DNA of 38,426 nucleotides. Source: Kineosporia sp. A_224. Lineage in GTDB: Bacteria; Actinomycetota; Actinomycetes; Actinomycetales; Kineosporiaceae. Shown in pieces: positions 1 to 38,426 of this stretch; positions within the stretch are counted from its first letter, which is position 1, and each line of letters opens with the position of its first letter. Where the stretch lies: NCBI RefSeq assembly GCF_002198655.1, contig NZ_MWLN01000166.1, positions 1 through 38,426 on the forward strand, given 5' to 3'. The translations under genes were made by a program, and so were the position numbers. Under the pieces are notes generated by a model. That model ran no database searches and was not told the DNA's origin. It worked only from the letters and a program-made list of their open reading frames with translations.

Positions 1-24
1 CACGCACCCGAGGAGACCCGCACG

Positions 25-279
25 ATGGAAGCCCCCGCGCCCGGCACGATCACGATGTACTCGACCACCTGGTGCGGGTACTGCCAGCGGCTCAAGAAGC
101 AGCTGGAGCGTGAGGGCATCGGCTACACCGAGGTGAACATCGAGCACGTGCCGGACGCCGCCGAGTTCGTCATGCAGGTCAACAACGGCAACCAGACCGT
201 GCCGACGGTGCTGTTCCCGGACGGCACCGCCTCGACGAACCCCTCGCTCGCCGAGGTCAAGGCGCGGCTGTCCGCCTGA
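25..279 (+). CDS. mrx1: Mycoredoxin (glutaredoxin-like, Mrx1 family)
   Basis: An 84-residue single-domain thioredoxin-fold protein. It carries the CGYC active site at residues 17-20, preceded by the typical YSTTW strand end, and a TVPT cis-proline motif at 58-61. Actinobacterial mycoredoxins use this dithiol centre to reduce mycothiol mixed disulfides in the cytoplasm, and the length matches the family. The ATG is preceded by AGGAG at about 11-15, nine bases upstream, which supports this start. In mycobacteria mrx1 lies between uvrD2 and nudC; here nudC lies two genes downstream on the other strand, so the local order is partly conserved. Mycoredoxin rather than a general glutaredoxin is inferred from the organism type and neighbourhood. 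Confidence 0.9.
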   Translation: MEAPAPGTITMYSTTWCGYCQRLKKQLEREGIGYTEVNIEHVPDAAEFVMQVNNGNQTVPTVLFPDGTASTNPSLAEVKARLSA

Positions 280-371
280 CGGCCGGCCCGTCACGGACCG
301 GCTCCGCGCCGACCGACCCGCTGGACGTCGTCCCGCACTCCACGGCCACGCTCGCCGCGCACGTCGCGGGC

Positions 372-1025
372 GTGGCCGTCGGCGTGCGCGGCGCCGTCGC
401 CGCCGACGGCGGGCACGCCGTCCGGCTCGGGGTCGACGGCCCGGTCGGGGCGGACCGCGAGGCCCTCGCGGACGCCGTCGCGGCCGCCCTCGCCGAGCGT
501 GCGGTGCCCGTGGGCCGGGTGCGCGCGGACGACTGGCTGCGCTCCCGGTCGCTGCGCCTGGAGAGCGGGCCGGGCGACCCGGACGCCTACTACGAGGGCT
601 GGCTCGACATGTACGCGCTGCGCCGGGAGGTGCTCGACCCGCTCGGTCCCGGCGGGTCGGGGCGCTGGCTCGCCCGGCTGCGCGACCCGGCGACCGACCG
701 CTCCTACCGCCAGCCCGCGGCGGCCGCCGTCCCGGGGCTCGTCGTCGTCGTCGACGGCCCGTTCCTCGCCCGCTGGGAGCTCGCCGACGCCTTCGACGTC
801 GTCGTCCACCTCGAGGTGACGCCCGCCGCGCAGCGGCGCCGGCTCCCCGACGACGACCGCGAACGCGTGCCGGCCGCCTGGCAGCGCTACCTCGACGAGA
901 CCGACCCGGCGCCGCGGGTGCTGGCCGACGGCGGTCTCGTCGTCCGCTTCGACCATCCGGGCCGCCCGGCGCTCGTCGTCCCGCACGGCACCGCCGGGGG
1001 CACGCACAGGTCCGCCGGGTCGTGA
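372..1025 (+). CDS. Uridine-kinase-like protein with degenerate P-loop
   Basis: About 217 residues resembling actinobacterial proteins annotated as uridine kinase-like. The expected nucleotide-binding segment after the first strand reads GVDGPVGADREALADAV, so the G-K-S/T of Walker A is absent. The later part holds the family's YYEGWLDM segment, a VVVVDGPFL strand resembling the 'substrate domain plus Asp' region, and an R-rich lid-like stretch. Catalytic activity is therefore doubtful. The GTG start is uncertain: the frame stays open back to the end of the mycoredoxin gene, no clear ribosome binding site is visible, and an upstream start is possible. It follows mycoredoxin by less than 100 bases on the same strand and converges on terC with a 24-base gap. 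Confidence 0.6.
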   Translation: MAVGVRGAVAADGGHAVRLGVDGPVGADREALADAVAAALAERAVPVGRVRADDWLRSRSLRLESGPGDPDAYYEGWLDMYALRREVLDPLGPGGSGRWLARLRDPATDRSYRQPAAAAVPGLVVVVDGPFLARWELADAFDVVVHLEVTPAAQRRRLPDDDRERVPAAWQRYLDETDPAPRVLADGGLVVRFDHPGRPALVVPHGTAGGTHRSAGS

Positions 1026-1049
1026 CCGACCCGGCGGACCGGCAGGCCG

Positions 1050-2054
1050 TCACTCCTCCATCGACGACCGGTGCGCCCGCGACAGCGCCGGGGCCTCGGC
1101 GGGCCCGCCGCCGCCGTCCGCCGGGGCCGGGACGCCGCGGGTGGCCCGCAGCGACAGCACGACCGACCCGCCGACGAGCAGCGCGACGACGCCGAGCGAG
1201 ACGAGCGTCGGGATCTTGACGTCGGCCATGAGGAGCAGCATCTTCACGCCGACCCAGACGAGCACGAGCGACAGGCCCGCCTTGAGGTGGACGAACCGGT
1301 GCACGAGGTCGGCGAGCAGGAAGTACATCGCCCGCAGGCCGAGGATCGCGAACGCGTTGGCCGTGAAGACGAGGAACGGCTCCTGGGTGACCGCGAAGAT
1401 CGCCGGGATCGAGTCGACGGCGAAGACGACGTCCGTCACCTCGACGAGGACGAGCACCGACAGCAGCGGGGTGGCCAGCCGCCGGCCGGCCCGCACGACG
1501 GTGAACCGGGCGCCGTGGTACTCGTCGGTGTGCGGGACGACCCGGCGGAACCAGCGCAGCACGCGCGAGCGCGAGGGGTCGATGTGCGTGGCGCGGTGCC
1601 GGTACATCTGGATGCCGGTGAAGACGAGGAACGCGCCGAACACGTAGAGCACCCAGGAGAACGAGGAGATGAGGACCGACCCGCCGGCGATGAACGCGCC
1701 GCGCAGGACGAGCGCCCCGAGGACGCCGTAGAAGAGCACCCGGTGCTGGTACTCCCGCGGCACGGCGAACCAGGTGAAGATCACCGCCCAGACGAAGACG
1801 TTGTCGACGGCCAGGCTCTTCTCGATGACGTAGCCGGCGTAGTACTGGGTCGCCGCCTCGGCGCCCCACGCCCGCCACACGACGGCACCGAAGCCGACGC
1901 CGAGGAGCACCCAGAAGCCGGACCACCAGGCGGCCTCGCGGACGCCGATCACGTGGCTGTCGCGGTGCGCGAACAGGTCGACGGCGAGCATGACGAGGAT
2001 GACGCCGAGGACGGCGAGCCAGGCCCACAGGGGCACGGACAGGTCGAGCGGCAC
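1050..2054 (-). CDS. TerC/Alx family integral membrane protein (probable Mn2+ exporter)
   Basis: A 334-residue polytopic membrane protein with about eight or nine hydrophobic segments and the TerC signatures EKSLAVDNVFVW and VTDVVFAVDSIPAIFAVTQ, which contain the conserved membrane acidic residues. Members of this family (Alx, MeeF/TerC) export manganese or metallate exoenzymes at the membrane; the older tellurite-resistance name is historical. The GTG start follows GGAGG by five bases. The 5' leader contains a yybP-ykoY-type manganese riboswitch and the promoter holds an 18-bp palindrome, so manganese-dependent control is likely. The C-terminal 30 residues are low complexity (Pro/Gly/Ala). 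It converges on the kinase-like gene. Family assignment is firm; the manganese substrate is inferred from family and leader. Confidence 0.93.
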   Translation of the reverse strand: MPLDLSVPLWAWLAVLGVILVMLAVDLFAHRDSHVIGVREAAWWSGFWVLLGVGFGAVVWRAWGAEAATQYYAGYVIEKSLAVDNVFVWAVIFTWFAVPREYQHRVLFYGVLGALVLRGAFIAGGSVLISSFSWVLYVFGAFLVFTGIQMYRHRATHIDPSRSRVLRWFRRVVPHTDEYHGARFTVVRAGRRLATPLLSVLVLVEVTDVVFAVDSIPAIFAVTQEPFLVFTANAFAILGLRAMYFLLADLVHRFVHLKAGLSLVLVWVGVKMLLLMADVKIPTLVSLGVVALLVGGSVVLSLRATRGVPAPADGGGGPAEAPALSRAHRSSMEE

Positions 2055-2059
2055 AGGAA

Positions 2060-2182
2060 CCTCCGGTCAGGGACCAGAGGTCTCCCCCGCCGGCGCACCG
2101 TCGTGGTGGCCGGCCCGGCCGCCGGGCTCCGTCCGTGGAGCCGTACTGACGACGGACCGTGTCGGTGGGGTACTCCCCTCGA
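2060..2182 (-). ncRNA. yybP-ykoY-type (manganese) riboswitch in the terC leader
   Basis: Read on the minus strand, the leader holds the conserved pieces of the manganese riboswitch in the right order: GAGGGGAGTA (2171-2180), GTCAGTAC (2143-2150) in the return strand of the first arm, and GGGGGAGACCTC near 2077-2088 in the second docking loop. It lies directly upstream of terC, the commonest gene for this class. The 3' end of the core can pair alternatively: CCTCTGGT (2073-2080) with ACCGGAGG (2060-2067), loop of five, burying the Shine-Dalgarno GGAGG. Manganese binding would then free the SD and turn translation on. The core match was made by eye against the known consensus. Confidence 0.82.
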
Positions 2183-2188
2183 GATCAG

Positions 2189-2217
2189 AGAATGACGAAA
2201 TTCATTTCGTCTGTCAA
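2189..2217 (-). promoter_or_regulatory. terC promoter with an 18-bp palindromic operator in the spacer
   Basis: On the minus strand a perfect -35 TTGACA (2212-2217) is followed after 17 bases by CATTCT (2189-2194), a modest -10. The spacer, plus the first -10 base, is the palindrome GACGAAATGAATTTCGTC (2194-2211), with eight-base arms and a two-base centre. It is AT-rich in a very GC-rich context. Transcription would begin near 2182, exactly where the riboswitch starts. A dimeric repressor bound here would block RNA polymerase. A metal sensor of the MntR/DtxR type is a guess from the target gene. Confidence 0.7.
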
Positions 2218-2221
2218 GGGA

Positions 2222-3310
2222 TCAGCGCCAGGCTTCCACGGCCTCGTCGAGGGGACCGCCGAACCACTGCTCGACGAGCCGGCGGGCGATGGAGACGGCC
2301 GGCGGCAGGAGCAGCTCGCCGGACGCGACGTCGGCGGCGAGCTCCTCGCGGCTCCACCAGCGGGCGTGCGCGAGCTCCTCGCCGTCGACGGTGACCTCGG
2401 TGCTCGTGGCCCGGCCGGAGAAGCCGAGCATGAGGGACGACGGGAACGGCCACGGCTGGCTGCCCTGGTAGCTGACCTCGCCGACCCGGACGCCGGCCTC
2501 CTCGAGGACCTCGCGGCGGACGGCGGCCTCGAGCGACTCCCCCGGCTCGACGAAGCCGGCGAGCGTCGAGTACCGCTTGGGCGGCCAGACCTGCTGGCGG
2601 CCGAGGAGGATCCGGCCGTCGTCGTCCTCGATCGCCATGATCACCGCGGGGTCGGTGCGCGGGTAGTGCTCGGCCCCGCAGACCGGGCACTTGCGCGACC
2701 AGCCGGCGGTCGCGACGACCGTCGGCTCGCCGCAGCGGGCGCAGCGCGGGTGCGTCGAGTGCCAGTTCGACAGGGCGACCGACGCCGTGAGCAGCCCGGC
2801 GCCCGTCGCGTCGACCAGCGGGCCGACCTCGCGCAGCCCGGCCCAGCGCGACCCCGCCGGGGCCGGGTGGTGCTCGGCCGGTGCCGCCTGCGGGCCCCCG
2901 GTCAGCGGCACGGGGATCCTCGGGACGGCGAGGAGCACGTACGCGGCCCGGTCCGGGCCGTCGACGCCGAGGTAGGCGGCGGTGACGCCGCTCAGCGGGT
3001 CGGCCCCGAGCGCGGCGACGGCGGCACGGGCCGCGGCCGGGTCGAGCAGGAGCAGGCCTGGCCCCTCCGGCGCCGCGCCGTCGACGGCGGCGTCGGACCA
3101 GGCGTCGCCCTCGGCGCCGAGACCGGTGACGAGCCCGCGGTCCCCCTCGAGCACGAGCACCCGGGTCGCCGGGTCCGCGAGGAGCCCGTCGAGCAGGCCG
3201 TCGTGCGTGCGGCGCTCGGCGTCGCGGTCGAGCGTCGCGCGGGACAGCGCCAGCTCGGCGAGCGGCGGGCGCGGGGCGGGCCGGTCGCCGGCGGCGGTTC
3301 GGGTGCTCAC
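2222..3310 (-). CDS. nudC: NAD(+) diphosphatase NudC
   Basis: A 362-residue protein with the three NudC parts in order: a variable N-terminal domain, a zinc ribbon (Cys190, Cys193, Cys208, Cys211), and a Nudix fold with the box GFVEPGES...REVLEEAGV at about 252-274. The array SQPWPFPSS (284-292) specifies NAD(H)-type substrates. NudC splits NADH into NMNH and AMP and removes NAD caps from RNA. The GTG at 3310 was chosen because a TAGGGT -10 lies eight bases upstream, giving a leaderless transcript, and because the reading frame further upstream runs antisense to the divergent gene. The stop is only about five bases from the -35 of terC. All catalytic residues look intact. Confidence 0.93.
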   Translation of the reverse strand: MSTRTAAGDRPAPRPPLAELALSRATLDRDAERRTHDGLLDGLLADPATRVLVLEGDRGLVTGLGAEGDAWSDAAVDGAAPEGPGLLLLDPAAARAAVAALGADPLSGVTAAYLGVDGPDRAAYVLLAVPRIPVPLTGGPQAAPAEHHPAPAGSRWAGLREVGPLVDATGAGLLTASVALSNWHSTHPRCARCGEPTVVATAGWSRKCPVCGAEHYPRTDPAVIMAIEDDDGRILLGRQQVWPPKRYSTLAGFVEPGESLEAAVRREVLEEAGVRVGEVSYQGSQPWPFPSSLMLGFSGRATSTEVTVDGEELAHARWWSREELAADVASGELLLPPAVSIARRLVEQWFGGPLDEAVEAWR

Positions 3311-3318
3311 GAGGGCCC

Positions 3319-3324
3319 ACCCTA
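3319..3324 (-). promoter_or_regulatory. Leaderless -10 element of nudC (TAGGGT)
   Basis: TAGGGT on the minus strand, with eight bases to the GTG start. It fits the actinobacterial TANNNT -10 consensus, with transcription starting at or next to the start codon. No ribosome binding site is present. Confidence 0.55.
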
Positions 3325-3399
3325 GGTCGTGCGCAGCGTCACGCGGGGCGGCCCGGCCCGCGTCGGTGGGTGCACCCCGGCCCCGGCCCGCGGACCGTT

Positions 3400-3405
3400 T
3401 ACGGT
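3400..3405 (+). promoter_or_regulatory. Leaderless -10 element (TACGGT) of the phosphotransferase-fold gene
   Basis: TACGGT is followed by seven bases and a GTG at 3413. This supports 3413 rather than the in-frame GTG at 3404, which overlaps the hexamer. With the nudC element it forms a compact divergent promoter pair. Confidence 0.5.
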
Positions 3406-3412
3406 GGAGCCC

Positions 3413-4324
3413 GTGCCCGACCGTTCCCCGTTCGCCCTCGCTGCGCTCGCGTGCGCCGCCGTCCGCGGCCTCGAGCCCGCGGCCGCCGCCGCGCGGACGA
3501 GCCACGACCCCGAGGTGGACGCCGCGGACCTCGAGGACGACCTCGGGCGCCGCTGGGTCGTCCGGGTGCCGCGCTCGGCGACCGCGGCCGCCCGGCTCGA
3601 CGCCGAGGGCCGGCTCGTCGCCGGCCTCGCCGGCTACCTGCCCTTCGCCGTCCCGGACATCGCCGGCCGCACTCCGCTGCCCGACGGCACGGCCGCCGTC
3701 GTGACCCGGGCGCTCGCGGGCGAGCCGCTCGACCCGGCGAGCCTCGAGCCCGGCCCCGGTCTGGCCGCCGCGCTCGGCCGCAGCATCGCCGCGATCCACG
3801 ACCTGCCGGAGCGGGTCGTCGAGGAGGCCGGCCTGCCGGTCTACACGGCCGAGGAGTACCGCCTGCGCCGGCTCGCCGAGGTCGACCGGGCCGCCGCGAC
3901 GGGCCACGTGCCGGCCGGGCTGCTCACCCGGTGGGAGAAGGCGATCGAGGAGGCCGGCGCCTGGCGCTTCATGCCGTGCGTCGTCCACGGGGACCTCGCG
4001 AGCGAGACCGTCCTCACCGAGCACGCGGACGTCGTCGGCGTCCTCGAGTGGGGCGAGACCCGGGTCGCCGACCCCGCCGACGACCTGGCCTGGGTGCTCG
4101 CCGCGGCCGACGAGGACGCGGCCGAGGCCGTCCTCGAGGCGTACGCGCACACCCGGCGCACCCCGGTGGACGCCGACCTCGCGCGGCGGGCCCGGCTCGC
4201 CTCCGAGCTCGCCTGCGCGCGGTGGCTCCTGCACGGCGTCACCGCGGACGACGCGGAGGTCGTCGGCGACGCCGTCGTCATGCTCGCCGACCTCGACGCC
4301 GCCGTCGACGGCTCGTCCTGGTGA
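3413..4324 (+). CDS. Aminoglycoside phosphotransferase (APH)-fold protein, atypical active site
   Basis: About 303 residues with the APH/choline-kinase-like C-lobe. The catalytic loop reads VVHGDLASETVL and the following metal-binding segment reads VLEWGETRVADPADDLAWV. In active APH enzymes the loop is HGDxxxxN and the second motif begins with Asp; here the Asn position is Thr and the Asp is Glu. Related proteins beside nudC in other actinobacteria share the ADPADD motif, so the family may have its own chemistry or be non-catalytic. No resistance role should be inferred. The GTG start is chosen from the leaderless -10. The stop overlaps the next gene's GTG by four bases, which suggests a shared transcript and translational coupling. 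Confidence 0.75.
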   Translation: MPDRSPFALAALACAAVRGLEPAAAAARTSHDPEVDAADLEDDLGRRWVVRVPRSATAAARLDAEGRLVAGLAGYLPFAVPDIAGRTPLPDGTAAVVTRALAGEPLDPASLEPGPGLAAALGRSIAAIHDLPERVVEEAGLPVYTAEEYRLRRLAEVDRAAATGHVPAGLLTRWEKAIEEAGAWRFMPCVVHGDLASETVLTEHADVVGVLEWGETRVADPADDLAWVLAAADEDAAEAVLEAYAHTRRTPVDADLARRARLASELACARWLLHGVTADDAEVVGDAVVMLADLDAAVDGSSW

Positions 4325-5172
4325 CCCAGGGTCCCTCGACGGGCGGCGCCGGCGGGCTGCGGCTCGTCTCCTTCAACGCGTGCTCCGGCCGCTCGATGGA
4401 CGACGGCGGCACCGACCCGCAGCGGTTCGCGGACGCCGTCGCCGCGACGGGCGCCGACGTCCTCGCGCTCCAGGAGGTCGACCGGTTCCAGCCGCGCTCC
4501 GGCGGGGTCGACCAGGCGGCGCTCGCCGCGGCGGCGCTGGGCGGCCGGCACCGCTACCTCGGGCTCGTCCACGGCACACCGGGCGAGGACGGCTGGCTGC
4601 CCGCGCCCGACGACCACGCGCCGTCCGGGCACGAGCACGAGCACGACCCGCCGCCGGGCGGCGCGACGGGCGACCCGACGTACGGGATCGCGCTCGTGAC
4701 GACGCGTCCGGTCGTCTCCTGGCACGTGCTGCGCCTGGCACCGGCGCGCGGCCGGTACCCGATCCCGCTGCCGACCCGGCCGCCGCGACTGCTGTGGATC
4801 CCCGACGAGCCGCGGGCGGCCATCGCCGCCGTCCTCGCCGAGCCGGCCGTCACCGTCGTCGCGACGCACCTGTCGTTCGTGCCCGGCGCGAACGTGCGCC
4901 AGCTGCGCCGGCTGCGGGACTGGGTCCGGACGCTGCCCGGGCCGCACGTCCTGCTCGGGGACCTCAACCTGCCCGGCCGGCTGCCCGCGCGGATCACCCG
5001 CTGGACGCCGCTCGTCACCGGCCCGACGTTCCCCTCCGCCGGGCCGCGGGTCCAGCTCGACCACGTGCTCGCCCACGGGCTGCCCGCGGGCACCCGGGTG
5101 CGCGGCCGGGTCGAGCGGCTCGCCGTGAGCGACCACTGCGCGGCGGTCGCGGACGTCGACCTGCCGGGCTGA
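4321..5172 (+). CDS. Endonuclease/exonuclease/phosphatase (EEP) superfamily hydrolase
   Basis: A 283-residue protein with a complete EEP active site: LVSFNACSG (Asn), LALQEVDRF (Glu), ATHLSF (His), LLGDLNLPG (Asp/Asn), LDHVLAHG (Asp/His) and VSDHCAAV (Asp/His). The superfamily hydrolyses phosphodiesters in nucleic acids, lipids or inositides; the substrate here is unknown. No signal peptide is visible, so it is probably cytoplasmic. A His/Asp/Pro-rich insertion (DDHAPSGHEHEHDPPPGG) interrupts the fold in its first half and could be a metal-binding loop or disordered. It starts with a GTG overlapping the upstream stop (GTGA) and so is probably co-translated with the phosphotransferase-fold protein. 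It converges on the giant RCC1-repeat gene. Confidence 0.85.
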   Translation: MTQGPSTGGAGGLRLVSFNACSGRSMDDGGTDPQRFADAVAATGADVLALQEVDRFQPRSGGVDQAALAAAALGGRHRYLGLVHGTPGEDGWLPAPDDHAPSGHEHEHDPPPGGATGDPTYGIALVTTRPVVSWHVLRLAPARGRYPIPLPTRPPRLLWIPDEPRAAIAAVLAEPAVTVVATHLSFVPGANVRQLRRLRDWVRTLPGPHVLLGDLNLPGRLPARITRWTPLVTGPTFPSAGPRVQLDHVLAHGLPAGTRVRGRVERLAVSDHCAAVADVDLPG

Positions 5173-5200
5173 GGCCCGGGCGGCCGCGGACGGCGCGCGC

Positions 5201-8200
5201 TCAGGACAGCGCGACGCTCGTGCGCGCCGACGCGTGGGTGTCGCCGAGCCGGGAGACCGTGACCCCCGGGACCTGGTTCGGCGACGAGAGGTTCGTCGTG
5301 TCCCGGTTGCCGAGCATCCGGTTGTTGTTGAGCCCCCAGCACCACAGGGTCGCGTCGGTGCGCCGGGCGCACGAGAACTCGTAGGCCGCGTTCACCTCGG
5401 CCCACGTCGTCGCGCTGCCGACCTGGGTCGGGACGCTCCGGTTCGTCGACGTGCCGTCGCCGAGCTGGCCGTTGGTGCCCAGGCCCCAGCACCACAGGGT
5501 GCCGGCCGACTGCACCCCGCAGGCGTGCGCCCGCCCGACCGTCACGCCGGACCAGGTCGCCGTGCCGATCTGCACGGGTGAGTTCCGCTGGGTCGTCGTC
5601 CCGTCACCGAGCCGGCCGCTGCCGTTGTCCCCCCAGCAGAAGAGCTTGCCCGCCGCGGCGCCGGTCGCCGGGATCCCGCAGGTCGAGTAGTAGCCGGCGC
5701 TGACCGTCGACCAGGCCGTCGCCCCGGCCACGCTGACCTGCACGGGGGTGGTGCGGTCCGTCGTCGTGCCGTCCCCGACGGTGCCGAGCCCGTTGTCGCC
5801 CCAGCACCACAGGGTGCCGGCGGTCTTGATGCCGCACGTGTGCGTCTCCCCGACGCTCACCGAGGTCCACGAGCCGGCCGGCCCCGCCGTAGGCGTCGTG
5901 ATCGTCCCCGTCGCACCCGAGACCCCCGTCTGGTCGAACGTCGTCGACCCCCAGCACCACAGCGAGTCGTCGGTGCGGACGGCGCACACCGTGTAGGTGC
6001 CCGCGGAGATCGACCGCCACGTCGACGCCGCACCGGCCTGGACCGGCGCGTACCGCGTCGTCGTCGTGCCGTCCCCGGGCTGGCCGTACGTGCCATGGCC
6101 CCAGCACCACAACGTCCCGTCGCTGCGGACCCCGCAGCCGCCGTGGTAGCCGGTGCCCCCGGCCGTGAAGCCGGTCGCCGGGGCGAGCAGCGGCGTGGGT
6201 GCGCCCGCGGAGTTGTTGTAGTACGTGCCGAGCTGGGCGGAACCGTCGTCGCCGAAGCACCAGACGGCCTGGTCGCTGCGCAGGCCGCACGTCGCGCTGA
6301 AGCCGCCGCTCACGGAGCGCCAGGCGGTCGAGGCACCGGCCTGCACGGGCGACAGGCGCTGGGTCGTCGTCCCGTCGCCGAGCTGGCCGGACCCGTTGTA
6401 GCCCCAGCAGTACAGGGCGCCCGTGGTCCGCAACGCGCACGTGTGGTTCTGCCAGGTCATGAGGGCCGGCGCGGACGACGACGCCGGGCTCAGCGCGGCC
6501 GTGGCCCAGGTGGCCGCGCTCGTGCTCTCCCGCACGGGCGTCGTCCGGTCGGTCGTCGTCCCGTCACCGAGGTTGCCGTACCCGTTGTAGCCCCAGCAGT
6601 AGAGCGCGCCGGCGGTCGTCACGCCGCACGCGTAGTGGTCGCCCACGGAGACGGTCGACCACGACAGGGCGCCGGAGACGACGGCGGGCGTCGTGGAGTC
6701 CGCGGTGCCGCCGTTGCCCAGCGCACCGTAGAGGCCGTTGCCCCAGCACCGCATCGCGGCGTCCGAGGCGCGCACGGCACACGTCGAGTCGTAGCCGGCC
6801 GAGACGGTCGAGTACGTCGTGCCGGCCGTGACCTGGACCGGGCTGCTCAGGTTCGAGGTCCCTCCGTTGCCGAGCCGGCCGCTGCCGCCGCTGCCCCAGC
6901 ACCACAGGGTCGAGTCGGTCTTGCGGGCGCAGACGTGGTTCTGGCCGACGCTCACCTGCGCCCACGTCGTGACCCCGGTGGCGGGCACCGCGTTCGGGGT
7001 GTCGCGCGAGGTCGTCGTCCCGTCGCCCATCTCGCCGGCGCCGCCGTAGCCCCAGCACCACAGGCTCTGGTCGGTCTTGATGCCGCACGTCGTGTTCTCG
7101 CCCGCGTCGACGGACAGCCAGGTGCCGCCGCCGGAGACGCCGGTGGCCTCCCAGCGCTGGTTCGAGTCGCCGACGCCGAGGCTGCCGAAGGAGTTCGGGC
7201 CCCAGCAGGACAGCGCCCCCGCGGTGGTGACGGCGCAGCCGTGGTTGTCGCCCTCGGTCATGTCCTGCCAGGTCTCCGCGCCGGGCATCCGCACGGCGGT
7301 CGAGGTCGTCGAGTTCTGCATGATCACGCCGGTGCGGCCGAGGTCGCCGTCGCCCCAGGCGTACAGGTACGACGTCACCGTCGCGCCGGCCGAGGCCGCC
7401 GACGCGGGCCCGGTGCCGACGCTGTTCGTCGCCGTCACGGTGAACGTGTACGTCCCGGCGGCGAGGCCGCTGAAGGTGCAGGACGTCGTCGCCGAGGAGC
7501 AGGTCGCGCCGCCCGGGCTCGCGGTGACGGTGTACCCGCTGACGGCCGCGCCGCCGTCCCAGGACGGCGCGCTCCAGGACACCGTCGCGCCACCGAAACC
7601 CCCTGTCGCAGTGGGGGTCCCGGGCGCGGACGGGGTCAGCAGCGAGCCCCACTTGCGGGCCAGGTACTCCTCGACGACGCGGCGCTGCGCGGCGGTCGCC
7701 GTCGTGTTCGTGACGATGATCTCGGCCGTGCTGCCCCACCACCGGGAGTACTGGGTCGTGTCGCCGCCGGTGCCGACCCACAGGTGGTGCGTACCGGTGG
7801 TGAACGCGCCGCTCGCGGTCGCCGCGGCGCCGCCGCGCGACCACACGGACATCGACGTCCCGGACGCGAACTCGGCGGCGACGACCGCGGTCGCCTGGGA
7901 ACCGGGCCAGGCGGTCGTGAACGCCTGCGGGGTGTAGAAGGCGTCGACCCCGACGGCGGCCCACGAGGTGATCCGGCGCTGGGTGCCGGCGGTCGTGCCG
8001 CCCCAGGAGAGCATCGCGATCCCGTTCATCGCGACCGCGGGGTTGACCGCCGCGGCGGTGAACACCGTGCTCGTCGCCGTCCCGGTCGGGACGAGGGAGA
8101 CGTCCCCGGCGAGGTAGTCGGCGCTGCCGTCGAAGGCCGGCACCGAGCGGCCGTTGACGGTCGTCAGCGCGGGCTGGGAGCCGGCTGTCGCCTGCGTGAC

Positions 8201-11146
8201 GTGGTTGCCGCTGGCCGACCTGTCCTTCCAGCAGCCGACGGCGGTCGTCGCGGTCGCGCCGGTGCAGGCCGAGGAGGCGAGCAGGGTCGAGGCGTCTGCG
8301 GCGTCGAGCCACAGCTTCACGGCGGACGACGTGAGGACGGTCGCCGGGTAGGTGACCAGAGCGCCTGCGGCCGTCGCGGCGGCGCCGGTGCCCGCGACGT
8401 TCGCGGCGGCGACCGACACCGTGTACGAGGCGCCGTCCGTGAGCCCGGTGATGCTGCACGGCGACGAGGCGCAGGAGGTCGTCACGGTGGGGAGGGTGCT
8501 GTCCGACGGGGTCGCGGTCACGGTGTGGCCGGTGACGGCCGACCCGCCGTTCCACCCCGGGGCGGTCCAGGCGACGGACGCCGCGCCGCTCGTCGTCGTC
8601 GATGCGGTGGCCGTGACGCCGGTCGGGGCGTCCGGGGTGATCGCGACGCCCCACTTGCGGGCGAGGTACTCGCGGACGGTGCGGCGTTCGGCGGCGGTGA
8701 GCGCGGTCTTGAAGACGACGACCTCGCGGAAGGAGCCGCTGCCACGGCGCGCCACGAGGTCGTAGTCGTCGGCACCGACGGTCAGCACGACGCTCGCCGC
8801 CGACCGGGTCGTCGTGCTCGACACCGTGCCGCTCACCACGGAGTCGACGGCGACGTCGAGGGTCTGGCTCGACGTGCCGCCGGAGATCTGGCCGTCCCAG
8901 ACGTGCGGCCCGGTGAGGGCGGTCGACGGGCTGACGATGTCGGTGTTCGTCGTCTGCTGGTTGAAGCCGCCGGCGTCGATGCCGAAGAAGCTGGTGCCCG
9001 TCGAGCCGATGTGGGGGTGCAGGATCCAGCCGTTCGCGGCGCGGCCACCGGTGAGCCACCCGTAGGTGTTGAACGTCGACGCCGATGACGAGGCGACCGA
9101 GAACGCGGTGACCCCCGGCCCGGTCGGGACGCCGGCCGCGGTCTGGTAGTAGCCGTTGCCGGAGAACGAGACCAGCCCGGTCGCCGGGGTGTACGTGCCG
9201 GCCATCGCCGTCGTCGACTGGACGGCGTCCCGGCCGCCGCCGGTCTTGTCGGCCCAGCGCTTGAGGACGTTCGACGTCGACGCGCACGACGTCGCGGTGT
9301 CGCACGACTCGGAGCTGCCCTCGAGGACGCCGTCGCCGTCCACGTCGACACCGTCGAGCCACAGCACGGCGTTGCTGCTCGCGAGGAGCGCCGGCCGCGG
9401 GACGACGGTGACGGCGGACGACGCCGGTCCGGCACCCACGGCGTTGTTGCCCGCCACGGTGACCGAGTAGGTGGCCCCGTTCGTCAGGCCGGTCAGCGTG
9501 CACGGCGACGACGCGCACGGCAGCGTCACAGTCGGCAGCGTCCCGTCGGCGGGGACGGCGGTGACCGTGTACGACGTGATGGCCGAGCCGCCGTCGTACG
9601 GTGCCGTCCACGACACGCTCGTCTGCGCGTCGCCCGCGACCGCCGCGACCGCGGTCGGCTGCCCCGGGGTGATCGCCACGGCCCACTTGCGGGACAGGTA
9701 GTCCTCCACGGCGCGACGCTGGGCCGTCGTGAGCGTGCCCTGGACGACGACGACCTCGGGAATCGGGCCGAGCCAGTACTCGATGCCGGTGAGCTGGGCT
9801 CCGACGAGGGCCTGCGTCGTCCCCGTCGTGTTCGCCGCCGACACGGTCGAACCGGCGACACCGTTCCAGGAACCGGTGTAGGCGCTCGACGTCCAGACGT
9901 CCGAGAGGATGCCTGTCGTACCGGTGACGAGCGAGCCACCGGCTGAGGCCGTGCCGCTCCACGTCACCGCTCCGACGCCGGTCGAGTTCAGGGCCTTCTG
10001 GTACGAGCGGGTCTGGGCGGCACTGCCCGTGCCCCAGGACAGGGCTGTACGCCAGCCCGACGACGCAGGAGACGCCTCGGTGGTTCGCAGGGCGATGAAC
10101 GTCGAGGACGGCGTCGTGCCGTTCGGCAGCGCGGCCGGTGCCAGAGGCATCCAGGTGGTCGACCCGTTGAACGTCGGGACGCTGCGGGACGACACCGTCG
10201 ACAGCGACGGCTGGTTGAGGGCGGTGGGCTGGGCGGCGTTGTTCGCACCGGTGCTCTTGTCCTTCCAGCAGCCGACGCTCGTCGTCGCGGTCGCGCCGGT
10301 GCACCCGGACGAGGCGAGGATCGTCGAGGAGTCCGCGCCGTCCAGCCACAGCTTGAGCGCCGACGGCGTCATGACCGCCGAGGGGTACGGGACGGCCGTC
10401 CCGGTCGCGGCCGGTCCGGTGCCGACGTTCGACGTCGCGGTCACGGAGACGGTGTAGGTGAGGCCGTTCGTCAGCGACGACCACGAGCACGAGGTGGTCG
10501 GCACCGTCGCGGTGCACGTCGCCGATCCCGACCCCGGTGCCGGGGAGATCGTGGCCGTGTACGAGGCGACCGTCCCGCCGTTGCCCGCCGGTGCCGTCCA
10601 CGACGCCTGCACCGCGCCGTCCGAGGGGGTGAGCGTCAGCGCGCCGGGCGCGTCCGGGTACCCGTTGCACGCCGACGCCGCGGCGGTCGAGGTCGTCGAC
10701 ACCCAGCTGTTCAGCCGGGCCTTGACCCGGGGCGTCACCGCCGTCACCGGGACCGTGACGGACGCCGACGTGCCGGAGACCCCGGTCGCTACGGTCGACG
10801 TCCCGTCCGTCACGTCGTACGTCAGTCCCGACGGCAGCCCCGAGGCCGGCGTCCAGGACACCAGGCAGGTCGTGGCGGCCGTCCGGGAGGCGGTGACCGC
10901 CGTCGGGACGTAGGAGGTGAGCTGGCCCGCGGTGTACACGGCGGGCGGTCCGGCGGTGGTCGCGGAGAACACCGCGCCGATGACGCCGATGACGAGGGCG
11001 ACAGCCGCCACGCCGAGCGCCGCGACCCCGGCCCGGCCGAGCCGCTCGCGCAGGGACCGGTCGGAGGCTCCGCGGTGCCGGGCAGCCCGCGGTCGCGGCC
11101 CGCGGCACGCCGAGGACCGCGACCCGCGTCCCGCGGTCGCGCCCAT
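5201..11146 (-). CDS. Giant secreted FN3 / LamG-like / RCC1-repeat protein
   Basis: 1981 residues. The N-terminus is basic (1-39), then a hydrophobic segment (about 40-60) running into [15 protein letters not shown], which resembles SipW-dependent export signals of actinobacterial surface proteins. Next come five FN3-like modules alternating with three LamG-like modules; the LamG copies begin LWLDGAD/LWLDGVD/LWLDAAD and each ends in a version of RRxVEEYLxRKWG, a tail often seen in such modules. The C-terminal third holds 14 RCC1-type repeats of about 50 residues (xCWGxxxxGxLGDGTTTxRxTP), predicted to form one or two seven-bladed propellers. No LPXTG or other anchor is seen at the C-terminus. 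Likely an adhesion or display protein; its ligand is unknown. It lies 101 bases downstream of another secreted-protein gene on the same strand. The ATG has no strong ribosome binding site. Confidence 0.85.
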
Positions 11147-11247
11147 GCCTGGAACGTCGTCCGCCCGACGGGTGCCCTGAAGGGGCTGCGCGGGCGATCC
11201 GGATCACCGCACCGCACCCACAGCCGGACGAAACGGACGTCACCGGG

Positions 11248-12507
11248 TCACGACGTGGCGATCTCCGCGTGCCGGTAGCGGTGTGCGGTGTTGTCCGACG
11301 CGATCGCGACGATCCCGTCGCCGTCGACGGGGTCCTTCGTCGTCGACACGTCGTTGACGACCGCACCCGCGGCGCTCATGAGGACGGTCCCGCGGCCCGC
11401 TGTCCAGGCGAGCGTGGACGCCGAGGCGTCCTTGCGGTAGACCGTGCCCCCGGCGACCGGTGACGTGGTGAGCACGTGCACCCGGCCGTTGACGAAGTCC
11501 ACCACGATCTGGGGGCGGGTGGCCTTGTCGGCGATGGTGTGCGAGGTCGAGACCGTCCACCGCCCGGCGGCGTCCCGGCGCAGCACCTGGATGAGCGGCG
11601 CCGTGGCCGGGGACGCGGGGTCGTCGTCCAGGGAGGTCTTCACCGCCGCGAACACCCGGTCGTCGTCGAAGGTGCCCTTCAGGCTGATGTGGTCGTCGGC
11701 GACCCCGGCCCCGGACAGCACCGTCTGGACGGTCCAGCGGGTGTCCGGCGTCCCGTCGTCGTGGACGGCGAACCGCACCGCGCTGCTCTGCTGGTCCGAC
11801 CACATGATCCCGACCCGGCCGCGGAACCGGGTGATCGCCGAGATGTCGTCGGAGGAGACCGTGGCGTCCGGGACCGGCAGCACCGTCGCGGGTGTCCAGT
11901 CCCCGCTGCCCGGTGACACCGTCCGGGTGACCATGACCCGCTTGCCCTGCGTGAACGTGACCCAGAGCGTCCCGGTGGAGTCCCGGGTGAGGGACGCCGA
12001 CTCGGTCCCGCCGGTGGCGAGCACCCGGGCCGCACCGGGCAGCCGGAGCCAGACGTTGCCGACCCCGATGTACTGGAACCGCTCGTAGCGGATCTCGCCG
12101 GTCGCCGTCCTGCTCACGACGTGCGCCATGTTCCCCAGTCCCAGGACGTCCGCGGTGCTGTCCGGCCGGGACGCCGCCGCCGCGTCGGCTGCCGCCGCTG
12201 CCCCGGCGTCCACGAGGACCCCGGTGTCGCGCCAGGTGTGGTCGGGCATGAGCTGATGGATCGTCGGGCGGCCCCGGCCGGCCGGGACCATGACCGCCCA
12301 CCACCTGTTGCCCGCCCGCCACACCTTGCTCTGCGGCTTGTCCGCGGTCGGCGAGGTGAGGGTCGCGGGGAAGGCCTGGTCCGCGTACTGGGTCGAGGTC
12401 ACCGCCGCGGACGCGGGGACCGCGGTGAGGAACAGGGACGCGGCGGTCCCGGCCACCGCCAGTGCGGTCGTGGAGAGGATCCGTGCGGTCGGGCGGGCTG
12501 GCGTCAC
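11248..12507 (-). CDS. Secreted protein, probable beta-propeller (sialidase-like fold), function unknown
   Basis: 419 residues with a clear Sec signal peptide: basic Arg-containing start, hydrophobic core at about 10-30, and an AxA-type site at PASA-AVTS near residue 34. The mature part has recurring strands with aromatic and Asp motifs (WRAGNRWWAVMV, TLWVTFTQGK, RGRVGIMWSDQ, RVFAAVKTS), like exported sialidase-like or six-bladed propeller proteins, but no catalytic signature is recognised. The GTG start follows GGGAG by about eight bases. It lies just downstream of the adnB-like gene and upstream of the giant RCC1 protein on the same strand, with its own probable -10 at 12556-12561. The two may act together at the cell surface, which is inference from adjacency. 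Confidence 0.7.
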   Translation of the reverse strand: MTPARPTARILSTTALAVAGTAASLFLTAVPASAAVTSTQYADQAFPATLTSPTADKPQSKVWRAGNRWWAVMVPAGRGRPTIHQLMPDHTWRDTGVLVDAGAAAAADAAAASRPDSTADVLGLGNMAHVVSRTATGEIRYERFQYIGVGNVWLRLPGAARVLATGGTESASLTRDSTGTLWVTFTQGKRVMVTRTVSPGSGDWTPATVLPVPDATVSSDDISAITRFRGRVGIMWSDQQSSAVRFAVHDDGTPDTRWTVQTVLSGAGVADDHISLKGTFDDDRVFAAVKTSLDDDPASPATAPLIQVLRRDAAGRWTVSTSHTIADKATRPQIVVDFVNGRVHVLTTSPVAGGTVYRKDASASTLAWTAGRGTVLMSAAGAVVNDVSTTKDPVDGDGIVAIASDNTAHRYRHAEIATS

Positions 12508-12546
12508 GTCGGCTCCCGGGAGGTGTCCGGACGCCGCCTGCGCCCG

Positions 12547-12568
12547 GTCCGCCGGACGCTAGGCGGAC
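12547..12568 (-). terminator. Short hairpin between the adnB-like gene and the secreted-protein gene
   Basis: GTCCGCC (12547-12553) and GGCGGAC (12562-12568) form a seven-base stem with an eight-base loop, about 20 bases beyond the adnB-like stop. There is no T tract. It overlaps the -10 of the next gene, so a terminator role is uncertain. Confidence 0.35.
12556..12561 (-). promoter_or_regulatory. Probable -10 (TAGCGT) of the secreted-protein gene
   Basis: TAGCGT on the minus strand, about 48 bases upstream of the GTG at 12507. The same hexamer appears before the TPR gene at 19464. No clear -35 is seen. Confidence 0.4.
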
Positions 12569-12586
12569 GCGGTCACCGGCCGGTCA

Positions 12587-15500
12587 TCAGGCGGTCACCG
12601 GCTCCGTGCCGTCGGTCGCCGCGACGACGAGCCGCTCGAGACCGGCCGCGTCGAGCAGGTCGACGGGGCGCACGGTGCGGCCGGCGGAGGCGTAGAAGAA
12701 GGCCGCACCGACCTGCTCCACCGGGACGCCCTGGAGCCGGGCCCACGCGAGCCGGTACACCGCGAGCTGGACGGCCCGGGTGCGGGCCCCGGCGTCGTCG
12801 TCGCGGCCCGGCGGCGGGCCGGTCTTCCAGTCGACGACCTCCCAGCGGTCGCCGCCCGCGTCGCCCGGCAGCCGGAACACCGCGTCGACCCGGCCGCGGA
12901 GCACGACCCCCGCGACCGGGGTCTCGATGCTCACCTCGACGGCGTCCGGCACCCGGTCGGCCCACTCGCTCGCGAGGAACGCCGCCTGGAGCGCGGCGAG
13001 GTCCTCGTCGCCGGCGCTCTCGTCGGCCGCGCCCGGCAGGTCGTCGACGTCGACGAGGGCGGCCATGCCGTAGCGCTCCTCGAGCCAGGCGTGGAACGCG
13101 CTGCCCCGGCGGGCGTGCGGGTTCGGCGGCTCGGGCATCGGGCGGCGCAGCCGCGCCGCGAACGCCAACGGGTCGGTGGCCAGCGCCACGACCTTGGACG
13201 CCGACAGGTGCCGCGGCAGCGCGACCGCGAGGTCGCGCCGGGTCGAGGCGTCGCGCTCGGTGAGGAGCAGGTCGACCTCCCGCGCCCAGCCGACCCGGTC
13301 GCCGGCCGGTGCGACCGGGGGTGCGGCGTGCCGCTCGGCGAGCGCCGCGAGCACCCGGCCCGCGCCGTCGTCGACGGCGGCCCGGCGCGGGCCGAGCGGG
13401 TCGAAGGGCCAGTCGGCGCGCGCCACGAGGGCGTCCCGGGGGTTCGCGGTGCCGTCCTCGGCGACGTCCGCCCAGTGCAGCAGCTCGACGCCGACGACGC
13501 CGACGAGGTCGGCGGTCTCGACGAGGAAGCGGGACGGCGCCCGCGGCCGGGAGCCGTCGCCCCACTGGGCTCCGGTCATGAGGAGCAGCCGCCGGGCCCG
13601 GGTCACGGCGACGTAGGCGAGCCGGCGCTCCTCGGCGACGTCGTGCTCGCCGCACGCCTCACGGAAGTCGTCGAGCGCCGAGGCGAGGTCCACCTGCGTC
13701 GAGGCCCCCTCGACGGCCCAGTGCGGCAGCCCGGCCCGGTCGCCGCGCAGCGGGTAGGGCAGGGCCCCGATGTCGCCGAGCCAGCCGTTGGCCGGGCCGG
13801 GCGGGCGGCCGTTCGTCCCCGAGGGGAACGTGCCCTCGACGAGGCCGGTGACGGCGACGACGTCCCACTCCAGGCCTTTCGAGGCGTGCACGGTGAGCAC
13901 CTGGACGGCGTCGTCCCGCACCTCGGTGACCGGGGCCTCCAGGCCTCGCTCGCGGGTGTCCGCGGCGGCGAGCCAGCCGAGGAACGCGCCGAGCGAGCCG
14001 CCGGAGCCGGCCCGGGCCCCGCCACCCGCCCCCGGGGCGCCGCCGGTGTCGGCGAACGCGGCGGCGACGTCGGCGAAGGCGTCGAGGTGCGCGCGGGCGG
14101 CGCCCGGCCGCACCCCCGGGCGGGCGGCGACCTCGACGTCGAGGAGCAGGGCGCGCTCGACGTCGAGCACGAGGTCCGCGAGCGGCAGCGCGGTCCGGGA
14201 GCGCAGGTCGCGCAGGGTGCCGCCGAGCCGGTCGAGGCGCCGCCGGCCCGGCTCGGAGAGCTCCTGACCAGCCGGGCCGTGCCAGCCCGCCGGCGGCAGC
14301 TCGTCGAGGGCCTCGACGACGGACCGCTCGTCGACGACGTCCGCGACGACCTCGACCGGCGGTACGTCGTCCGCCCGGGCGTCCGACGAGCCGCCGGTGC
14401 GGGCGTCCGTCGCCCGCCGGCGCCGCCGGGTCAGCTCCGCGGCCCAGACGCCGAGCGCCTCGACGTCCCGCGGGCCGAGCCGGACGGCGGCCCCGGTGAG
14501 CAGCCGCATGAGCGAGTCGCCGCGGGTCGGGTCGTGGAGCACCTCGAGCGCGGCGCGGACGTCGGCGACCTCGGGCACGGTGAGCAGGCCGCCGAGGCCG
14601 ACGACCTCGACGGGCAGGCCCTGCGCGCGCAGCGCCGCCTCGACGAGGGGGAACTGTGCCCGGGCCCGGCACAGCACGGCCGCGCTGGGCCGCCCGGCCG
14701 GGTCGCGCCACTGCTCGGCGACGACCTCGGCGACGGCACGGGCCTCGTCCTCGAGGGTGGCGAACCAGCCCAGCGCCACCCGGCCCGGCCCGGCCTGCGG
14801 GCGCCCCACGAGCGGCGGGACGTCGACGTGCTCGCCGCGGCGGCCGCCTCGGTGCAGCCAGCGCGGCGGCGTCCGCAGGTCGGCGGCAACCCGGTTCGCG
14901 ACCGCGAGCACGGCCGCGTCGTTGCGCCAGCTCGTCGAGAGCACCCGGGTGCCGGAGAGCTCGCCGCCGACCCGGGCGAAGTCCGCCGGGAAGCGCTGGA
15001 GGTTGCCCGCGGAGGCACCGCGCCAGCCGTAGATCGACTGGTGCGGGTCGCCCACGGCGGTCACCGGGTGACCGTCGCCGAAGAGCGCGCGGAGCAGGAC
15101 GAGCTGGCCGTGGCTGGTGTCCTGGTACTCGTCGAGCAGGACCACCCGGAAGCGTTCGCGCTCCCCCGCGGCGACCTCGGGCACCTCGAGCGCGACCCGG
15201 GCGGCGAGCGCCACCTGGTCGCCGAAGTCGAGCACCTCGAGGTCGCGCTTGCGCTGCGCGTAGGCGGCGACGAGCGGCACGACGCGCTGCTTGGCGACGA
15301 GCTTGGCGAGCCGCTCCCGGACCGGGCCTTTCGGCGTGCCGGGGCCGGCGCTGCCCAGCTCTGCGGGCAGCGTCGCGACCCGGTCGAGGACGCCCTCGAG
15401 GTACGCCTCGACGTCCGCCGGGGCGACGAGGTGCTCGGCGCACTCCCCGGCGAGCGCGAGGACGGCTTCGGTGACGGTCGCGGCGACGTTCTCGACGCCG

Positions 15501-16108
15501 GACATGTCGCCGTCCCAGCGCTCGACGACCTCGCTCGCGAGCTGCCAGGCGCCGGCCTCGCCGAGGAGCTTCGAGCCGGGCTCGATGCCGACGCGCAGCC
15601 CGTGGTCGGACAGCACCGCCGCGGCGTAGGCGTGGTAGGTCGAGACCGTGACCGGCTGCGGCTCGACGTCGACGAGGCCGCGCCGGTAGAGCGCGCGCAG
15701 CCGGGACCGCACCCGGTCGGCGAGCTCGCCGGCCGCCTTGCGGGTGAAGGTGAGGCCGAGGATCTCCTCGGAGGCCACGTGCCCGTTCGCGACGAGCCAG
15801 ACGACGCGGGCGGCCATCGTCTCGGTCTTGCCGGAGCCGGCCCCGGCGACGACGAGCAGCGGCGCGGCCGGGTCGGCCTCGATGACCGCGACCTGCTCCG
15901 ACGTCGGGTCCGGCCGGCCGAGGGCGCGGGCGATCTCGACGGCGGAGACGGCCGAGACGCCCAGCGGCAGCAGCGCCTGCTCGCCCGGCGCCCCCTGGCC
16001 CGGCCGGGCCGGTGCCGCGCGCCGGCTGCCGCGCGGCCGGGTGGCGCCGCCGTCCGGGACGAGCTGGAGGAGCTCGTCGAGGTCGAGCCCGAGCTGGGAG
16101 TCGGTCAC
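12587..16108 (-). CDS. adnB: AdnB-like UvrD-family helicase-nuclease
   Basis: 1173 residues with a full SF1A helicase: Walker A GAGSGKT (89-95), TFTRKAA (motif Ia), LLDEYQDTS (Walker B), GDPHQSIYGWRGAS (III), VLTVHASKGLEWD (V) and AYVAVTRAR (VI). A C-terminal PD-(D/E)XK nuclease follows: RGRVDAVF, then WEVVDWKTG, then the RecB-like QxxxY helix (QLAVYRLAW). No cysteine cluster is present in the nuclease. It matches AdnB, the main motor of the actinobacterial AdnAB complex that resects double-strand breaks. The GTG start at 16108 overlaps the adnA-like stop (GTGA), which fixes the start despite a long open frame further upstream. Coupled translation fits a 1:1 heterodimer. Confidence 0.9.
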   Translation of the reverse strand: MTDSQLGLDLDELLQLVPDGGATRPRGSRRAAPARPGQGAPGEQALLPLGVSAVSAVEIARALGRPDPTSEQVAVIEADPAAPLLVVAGAGSGKTETMAARVVWLVANGHVASEEILGLTFTRKAAGELADRVRSRLRALYRRGLVDVEPQPVTVSTYHAYAAAVLSDHGLRVGIEPGSKLLGEAGAWQLASEVVERWDGDMSGVENVAATVTEAVLALAGECAEHLVAPADVEAYLEGVLDRVATLPAELGSAGPGTPKGPVRERLAKLVAKQRVVPLVAAYAQRKRDLEVLDFGDQVALAARVALEVPEVAAGERERFRVVLLDEYQDTSHGQLVLLRALFGDGHPVTAVGDPHQSIYGWRGASAGNLQRFPADFARVGGELSGTRVLSTSWRNDAAVLAVANRVAADLRTPPRWLHRGGRRGEHVDVPPLVGRPQAGPGRVALGWFATLEDEARAVAEVVAEQWRDPAGRPSAAVLCRARAQFPLVEAALRAQGLPVEVVGLGGLLTVPEVADVRAALEVLHDPTRGDSLMRLLTGAAVRLGPRDVEALGVWAAELTRRRRRATDARTGGSSDARADDVPPVEVVADVVDERSVVEALDELPPAGWHGPAGQELSEPGRRRLDRLGGTLRDLRSRTALPLADLVLDVERALLLDVEVAARPGVRPGAARAHLDAFADVAAAFADTGGAPGAGGGARAGSGGSLGAFLGWLAAADTRERGLEAPVTEVRDDAVQVLTVHASKGLEWDVVAVTGLVEGTFPSGTNGRPPGPANGWLGDIGALPYPLRGDRAGLPHWAVEGASTQVDLASALDDFREACGEHDVAEERRLAYVAVTRARRLLLMTGAQWGDGSRPRAPSRFLVETADLVGVVGVELLHWADVAEDGTANPRDALVARADWPFDPLGPRRAAVDDGAGRVLAALAERHAAPPVAPAGDRVGWAREVDLLLTERDASTRRDLAVALPRHLSASKVVALATDPLAFAARLRRPMPEPPNPHARRGSAFHAWLEERYGMAALVDVDDLPGAADESAGDEDLAALQAAFLASEWADRVPDAVEVSIETPVAGVVLRGRVDAVFRLPGDAGGDRWEVVDWKTGPPPGRDDDAGARTRAVQLAVYRLAWARLQGVPVEQVGAAFFYASAGRTVRPVDLLDAAGLERLVVAATDGTEPVTA

Positions 16109-19100
16109 GCGCCCACCTGCCGGCCCTCGGGCTGCAGCGGGCAGGAGCGGCGCACCGCGCACATCCGGCACATCGGGTTGCCGGACGCCGGGAACGCGTC
16201 GCCGGCCATCCCGTCGGCCGCCTCCGTGACGAGCCTGCGGGCCCACTGCGGGTCGTCGTCGCTCGCGAGCGGCGGCTGCTCCTGGACCCCGGCGCTCTTG
16301 CGCGTCGTCCCGAGCTGGACGAGCAGCGCTCCCCCGCTCTCCCGGCCCGGTGCGACGTCGTCGAACCCGCCCTCCTCGACGGCCACCTGGTAGACGCCGA
16401 GCTGGGCGTGCCGGGCGAGCTCGGCGGACGCCGGCGCGGACTTGCCGGTCTTGAGGTCGACGACGACGAGCCGGCCGTCGGCGTCCCGCTCGACCCGGTC
16501 GACCTGGCCGCGGACCACCGCCCGACCGACCTGGACCTCGACGGACCGCTCGACGGCGACGAGCTCGCGGCCCGCCTTCCTGGCCTGGGACGCGTAGTCC
16601 GAGAGCTTGGTGACCATGTCGTGCGCGCGCTGCCGCTGCCGTTCGTCGACCCAGCCGTCGCCGAGCCCGAGCCGCCCGATCGTCGCCGCGAGGCGCTCGG
16701 CGAGCGCGGCCCGGTCGAGGTCGGGCACCTGCTGCGCGACCTCGTGGACGAGGGTGCCGAGCGCCTGCGAGACCGAGGAGCCGGTCGTGCCGCCGGACGA
16801 CTCGAGCAGCCAGCGCAGCGCGCACCGGTCGAACTGCTCGATCCGGGAGGGCGAGACCGCGACGAGGTCGCCCGGGCCGCGCAGCGGGCGGTCGTCGGTG
16901 AGGTCGGGCAGTCCGAACCAGTCGTCGGGGTGCGCGCCGGGCACCCCGGCGTCGGCGAGCTCGGCGAGCCGGCGGGCCGCCTCGTCGCGGCGCGCCGGGT
17001 GGGCGGTGTCGTCGGTGGCGACGCCGCGCAGCTCCGCGACGAGCGCGGGCAGCGTCATCGACCGGGGGACGTCGGTCACGGGCCGGACCTCGACGTCGTC
17101 CGGGAGCGGGTCGACGAGGTCGACGAACCCGGACGGAAGCTCGTCCTCGGAGCGCACGGCGGTGACGAGCAGGTGCGCGCGGGCCCGGCTCACCCCAACG
17201 TGGAAGGTCCGCAGCTCGTCGTCGAGGACGGCGCGGCGCTGCGCCGCGACGGTGCCGCCGCCGGCCCCGGAGCGGCCGTCGAGCAGGTCGGCGATCGCCT
17301 GCGCGCCGAGCAGCGACGAGCGCAGCCGCAGGTCGGGCCAGACGCCCTCCTGGACGCCGGGCACGGCGACGACGTCCCACTCCCGGCCGGCGGCACCGGC
17401 CGCGGTGACGAGGGCGACGGCCTCGCCGTCGGGGGCCCGCTCGGCGAGGGTGTCCGAGGGCAGGTCCTGGCCCTCGAGGTAGGCGAGGAAGCCGGCCGGA
17501 CCGGCGTGCGGCAGTCGGTCGACGTAGCGCTCGGCGGCCTCGAAGAGCGCGACGACGGCGTCGAGGTCGCGGTCGGCGCGGGCCCCGGCCTGGCCGCCTC
17601 GCAGCGCCGTCCGGCGCCACGGTGCCGCGAGCCCGGCGGTCTCCCACAGCGCCCAGAGCACGGTCTCGGCGGTCGCACCCGGCACCGCGGCGGCGGTGCG
17701 ACCGGCCGTGACGGCGGCCGCCACCCGGAACGCCGGTGCGGCGACCCGCGGCTCGACGAGCACGAGGGAGCCCGGTGAGAGCACCGCCTCGACGAGCAGG
17801 TCGTCGCTGCCGCGCCCGCCGCCGGCGGCGATCTCGACGGCCCGCAGCGCCTGCCGCAGCCGGCGCAGCGCGACGGCGTCCGCGCCGCCGACCGGCCCGG
17901 TGAGCAGCTCGGCGACGTCCTCGGGGGCGGGCGGGGCGTCGGAGAGCGCGCACCGCATCGCCAGCCGCAACGGCCGGACGGCGGGCTCGTCCCGGACCGG
18001 CACCTCCGCGGGCGGGACGGCGACCGGCACCCCGGCCGCGGCCATCGCACGGCGCAGCGGCTGGGTCGCCCGGGCCGAGCGGACGACGACGGCCATCGCG
18101 CTCCACGGGACGCCGCCCTCGAGGTGGTGGCGGCGCAGGTGCTGGGCGACGTACGCCGCCTCGAGCGAGCCGGACGACAGCAGCGCGACCTGCGCCGAGC
18201 CGGTGGGCGGGCCGCCGTCGGCCGGGGCGACCGGCTGCGCGCCGCGGTGCGCCACGGCGCCCGTCGAGCCGATCCGCTCGGCGACCCGGCGGGCGACGGC
18301 CCGCAGCGCCGTGCCGTGCCGGTGCACGGTCCGCAGGACGACGGTCGGTGCCGGCCCGCCGTCGAGGCGCGGGTAGCGCTGCGGCGCGGCGGCGAGCAGG
18401 GCCGGCCGGGCGCCGCGGAAGGTCTGGGTCGCGGCGTCCGGGTCGCCGGTGAGGAGCAGGTCACGGCCCTCCCCGGCGAGGACGTCGAGCAGCCGCAGCG
18501 TCGCGGCGGTCGCCTCGTGCGCGTCGTCCACGGCGACGACGAGCCGGCGCTCCTGCTCCTGCGCGAGCAGGTCGGGGTCGGTCTCGAGCAGGGCCGTCGC
18601 GGCGTCGACGATGCCGGCCGGGTCGTAGGCACCGGGGGTCGCGAGCGCGGTGACGTCGAGGTACTCCCCGAGGACGGCCGCCGCCGCGACCCAGTCGGGC
18701 CGGTCGTGGGCGCGGCCGAGGTGCTCGAGGTCGTCGGGCCCGAGGCCGCGCTCGACGGCCCGCATGAGCAGGTCGCGCAGCTCGTCACGGAAGCCGCGCA
18801 GGGCCCGGATCTCCTCGCCGACGCCCGGTGGCCAGGCCGGGCCCTCGACGACGCCGTCGACGTGCCCGGCGAGCAGGTCGGCGAGGATCTGGTCCTGCTC
18901 CGGGCCGGAGATCAGCCGCGGCGGGACGTCCCCGTCGAGCACCCGGGCCCGGCGCAGCAGCCCGAACGCGTACGCGTGCGGCGTGCGGGCCAGCGGCTCC
19001 TTGACGGTGCGGGCGAGCCGGCCGGAGATCCGGTCCCGCAGGGCCGAGGCGGCTGTCCGGGACGGCGCGAGCACGAGGACGGCGTCCGGCGGGACGCCGT

Positions 19101-19419
19101 CCCGCTCGACCCGGGCGACGACGGCCTCGACGAGGGCCGTCGTCTTGCCCGTGCCGGGACCGCCGAGGACGACGAGCGGGCCGGCGCCTCGGCCGTGCGC
19201 GACGACCGCGGCCTGGGCGGCGTCGAGCGCCTCGGCCGGGACCGCCGGAGCCGCCGGGGCGGGCCGGACGAGCCTGATCCGGGGACCGTCGGCCCGCCGG
19301 CCGCGCTGCTGCCCGGCGGTCGCCGTCCCCGATCCCACGTCCGCGAGTCCATCACAGCGGACCGACAGATCGCCGGACGACGGGCGGGCGGGTACGGATG
19401 AGGCTGCTGTGACTCGCAC
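16105..19419 (-). CDS. adnA: AdnA-like helicase-nuclease with Fe-S type cysteines
   Basis: 1104 residues. Walker A GGPGTGKTT lies at about 86-94, the Walker B-like motif is VVAVDDAHE (Asp-Asp in place of Asp-Glu), and motif VI reads VGVSRARAH; these deviations fit the weaker AdnA motor. The C-terminal nuclease has FDRCALRW, GQVDRVE and VVVDLKTGK, and ends with CRMCAVRRSC (Cys1084, 1087, 1093). With the earlier Cys this gives the four ligands of an AddB-type iron-sulfur nuclease. It partners the downstream AdnB-like protein in break resection. The start is uncertain: the first GTG (19419) gives an extra, low-complexity N-terminus, and an in-frame GTG at 19338 is an alternative. It is divergent from the TPR gene. 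Confidence 0.88.
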   Translation of the reverse strand: MRVTAASSVPARPSSGDLSVRCDGLADVGSGTATAGQQRGRRADGPRIRLVRPAPAAPAVPAEALDAAQAAVVAHGRGAGPLVVLGGPGTGKTTALVEAVVARVERDGVPPDAVLVLAPSRTAASALRDRISGRLARTVKEPLARTPHAYAFGLLRRARVLDGDVPPRLISGPEQDQILADLLAGHVDGVVEGPAWPPGVGEEIRALRGFRDELRDLLMRAVERGLGPDDLEHLGRAHDRPDWVAAAAVLGEYLDVTALATPGAYDPAGIVDAATALLETDPDLLAQEQERRLVVAVDDAHEATAATLRLLDVLAGEGRDLLLTGDPDAATQTFRGARPALLAAAPQRYPRLDGGPAPTVVLRTVHRHGTALRAVARRVAERIGSTGAVAHRGAQPVAPADGGPPTGSAQVALLSSGSLEAAYVAQHLRRHHLEGGVPWSAMAVVVRSARATQPLRRAMAAAGVPVAVPPAEVPVRDEPAVRPLRLAMRCALSDAPPAPEDVAELLTGPVGGADAVALRRLRQALRAVEIAAGGGRGSDDLLVEAVLSPGSLVLVEPRVAAPAFRVAAAVTAGRTAAAVPGATAETVLWALWETAGLAAPWRRTALRGGQAGARADRDLDAVVALFEAAERYVDRLPHAGPAGFLAYLEGQDLPSDTLAERAPDGEAVALVTAAGAAGREWDVVAVPGVQEGVWPDLRLRSSLLGAQAIADLLDGRSGAGGGTVAAQRRAVLDDELRTFHVGVSRARAHLLVTAVRSEDELPSGFVDLVDPLPDDVEVRPVTDVPRSMTLPALVAELRGVATDDTAHPARRDEAARRLAELADAGVPGAHPDDWFGLPDLTDDRPLRGPGDLVAVSPSRIEQFDRCALRWLLESSGGTTGSSVSQALGTLVHEVAQQVPDLDRAALAERLAATIGRLGLGDGWVDERQRQRAHDMVTKLSDYASQARKAGRELVAVERSVEVQVGRAVVRGQVDRVERDADGRLVVVDLKTGKSAPASAELARHAQLGVYQVAVEEGGFDDVAPGRESGGALLVQLGTTRKSAGVQEQPPLASDDDPQWARRLVTEAADGMAGDAFPASGNPMCRMCAVRRSCPLQPEGRQVGA

Positions 19420-19463
19420 GGCCGGGGCGCGGAACGCCCCTGTCGGTCCGGCCGCGGGAGGGC

Positions 19464-19469
19464 TAGCGT
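19464..19469 (+). promoter_or_regulatory. Probable -10 (TAGCGT) of the TPR gene
   Basis: TAGCGT lies 42 bases upstream of the TTG start, leaving room for a short leader with AGGAG at about 19499-19503. No convincing -35 is seen. Confidence 0.45.
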
Positions 19470-19511
19470 GCGCCCGGACACCGTCGGGCGCCCGGGCGAG
19501 GAGCAGATCCG

Positions 19512-21212
19512 TTGGACGAGGCAGTGGACATCTCTGGTGACGGCTACTACGACCTCGGCACCTACCGCCGCCCGGTGACGACGACGTCCGCCGCGGCGCA
19601 GACCTGGTTCGACCGCGGCCTCGTCTGGACCTACGGGTTCAACCACGAGGAGGCGGTCCGCTGCTTCGAGCGCGCGGCCGCGGCCGACCCGGGGTGCGCG
19701 ATGGCCCACTGGGGCGTCGCCTACGCGCTCGGCCCGAACTACAACAAGCCGTGGGAGTTCTTCGACGAGACCGACCTCGCGAGCACCGTGGAGCGCACCC
19801 ACGCCGCGGTCGCCCGGGCCCGCGCGGCCGCGGCGCACGCGACACCCGTCGAGCAGGCGCTCGTCGAGGCGCTCGCCGCCCGCTACCCCGCCGACCGGCC
19901 CGCCGGGGACCTGTCGGTGTGGAACCACGACTACGCGGCCGCGATGCGCGCCGTCCACGCCCGGTTCGGTGCCGACCTCGACGTGGCGACCCTGTTCGCC
20001 GACGCCCTGATGAACCTCACGCCCTGGCAGCTGTGGGACCTGCGCACCGGGGAGCCGGCGCCCGGCTCGCACGCCGTCGAGGCGCGGTCCGTGCTCGACG
20101 GGGCGCTCACGGACGAGGCCGGCCGCACCCACCCCGGCCTGCTCCACATGTACATCCACCTCATGGAGATGTCGACGACGCCCGAGCAGGCGCTGCCGGT
20201 CGCGGACCGGCTCCGCGGGCTCGTCCCGGACGCCGGGCACCTCGAGCACATGCCGACCCACCTCGACGTGCTCTGCGGCCGCTACGGGCAGGTCGTCGCG
20301 TCGAACACCGCGGCCGTGGCGGCCGACGAGCGCTACCTCGCCCGCGAGGGGGCGATGAACTTCTACACGCTGTACCGCTCGCACGACTACCACTTCGCGG
20401 TCTACGGCGCGATGTTCCAGGGCCGCTCGCAGGTCGCGCTCGAGATGGCCGACCGGCTCGCGGCGTCGATCCCCGAGGACCTGCTGCGGGTGCAGGTGCC
20501 GCCGATGGCGGACTGGCTCGAGGGCTTCCTCGCGATGCGCGTCCACGTGCTCATCCGGTTCGGCCGCTGGGCGGACATCCTCGCCCTGCCGCTGCCGGCC
20601 GACCCGGACCTGTACTGCGTCTCGACGGCGATGACGCACTACGCACGCGGGGTCGCGTCCTCCGCGACGGGCCGGGTCGACGCCGCGGAGCAGGAGCGGA
20701 CGGCGTTCCGCGCGGCGTGCGACCGGGTCCCGGAGTCCCGGACCCTGTTCAACAACACGTGCCGCGACATCCTCGCCGTCGCCGGCGCGATGCTCGACGG
20801 CGAGCTGGAGTACCGCCGCGGCCGCTACGACGAGGCGTACGCGCACCTGCGCCGCTCGATCGACCTCGACGACGCGCTGCCCTACGACGAGCCGTGGGGC
20901 TGGATGCAGCCGACCCGGCACGCGTACGGCGCGCTGCTCCTCGAGCAGGGGCACGTCGAGGAGGCCGCCGCGGTCTACCGGGCCGACCTCGGCCTCGACG
21001 ACACCCTGCCGCGGGCGCTGCAGCACCCGGAGAACGTGTGGAGCCTGCACGGGTACCACGAGTGCCTGCTGCGTCTCGGACGCGCCGCCGAGGCGGCGCA
21101 GGTCGCGCCCCGGCTCGCCGCGGCGGTCGCCGAGGCCGACGTGCCCGTCACGGCGTCGTGCTTCTGCCGTGGCGGGCCGCCGCCCGCGACGTCCGACGAC
21201 TGCTGCAGCTGA
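19512..21212 (+). CDS. TPR-repeat protein with cysteine-rich C-terminus
   Basis: 566 residues of mostly helical repeats of TPR type (GFNHEEAVRCFERAAAADPGCAMAHWGVAYALG; RRGRYDEAYAHLRRSIDLDD; EQGHVEEAAAVYRADL). The middle holds HPGLLHMYIHLMEMS and HLEHMPTHLDVLCGRYGQ, the histidine/methionine-rich core typical of a widespread uncharacterised TPR family, which could bind a metal. The last 25 residues carry CFC and a terminal CC pair, further possible metal ligands. No signal peptide or membrane segment is seen. The TTG at 19512 is favoured by AGGAG eight bases upstream; the GTG at 19524 is an alternative. It converges on the AhpD-like gene across an 18-bp palindrome. Function unknown. Confidence 0.8.
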   Translation: MDEAVDISGDGYYDLGTYRRPVTTTSAAAQTWFDRGLVWTYGFNHEEAVRCFERAAAADPGCAMAHWGVAYALGPNYNKPWEFFDETDLASTVERTHAAVARARAAAAHATPVEQALVEALAARYPADRPAGDLSVWNHDYAAAMRAVHARFGADLDVATLFADALMNLTPWQLWDLRTGEPAPGSHAVEARSVLDGALTDEAGRTHPGLLHMYIHLMEMSTTPEQALPVADRLRGLVPDAGHLEHMPTHLDVLCGRYGQVVASNTAAVAADERYLAREGAMNFYTLYRSHDYHFAVYGAMFQGRSQVALEMADRLAASIPEDLLRVQVPPMADWLEGFLAMRVHVLIRFGRWADILALPLPADPDLYCVSTAMTHYARGVASSATGRVDAAEQERTAFRAACDRVPESRTLFNNTCRDILAVAGAMLDGELEYRRGRYDEAYAHLRRSIDLDDALPYDEPWGWMQPTRHAYGALLLEQGHVEEAAAVYRADLGLDDTLPRALQHPENVWSLHGYHECLLRLGRAAEAAQVAPRLAAAVAEADVPVTASCFCRGGPPPATSDDCCS

Positions 21213-21213
21213 C

Positions 21214-21231
21214 GCGCCGGGCGCCCGGCGC
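21214..21231. terminator. Perfect palindrome between convergent genes, candidate bidirectional terminator
   Basis: GCGCCGGGCGCCCGGCGC is an 18-bp perfect palindrome directly after the TPR stop and just before the AhpD-like stop on the other strand. It can fold on either transcript. There is no T tract, as is usual in high-GC actinobacteria. Confidence 0.5.
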
Positions 21232-21239
21232 CGGCGCCG

Positions 21240-21839
21240 CTACCGGGAGTGCTTGCCGGCCTCCCAGCCCCGGTCGCCGAGCAGCTCACCGGCCCTGGCC
21301 GCCGGCAGCTCCTCCAACGGGGTGGCCATCGAGTCGTTCCACCGGTTGAAGACACCGAACATGCACACGACGCCGAGGATCTCGACGATCTGCTCCTCGT
21401 CCCAGTGCGCCGCCAGCGCGCGGTAGGACTCGTCCGTGACGCCGTTGGGCACCGACGCCGCCGCGAGCGCGAAGTCGAGCGCGACCCGCTCCGCGTCGGA
21501 GAACAGCGGGCTCGTCGCGTAGTCGTAGATCGCCGCCATCTTCTCGTCGTCGACGCCGTGCCGGGTCGCGCTGACCGTCGTGTGCGCCTTGCAGTACTGG
21601 CAGCCCGTCGCGAAGCTCGACATGTGCGCCACGAGGCGCTTGAGCCCGAGATCGACCCGGCCGCCCGGGCTGAACACGGCCCGGTTCAGCTGGATGACGG
21701 CCTTGGCGATCGCCGGGACCCGCTGCATCGTCAGCAGGCTGTTGGGCACGAACCCGAGCGTGGCGACGAAGTGGTCGAGCGCCGCCCGGAGCTCGGTATC
21801 GGTGCAGTCCTCGATCGACAGCGGCTCCATGCGGGACAT
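21240..21839 (-). CDS. AhpD/carboxymuconolactone decarboxylase-family protein (peroxidase-related)
   Basis: 199 residues of the all-helical CMD/AhpD fold. The segment LVAHMSSFATGCQYCKAHT contains the redox CxxC and the downstream His used by AhpD-type alkylhydroperoxidases for peroxide reduction. The length and the terminal FNRWNDSMATPLEELPA block match the peroxidase-related subfamily. It is probably a cytoplasmic oxidative-stress enzyme; the electron donor cannot be read from sequence. The ATG at 21839 has GGAGGAG five bases upstream. It stands alone on the minus strand, convergent with the TPR gene. Confidence 0.85.
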   Translation of the reverse strand: MSRMEPLSIEDCTDTELRAALDHFVATLGFVPNSLLTMQRVPAIAKAVIQLNRAVFSPGGRVDLGLKRLVAHMSSFATGCQYCKAHTTVSATRHGVDDEKMAAIYDYATSPLFSDAERVALDFALAAASVPNGVTDESYRALAAHWDEEQIVEILGVVCMFGVFNRWNDSMATPLEELPAARAGELLGDRGWEAGKHSR

Positions 21840-22150
21840 GACTGCTCCTCCGGGTCGCGCGGGCGGGCCCGACGGGGAGGGGCCTCGCCGAATGCTCGCA
21901 CCGGCGACCCGGCCCGTGACGGCGACCGTTCGCCCCTCCGGGACAGGCCCCGGTGCCCGTTAACGCCGTCCGGACGGCGTCGACGATGTGCCGCACCTGC
22001 ATGATGTCGCTCGCCCGCCGTCGCAACGCCATCGACGGCCGGCGAAGCCGAGCCGGTCACAGAACCGACGGAGGTCCCGGTCCAGGCCGCTGGCTCCGGT
22101 TCAGTCTTGCGTGAATCGGTCACTGTCGACGAGAAGCCGGAGGACGCATC
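21840..22150. other. 311-base gene-free stretch with an ABC-permease remnant
   Basis: No gene is supported here. The only recognisable content is a short minus-strand stretch at about 21960-22010 that resembles the 3' part of the ABC permease gene 0.8 kb to the right. The right end holds the leader of the small secreted-protein gene; no clear promoter was found there. Confidence 0.6.
21958..22005 (-). pseudogene. Remnant of an ABC-2 permease 3' end
   Basis: The minus-strand reading MQVRHIVDAVRTALTG parallels MPVRHIVDAVRSAFAG near the C-terminus of the permease at 22626-23387. At DNA level 21977-22005 matches 22753-22781 at 26 of 29 positions. Homology fades on both sides and no open gene surrounds it. 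It looks like the trace of a lost paralogue or of a rearrangement, although a chance match within a conserved motif cannot be excluded. Confidence 0.45.
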
Positions 22151-22606
22151 ATGAAGAGCCCCCAGAGACTCGTAGCGATCTTCATCTTGGCCGTTTCGCT
22201 CTCGACCGTCGGACCGGTTCAGGGTGCGGCCGCGAACACCCACGAGCTGCCGTTCGGAGCGACGGCTCCGGCATCGTTGGCGGCTGCGGCCGCGTCGCCG
22301 TGCCCGACACTGATCGCGGGCAAGCCATACAAGTCCGGCAGCTACGCCAAGAGCACGTGGTCCTACTGCAACCCGAGCGACAACTACTACGTGACTGCCA
22401 CGCTCCAGGATCTTCGATGGTTCGGATGGGAATCACTGGACTCTGAGACGCAGTACGCAGCCAAGGGCACCTACCACAGCGGATTGCTCAGTGCTTCCTG
22501 TTCGGGCTTCGGCACGCGGACCTACAGGACCACCGTCGAAGTCTGGTATGCCGCAGTCGGGACAGTCATGGAGAAGACAAGCACCCAGGTCCGTTGGTCC
22601 TGCTGA
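22151..22606 (+). CDS. Small secreted cysteine-containing protein, unknown function
   Basis: 151 residues. A Sec signal (MKSPQRLVAIFILAVSLS..., with a cut near GAAAN, about residue 28) is followed by a spacer rich in Ala/Pro and a compact domain with four cysteines (51, 73, 117 and the final residue 151), enough for two disulfides. Tyr, Trp and Thr are abundant, as in small extracellular beta-sheet proteins. The ATG follows GGAGG with good spacing. The gene is visibly less GC-rich and uses more A/T third positions than its neighbours, a sign of transfer. It converges on the ABC permease with a 19-base gap. No function is assigned. Confidence 0.7.
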   Translation: MKSPQRLVAIFILAVSLSTVGPVQGAAANTHELPFGATAPASLAAAAASPCPTLIAGKPYKSGSYAKSTWSYCNPSDNYYVTATLQDLRWFGWESLDSETQYAAKGTYHSGLLSASCSGFGTRTYRTTVEVWYAAVGTVMEKTSTQVRWSC

Positions 22607-22625
22607 AGGAGCCCGCGCGAAGGCG

Positions 22626-23387
22626 TCACGCGTTCTCCTTGCGAAAGGTTGCTGTCCCCCACCACACGGCGGCGACGAGAAGCAGGGCGGCCCAGGCGGA
22701 CCCCCAGAACATGGTGTCGAGCGATGCATGACCGGCGAAGGCGCTCCTGACCGCGTCGACGATGTGGCGCACCGGCATGAACTTGCTGAACTCGACGAGC
22801 CACGGAGGTCCGATGGTCATGGGCAGGAGGATTCCGGAGAGCAGCAGCACAGGCATCATGACGACGTTGACGACCGGCGCCATGACATCCTCACTCTTCG
22901 TCGTCAACGCCAGTGCGTTCGACGCAGCCGCGCATGCGCCACCGATCGCGAGCGTGAGCAAGATTCCGAGGACGGCGCCCGACAGGGGTGCCTGCATCCC
23001 CAGGACCCACCCCAGCCCGATGAGGATGAGTGCCTGGACGAGGAGCTGGAGCATGTCGCGCCCGAGCCGGCCGACGAGCAGCGCCGTCCGGCTCGCCGGG
23101 GTGACCCGCTCGGCCTCGATGACGCCCTCGCGCCACTCGCCGATGAGGCTGAAGCCGGCGAAGAACGCCCCGAAGATGCCGAGCTGCACGAGCATTCCTG
23201 GCACGAAGAATGTGTACGCGTTCGTCGCTCCCAGCTGAGCCACCAGCGGCTTGAGCAGCGGCCCGAAGAGGAACAGGTAGAGGATCGGCTGGAAGATCCC
23301 GATGAGGACCCACGCCGGGTTGCGCAGCGCCGTCCGGAGCTGGCGCCGGCAGATGATCCAGGACTCCCGCCAGAACGTCGCGGTCAC
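22626..23387 (-). CDS. ABC-2 type (daunorubicin-resistance-like) transporter permease
   Basis: 253 residues with six predicted membrane helices. The family loop after helix 1 (PILYLFLFGPLLKPLV), the coupling region IGEWREGVIEAERVTPASR, and the C-terminal MPVRHIVDAVRSAF motif are present, as in DrrB-type exporters. It would form a homodimeric channel with the upstream ATPase to export a hydrophobic compound or lipid. The GTG start at 23387 overlaps the ATPase stop (GTGA), indicating coupled translation. The 3' half of the gene looks less GC-biased than the 5' half, and a remnant of the same 3' region lies 0.8 kb away, suggesting a recombination history. Confidence 0.9.
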   Translation of the reverse strand: MTATFWRESWIICRRQLRTALRNPAWVLIGIFQPILYLFLFGPLLKPLVAQLGATNAYTFFVPGMLVQLGIFGAFFAGFSLIGEWREGVIEAERVTPASRTALLVGRLGRDMLQLLVQALILIGLGWVLGMQAPLSGAVLGILLTLAIGGACAAASNALALTTKSEDVMAPVVNVVMMPVLLLSGILLPMTIGPPWLVEFSKFMPVRHIVDAVRSAFAGHASLDTMFWGSAWAALLLVAAVWWGTATFRKENA

Positions 23388-24445
23388 CGCAGTGCTCCTT
23401 TCATCTCGTCGCTCGTCGTCGGGTCCGCGGACGCCGGTCCGTCGTCCGCGCCGTCCTCCCCGCCCGCCTCGGCGTCGCGCAGCGACCGGCCGGTCAGGGT
23501 GAGGAACACGTCGTCCAGGGTCGGGCGGTGCACCTCGATCGCGTCGAGGACGACGCCCGCGTCGTGCAGCGAGGCGAGCAGCCCGGGCAGCGCCCGGCCG
23601 GCGCGCTGGACGCGGCCGCGGACGTGGACGCCCTCGATCTGGACGCCGGGCAGCCCGTGCCGCGGCGGCTCGGCGATAGAGCCGAGCTTCTCGGCGACGG
23701 TCGTGCGCGCCGCCGGGTCGGCGACCTCGAGGCTCACGAGGTCGCCGGAGACCTGGGCCTTGAGGTTCTCGGACGTGTCCGCCGCGACGATCCGGCCGCG
23801 GTCGATGATGACGATCCGGTCGCTCAGGGCGTCGGCCTCGTCGAGGTAGTGGGTCGTGATGAAGACCGTCGCGCCGCGGCGGGTGCGCAGGTCGGCGATG
23901 TGCGTCCAGAGGTTCGCCCGGGCCTGCGGGTCCAGGCCGGTCGTCGGCTCGTCGAGGAAGACGAGCGTCGGGTCGTGGATGAGCCCCATGGCGATGTCGA
24001 GCCGCCGCTTCTGGCCGCCGGACATGGTCTTCGGCATCCGCTCCCAGAGGCCGTCGAGCTGGAGCTCGGCGAACAGCTCCTTGCCCCGCTTCTCGACCTG
24101 GGCCTTCGTCCGGCCGTACAGCATGCCGTGGTCCATGACCTCCTCGCCGGCGCGCGCCGAGCTGAAGGTGCTGCCGGACTGGGAGACGTAGCCGATCCGC
24201 TTCCTCACCTCGACCGGCTCGCGGACGATGTCGCGCCCGGCGACGGTCGCGGTGCCCGCAGTCGGCTTGATGAGCGTCGTGAGCATCCGCAGCGTCGTCG
24301 TCTTGCCGGCGCCGTTCGGGCCCAGGAAGCCGACGACCTCGCCCTCGGCGACGTCGAGGTCGACCCCGTCGACAGCCCGGACCTCGGTCTTCTTCTTGCC
24401 CTGCCTGGTGTGGAACGTCTGCACGAGACCTCGTGCGTGGATCAT
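23384..24445 (-). CDS. DrrA-like ABC transporter ATP-binding protein
   Basis: 353 residues. Walker A GPNGAGKTT (42-50), Q-loop Gln89, signature MSGGQ (141-145), Walker B LVFLDEP (161-167) and switch His199 are all intact. The C-terminal extension (about 230-325), ending in a THR-PTLDDVFLTLTG motif, is diagnostic of the DrrA/multidrug export subgroup; a low-complexity acidic tail follows. It powers the co-encoded permease. ATG at 24445 is preceded by GGGAGG seven bases upstream. The promoter upstream contains two GCGATATA repeats, so a local repressor probably controls export, although no regulator gene lies next to it. Confidence 0.92.
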   Translation of the reverse strand: MIHARGLVQTFHTRQGKKKTEVRAVDGVDLDVAEGEVVGFLGPNGAGKTTTLRMLTTLIKPTAGTATVAGRDIVREPVEVRKRIGYVSQSGSTFSSARAGEEVMDHGMLYGRTKAQVEKRGKELFAELQLDGLWERMPKTMSGGQKRRLDIAMGLIHDPTLVFLDEPTTGLDPQARANLWTHIADLRTRRGATVFITTHYLDEADALSDRIVIIDRGRIVAADTSENLKAQVSGDLVSLEVADPAARTTVAEKLGSIAEPPRHGLPGVQIEGVHVRGRVQRAGRALPGLLASLHDAGVVLDAIEVHRPTLDDVFLTLTGRSLRDAEAGGEDGADDGPASADPTTSDEMKGALR

Positions 24446-24555
24446 CGCGGTCCCTCCCGCTCGGCCGGCCGGTGGACACGGGCCGGGTCGTCCAGCGTGC
24501 TCGCCCGCGCCGACGGGTGTCGACGCATGTGTCCGCCACCCACATGGATGGAGAC

Positions 24556-24595
24556 ACGTTATATCGCGTTTCGTCAAAGTCAAGATATATCGCGT
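24556..24595 (-). promoter_or_regulatory. ABC exporter promoter with paired operator repeats
   Basis: On the minus strand TTGACT (24578-24583) and TAACGT (24556-24561) are 16 bases apart. The 12-base stretches at 24584-24595 (ACGCGATATATC) and 24558-24569 (ACGCGATATAAC) are direct repeats, 26 bp apart; one abuts the -35, the other overlaps the -10. They are AT-rich islands in GC-rich DNA. This arrangement fits a repressor, for example of PadR or TetR type, with the type inferred only from the exporter class. Confidence 0.65.
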
Positions 24596-24680
24596 ACCGC
24601 CGGGTCGTCGGCTGCCGACGCCCGCGCCGGGCAGACCGGCGGCGGACGCGGAAGTCATCGGCCCCGGCGACACTGGTGCG

Positions 24681-25682
24681 GTGCAGGACCCGTCCCCTGA
24701 CTCCCCTGACTCCCCCGACGGCGAGGCCTGGGCGCCCGAGGTCGCCCGCCGCTTCGACCTCGGCCGCCCGGCCGGCCCCGCGGTCGTCGCGGCCCGCGGG
24801 CAGCAGGGCGTCGTCCGCAGCCTCGTCACCGACCGCGGCCGGTTCGCCGTCAAGGTGCTCCTCGAGCCGCTCGACGAGGCGGACGCCGCGGCCGACGCCG
24901 CGTTCTGCGCGCGGATGGCCGACCGCGGCGTCCTCGCGCCCCGACCGGTCCGCACGACGGACGGCGCGGTGATCGGTGCCGTCGGCGGGGCCCGGGTCCG
25001 GGTCGCGACATGGGTCGACCTCGACGGCCCGCGGACCGACCTCGACCCGGTGGTGCTCGGCACGCTCTTCGGCACCCTGCACCGGGACCCGGTCCCGGCC
25101 ACCGCCCCGGTCGACCCCTGGTACACCGAGCCGGTCCCCGCGCAGGAGTGGGACGACCTCGCGACCGCCCTCGCGCAGGCCGGCTGCCCGTTCGCCGGCG
25201 CGCTCGCGGCCGACGTCCCGCGCCTCGTCGCCCTCGGCGCACTGTTCCGCACCCCTGTCGACCCGCAGGTCTGCCACAGCGACCTGTGGGCCGACAACGT
25301 CCGCGGGACGCCGTCCGGCCGGCTCGCCGTCGTCGACTGGGACAACAGCGGGCCGGCCGAGGCGCTCGGCGAGGTGTGCGTCGGGCTCGTCGAGTACTGC
25401 CGCAGGGGCGACGCACGGCATCCGGACGCCGACGACCGGGTCCGCGCGTTCCTGCGCGCCTACCGGGCGGCGGGCGGCCCGGCCGTCCCCCGCGAGCGCG
25501 CCGATTTCACGATGGTCCTGGCGCAGTTCGGCCACTTCGCCCACCTCGCCGGCCGGCGCTGGCTCGCCGCGACGACGGACGCGCAGCGGCAGGCCGCCTC
25601 GGACTGGTTCCACGAGGAGCACGACGACCCCGTCGACGTCGCGACCCTCGACCGCCTGCTCATCGCGGCCCGGTCCGCATGA
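24681..25682 (+). CDS. APH-fold phosphotransferase (aminoglycoside/choline kinase-like)
   Basis: 333 residues. Unlike the relative at 3413-4324, this one has an intact catalytic loop CHSDLWADNV (H-x-D-x4-N) and metal-binding VVDWDNSGP, preceded by an N-lobe with a Lys-containing strand (RFAVKVLLEPL). It should be an active small-molecule kinase, but the substrate cannot be read; aminoglycosides, choline, thiamine or sugars are all known in the fold. The GTG at 24681 lacks a ribosome binding site and probably begins a leaderless transcript. It is divergent from the ABC ATPase, sharing the 235-base control region. It has a normal high-GC composition. Confidence 0.8.
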   Translation: MQDPSPDSPDSPDGEAWAPEVARRFDLGRPAGPAVVAARGQQGVVRSLVTDRGRFAVKVLLEPLDEADAAADAAFCARMADRGVLAPRPVRTTDGAVIGAVGGARVRVATWVDLDGPRTDLDPVVLGTLFGTLHRDPVPATAPVDPWYTEPVPAQEWDDLATALAQAGCPFAGALAADVPRLVALGALFRTPVDPQVCHSDLWADNVRGTPSGRLAVVDWDNSGPAEALGEVCVGLVEYCRRGDARHPDADDRVRAFLRAYRAAGGPAVPRERADFTMVLAQFGHFAHLAGRRWLAATTDAQRQAASDWFHEEHDDPVDVATLDRLLIAARSA

Positions 25683-25776
25683 CGGGCCGGGCGCCGGTCC
25701 GTGCTCAGGTCAGGTGCCGGACGAAGAAGCGGGTCACGTCTTCGCCCTGCTGCCCCACCGATCCTTGATCACGTCG

Positions 25777-25797
25777 GTGGTACAGTCGCGTGGTACA
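25777..25797 (+). promoter_or_regulatory. Direct repeat and -10 upstream of the toxin-antitoxin pair
   Basis: GTGGTACA occurs at 25777-25784 and 25790-25797, 13 bp apart. The first copy overlaps a TACAGT -10 (25781-25786). This is the expected place for autorepression by the RHH antitoxin. SD GGAGGT follows at 25805-25810. Confidence 0.5.
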
Positions 25798-25816
25798 CCG
25801 ATCTGGAGGTGACTGC

Positions 25817-26245
25817 ATGAGCGCCCTCGACGACCTCGTCGCAGCCCTCGACGAGGACGACTCCGACTCGACGAGCACGTCGGTCCGGCAACCTGCATCG
25901 CTGCGGCGCGCGCTCAAGGCGGCCGTCCGGCTCGGCTTCGCGGACACCGCGAACGAGGGACTCAACAGCTCGTTGCGGCAGGCACTGGAGGGCTTCGCGA
26001 TGCGGGCCGCTCTCGAGGCGCACTTCACCGAGCATCCCGACGCCAGGCCCGCCCTGCACCAGGTCGCCGAGGCACTGGCCGTCATCGACCGGGACCCCCT
26101 CGCCGAGCGCCCCGACCTCGTCCGGCAGGCCGCCGCCGAGGTCGTGAAGGTCAGACCCGATGCGGACGCGGCGGACGTCCTGCTCTGGGCTGCGAGTCTG
26201 CTGGCCCACGAGGGCGAACGGCGCCCGCGGAAGCGGACGGCGTGA
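25817..26245 (+). CDS. Probable RHH antitoxin with extended C-terminus
   Basis: 142 residues. An acidic N-terminus is followed by TSVRQPASLRRALKAAVRLG...TANEGLNSSLRQALEG (about 20-60), which has the strand-helix-helix pattern of ribbon-helix-helix DNA-binding antitoxins. The C-terminal 80 residues form predicted helices that would wrap the toxin, longer than typical VapB. The stop overlaps the GTG of the PIN-domain gene (GTGA), the classic antitoxin-first arrangement. The ATG at 25817 is set by GGAGGT six bases upstream. Its own promoter carries direct repeats. The family is not one I recognise by name; the antitoxin role is inferred from gene order and fold pattern. Confidence 0.65.
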   Translation: MSALDDLVAALDEDDSDSTSTSVRQPASLRRALKAAVRLGFADTANEGLNSSLRQALEGFAMRAALEAHFTEHPDARPALHQVAEALAVIDRDPLAERPDLVRQAAAEVVKVRPDADAADVLLWAASLLAHEGERRPRKRTA

Positions 26246-26688
26246 CGCCCGGGGTCCGTCCGGGCACCCGTCCCGCGGTCGTCGTCCTCGACAACGAGGC
26301 TGCGCAGGCGCTCGCACGCAGGGACCACCCCAAGCACACGGAGGCGCTGGCGTTCCTCGTCGCCGCGGGGGGCCGAAGCGGCCGCGGGCCGAGGGCGCAC
26401 GTCTGCGTCCCGACGGTCGTCCGGGTCGAGGCCGGCATCGACCGGCGCGCGCCGGGCACGGCGGCCTTCAACCGGCTGCGGATCCATGACGTTGCGCTCG
26501 ACCGCTTCGGTGCCGACCGGGCCGCCGGGCTGCGCCACGTTGGCGGATCCGCCGTCGACGCCTGCGTCGCCGTCACCGCGGAGCTGAGCTCCACGGCGAA
26601 CGACGTCGTGGTCCTGACGGCGGACCTCACGGACATCCCCCGTCTGCTCGAAGCAGCCGGCGTCGACGCGACGACGCGGCGGATCTGA
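26242..26688 (+). CDS. PIN-domain (VapC-like) ribonuclease toxin
   Basis: 148 residues with the four PIN acidic positions: Asp17 (VVVLDNEAAQAL), Glu63 (VPTVVRVEAGI), Asp106 (SAVDACVAVTA) and Asp128 (VVLTADLTDI). PIN toxins cut tRNA or rRNA with a metal-bound acidic pocket and are held inactive by the antitoxin. The first 12 residues form a short basic lead-in. It overlaps the antitoxin by four bases and has no own ribosome binding site, so it should be made only after antitoxin translation. It converges on the ATL gene with a nine-base gap. The acidic set is intact, so activity is plausible. Confidence 0.8.
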   Translation: MTPGVRPGTRPAVVVLDNEAAQALARRDHPKHTEALAFLVAAGGRSGRGPRAHVCVPTVVRVEAGIDRRAPGTAAFNRLRIHDVALDRFGADRAAGLRHVGGSAVDACVAVTAELSSTANDVVVLTADLTDIPRLLEAAGVDATTRRI

Positions 26689-26697
26689 GGCCGCCGC

Positions 26698-27033
26698 TCA
26701 GGCCGCGGGCTCGCCGTCCCACCGTGCCCGCGAGAGGTCGACCTTCTCCCCGCCCGGGCGAAGCGGCGTCCGCTCCCGGCGGTAGTGCCGCAGCGCCTGC
26801 GCCTCGTGGCCCTGCGGCGGCGAGCCGTCGGCGCGCAGCACCCGCCACCACGGGACGGCGCTGCCGTAGCGGGCCATCACGGTGCCGACCGCGCGCGGAC
26901 CGCCGCGGCCCAGGTACTCGGCGACGTCGCCGTAGGTCATGACCCGGCCCGGCGGGACGAGCTCGACGACGTCGAGCACGGCCTCGGCGAAGGCGCTCAG
27001 CTGCTCGGACGGGTGCAGGGGCTCGGACGGCAC
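26698..27033 (-). CDS. Alkyltransferase-like protein (ATL)
   Basis: 111 residues, the C-terminal domain of O6-alkylguanine-DNA alkyltransferases only. The active-site PCHRV becomes PWWRV (61-65): Trp replaces the acceptor Cys, as in ATL proteins, and a second Trp replaces the usual His of PWHRV. The DNA-binding helix with MTYGDVA (flipping Tyr34) and RAVGTVMAR is intact. ATLs bind O6-alkylguanine and hand the lesion to nucleotide excision repair instead of reversing it. GTG start at 27033, with GATACT seven bases upstream, indicates a leaderless transcript. The related gene sits near adnA in mycobacteria, so the 7 kb between is likely inserted. Confidence 0.88.
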   Translation of the reverse strand: MPSEPLHPSEQLSAFAEAVLDVVELVPPGRVMTYGDVAEYLGRGGPRAVGTVMARYGSAVPWWRVLRADGSPPQGHEAQALRHYRRERTPLRPGGEKVDLSRARWDGEPAA

Positions 27034-27040
27034 GCGGGCC

Positions 27041-27046
27041 AGTATC
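27041..27046 (-). promoter_or_regulatory. Leaderless -10 (GATACT) of the ATL gene
   Basis: GATACT on the minus strand, seven bases before the GTG. It is one mismatch from TATACT. No ribosome binding site is present. Confidence 0.5.
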
Positions 27047-27080
27047 GCGGCCCGCGCCGCCGGCGGGCAGGGCGTGGCCG

Positions 27081-28256
27081 TCAGGGTGCCGCGAGCGGGT
27101 CGTCGCCGGTGACGCCCGCGAGCGGGACGAGCTTGAGGTTGCTCATGCCCGCTCCGGTGTTGCGTTCGTCGTGGACGACGAGCAGCCCGCCGGCGAACGC
27201 GCCGCCGAAGTCGCGGGCGTCGGCGGCGACGCCGTCCGTCGTCGTGACCTTGTCGACCCCGCCGGCCGCGGCGACGGTGACGCTGCGGACGTACGCGTTG
27301 TCGCCGCCGCGCCCGTAGACGGCGAGCGTCGAGTCGCCCTGGCTCGACACGAGCAGGTGGCCGCGGCCGTCCGGCCCGGTCGTGAGCGCCAGCCCTTCGA
27401 CGTCCGCGACGAGGTGCCCGTCGCCGACCCGGCCGACCGCGACCCGGTCGTCGCCGTCCCCGGGCTCGGCGCCGTAGCGCCAGACCGCGACATCCTCCTC
27501 GCCGACGTAGAGCAGGCCGCGCTCGTCGTCCGCGACGCAGCCCTCGCTCTGGCTGCCGACGTCGAGGGTGCGCACCCGCCGGGCGTCGACGCCGTCCGCC
27601 GTCACCGCGAGCGCGTACTGCTCGAGGCCGCCGCCGTCCCGCTGGGTGACGAAGGCGGAGAGGGCGCCGGAGGCGCTGCGGTAGAGGCAGAACCCGTAGT
27701 TGGGCGCCAGCGTCGCCGGCCCGGTGCCGGGCAGCGGCGTGAGCCGGCGGGTGCCGGGGTCCAGCGTCCAGAAGGCCAGCGTGTCGTCGGAGCGGTCGTT
27801 CGCCCCGACGAGGACGACGTCGCGCCCGCCGACGCGGACGCCGTCGCGCAGGTCGACGTTGCCGATCTGCCCGCCCGGCAGGAACTGCAGCAGCGCCCCC
27901 GAGAGGTCGTACACCGCGATGCCGCCCGGCTCCGCCTTGCTGTCCGCGACGACGACGCTGCGCGCCGGGTCCCTCGCGTCGAACCAGATCGCGCTGTCGT
28001 CGGCGATGTCGCCGCTGCCCTCGGGGAAGGGCTCGGTCTCGGCCGCCGGGAAGACCGTCCGGACGCCGGACGACAGCCCCCCGGTCGCGCGCGGGGGGCG
28101 GTCCGTCCCGCCGGGCCCGGCGTCGTTGCCGGAGGACCCGCCGCCCCGCAGGACGACGAACCCGGCAGCAGCAGCCACCACGGCCACCGCGACCACGACG
28201 GTCGCCACCGCTGCCCTGCTCGCGCCCTGCTCGTGCCTTGCACTCTCGTGCCGCAT
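27081..28256 (-). CDS. Beta-propeller phytase (3-phytase), membrane-anchored form
   Basis: 391 residues. A single N-terminal hydrophobic segment (about 14-37) without a clear cleavage site suggests anchoring or a signal. The catalytic propeller has the BPP motifs IADDSAIWFD and IGNVDLRDGV, then PNYGFCLYR, VGSQSEGCVADDERGLLYVGEEDVAVW, and LVADVEGLALT...LLVSSQGDSTLAVYGR. BPP enzymes release phosphate from calcium-phytate outside the cell. ATG at 28256 follows GGAGGGGG by nine bases; TACGTT at 28285-28290 could be the -10. It is the closer of two paralogues in tandem and lacks the C-terminal extra domain of the other. Confidence 0.85.
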   Translation of the reverse strand: MRHESARHEQGASRAAVATVVVAVAVVAAAAGFVVLRGGGSSGNDAGPGGTDRPPRATGGLSSGVRTVFPAAETEPFPEGSGDIADDSAIWFDARDPARSVVVADSKAEPGGIAVYDLSGALLQFLPGGQIGNVDLRDGVRVGGRDVVLVGANDRSDDTLAFWTLDPGTRRLTPLPGTGPATLAPNYGFCLYRSASGALSAFVTQRDGGGLEQYALAVTADGVDARRVRTLDVGSQSEGCVADDERGLLYVGEEDVAVWRYGAEPGDGDDRVAVGRVGDGHLVADVEGLALTTGPDGRGHLLVSSQGDSTLAVYGRGGDNAYVRSVTVAAAGGVDKVTTTDGVAADARDFGGAFAGGLLVVHDERNTGAGMSNLKLVPLAGVTGDDPLAAP

Positions 28257-28284
28257 GACCACGTGCCCCCTCCGACGTCCGCGG

Positions 28285-28290
28285 AACGTA
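28285..28290 (-). promoter_or_regulatory. Possible -10 (TACGTT) of the short phytase gene
   Basis: TACGTT on the minus strand in the 62-base gap between the two phytase genes, upstream of GGAGGGGG. It suggests independent transcription, though read-through from the upstream paralogue is equally possible. Confidence 0.35.
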
Positions 28291-28318
28291 CCAGGGCCCA
28301 CGGACCGCCGGCCCGGCG

Positions 28319-29875
28319 TCAGCCCGTCGTGTACGTGACGACGAGCCGTGCGCCGTTCGCCGTCTCCCGGCTCGACAGGTACCCGAGCGAGCAGCCCGGC
28401 GCGCCCTTGACGGCGAGGGTGAACGCCGCGCCCTTCTGCACGGCCGCCACCGGCAGCGCGACCGGGACCCGCACCTTGGCGCCGAGGCTCGCGGAGGTGC
28501 CGAGCACCACCGGGTCCACCGCCGGCGCCGTCGAGGCCTTGACCGTCTTCTCGACCCACGTGTTGCCCGCGGCGTGCACCTCGTAGCGGCACGTCTTCGT
28601 CGACGGCGAGTACGGCTCGAGCACCGCGGAGGTGACGGTCGCGGTCGCCGGCACCGCCGTCGCGTCGAAGCGCAGCAGGGTCGTCAGCGTCGTCGCCGAG
28701 ACCCGCAGCGTCGTCGAGCCGCCGTGGGTCGAGGCGTCGAGGTAGGTGTCCGCGACGACCGGCAGCGTCACCGAGACCGAGGTGCCGGGCGGCGGGGGCG
28801 GCGGGTCGGCGGCGGTGACGGCGTCGAGCGGGACGTACTTGAGGTTGCTCATCGTGCCGCCGGTGTTCGACGCGTCGTGGACGACGAGCAGGCCGCCGGT
28901 GAACGCGCCACCGAGGTCGCCCGCGTACGCGGCGACCCCGTCCGTCGACGAGACCTTGTCCACGGTGCCGCTCGCACCGACGGTGACGCTGCGGACGTAG
29001 GCGTTGTCCCCGCCGCGCTCGTAGACGGCGACCGTCGAGTCGCCCTGGCTGGAGACGACGAGATGCCCCGCGCCGCCCGGGCCGTAGGTGAGCGTGAGGC
29101 CCTCGATGTCCGCCACGAGCCGGCCCGCCCCGACGGTGTCGACGGCGACCCGGGCGGCGCCGGCACCGGGCTCCGCGCCGTAGCGCCAGAGGGCGACGTC
29201 CTCCTCGCCGACGTAGAGCAGGCCGCGCTCGTCGTCCGCGACGCAGCCCTCGCTCTGGCTTCCGACGGCCAGGCTGCGGACGAGCCGGGCGTCGACGGCA
29301 CCGGCGGTCTCGAAGAGCTCGTACTGCTCGAGCAGCCCGCCGCCGCTCTGGGTGACGAACGCGTAGGACGTGCCGGTCACCGGGCTGCGGTAGAGGCAGA
29401 AGCCATAGTTCGGCGTGAGCGTGGTGATCGCGCGCGCCGACACCGGGGTCAGCGCGTGGGTCACCCGGTCGAGCGTCCAGAACATGATCGTGTTCGTCGT
29501 CCGGTTGTTCGCCCCGACGAGCGCGACGGACCCGCCGCCGAGCAGGACGCCGTCCCGGACGTCGATGTTGCCGACCTGGCCGACCGGCAGGTACTGCAGG
29601 AGCCGGCCCGCGAGGTCGTACGTCGCGACGCCGCCCGAGCCCGCCTTGTTGTCGGCGAGGACGACGCTGTTCGCCGGGTCCGACGCGTCGACCCAGATCG
29701 CGCTGTCGTCGGCGATGTCGCCGCTGCCGGACGGGAAGACCTGGGTCTCCGCGACCGGCAGCACGGTTCGGGCCGTCGCCGCCGCGCTGCCGCCCGCGGC
29801 ACCGACCGCAACCACCCCGGCCGTCGCCGCGACCGCGACCACCGTCCCCAGCACCGTGCCCCGTGTGAGCCGCAT
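28319..29875 (-). CDS. Beta-propeller phytase with C-terminal DNRLRE-like domain, secreted
   Basis: 518 residues. Sec signal with core at about 8-30 ending near GSAAATA. The propeller (about 36-370) repeats all BPP motifs of its neighbour (IADDSAIWVD, VGNIDVRDGV, PNYGFCLYR, EGCVADDERG, EGLTLTYGPG). A Pro-rich linker (PPPPPPGT) joins it to a module of about 150 residues starting SVTLPVVADTYLDASTHGGS, typical of DNRLRE/CBM96-like domains that bind sugars or cell wall. It would release phosphate from phytate while tethered to a polymer. ATG at 29875 with a GGAAGAG upstream. TACGGT (29950-29955, minus) may be the -10. Strong similarity to the next gene implies tandem duplication. Confidence 0.88.
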   Translation of the reverse strand: MRLTRGTVLGTVVAVAATAGVVAVGAAGGSAAATARTVLPVAETQVFPSGSGDIADDSAIWVDASDPANSVVLADNKAGSGGVATYDLAGRLLQYLPVGQVGNIDVRDGVLLGGGSVALVGANNRTTNTIMFWTLDRVTHALTPVSARAITTLTPNYGFCLYRSPVTGTSYAFVTQSGGGLLEQYELFETAGAVDARLVRSLAVGSQSEGCVADDERGLLYVGEEDVALWRYGAEPGAGAARVAVDTVGAGRLVADIEGLTLTYGPGGAGHLVVSSQGDSTVAVYERGGDNAYVRSVTVGASGTVDKVSSTDGVAAYAGDLGGAFTGGLLVVHDASNTGGTMSNLKYVPLDAVTAADPPPPPPGTSVSVTLPVVADTYLDASTHGGSTTLRVSATTLTTLLRFDATAVPATATVTSAVLEPYSPSTKTCRYEVHAAGNTWVEKTVKASTAPAVDPVVLGTSASLGAKVRVPVALPVAAVQKGAAFTLAVKGAPGCSLGYLSSRETANGARLVVTYTTG

Positions 29876-29949
29876 GCCCCGCTCTTCCCGTGTCCGGCCG
29901 CTGCCCCGTGCCCCCGTCCGGCCGTGCGGCACATCGCCAGATCCCGCGG

Positions 29950-29955
29950 ACCGTA
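29950..29955 (-). promoter_or_regulatory. Possible -10 (TACGGT) of the long phytase gene
   Basis: TACGGT on the minus strand about 75 bases before the ATG. No convincing -35 or Pho-type direct repeats were found beside it. Confidence 0.35.
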
Positions 29956-29989
29956 GCAGCAAGATCGTCGGGCCGGGGCCGGGCACGAC

Positions 29990-30029
29990 GGCGGGCCGGT
30001 CGCGGGATCGTTCCCGCGACCGGCCCGCC
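29990..30029 (-). terminator. Strong hairpin terminator after the MMPL gene
   Basis: Arms 29990-30007 and 30012-30029 are perfect 18-base complements with a TCGT loop, 21 bases past the MMPL stop. No T tract follows, consistent with actinobacterial L-shaped terminators. Confidence 0.75.
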
Positions 30030-30050
30030 CGGGTCGTGACCCGTGCTGCC

Positions 30051-32270
30051 TCAGTGGTGGATGGCCGGCAACCACTTCGGCCCGGTGTGCGCCCGGCGGC
30101 CGAGAAGCGCGAGCACCCCCGGCAGCAGGACGCCGCGCACGAGGGTCGCGTCGAGGAGCACCGCGGTCGCCAGACCGATGCCGAGCTGCTTCATCTCCAG
30201 CGACGACAGGGTCCCGAAGATCGCGAACACCGCGACCATGACGGCGGCCGCGCTCGTGACGACGCCCGCCGAGCGGGCCACCCCGAGCCGGACGGCGTCC
30301 CGCGGCCCGACGCCCGCGGCCCAGGCCTCGCGCACCCGGCTCACGACGAACACGTGGTAGTCCATCGAGAGGCCGAAGAGCACGACGAACATGAGCAACG
30401 GCAACCACGCAGCGATCGAGCCGATCGACGTGAAGGCGAGCAGCCCCTCCGCCCAGGTGTTCTGGAACACCAGGGTGATGACGCCGTACGCCGCCCCGAC
30501 CGACAGGCCGTTGAGGACGACAGTCGCGGCCGCCAGCGACGGCGACCCGAACGAGACCGTCATGACGGCGAGGGTCAGGACGAGCACGAAGCCGACGACC
30601 CACGGCAGCCGGTCGTCGAGCCAGCGCGTGAGGTCGGTGACCGCGGCCGAGCCGCCGACGTGGACGTCGGCACCGGTGCCGGCGAGCGCCTGCTCCACGA
30701 CGGGGACGACGTCCGCCCGCACCGTGTCGACGGCCGTCCCGAGCCGCGGGTCGGACATGTCGACGGGCACCGGCAGCGGCAGCACGTGCACCGTGCCGTC
30801 CGTCGAGGTCTTCACCTGCGGCTCCCCCGCGGCGACCTCACCGGTCGCGACCGCGGCACGGAAACCCTTCTCCAGTGCGGCATCCACCTGCGCAGAGGCT
30901 GCCGCGGGCGCCCGGACGACGACGTCGACCGTGGTCCCGTCCTGCGGGAACGCAGCGGTGAGCCGGTCGTACGTCGCGACGGAGTCGAAGCTCTTCGGCA
31001 GCGACTCCGCACCCGGCAGCGCGGTGCGCATGCCGAGGGCCGGCAGCGCGAGCGCGACGAGGACGCCGCCCGCGGCGAGCGTCCACACGAGCGGACGCCG
31101 GGTCACGGCGCCGGCGAGCCGGCCCCACAGCGAGTCGACCGAGCCGCGCCGCGCGGCCCGGCGCGCGGAGAACGGCAGCCTGATCGCCTCGACCTTGTCG
31201 CCGAGGACGACGAGCAGCGCGGGCAGCACGGTCGCCGAGGCGAGCACAGCGACGGCGACGACGAGCATGGTGCCGATCGCGAGGGAGGTGAACATGCCGC
31301 CGGCGACGAGCATGCCGCTCATCGCGACGACGACGGTGATGCCGGAGATGACGACGGCGCGGCCCGCGGTGCGGCCCGCGGTCGTCACGGCCTCGACGAC
31401 GCTCGCGCCCGCCGCGCGCTCCTCCCGGGAGCGCCGGATGACGAAGAGCGCGTAGTCGACACCGACCGCGAGGCCGATGAGGAGCACGAGGGACTGCGTG
31501 TTCTGGTCGACGGGGGTGATCCCCCGGGAGGCCCACGCGGTGAGCCCGAGCGCCGCGACGACGGCCCCGACCCCGAGCAGCACCGGGACGCCCGCGGCGA
31601 CGACGGCGCCGAACGCGACGAGCAGCACGCCGAGCGTCACGGGCAGGCTGATGTACTCCGCCCGCCGGAAGTCCGCCTCGAGCGCCTCGCCGACCTCGGC
31701 GTCGATCGAGCCGGGGCCGACCTGGCCGACCTCGAGGGCCGGGCGGTCGGCGGCGACCCGGTCGGTCACCACGAGCATCGGGCCCACGGCGTCCTGCGGG
31801 GTCGTCGCACCGTCCGGCGTCGAGCCGTCGGCGCGCTGGACGGCGTCCAGCGCCACCGGGACGACGACGGTGCGGCCGTCGGGGGCCAGGGCCGGGTCCC
31901 CGACCGCGGCGACGCCCTCGATCCCGGTGTACGCCGCGCGCAGGTCGCGGCCGAGCGCGGCGACCTCGTCGGCGGTGAACGTGCCCGACCGCGACGTGAG
32001 CACGACGTTCTCGGTGGGCCGGTCGCCGAAGTCCACGGCACCGGCGATCTTCGCCGCCGTCGCGGAGTCCCCGACGAGCTGGTCGTCCGGCTTCGTCGTC
32101 ACGAGGCCGCCGGAGAGCAGGACCACCGTGCCCGCGAGGACGAGCAGGGCGGCGAAGAGGGTGCGCCAGCGGTGGCGGGCGCACCAGCCGGCGATCCCGC
32201 CGTGCGGCGGGGCAGCGTCCCGAGGACCCCCCGTGGGGGTGGAGGACGGCCTGGGAGTCGTTGTCGTCAT
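30051..32270 (-). CDS. MMPL/RND-family membrane exporter
   Basis: 739 residues with the duplicated RND layout: TM1 (about 37-55), an extracytoplasmic porter domain, a bundle of five helices with VGVDYALFVIRRSREE, then a cytoplasmic loop, TM7, a second porter domain and a second bundle with FGLSMDYHVFVVSRVREAW. The GxxxDY motifs are the proton-relay Asp/Tyr pair. MMPL proteins use proton force to move lipids or drugs. The ATG at 32270 is favoured over an upstream in-frame start because the added N-terminus would overlap the palindromic control region; GGGAG lies 11 bases before it. Divergent from the kinase/regulator cluster, which probably controls it. Confidence 0.9.
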   Translation of the reverse strand: MTTTTPRPSSTPTGGPRDAAPPHGGIAGWCARHRWRTLFAALLVLAGTVVLLSGGLVTTKPDDQLVGDSATAAKIAGAVDFGDRPTENVVLTSRSGTFTADEVAALGRDLRAAYTGIEGVAAVGDPALAPDGRTVVVPVALDAVQRADGSTPDGATTPQDAVGPMLVVTDRVAADRPALEVGQVGPGSIDAEVGEALEADFRRAEYISLPVTLGVLLVAFGAVVAAGVPVLLGVGAVVAALGLTAWASRGITPVDQNTQSLVLLIGLAVGVDYALFVIRRSREERAAGASVVEAVTTAGRTAGRAVVISGITVVVAMSGMLVAGGMFTSLAIGTMLVVAVAVLASATVLPALLVVLGDKVEAIRLPFSARRAARRGSVDSLWGRLAGAVTRRPLVWTLAAGGVLVALALPALGMRTALPGAESLPKSFDSVATYDRLTAAFPQDGTTVDVVVRAPAAASAQVDAALEKGFRAAVATGEVAAGEPQVKTSTDGTVHVLPLPVPVDMSDPRLGTAVDTVRADVVPVVEQALAGTGADVHVGGSAAVTDLTRWLDDRLPWVVGFVLVLTLAVMTVSFGSPSLAAATVVLNGLSVGAAYGVITLVFQNTWAEGLLAFTSIGSIAAWLPLLMFVVLFGLSMDYHVFVVSRVREAWAAGVGPRDAVRLGVARSAGVVTSAAAVMVAVFAIFGTLSSLEMKQLGIGLATAVLLDATLVRGVLLPGVLALLGRRAHTGPKWLPAIHH

Positions 32271-32317
32271 GGTCAACGAGGCTCCCGCCGAGCGGGCCGC
32301 GGGGCACTGGGGCTCCT

Positions 32318-32331
32318 CCCCCGATCGGGGG
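32318..32331. promoter_or_regulatory. Perfect 14-bp palindrome in the MMPL / histidine-kinase divergent region
   Basis: CCCCCGATCGGGGG lies about midway between the two divergent starts. A second, imperfect GC dyad follows (about 32327-32350). Likely binding site for the neighbouring LuxR-type regulator, controlling both directions. The link to that regulator is inferred from position. Confidence 0.55.
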
Positions 32332-32391
32332 TAGGGGCAGCCCCACCCCAGGACACCGGGCCGCCGCACTCCGCCCCGGGCGGGACGCGCC

Positions 32392-32397
32392 TACCGT
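32392..32397 (+). promoter_or_regulatory. Leaderless -10 (TACCGT) of the histidine kinase gene
   Basis: TACCGT is six bases from the GTG at 32404. The layout TAC(C/G)GT-GGAGCC-GTG is almost the same as at 3400-3415. Confidence 0.6.
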
Positions 32398-32403
32398 GGA
32401 GCC

Positions 32404-33738
32404 GTGAGCACCACGAGCCCCGCCGCGCCGTCCACGACGACGCCGGCCGCCGACCCCGCACCCGTCCCGGCGCCCCGCCGTCCGGGGGGCGTGCGGGTGC
32501 TGCTGCGCACGTGGGCCTGGGGCTGGCTCGCCGCGGCGCAGCTGGTCGGCGACCTCCTGCTCGCGGGCCCCTACCTCGCCATCGCCGGCCTGCTCGTCGG
32601 CGGCGTCTCCTCGATCGCCGCGCTCGGCGTCGGCATCCCGCTCACCGCGCTGGCCCTGCTCATGGCGTTCGGCGTCGGCTCGTTCGAACGGCTGCGGGTG
32701 CAGGCGTTCACGGGCGTCGTCGTCGAGCCGCCGCCCGGGCCGGCCGGGCCGCAGACGTGGTGGCGGCGCTACCTCCTCGACGGCCGCCCCTGGCGGGCCA
32801 CCGCCCACCTCACCGTCATCGCCCTGTGGGGGCTGCTCGTCGGCACGCTGACGCTCGTGCTGCTCTGCGTGAGCCTCGCCTTCGCCGCGCTGCCGTTCTA
32901 CTCCGCGGCCCTGCCCGACGGCTCGATCGCCCTGCCGTGGGGCGCCCGGCTCGCACCGCACCTCGGCCTGTTCGCCGCGGGCGTCTTCGGCCTGGTCGTC
33001 CTGCCGCTCGTCGCCCGCGGCGCCGTCGGGGTCGACGTCCACCTCGCCCAGTCGCTCCTCGGGCGCAGCCGCCGCGAGCAGGTCCAGGTGCTCGCCGAGC
33101 GGGTCGAGACCCTCCAGGTGAGCCGCGCCGGCACCGTCGACTCGGTCGAGCTCGAGCGGCGCCGGATCGAGCGTGACCTGCACGACGGCCCCCAGCAGCG
33201 GCTCGTGGCGATCGCCATGGACCTCGGCATGGCCAAGGAGAAGCTCGACTCCGACCCGGCGGGCGCCCGGGAGCTCGTCGAGAAGGCGCACGTCTCCGCG
33301 AAGGAGGCCATCACCGAGATGCGCCAGGTCGCCCGGGGCATCCACCCGCCGATCCTCACCGACCGCGGTCTGGACGCCGCGCTGTCGGCGCTCGCGGCCC
33401 GCTCCCCCGTCCCGGTCTCGGTCCGCGTCGAGCCCGGCCCGCGCCCCGGGCCGACGATCGAGGCCATCGCGTACTTCTGCGTGAGCGAGCTGCTGACGAA
33501 CGTCGCCAAGCACTCCCGGGCCCGGACGGCGTCCGTCGACGTCACCCGGCACGGCCCGACGCTCGTCGTCCGGGTCACCGACGACGGCGTCGGCGGCGTC
33601 GACGCGGCCCGCGGCACCGGCCTCGTCGGCCTGCGGCAACGGGTCGCGGCCGTCGACGGCACCATCGACGTCTCCTCCCCGGACGGCGGCCCCACCGTCG
33701 TCTCGGTCTTCATCCCCGAACCCAGGAGCACATCGTGA
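32404..33738 (+). CDS. Sensor histidine kinase (NarL/DesK-type, HisKA_3)
   Basis: 444 residues. A Pro/Thr-rich start, then four hydrophobic helices (about 40-100 and 135-205) forming the 'putative sensor' membrane domain. The dimerisation helix ERRRIERDLHDGPQQRL places phospho-acceptor His260, followed by HATPase boxes SELLTNVAKHS (N366), VTDDGVGG and GTGLVGLRQRV. The sensor domain has little outside the membrane, suggesting it senses membrane or envelope state. GTG start with leaderless -10. Its stop overlaps the regulator's GTG (GTGA). Divergent from an MMPL exporter, a common pairing in actinobacteria. Confidence 0.93.
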   Translation: MSTTSPAAPSTTTPAADPAPVPAPRRPGGVRVLLRTWAWGWLAAAQLVGDLLLAGPYLAIAGLLVGGVSSIAALGVGIPLTALALLMAFGVGSFERLRVQAFTGVVVEPPPGPAGPQTWWRRYLLDGRPWRATAHLTVIALWGLLVGTLTLVLLCVSLAFAALPFYSAALPDGSIALPWGARLAPHLGLFAAGVFGLVVLPLVARGAVGVDVHLAQSLLGRSRREQVQVLAERVETLQVSRAGTVDSVELERRRIERDLHDGPQQRLVAIAMDLGMAKEKLDSDPAGARELVEKAHVSAKEAITEMRQVARGIHPPILTDRGLDAALSALAARSPVPVSVRVEPGPRPGPTIEAIAYFCVSELLTNVAKHSRARTASVDVTRHGPTLVVRVTDDGVGGVDAARGTGLVGLRQRVAAVDGTIDVSSPDGGPTVVSVFIPEPRSTS

Positions 33739-34439
33739 GCACCGCCCCGTCCGCCGTGCCGCCCGCCGCGGCCACCGCCCGGCTGCGCGTCGTCCTCGCC
33801 GAGGACTCCGTGCTGCTGCGCGAGGGTCTGCTGCGTCTGCTGGGGGACAACGGGTTCGACGTCGTCGACGCCGTCGGGGACGCCGAGGCGTTCCTGCGCT
33901 CGGTCGAGGTGCACCGCCCCGACCTCGTCGTCGTCGACGTCCGGATGCCGCCGACCTTCACGGACGAGGGTGTCCGGGCCGCGCTCGTCGTGCGCCAGCA
34001 GTACCCCGACATCGCCGTCCTCGTGCTCTCCCAGTACGTCGAGGAGAACTACGCGACCGAGCTCGTCGCGGCCCGCTCCCGCGGCGTCGGCTACCTGCTC
34101 AAGGACCGGGTCGCCGACGTCCGCGAGTTCGTCGACGCGCTGCACCGGGTCGCCGCCGGCGGCACGGCGCTCGACCCCGAGGTCGTCACCCAGCTGCTGT
34201 CCCGGTCGCGCCGCCGCGACCCGCTCGAACGGCTCACGCCGCGCGAGACCGAGGTGCTCGGGCTCATGGCCGAGGGGCGGTCGAACACGGCGATCGCCCA
34301 GGCCCTCGTCGTCACCGAGGGCGCCGTCGAGAAGCACGTGTCGAGCATCTTCGCGAAGCTCGACCTGCCGCCCACCGAGCACGACCACCGCCGGGTCCTC
34401 GCCGTCCTGCGCTGGCTCGAGCACGAGGAGGAGAGCTGA
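33735..34439 (+). CDS. LuxR/NarL-type response regulator
   Basis: 234 residues. The receiver domain has acidic Glu23/Asp24, phospho-acceptor Asp68 (VVVDVRMPP), Ser99 and Lys123 (YLLKDR). The C-terminal LuxR helix-turn-helix is RLTPRETEVLGLMAEGRSNTAIAQALVVTEGAVEKHVSSIFAKLDL. It is the partner of the preceding kinase by overlap and type. Probable targets are the palindrome at 32318-32331 and hence both the exporter and its own operon. Its TGA shares one base with the ATG of the DUF4097 gene (TGATG). Confidence 0.93.
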   Translation: MSTAPSAVPPAAATARLRVVLAEDSVLLREGLLRLLGDNGFDVVDAVGDAEAFLRSVEVHRPDLVVVDVRMPPTFTDEGVRAALVVRQQYPDIAVLVLSQYVEENYATELVAARSRGVGYLLKDRVADVREFVDALHRVAAGGTALDPEVVTQLLSRSRRRDPLERLTPRETEVLGLMAEGRSNTAIAQALVVTEGAVEKHVSSIFAKLDLPPTEHDHRRVLAVLRWLEHEEES

Positions 34440-35182
34440 TGGCCTCCCCCACGGCAGCCGTCGGTCTGCGCGTCGTCGGCCTCGTCGGCCTGCTCGCCCT
34501 CGTCGTCGGCGGCGCGGCGAGCCTGGTCGCCGGCTTCTTCGAGGAGCACAGCACCCGGACCTCCGTCGTCGACGGCCGGGTGACCGCGCTCGACGTCCGG
34601 GCCGGTTCCGGGGACGTCACCGTCGAGGTCGGCCCGGCCGGCGGCCCGACGACCGTGACGGCCGTCAGCCGGTGGGCGTTCGAGCCGCCCACGGAGACCA
34701 GGACGCTCGACGCCGGCATGCTCCGGCTCGCCGCCTCCTGCCGGACCGGCGCGGCGTTCGCGCAGCGGTGCGCGGTCGACTGGACCGTCTCGGTGCCCGC
34801 CGACGCCTCGGTCACGGTGTCGACCTCGAGCGGGGACATCCGGGTCGAGGACGTCACGGGCCGGGTCGCGCTGAAGACCGGTGCGGGGGACGTCCGGCTG
34901 TCCGCCGTCCGGTCCACCGACGTGCGGGTCGAGACCGGCGCCGGGGACGCGCGGCTCGTCTTCGCGACGGCACCGGACACCGTCGTGACGACCACCGGGG
35001 CCGGGGACGTCAGGGTCGAGCTGCCCGCGGACGGCACCACGTACCGGGTCGTCGGCTCGAGCGGCGTCGGCGACCGCACAGTGTCCGTGCCGCGGGACCC
35101 TGCGTCACGGCACCTGCTCGATCTCACCTCCGGCGTCGGCGACGTCGTCGTGGCGTCCGGCGCCGCACCCGCCGCCGGGTGA
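34439..35182 (+). CDS. DUF4097-family beta-repeat membrane protein
   Basis: 247 residues with one N-terminal membrane helix (about 10-32) and an outer domain of repeating short strands with the recurring GxGDV(R/T)V motif (RAGSGDVTVEV, STSSGDIRVED, KTGAGDVRLS, TTGAGDVRVEL, LTSGVGDVVVA). This is the DUF4097 solenoid also found in LiaG-like envelope-stress operons. Two Cys (SCRTGAAFAQRCAV) may form a disulfide. It is translationally linked to the regulator and is probably part of the envelope-sensing unit. Function otherwise unknown. Confidence 0.85.
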   Translation: MASPTAAVGLRVVGLVGLLALVVGGAASLVAGFFEEHSTRTSVVDGRVTALDVRAGSGDVTVEVGPAGGPTTVTAVSRWAFEPPTETRTLDAGMLRLAASCRTGAAFAQRCAVDWTVSVPADASVTVSTSSGDIRVEDVTGRVALKTGAGDVRLSAVRSTDVRVETGAGDARLVFATAPDTVVTTTGAGDVRVELPADGTTYRVVGSSGVGDRTVSVPRDPASRHLLDLTSGVGDVVVASGAAPAAG

Positions 35183-35192
35183 AGATGACCCC

Positions 35193-35591
35193 ATGAACTC
35201 CACCACCTCGACCTCCCGCGCCGTCCTCGCCGCCGCGGCCGCCGTCCTCGCCCTCGCGCTCACCGGCTGCGGCGTCGCCGAGGACGCCGTCCAGGGGGCG
35301 CAGGACGCGGCGTCGGACAAGGCCTCCCAGGCCGTCGACGACGCGAAGTCCAAGGCGTCGGCCAAGGCCTCCGAGCTCGCGGTCGCTGCCGTGCGCACCC
35401 AGATCTGCAACCTCGTCAAGGACGGCTCGCTCTCCGAGGCGGACGCCACGGCGCTCGAGGGGCTCGCCGCGGCCGGCGACGAGGCCGGAGTGCCCGCCGA
35501 GGTCGTCGACCTCGCGAAGTCCCTCGCGGACGCGGGCAAGGCCGCCACGGCCGGGCAGGTCTCCGACCTCGAGGCCAAGGCCTGCCAGTAG
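35193..35591 (+). CDS. Small Ala-rich lipoprotein
   Basis: 132 residues. Lipobox LTGC puts the lipid-modified Cys at 26. The mature part begins with a coiled, Ala/Asp/Lys-rich helix (QDAASDKASQAVDDAKSKASAKASE) and holds a later Cys pair (NLVKDG preceded by IC, and the final ACQ). No domain is recognised. GAAGAT at 35181-35186, six bases before the ATG, resembles a leaderless -10 and overlaps the DUF4097 stop, so it may be both read through and separately transcribed. The stop codon lies in a 16-bp tandem repeat. Confidence 0.75.
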   Translation: MNSTTSTSRAVLAAAAAVLALALTGCGVAEDAVQGAQDAASDKASQAVDDAKSKASAKASELAVAAVRTQICNLVKDGSLSEADATALEGLAAAGDEAGVPAEVVDLAKSLADAGKAATAGQVSDLEAKACQ

Positions 35592-35628
35592 CACGGCCTG
35601 CCAGTAGCACGGCCTGCCACTAGCCTGC
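35581..35628 (+). repeat. 16-bp tandem repeat over the lipoprotein stop codon
   Basis: CCTGCCAGTAGCACGG occurs twice exactly (35581-35596, 35597-35612) with a third, diverged copy to about 35628. The first copy codes the last residues and the TAG. Confidence 0.85.
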
Positions 35629-35670
35629 GGCCAGCACCCGTCGACCGGCGGCGGGGCGAACGGAGGCATC

Positions 35671-35916
35671 GTGTCCAGCACCCCAGAGGGACCTGACGGG
35701 GCGCAGGCGCCCACCGTCGTCGTCACCGTGGCCGCCGACGGCCCCTACCTGCTCAGCGGGTCGACGGAGATCCGCAACGCCGAGGGCGAGGTCGTCAAGA
35801 CCGTCACCAAGACGGCGTTGTGCCGCTGCGGCCACAGCGAGAACAAGCCGTTCTGCGACGGCAGCCACCGCCGCGTCGGGTTCACCGACCCGGGCCCGGC
35901 GGCGCCGCAGGCCTGA
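35671..35916 (+). CDS. CDGSH iron-sulfur domain protein
   Basis: 81 residues with one CDGSH motif: CRCGHSENKPFCDGSHRR (Cys51, Cys53, Cys62, His66), the 3Cys-1His ligand set of a [2Fe-2S] cluster. Bacterial single-domain members are soluble redox or cluster-transfer proteins. The preceding segment GPYLLSGSTEIRNAEGEVV is the conserved strand pair of the family. GTG start with GGAGG five bases upstream. A 12-bp hairpin follows the gene. There is no evident partner next to it. Confidence 0.92.
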   Translation: MSSTPEGPDGAQAPTVVVTVAADGPYLLSGSTEIRNAEGEVVKTVTKTALCRCGHSENKPFCDGSHRRVGFTDPGPAAPQA

Positions 35917-35942
35917 CGGCCGGCGCGAGGAGGAACTTTCCG

Positions 35943-35971
35943 CGGGGGCGGTGCAACGCGCACCGTCCCCG
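35943..35971 (+). terminator. Hairpin downstream of the CDGSH gene
   Basis: Stem 35943-35954 / 35960-35971, 12 pairs with one G-U, loop of five. It lies 26 bases past the stop. It overlaps a possible ECF-type promoter of the next gene. Confidence 0.5.
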
Positions 35972-35978
35972 TGGCGTC
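35952..35978 (+). promoter_or_regulatory. Possible ECF-sigma promoter of the beta-propeller gene
   Basis: TGCAAC (35952-35957), 17 bases, CGTC (35975-35978), about 49 bases before the GTG. The pair resembles ECF-type promoters of high-GC actinobacteria. No sigma factor gene is in the window. Confidence 0.35.
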
Positions 35979-36026
35979 CTCGGAGCACCCCGGCCGCACT
36001 ACCGGGGCCGACACGAGGAGGTCCCT

Positions 36027-38324
36027 GTGCAGCACACCGACAACCCGGCCCGCGGGTCCCGGCGCCGCTTCACCGCGGCCGGCGTGACGTTCGCCCTCGT
36101 CACCGGCGGGTTGTTCGCGGTGACCTTCGGCCAGACCCTCGCGACGTACGCCGCGGCCGACGGCCGGATCGTCGACTACGACCCCGTCCCGGCCCCCGGC
36201 GACCCCGGGCGGCCCGGCACGCTCGGCGGCGTCCAGAACGCGGCCTACGCGAGCTTCACCGACTGCTCGGCCCTGCTCGACTACTACCGCACGCACGCGC
36301 GGCCGATCGTCGGGCCGTACGGCCTGCCCGGCAACCAGTTCGGCGTCATGTTCGACACCGTCGGCGGGGTCGCCACCACGGCCCGGGCCGCGGGCGGGGC
36401 CCCGGTGCCCGCCGCCGCACCGAACGCGGCGGCCGAGGGGACGACGTCCGCGACCGGCACGAACGTCCAGGTCGCGGGCGTCGACGAGGCCGATGTCGCC
36501 AAGCGCGTCGGCGACCTCCTCTACTCCGCCGCCCCGGGCACCGTGGACTGGCAGAAGGACCCGAACGGCTCGTCGCTCGCCGCACTCACCGTGGCCCGGA
36601 CCCGCGACGGCCGCAGCGAGGTGCTCGGCCGTCTGAAGCTCGACGGCTGGACGGCGCAGAGCATGCTCGTCGACGGGACGACGGTGCTCCTCGTCGGCGG
36701 CGCCCCCTGGAAGGACGGCGACGGCGTCGCCCCGGGCCCGGCCCGGATCATGCCCGGCTACGGGTTCGCGAACCGGACGCGGGTCGTCCAGGTGGACGTC
36801 AGCGACCCCGCGTCGCCGCGCGTCGTCCGCTCGCTCGTCGTCGACGGCTCCTCGGTCGGCACCCGGCTCGTCGACGGCGTCGCCCGGATCACCGTGAGCG
36901 GTGCGACGAACCGGCTCAAGTTCGTCCAGCCGCTCTACCCGGACCAAGGCGGCGTGCCGCCGGTCAAGGACAGCGCCCCGGACGCCCCCGTCGTCGCGCC
37001 GCCGTACGACGAGGGGGCGGTGAGGAAGGCCGAGAAGAAGGCCACCGCCGCGAACCGGCGGGTCGTCGCGCGGTCGACGATCGACGCCTGGCTGCCGACG
37101 TACGAGCTCACCGAGGGCACCGGCGCGCGGCCGACGTCCACGGGGAGCCTGCTGTCGTGCCAGGACGTGTCCGCCCCGAAGACGTTCTCCGGCCTCGACA
37201 CGATGTCGATGCTCACGTTCGACCTGCGCGACGTGGCCGGGATCTCGCGCTGGGACTCCGCGGGCGTCGTCGCCTCCGGCGCCCAGCTCTACGCGACGGC
37301 CGATCGCACCTACGTCGCGACGACGCCGTGGCAGGACTGGGCGGTGCTGAGCCCGGCCAAGCAGCTCGTGGCGATGCGCGCCCAGCGCAGCCAGATCCAC
37401 CTCTTCGACACCACGGGCGGCGCCTCGCCCGTGTACGTCGGCTCCGGCGAGGTGCCGGGCTTCCTGCTCAACCAGTTCTCCATGGACGAGAACGCCGGCT
37501 ACCTGCGGGTCGCCTCGACGACGATGCCCGACTGGTGGGGCGGCGACCGGGAGCGGACGCCGAGCACCAGCCAGGTCACGGTGCTGCGCGTCGGCGACAG
37601 CGGCCTGACGAAGACCGGCTCGGTCGGCGGGCTGGGGAAGACCGAGACGATCCGCGCCGTCCGCTTCCTCGGTGACGTCGGCTACGTCGTGACGTACCGG
37701 CAGACCGACCCGCTCTACACGATCGACCTGTCCGACCCGACCGCGCCGCGGGTGGCCGGCGAGCTGAAGATCCTCGGCTACTCCGCCTACCTGCACCCGG
37801 TCGGCGACGGGCTCGTGCTGGGCGTCGGCCAGGACGCGACCGCCCAGGGCCGCACGACCGGGCTCCAGATGGCCCTGTTCGACGTCTCCGACCCGGCCCA
37901 GCCGCGGCGGGTCGACACGGTGAACATGCCCGGCGCCTGGTCGGACGTCGAGGGCGACCACCACGCCTTCACGTTCGCCGACGGGCTCGCGCTCGTGCCG
38001 TACACCCGGTGGATCGACCCGGGTACCCCGGTCGAGCCGTCCGACGGCACGGTCGGCGCCGTGCGCCCGGGCGAGCAGGGCTTCGACGCCGGCGTGGTCG
38101 CCGTCCGGATGACCGGCACGGGCGCCGGCAGCCGCTTCACCGACCCGGTCGTCCTGCGGCCGGTCGGCTCCGGCCCGCAGCCGGTCGACCAGTCGACCGG
38201 CGAGACCGGCCCGACGCCGCTGCGGACGTTCGTCGGCGACGGCTCGGTGTGGACCGTGACCACGGGCGGCATCGCCGCCCACGACGCGCAGACCCTGACC
38301 CGCACCGACTTCACGAAGTTCTGA
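36027..38324 (+). CDS. Secreted beta-propeller domain protein (Beta_propel family)
   Basis: 765 residues. N-terminal basic stretch (RGSRRR) and hydrophobic helix (about 16-38) form a signal or anchor. The family hallmark NVQVAGVDEADVAKRVGDLLYS (about 150) opens the propeller, followed by repeated VDVSDPASPRVV, IDLSDPTAPRVAGEL and FDVSDPAQPRRVDTV blade motifs and LGYSAYLHPVGDGLVLGVGQD. The family is secreted or membrane-tethered and of unknown function; it is found beside ECF sigma or envelope-stress genes in other actinobacteria. GTG start with GAGGAGG five bases upstream. Ends 15 bases before a perfect 23-bp inverted repeat. Confidence 0.85.
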   Translation: MQHTDNPARGSRRRFTAAGVTFALVTGGLFAVTFGQTLATYAAADGRIVDYDPVPAPGDPGRPGTLGGVQNAAYASFTDCSALLDYYRTHARPIVGPYGLPGNQFGVMFDTVGGVATTARAAGGAPVPAAAPNAAAEGTTSATGTNVQVAGVDEADVAKRVGDLLYSAAPGTVDWQKDPNGSSLAALTVARTRDGRSEVLGRLKLDGWTAQSMLVDGTTVLLVGGAPWKDGDGVAPGPARIMPGYGFANRTRVVQVDVSDPASPRVVRSLVVDGSSVGTRLVDGVARITVSGATNRLKFVQPLYPDQGGVPPVKDSAPDAPVVAPPYDEGAVRKAEKKATAANRRVVARSTIDAWLPTYELTEGTGARPTSTGSLLSCQDVSAPKTFSGLDTMSMLTFDLRDVAGISRWDSAGVVASGAQLYATADRTYVATTPWQDWAVLSPAKQLVAMRAQRSQIHLFDTTGGASPVYVGSGEVPGFLLNQFSMDENAGYLRVASTTMPDWWGGDRERTPSTSQVTVLRVGDSGLTKTGSVGGLGKTETIRAVRFLGDVGYVVTYRQTDPLYTIDLSDPTAPRVAGELKILGYSAYLHPVGDGLVLGVGQDATAQGRTTGLQMALFDVSDPAQPRRVDTVNMPGAWSDVEGDHHAFTFADGLALVPYTRWIDPGTPVEPSDGTVGAVRPGEQGFDAGVVAVRMTGTGAGSRFTDPVVLRPVGSGPQPVDQSTGETGPTPLRTFVGDGSVWTVTTGGIAAHDAQTLTRTDFTKF

Positions 38325-38339
38325 GACGACCCCCGTCAG

Positions 38340-38392
38340 CGAGTTACTAGCGCGTATGACCCAGAGAACGGGTCATACGCGCTAGTAACTCG
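38340..38392. terminator. Perfect 23-bp inverted repeat at the window end
   Basis: Arms 38340-38362 and 38370-38392 are exact complements, with loop AGAGAAC. It is 15 bases past the beta-propeller stop, so it can act as a terminator. Its arms are far less GC-rich than normal terminators here and contain the ACTAG/CTAGT and GCGCGTA words, so a mobile or dispersed repeat is also possible. Confidence 0.7.
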
Positions 38393-38426
38393 GGGTCAGC
38401 GGGAGCGGCGCAGGCGTGGGGCGGGG

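Follow-up and report, generated by a model that had tools for sequence, protein, structure and literature searches.

Proteins that join FN3 domains, LamG-like modules and RCC1-type repeats in one chain raise the question of which of their parts recognize a partner and which form the frame. An earlier note on a 38,426-nucleotide stretch of the genome of Kineosporia sp. A_224 (contig NZ_MWLN01000166.1; the whole stretch is hereafter called the window) had described such a chain and had read it as a stalk carrying a large propeller head. We consider it fairly probable that the protein is an exported, adhesin-like scaffold of the Kineosporia lineage, in which a constant frame carries LamG-like cassettes that are replaced by recombination.

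Domain architecture and genomic context

The chain of 1981 residues corresponds to a single real reading frame with an ATG start, located on the minus strand (Table 1); the earlier note had given its coordinates correctly, without the strand. GC at third positions amounts to 97%, and the long plus-strand frames that overlap the gene (e.g., 5840-9088) are, in our view, a side effect that very high GC commonly has. The host genome has 7.2 Mb in 242 contigs. On one side of the gene lie what we take, from their sequences, to be UvrD-like genes, and on the other NudC- and TerC-like ones. Full-length relatives occupy the equivalent neighbourhood in two genomes of the same genus, Kineosporia sp. R_H_3 (G2, locus L043) and a groundwater MAG (G1, locus L044), and all 43 cysteines of the window protein are kept in both. 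In another genus of Kineosporiaceae (G5), a homologue truncated by the contig end (L082) contains three LamG-like modules, FN3, 13 full RCC1 blades and two half-blades, its RCC1 part being 44% identical. Immediately upstream of the giant gene, a minus-strand frame (11248-12507) encodes a secreted-looking protein of 419 aa. Its homologue adjoins the orthologue in R_H_3; as it is absent beside the orthologue in the groundwater MAG (L044) and has no Pfam match, it was rejected as a partner of the giant gene.

Table 1. Features of the giant gene in the window, with the evidence for each.
Feature	Position	Strand	Basis
Whole reading frame, 1981 aa + stop	5201..11146	-	GC3 97%; orthologues L043, L044
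Hydrophobic N-terminal segment, aa 39-60 (export signal or anchor)	10967..11032	-	sequence; hydropathy screen
aa 57-76 (20 residues), resembles cleavage region of same-genome SipW-cognate proteins	10919..10978	-	not significant on shuffling; no NCBIfam match
Conserved domain aa 77-161, FN3-like by eye only	10664..10918	-	93% identity in both congeners; no Pfam match
FN3-1, aa 162-253	10388..10663	-	Pfam fn3
LamG-like module 1	9677..10390	-	43-44% aa identity to both congeners
FN3-2, aa 491-583	9398..9676	-	Pfam fn3
LamG-like module 2	8645..9400	-	92% to G2, 75% to G1
FN3-3, aa 835-931, apparently exchanged along with module 3	8354..8644	-	identity and silent sites
LamG-like module 3, groups with module 3 of C150 paralogue	7643..8353	-	tree; AU p 3e-53 against orthology
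FN3-4, aa 1169-1252	7391..7642	-	Pfam fn3
Probable first RCC1-type propeller, ~aa 1257-1626	6269..7378	-	low-confidence model residues 7-376 match RPGR, Z 33.6
Probable second RCC1-type propeller, ~aa 1627-1981, boundary inferred	5204..6268	-	14 repeats; repeats elsewhere in sevens

The order of FN3, LamG-like and RCC1 parts described in the earlier note was borne out: three LamG-like modules lie between four fn3 stretches and are followed by 14 RCC1 repeats. Pfam fn3 matches four stretches (E 1.1e-47; 160.6 bits over the whole protein, cut-off 25). The RCC1 part is matched above cut-off by RCC1 (PF00415; E 2.1e-64, 10 stretches, 214 bits against 21.7), RCC1_2 (E 8.5e-61, 13 stretches) and WD40_RLD (PF25390; E 2e-99, 334 bits against 150). 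The AlphaFold model (pLDDT 62 overall) has good FN3 domains (Z ~14 to FN3) and a poor middle.

For LamG, the domain search that confirmed RCC1 and FN3 gave a divided answer. No Pfam LamG model matches the window protein, nor any of its three modules scanned alone (0/3). Among relatives, 9 of the 44 homologous modules have a Laminin_G_3 match at E<=0.1, the best one at 6.2e-7, and when ten modules were scanned singly, one (from L078) scored above the curated cut-off. We call the window modules LamG-like, a membership that is supported through the relatives and not through the modules themselves. A PDB sequence search with the 44-module profile returned 0 matches at E<=1. In the AlphaFold model of the LamG-like part (residues 101-300), ten-residue blocks have pLDDT values of 22-63; because that model is poor, a jelly-roll fold of the modules is a candidate assignment. 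Assignment of a LamG fold from structure matches was rejected for the same reason, the VIA rows being FN3-type matches.

The architecture is indeed rare, as had been proposed. The full FN3-LamG-RCC1 build was found only in four genomes of Kineosporiaceae (those of the window, G1, G2 and G5), and the family's own model finds a LamG module in 0 of 61 other sampled RCC1 reading frames. Taken alone, RCC1 proteins are nothing unusual in the class, 72 of 394 genomes having a match at E<=1e-10. When plasmids were searched with the whole protein, the best 8 of 67 records align only with the RCC1 part. A phage search with the RCC1 part alone gave 11 records, all below 60% identity, and five pattern matches to the LamG/FN3 part in viral contigs were not confirmed. 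On one viral contig (L076:4038-8757), three consecutive genes encode one seven-bladed RCC1-type propeller each; on another (L073:2-2830), a single chain contains two propellers with a collagen-like GATGQTG repeat between them. These viral proteins are perhaps tail-fibre parts.

The RCC1 part and the N-terminus

The RCC1 part has 14 WG/FG sites, its repeats running from aa 1253 to the end of the chain. One blade is split: its second half opens the RCC1 part, and its first half closes it at the C-terminal end. A cysteine pair is present in 13 of the 14 blades; the spacing is C(X9-10)C[WF]G in 12 of them and longer in the remaining one, the twelfth blade. In the window protein, both congeners and G5 (also with 13 pairs), the 13 continuous hairpins, repeat 8 included, keep the pair, and the hairpin split between the two ends is Cys-free. 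The propellers are probably disulfide-pinned. With a dN/dS of 0.16-0.18, the RCC1 part is under purifying selection.

One propeller or two was a matter that the earlier note had left to structure prediction. The AlphaFold model of the RCC1 part is of low confidence (pLDDT 54.7, most uncertain around the seam) and contains a seven-bladed ring: model residues 7-376 superpose on the seven-bladed RPGR (Z 33.6, 3.3 Å over 328 residues) and residues 39-390 on UVR8 (Z 34.3). No linker marks the seam between the putative propellers. In the 61 other RCC1 reading frames (a tally that excludes the frames of five loci, namely the window, L082 and three C80-type loci, and in which 8 or 15 matches that include a terminal half are scored as 7 or 14 blades), 45 have seven blades and 8 have 14. 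The 8 others have 3, 5, 6, 9, 11, 12, 13, and 13 blades, some being cut or having a weak repeat missed. Three ORFs of one genome (G381; L116, L118, L128; 1267-1309 aa) show seven RCC1 repeats, an insert of ~354 aa and seven more; the same genome has RCC1 matches in frames of similar length at several other places.

For two rings made by 14 blades there is a precedent, the WRAP domain, which belongs to a WD40-type lineage. In Nostoc Npun_R6612, 14 WRAP blades of one chain are described as forming two separate seven-bladed propellers; this domain differs from the window protein in being part of a STAND ATPase and in having nearly identical blades (PMC9218822). The occurrence of repeats in sevens elsewhere, the ORFs with an insert between two sets of seven and the seven-bladed ring of the low-confidence model disfavour a single 14-bladed ring, for which the intact Cys hairpin at repeat 8 is the remaining argument. 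Together with the WRAP precedent, they make two rings the best reading. Hence, the 14 repeats counted in the earlier note stand, and its large propeller head is sharpened to what are most likely two seven-bladed propellers.

BLIP-II, a single small propeller not known to carry FN3 or LamG, is among the structural matches of the RCC1 model (Z 23). It is described as a secreted seven-bladed RCC1-type propeller of the actinobacterial genus Streptomyces that binds a protein (PMC9218822, PMC4617170). The same literature describes the plant receptor kinase CRINKLY4/ACR4, whose extracellular RCC1-type propeller has seven repeats with a C(X10)CWG cysteine pair in each (PMC4617170). The window protein resembles CRINKLY4, as far as described there, by a Cys pair per blade and by structure (Z 22-23), and differs by its 14 repeats, mostly with X9, by its bacterial origin and by having neither kinase nor TNFR domain. 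Our results point to a bacterial extracellular RCC1 double propeller that, with a Cys pair in 13 of 14 blades, would use a CRINKLY4-like solution. Another beta-propeller protein is encoded in the window at 35820-38324 (plus strand; PF09826, E 6e-110), with an extracytoplasmic-looking N-terminus.

The hydrophobic N-terminal segment and the 13 Cys pairs of the RCC1 blades are hints for export, and the protein is likely to be exported. The earlier note had compared its N-terminus with those of SipW-dependent proteins and had suggested looking for a SipW-like peptidase in the genome. Such a peptidase is present. At two loci, on contigs C118 and C113 and thus on other contigs than the giant gene, small cognate-like proteins are encoded next to a gene for a SipW-like peptidase. 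The C118 peptidase reaches 65 bits with TIGR02228 (cut-off 51.85) and 40 bits with the SipW model NF046067 (E 2.9e-10, cut-off 190); that of C113 stays under the TIGR02228 cut-off. On C113 (L039:3300-5259), two tandem small SipW-cognate-like proteins are followed by the peptidase gene, which has a masked stretch. Nearly all relatives have a SipW-like peptidase: of 38, 36 give a match at E<=0.001 and 24 one above the cut-off. Its presence in the genome is therefore weak evidence, and co-occurrence was set aside as uninformative.

SipW-dependent proteins of the TasA/camelysin type have ~200 aa. The window protein resembles the SipW-cognates of its own genome in having a hydrophobic N-terminal segment and, after it, the motif F-[ST]...[AS]-G-x-[LV]; the post-hydrophobic segment (38 residues in the C171 paralogue of G2) looks like that of the C118 and C113 loci. 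Unlike the TasA/camelysin type, it has no model match, is unlinked to a SipW gene and is 1981 aa long. In a screen designed post hoc, after the sequences were seen, 106 of 406 genes had a hydrophobic stretch somewhere in their first 150 residues, and in 7 of these 106 the motif came after it (five of the giant-gene family, one SipW-cognate, one by chance). NCBIfam gave no relevant match to the SipW-like N-terminus of the window protein. When the residues after the hydrophobic segment were aligned locally with three SipW-cognate proteins, 3783, 1605, and 2114 of 5000 shuffles scored as high, and four ordinary secreted proteins used as controls were no different. With a resemblance confined to the motif, silent models, non-significant shuffles and peptidase genes that adjoin their own substrates, SipW dependence of the giant protein is a lead only.

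The surface location proposed in the earlier note gained no support from the C-terminus: inspection by eye found no LPXTG motif and no C-terminal membrane segment or anchor, the chain ending with the last RCC1 half-blade. The protein would sit on the surface or be released. Elsewhere in the window, two adjoining minus-strand frames (27081-28592 and 28319-29986) encode phytase-family proteins that are probably exported (PF02333, E 8e-67 and 1e-77), the second with CBM96; because the frames overlap as called, one of the two starts is too early.

A constant frame and divergent LamG-like modules

The host genome contains two further giants of like build without RCC1, on contigs C150 (six LamG modules) and C172 (four), as well as one pilin-like gene with modules of the same family (contig C235). 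No LamG cassettes were found in this genome outside the giant and pilin-like genes at E<=0.001. Compared with the congeners, most of the frame of the window protein has 82-97% identity, against 42-46% for LamG1 and LamG3 and 62-72% for FN3-3. The comparison covered three congeneric genomes (two in the case of C172 and of the pilin-like gene), and the module counts, which are those of the same genus and exclude G5, are as follows: identity falls below 60% in 7 of 32 LamG comparisons (42-52%) and in 0 of 56 comparisons of N-terminal, FN3 and C-terminal parts. The lowest values outside LamG, 62 and 71%, both concern FN3-3 of the RCC1 gene. In the window gene, the LamG comparisons under 60% are those of LamG1 and LamG3, against both congeners.

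The gene is a mosaic, with most of the FN3 frame and the propellers constant and the LamG-like modules as the variable, exchanged parts. This is what the picture of a stalk with a propeller head misses. According to that picture, FN3 and LamG would mainly be a passive spacer and the RCC1 propellers would bind. RCC1 folds are known as binding platforms, with BLIP-II, UVR8 and RPGR complexes among the structural matches, and the propellers are placed at the C-terminus. However, the propeller part, 91-94% identical to the congeners, is among the most constant stretches, the LamG modules change most, and the C150 and C172 paralogues do without an RCC1 part. We find such a division of roles rather doubtful, even if it is compatible with module exchange. 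Because the propellers keep still and the LamG modules change, we read the former as a constant domain, presumably with an invariant partner, and the latter as recognition cassettes that would bind something and whose swapping would alter the target.

In a tree of 44 modules, LamG3 of the window gene groups with module 3 of the C150 family (support 100/100, 75-76% aa identity), whereas LamG3 of G1 and G2 groups with module 4 of that family (100/100, 63-67%). AU tests, which used 30 of the 44 modules and clades named after the tree was seen, reject orthology of LamG3 (p 3e-53) and of C172 module 3 (p 0.003). The swapped modules differ in ancestry, most clearly module 3. Such a pattern might also arise by differential loss: an ancestor with more LamG modules per gene would have undergone lineage-specific deletions via recombination of FN3 repeats, with nothing imported. 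Indeed, modules 3 and 4 of the C150 family adjoin, and the window gene would have kept a 3-like module and G1 and G2 a 4-like one. However, every orthologous set keeps its number of slots (3, 6, and 4) although the contents change, which deletion does not predict; replacement in place is therefore favoured. Moreover, module 1 of C172 (L035:7031-7744, L078:4804-5517) is alike at 158 of 161 fourfold sites (98%) between the window species and G2, against 75% in FN3, and has a dS of 0.029 against 0.10-0.26 in the other modules measured. Judged from these silent sites, it is a recent cassette exchange between two species. For these reasons, differential loss appears unlikely to us.

Silent sites also bear on the idea that the LamG modules simply evolve fast in place, under diversifying selection. 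At fourfold sites, 50% identity corresponds to random. Between the window gene and G2, identity is 76% in the RCC1 part, 73% in the N-terminal part with FN3-0 and 83% in LamG2, against 55% in LamG1, 54% in FN3-3 and 58% in LamG3. Between the window gene and G1, it is 80% in RCC1, against 66% in LamG1, 50% in FN3-3, 58% in LamG3, 56% in FN3-2 and 68% in LamG2. Between G2 and G1, the values are 78% in RCC1 and 84% in LamG3, against 64% in LamG1 and 62% in LamG2. LamG1, FN3-3 and LamG3 taken together differ from RCC1 by Fisher's test (p 2e-7 for G2, 1e-7 for G1), although the LamG1 signal is less clear with G1 than with G2. As FN3-2 is also low with G1, the exchange is not confined to LamG. In the paralogues, C150 module 1 of G2 has 51-52% aa identity and 53-54% at fourfold sites, against 78% in FN3 (p 4e-6 and 9e-6); C150 module 5 of G2 has 61-63% at fourfold sites despite 87-89% aa identity; and C172 module 3 has 42% aa identity and 51% at fourfold sites, against 75%. 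The pilin-like gene shows no such silent-site effect.

Because their fourfold sites approach random, the divergent modules differ in ancestry and not only in amino acid selection. LamG domains are binding modules, which would suit fast evolution, and C172 module 1 has a dN/dS of 0.77. The AU test does not reject single ancestry for two of the four slots, RCC1-gene module 1 (p 0.086) and C150 module 1 (p 0.116), so that the case for exchange of these two rests on silent sites and identity. Against this stand the silent sites themselves, the six other LamG comparisons measured (dN/dS 0.16-0.34) and LamG3 of the window gene, which is nearer to a paralogue than to its orthologues. Fast evolution in place is in our opinion very improbable. 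Finally, an assembly chimaera, with repeats collapsed or cross-joined, could be imagined as all three genomes are drafts of 242-570 contigs and the modules are repetitive, and is hardly credible since the swapped modules have no near-identical match in the genome (at best 75% for LamG3 and 46% for LamG1 of the window gene), the reading frames are uninterrupted, three gene families show the same pattern and the G2 record is not labelled as a MAG.

Proposed cassette replacement and related systems

In the account of cassette replacement that we favor, the constant frame would be composed of the N-terminal export segment, the FN3 spacers and the C-terminal pair of seven-bladed RCC1-type propellers, and would offer three slots to LamG-like modules that probably bind glycans or proteins. 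Cassettes would be replaced in these slots by homologous recombination, slot 3 together with the preceding FN3. The donors would be relatives of the same-family paralogous giant genes, coming at least partly from other strains or species. Tentatively, a wider reading can be put forward, in which the giant exported proteins form an interspecies cassette system. With the FN3 frame fixed, LamG recognition modules might then move from one slot, gene or species to another, giving a binding set of the lineage's own (for attachment, kin or prey recognition, or escape from phages or predators), and one member would show a constant double propeller next to its variable modules.

The closest described case that we found is VARTIG of Thermococcales, a large multi-domain Ig-like protein in which one domain, the distal C-terminal Ig domain, varies by interspecies recombination and the rest is conserved; smaller genes for related modules recombine with the large one (PMC8416519). 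In the window protein, in contrast to VARTIG as described there, it is the internal LamG modules that vary and the C-terminal propellers that stay constant, and no LamG cassettes were found in the genome outside the giant and pilin-like genes at E<=0.001. Among the literature matches listed, none was recognisable as dealing with the giant-protein family or with actinobacterial LamG cassette exchange. If the replacement account is true, the family would be an actinobacterial counterpart of such module-swapping surface proteins, with natural swaps in hand. As the versions of this gene in the three species differ from one another mostly in their LamG cassettes, recognition by the LamG slots is directly testable on the same frame.

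Modules of this family also occur on contig C235. The pilin-like gene (L037:2909-4867, minus strand) has a GFTLLE-type N-terminus (N_methyl 19.3 bits, cut-off 21.2) followed through the chain by same-family LamG-like and FN3 modules. Its neighbour (L037:658-2313, minus strand) matches Laminin_G_3 with 56 bits and a ricin-type lectin model just under cut-off, and the pair may perhaps be lectin-bearing minor pilins.
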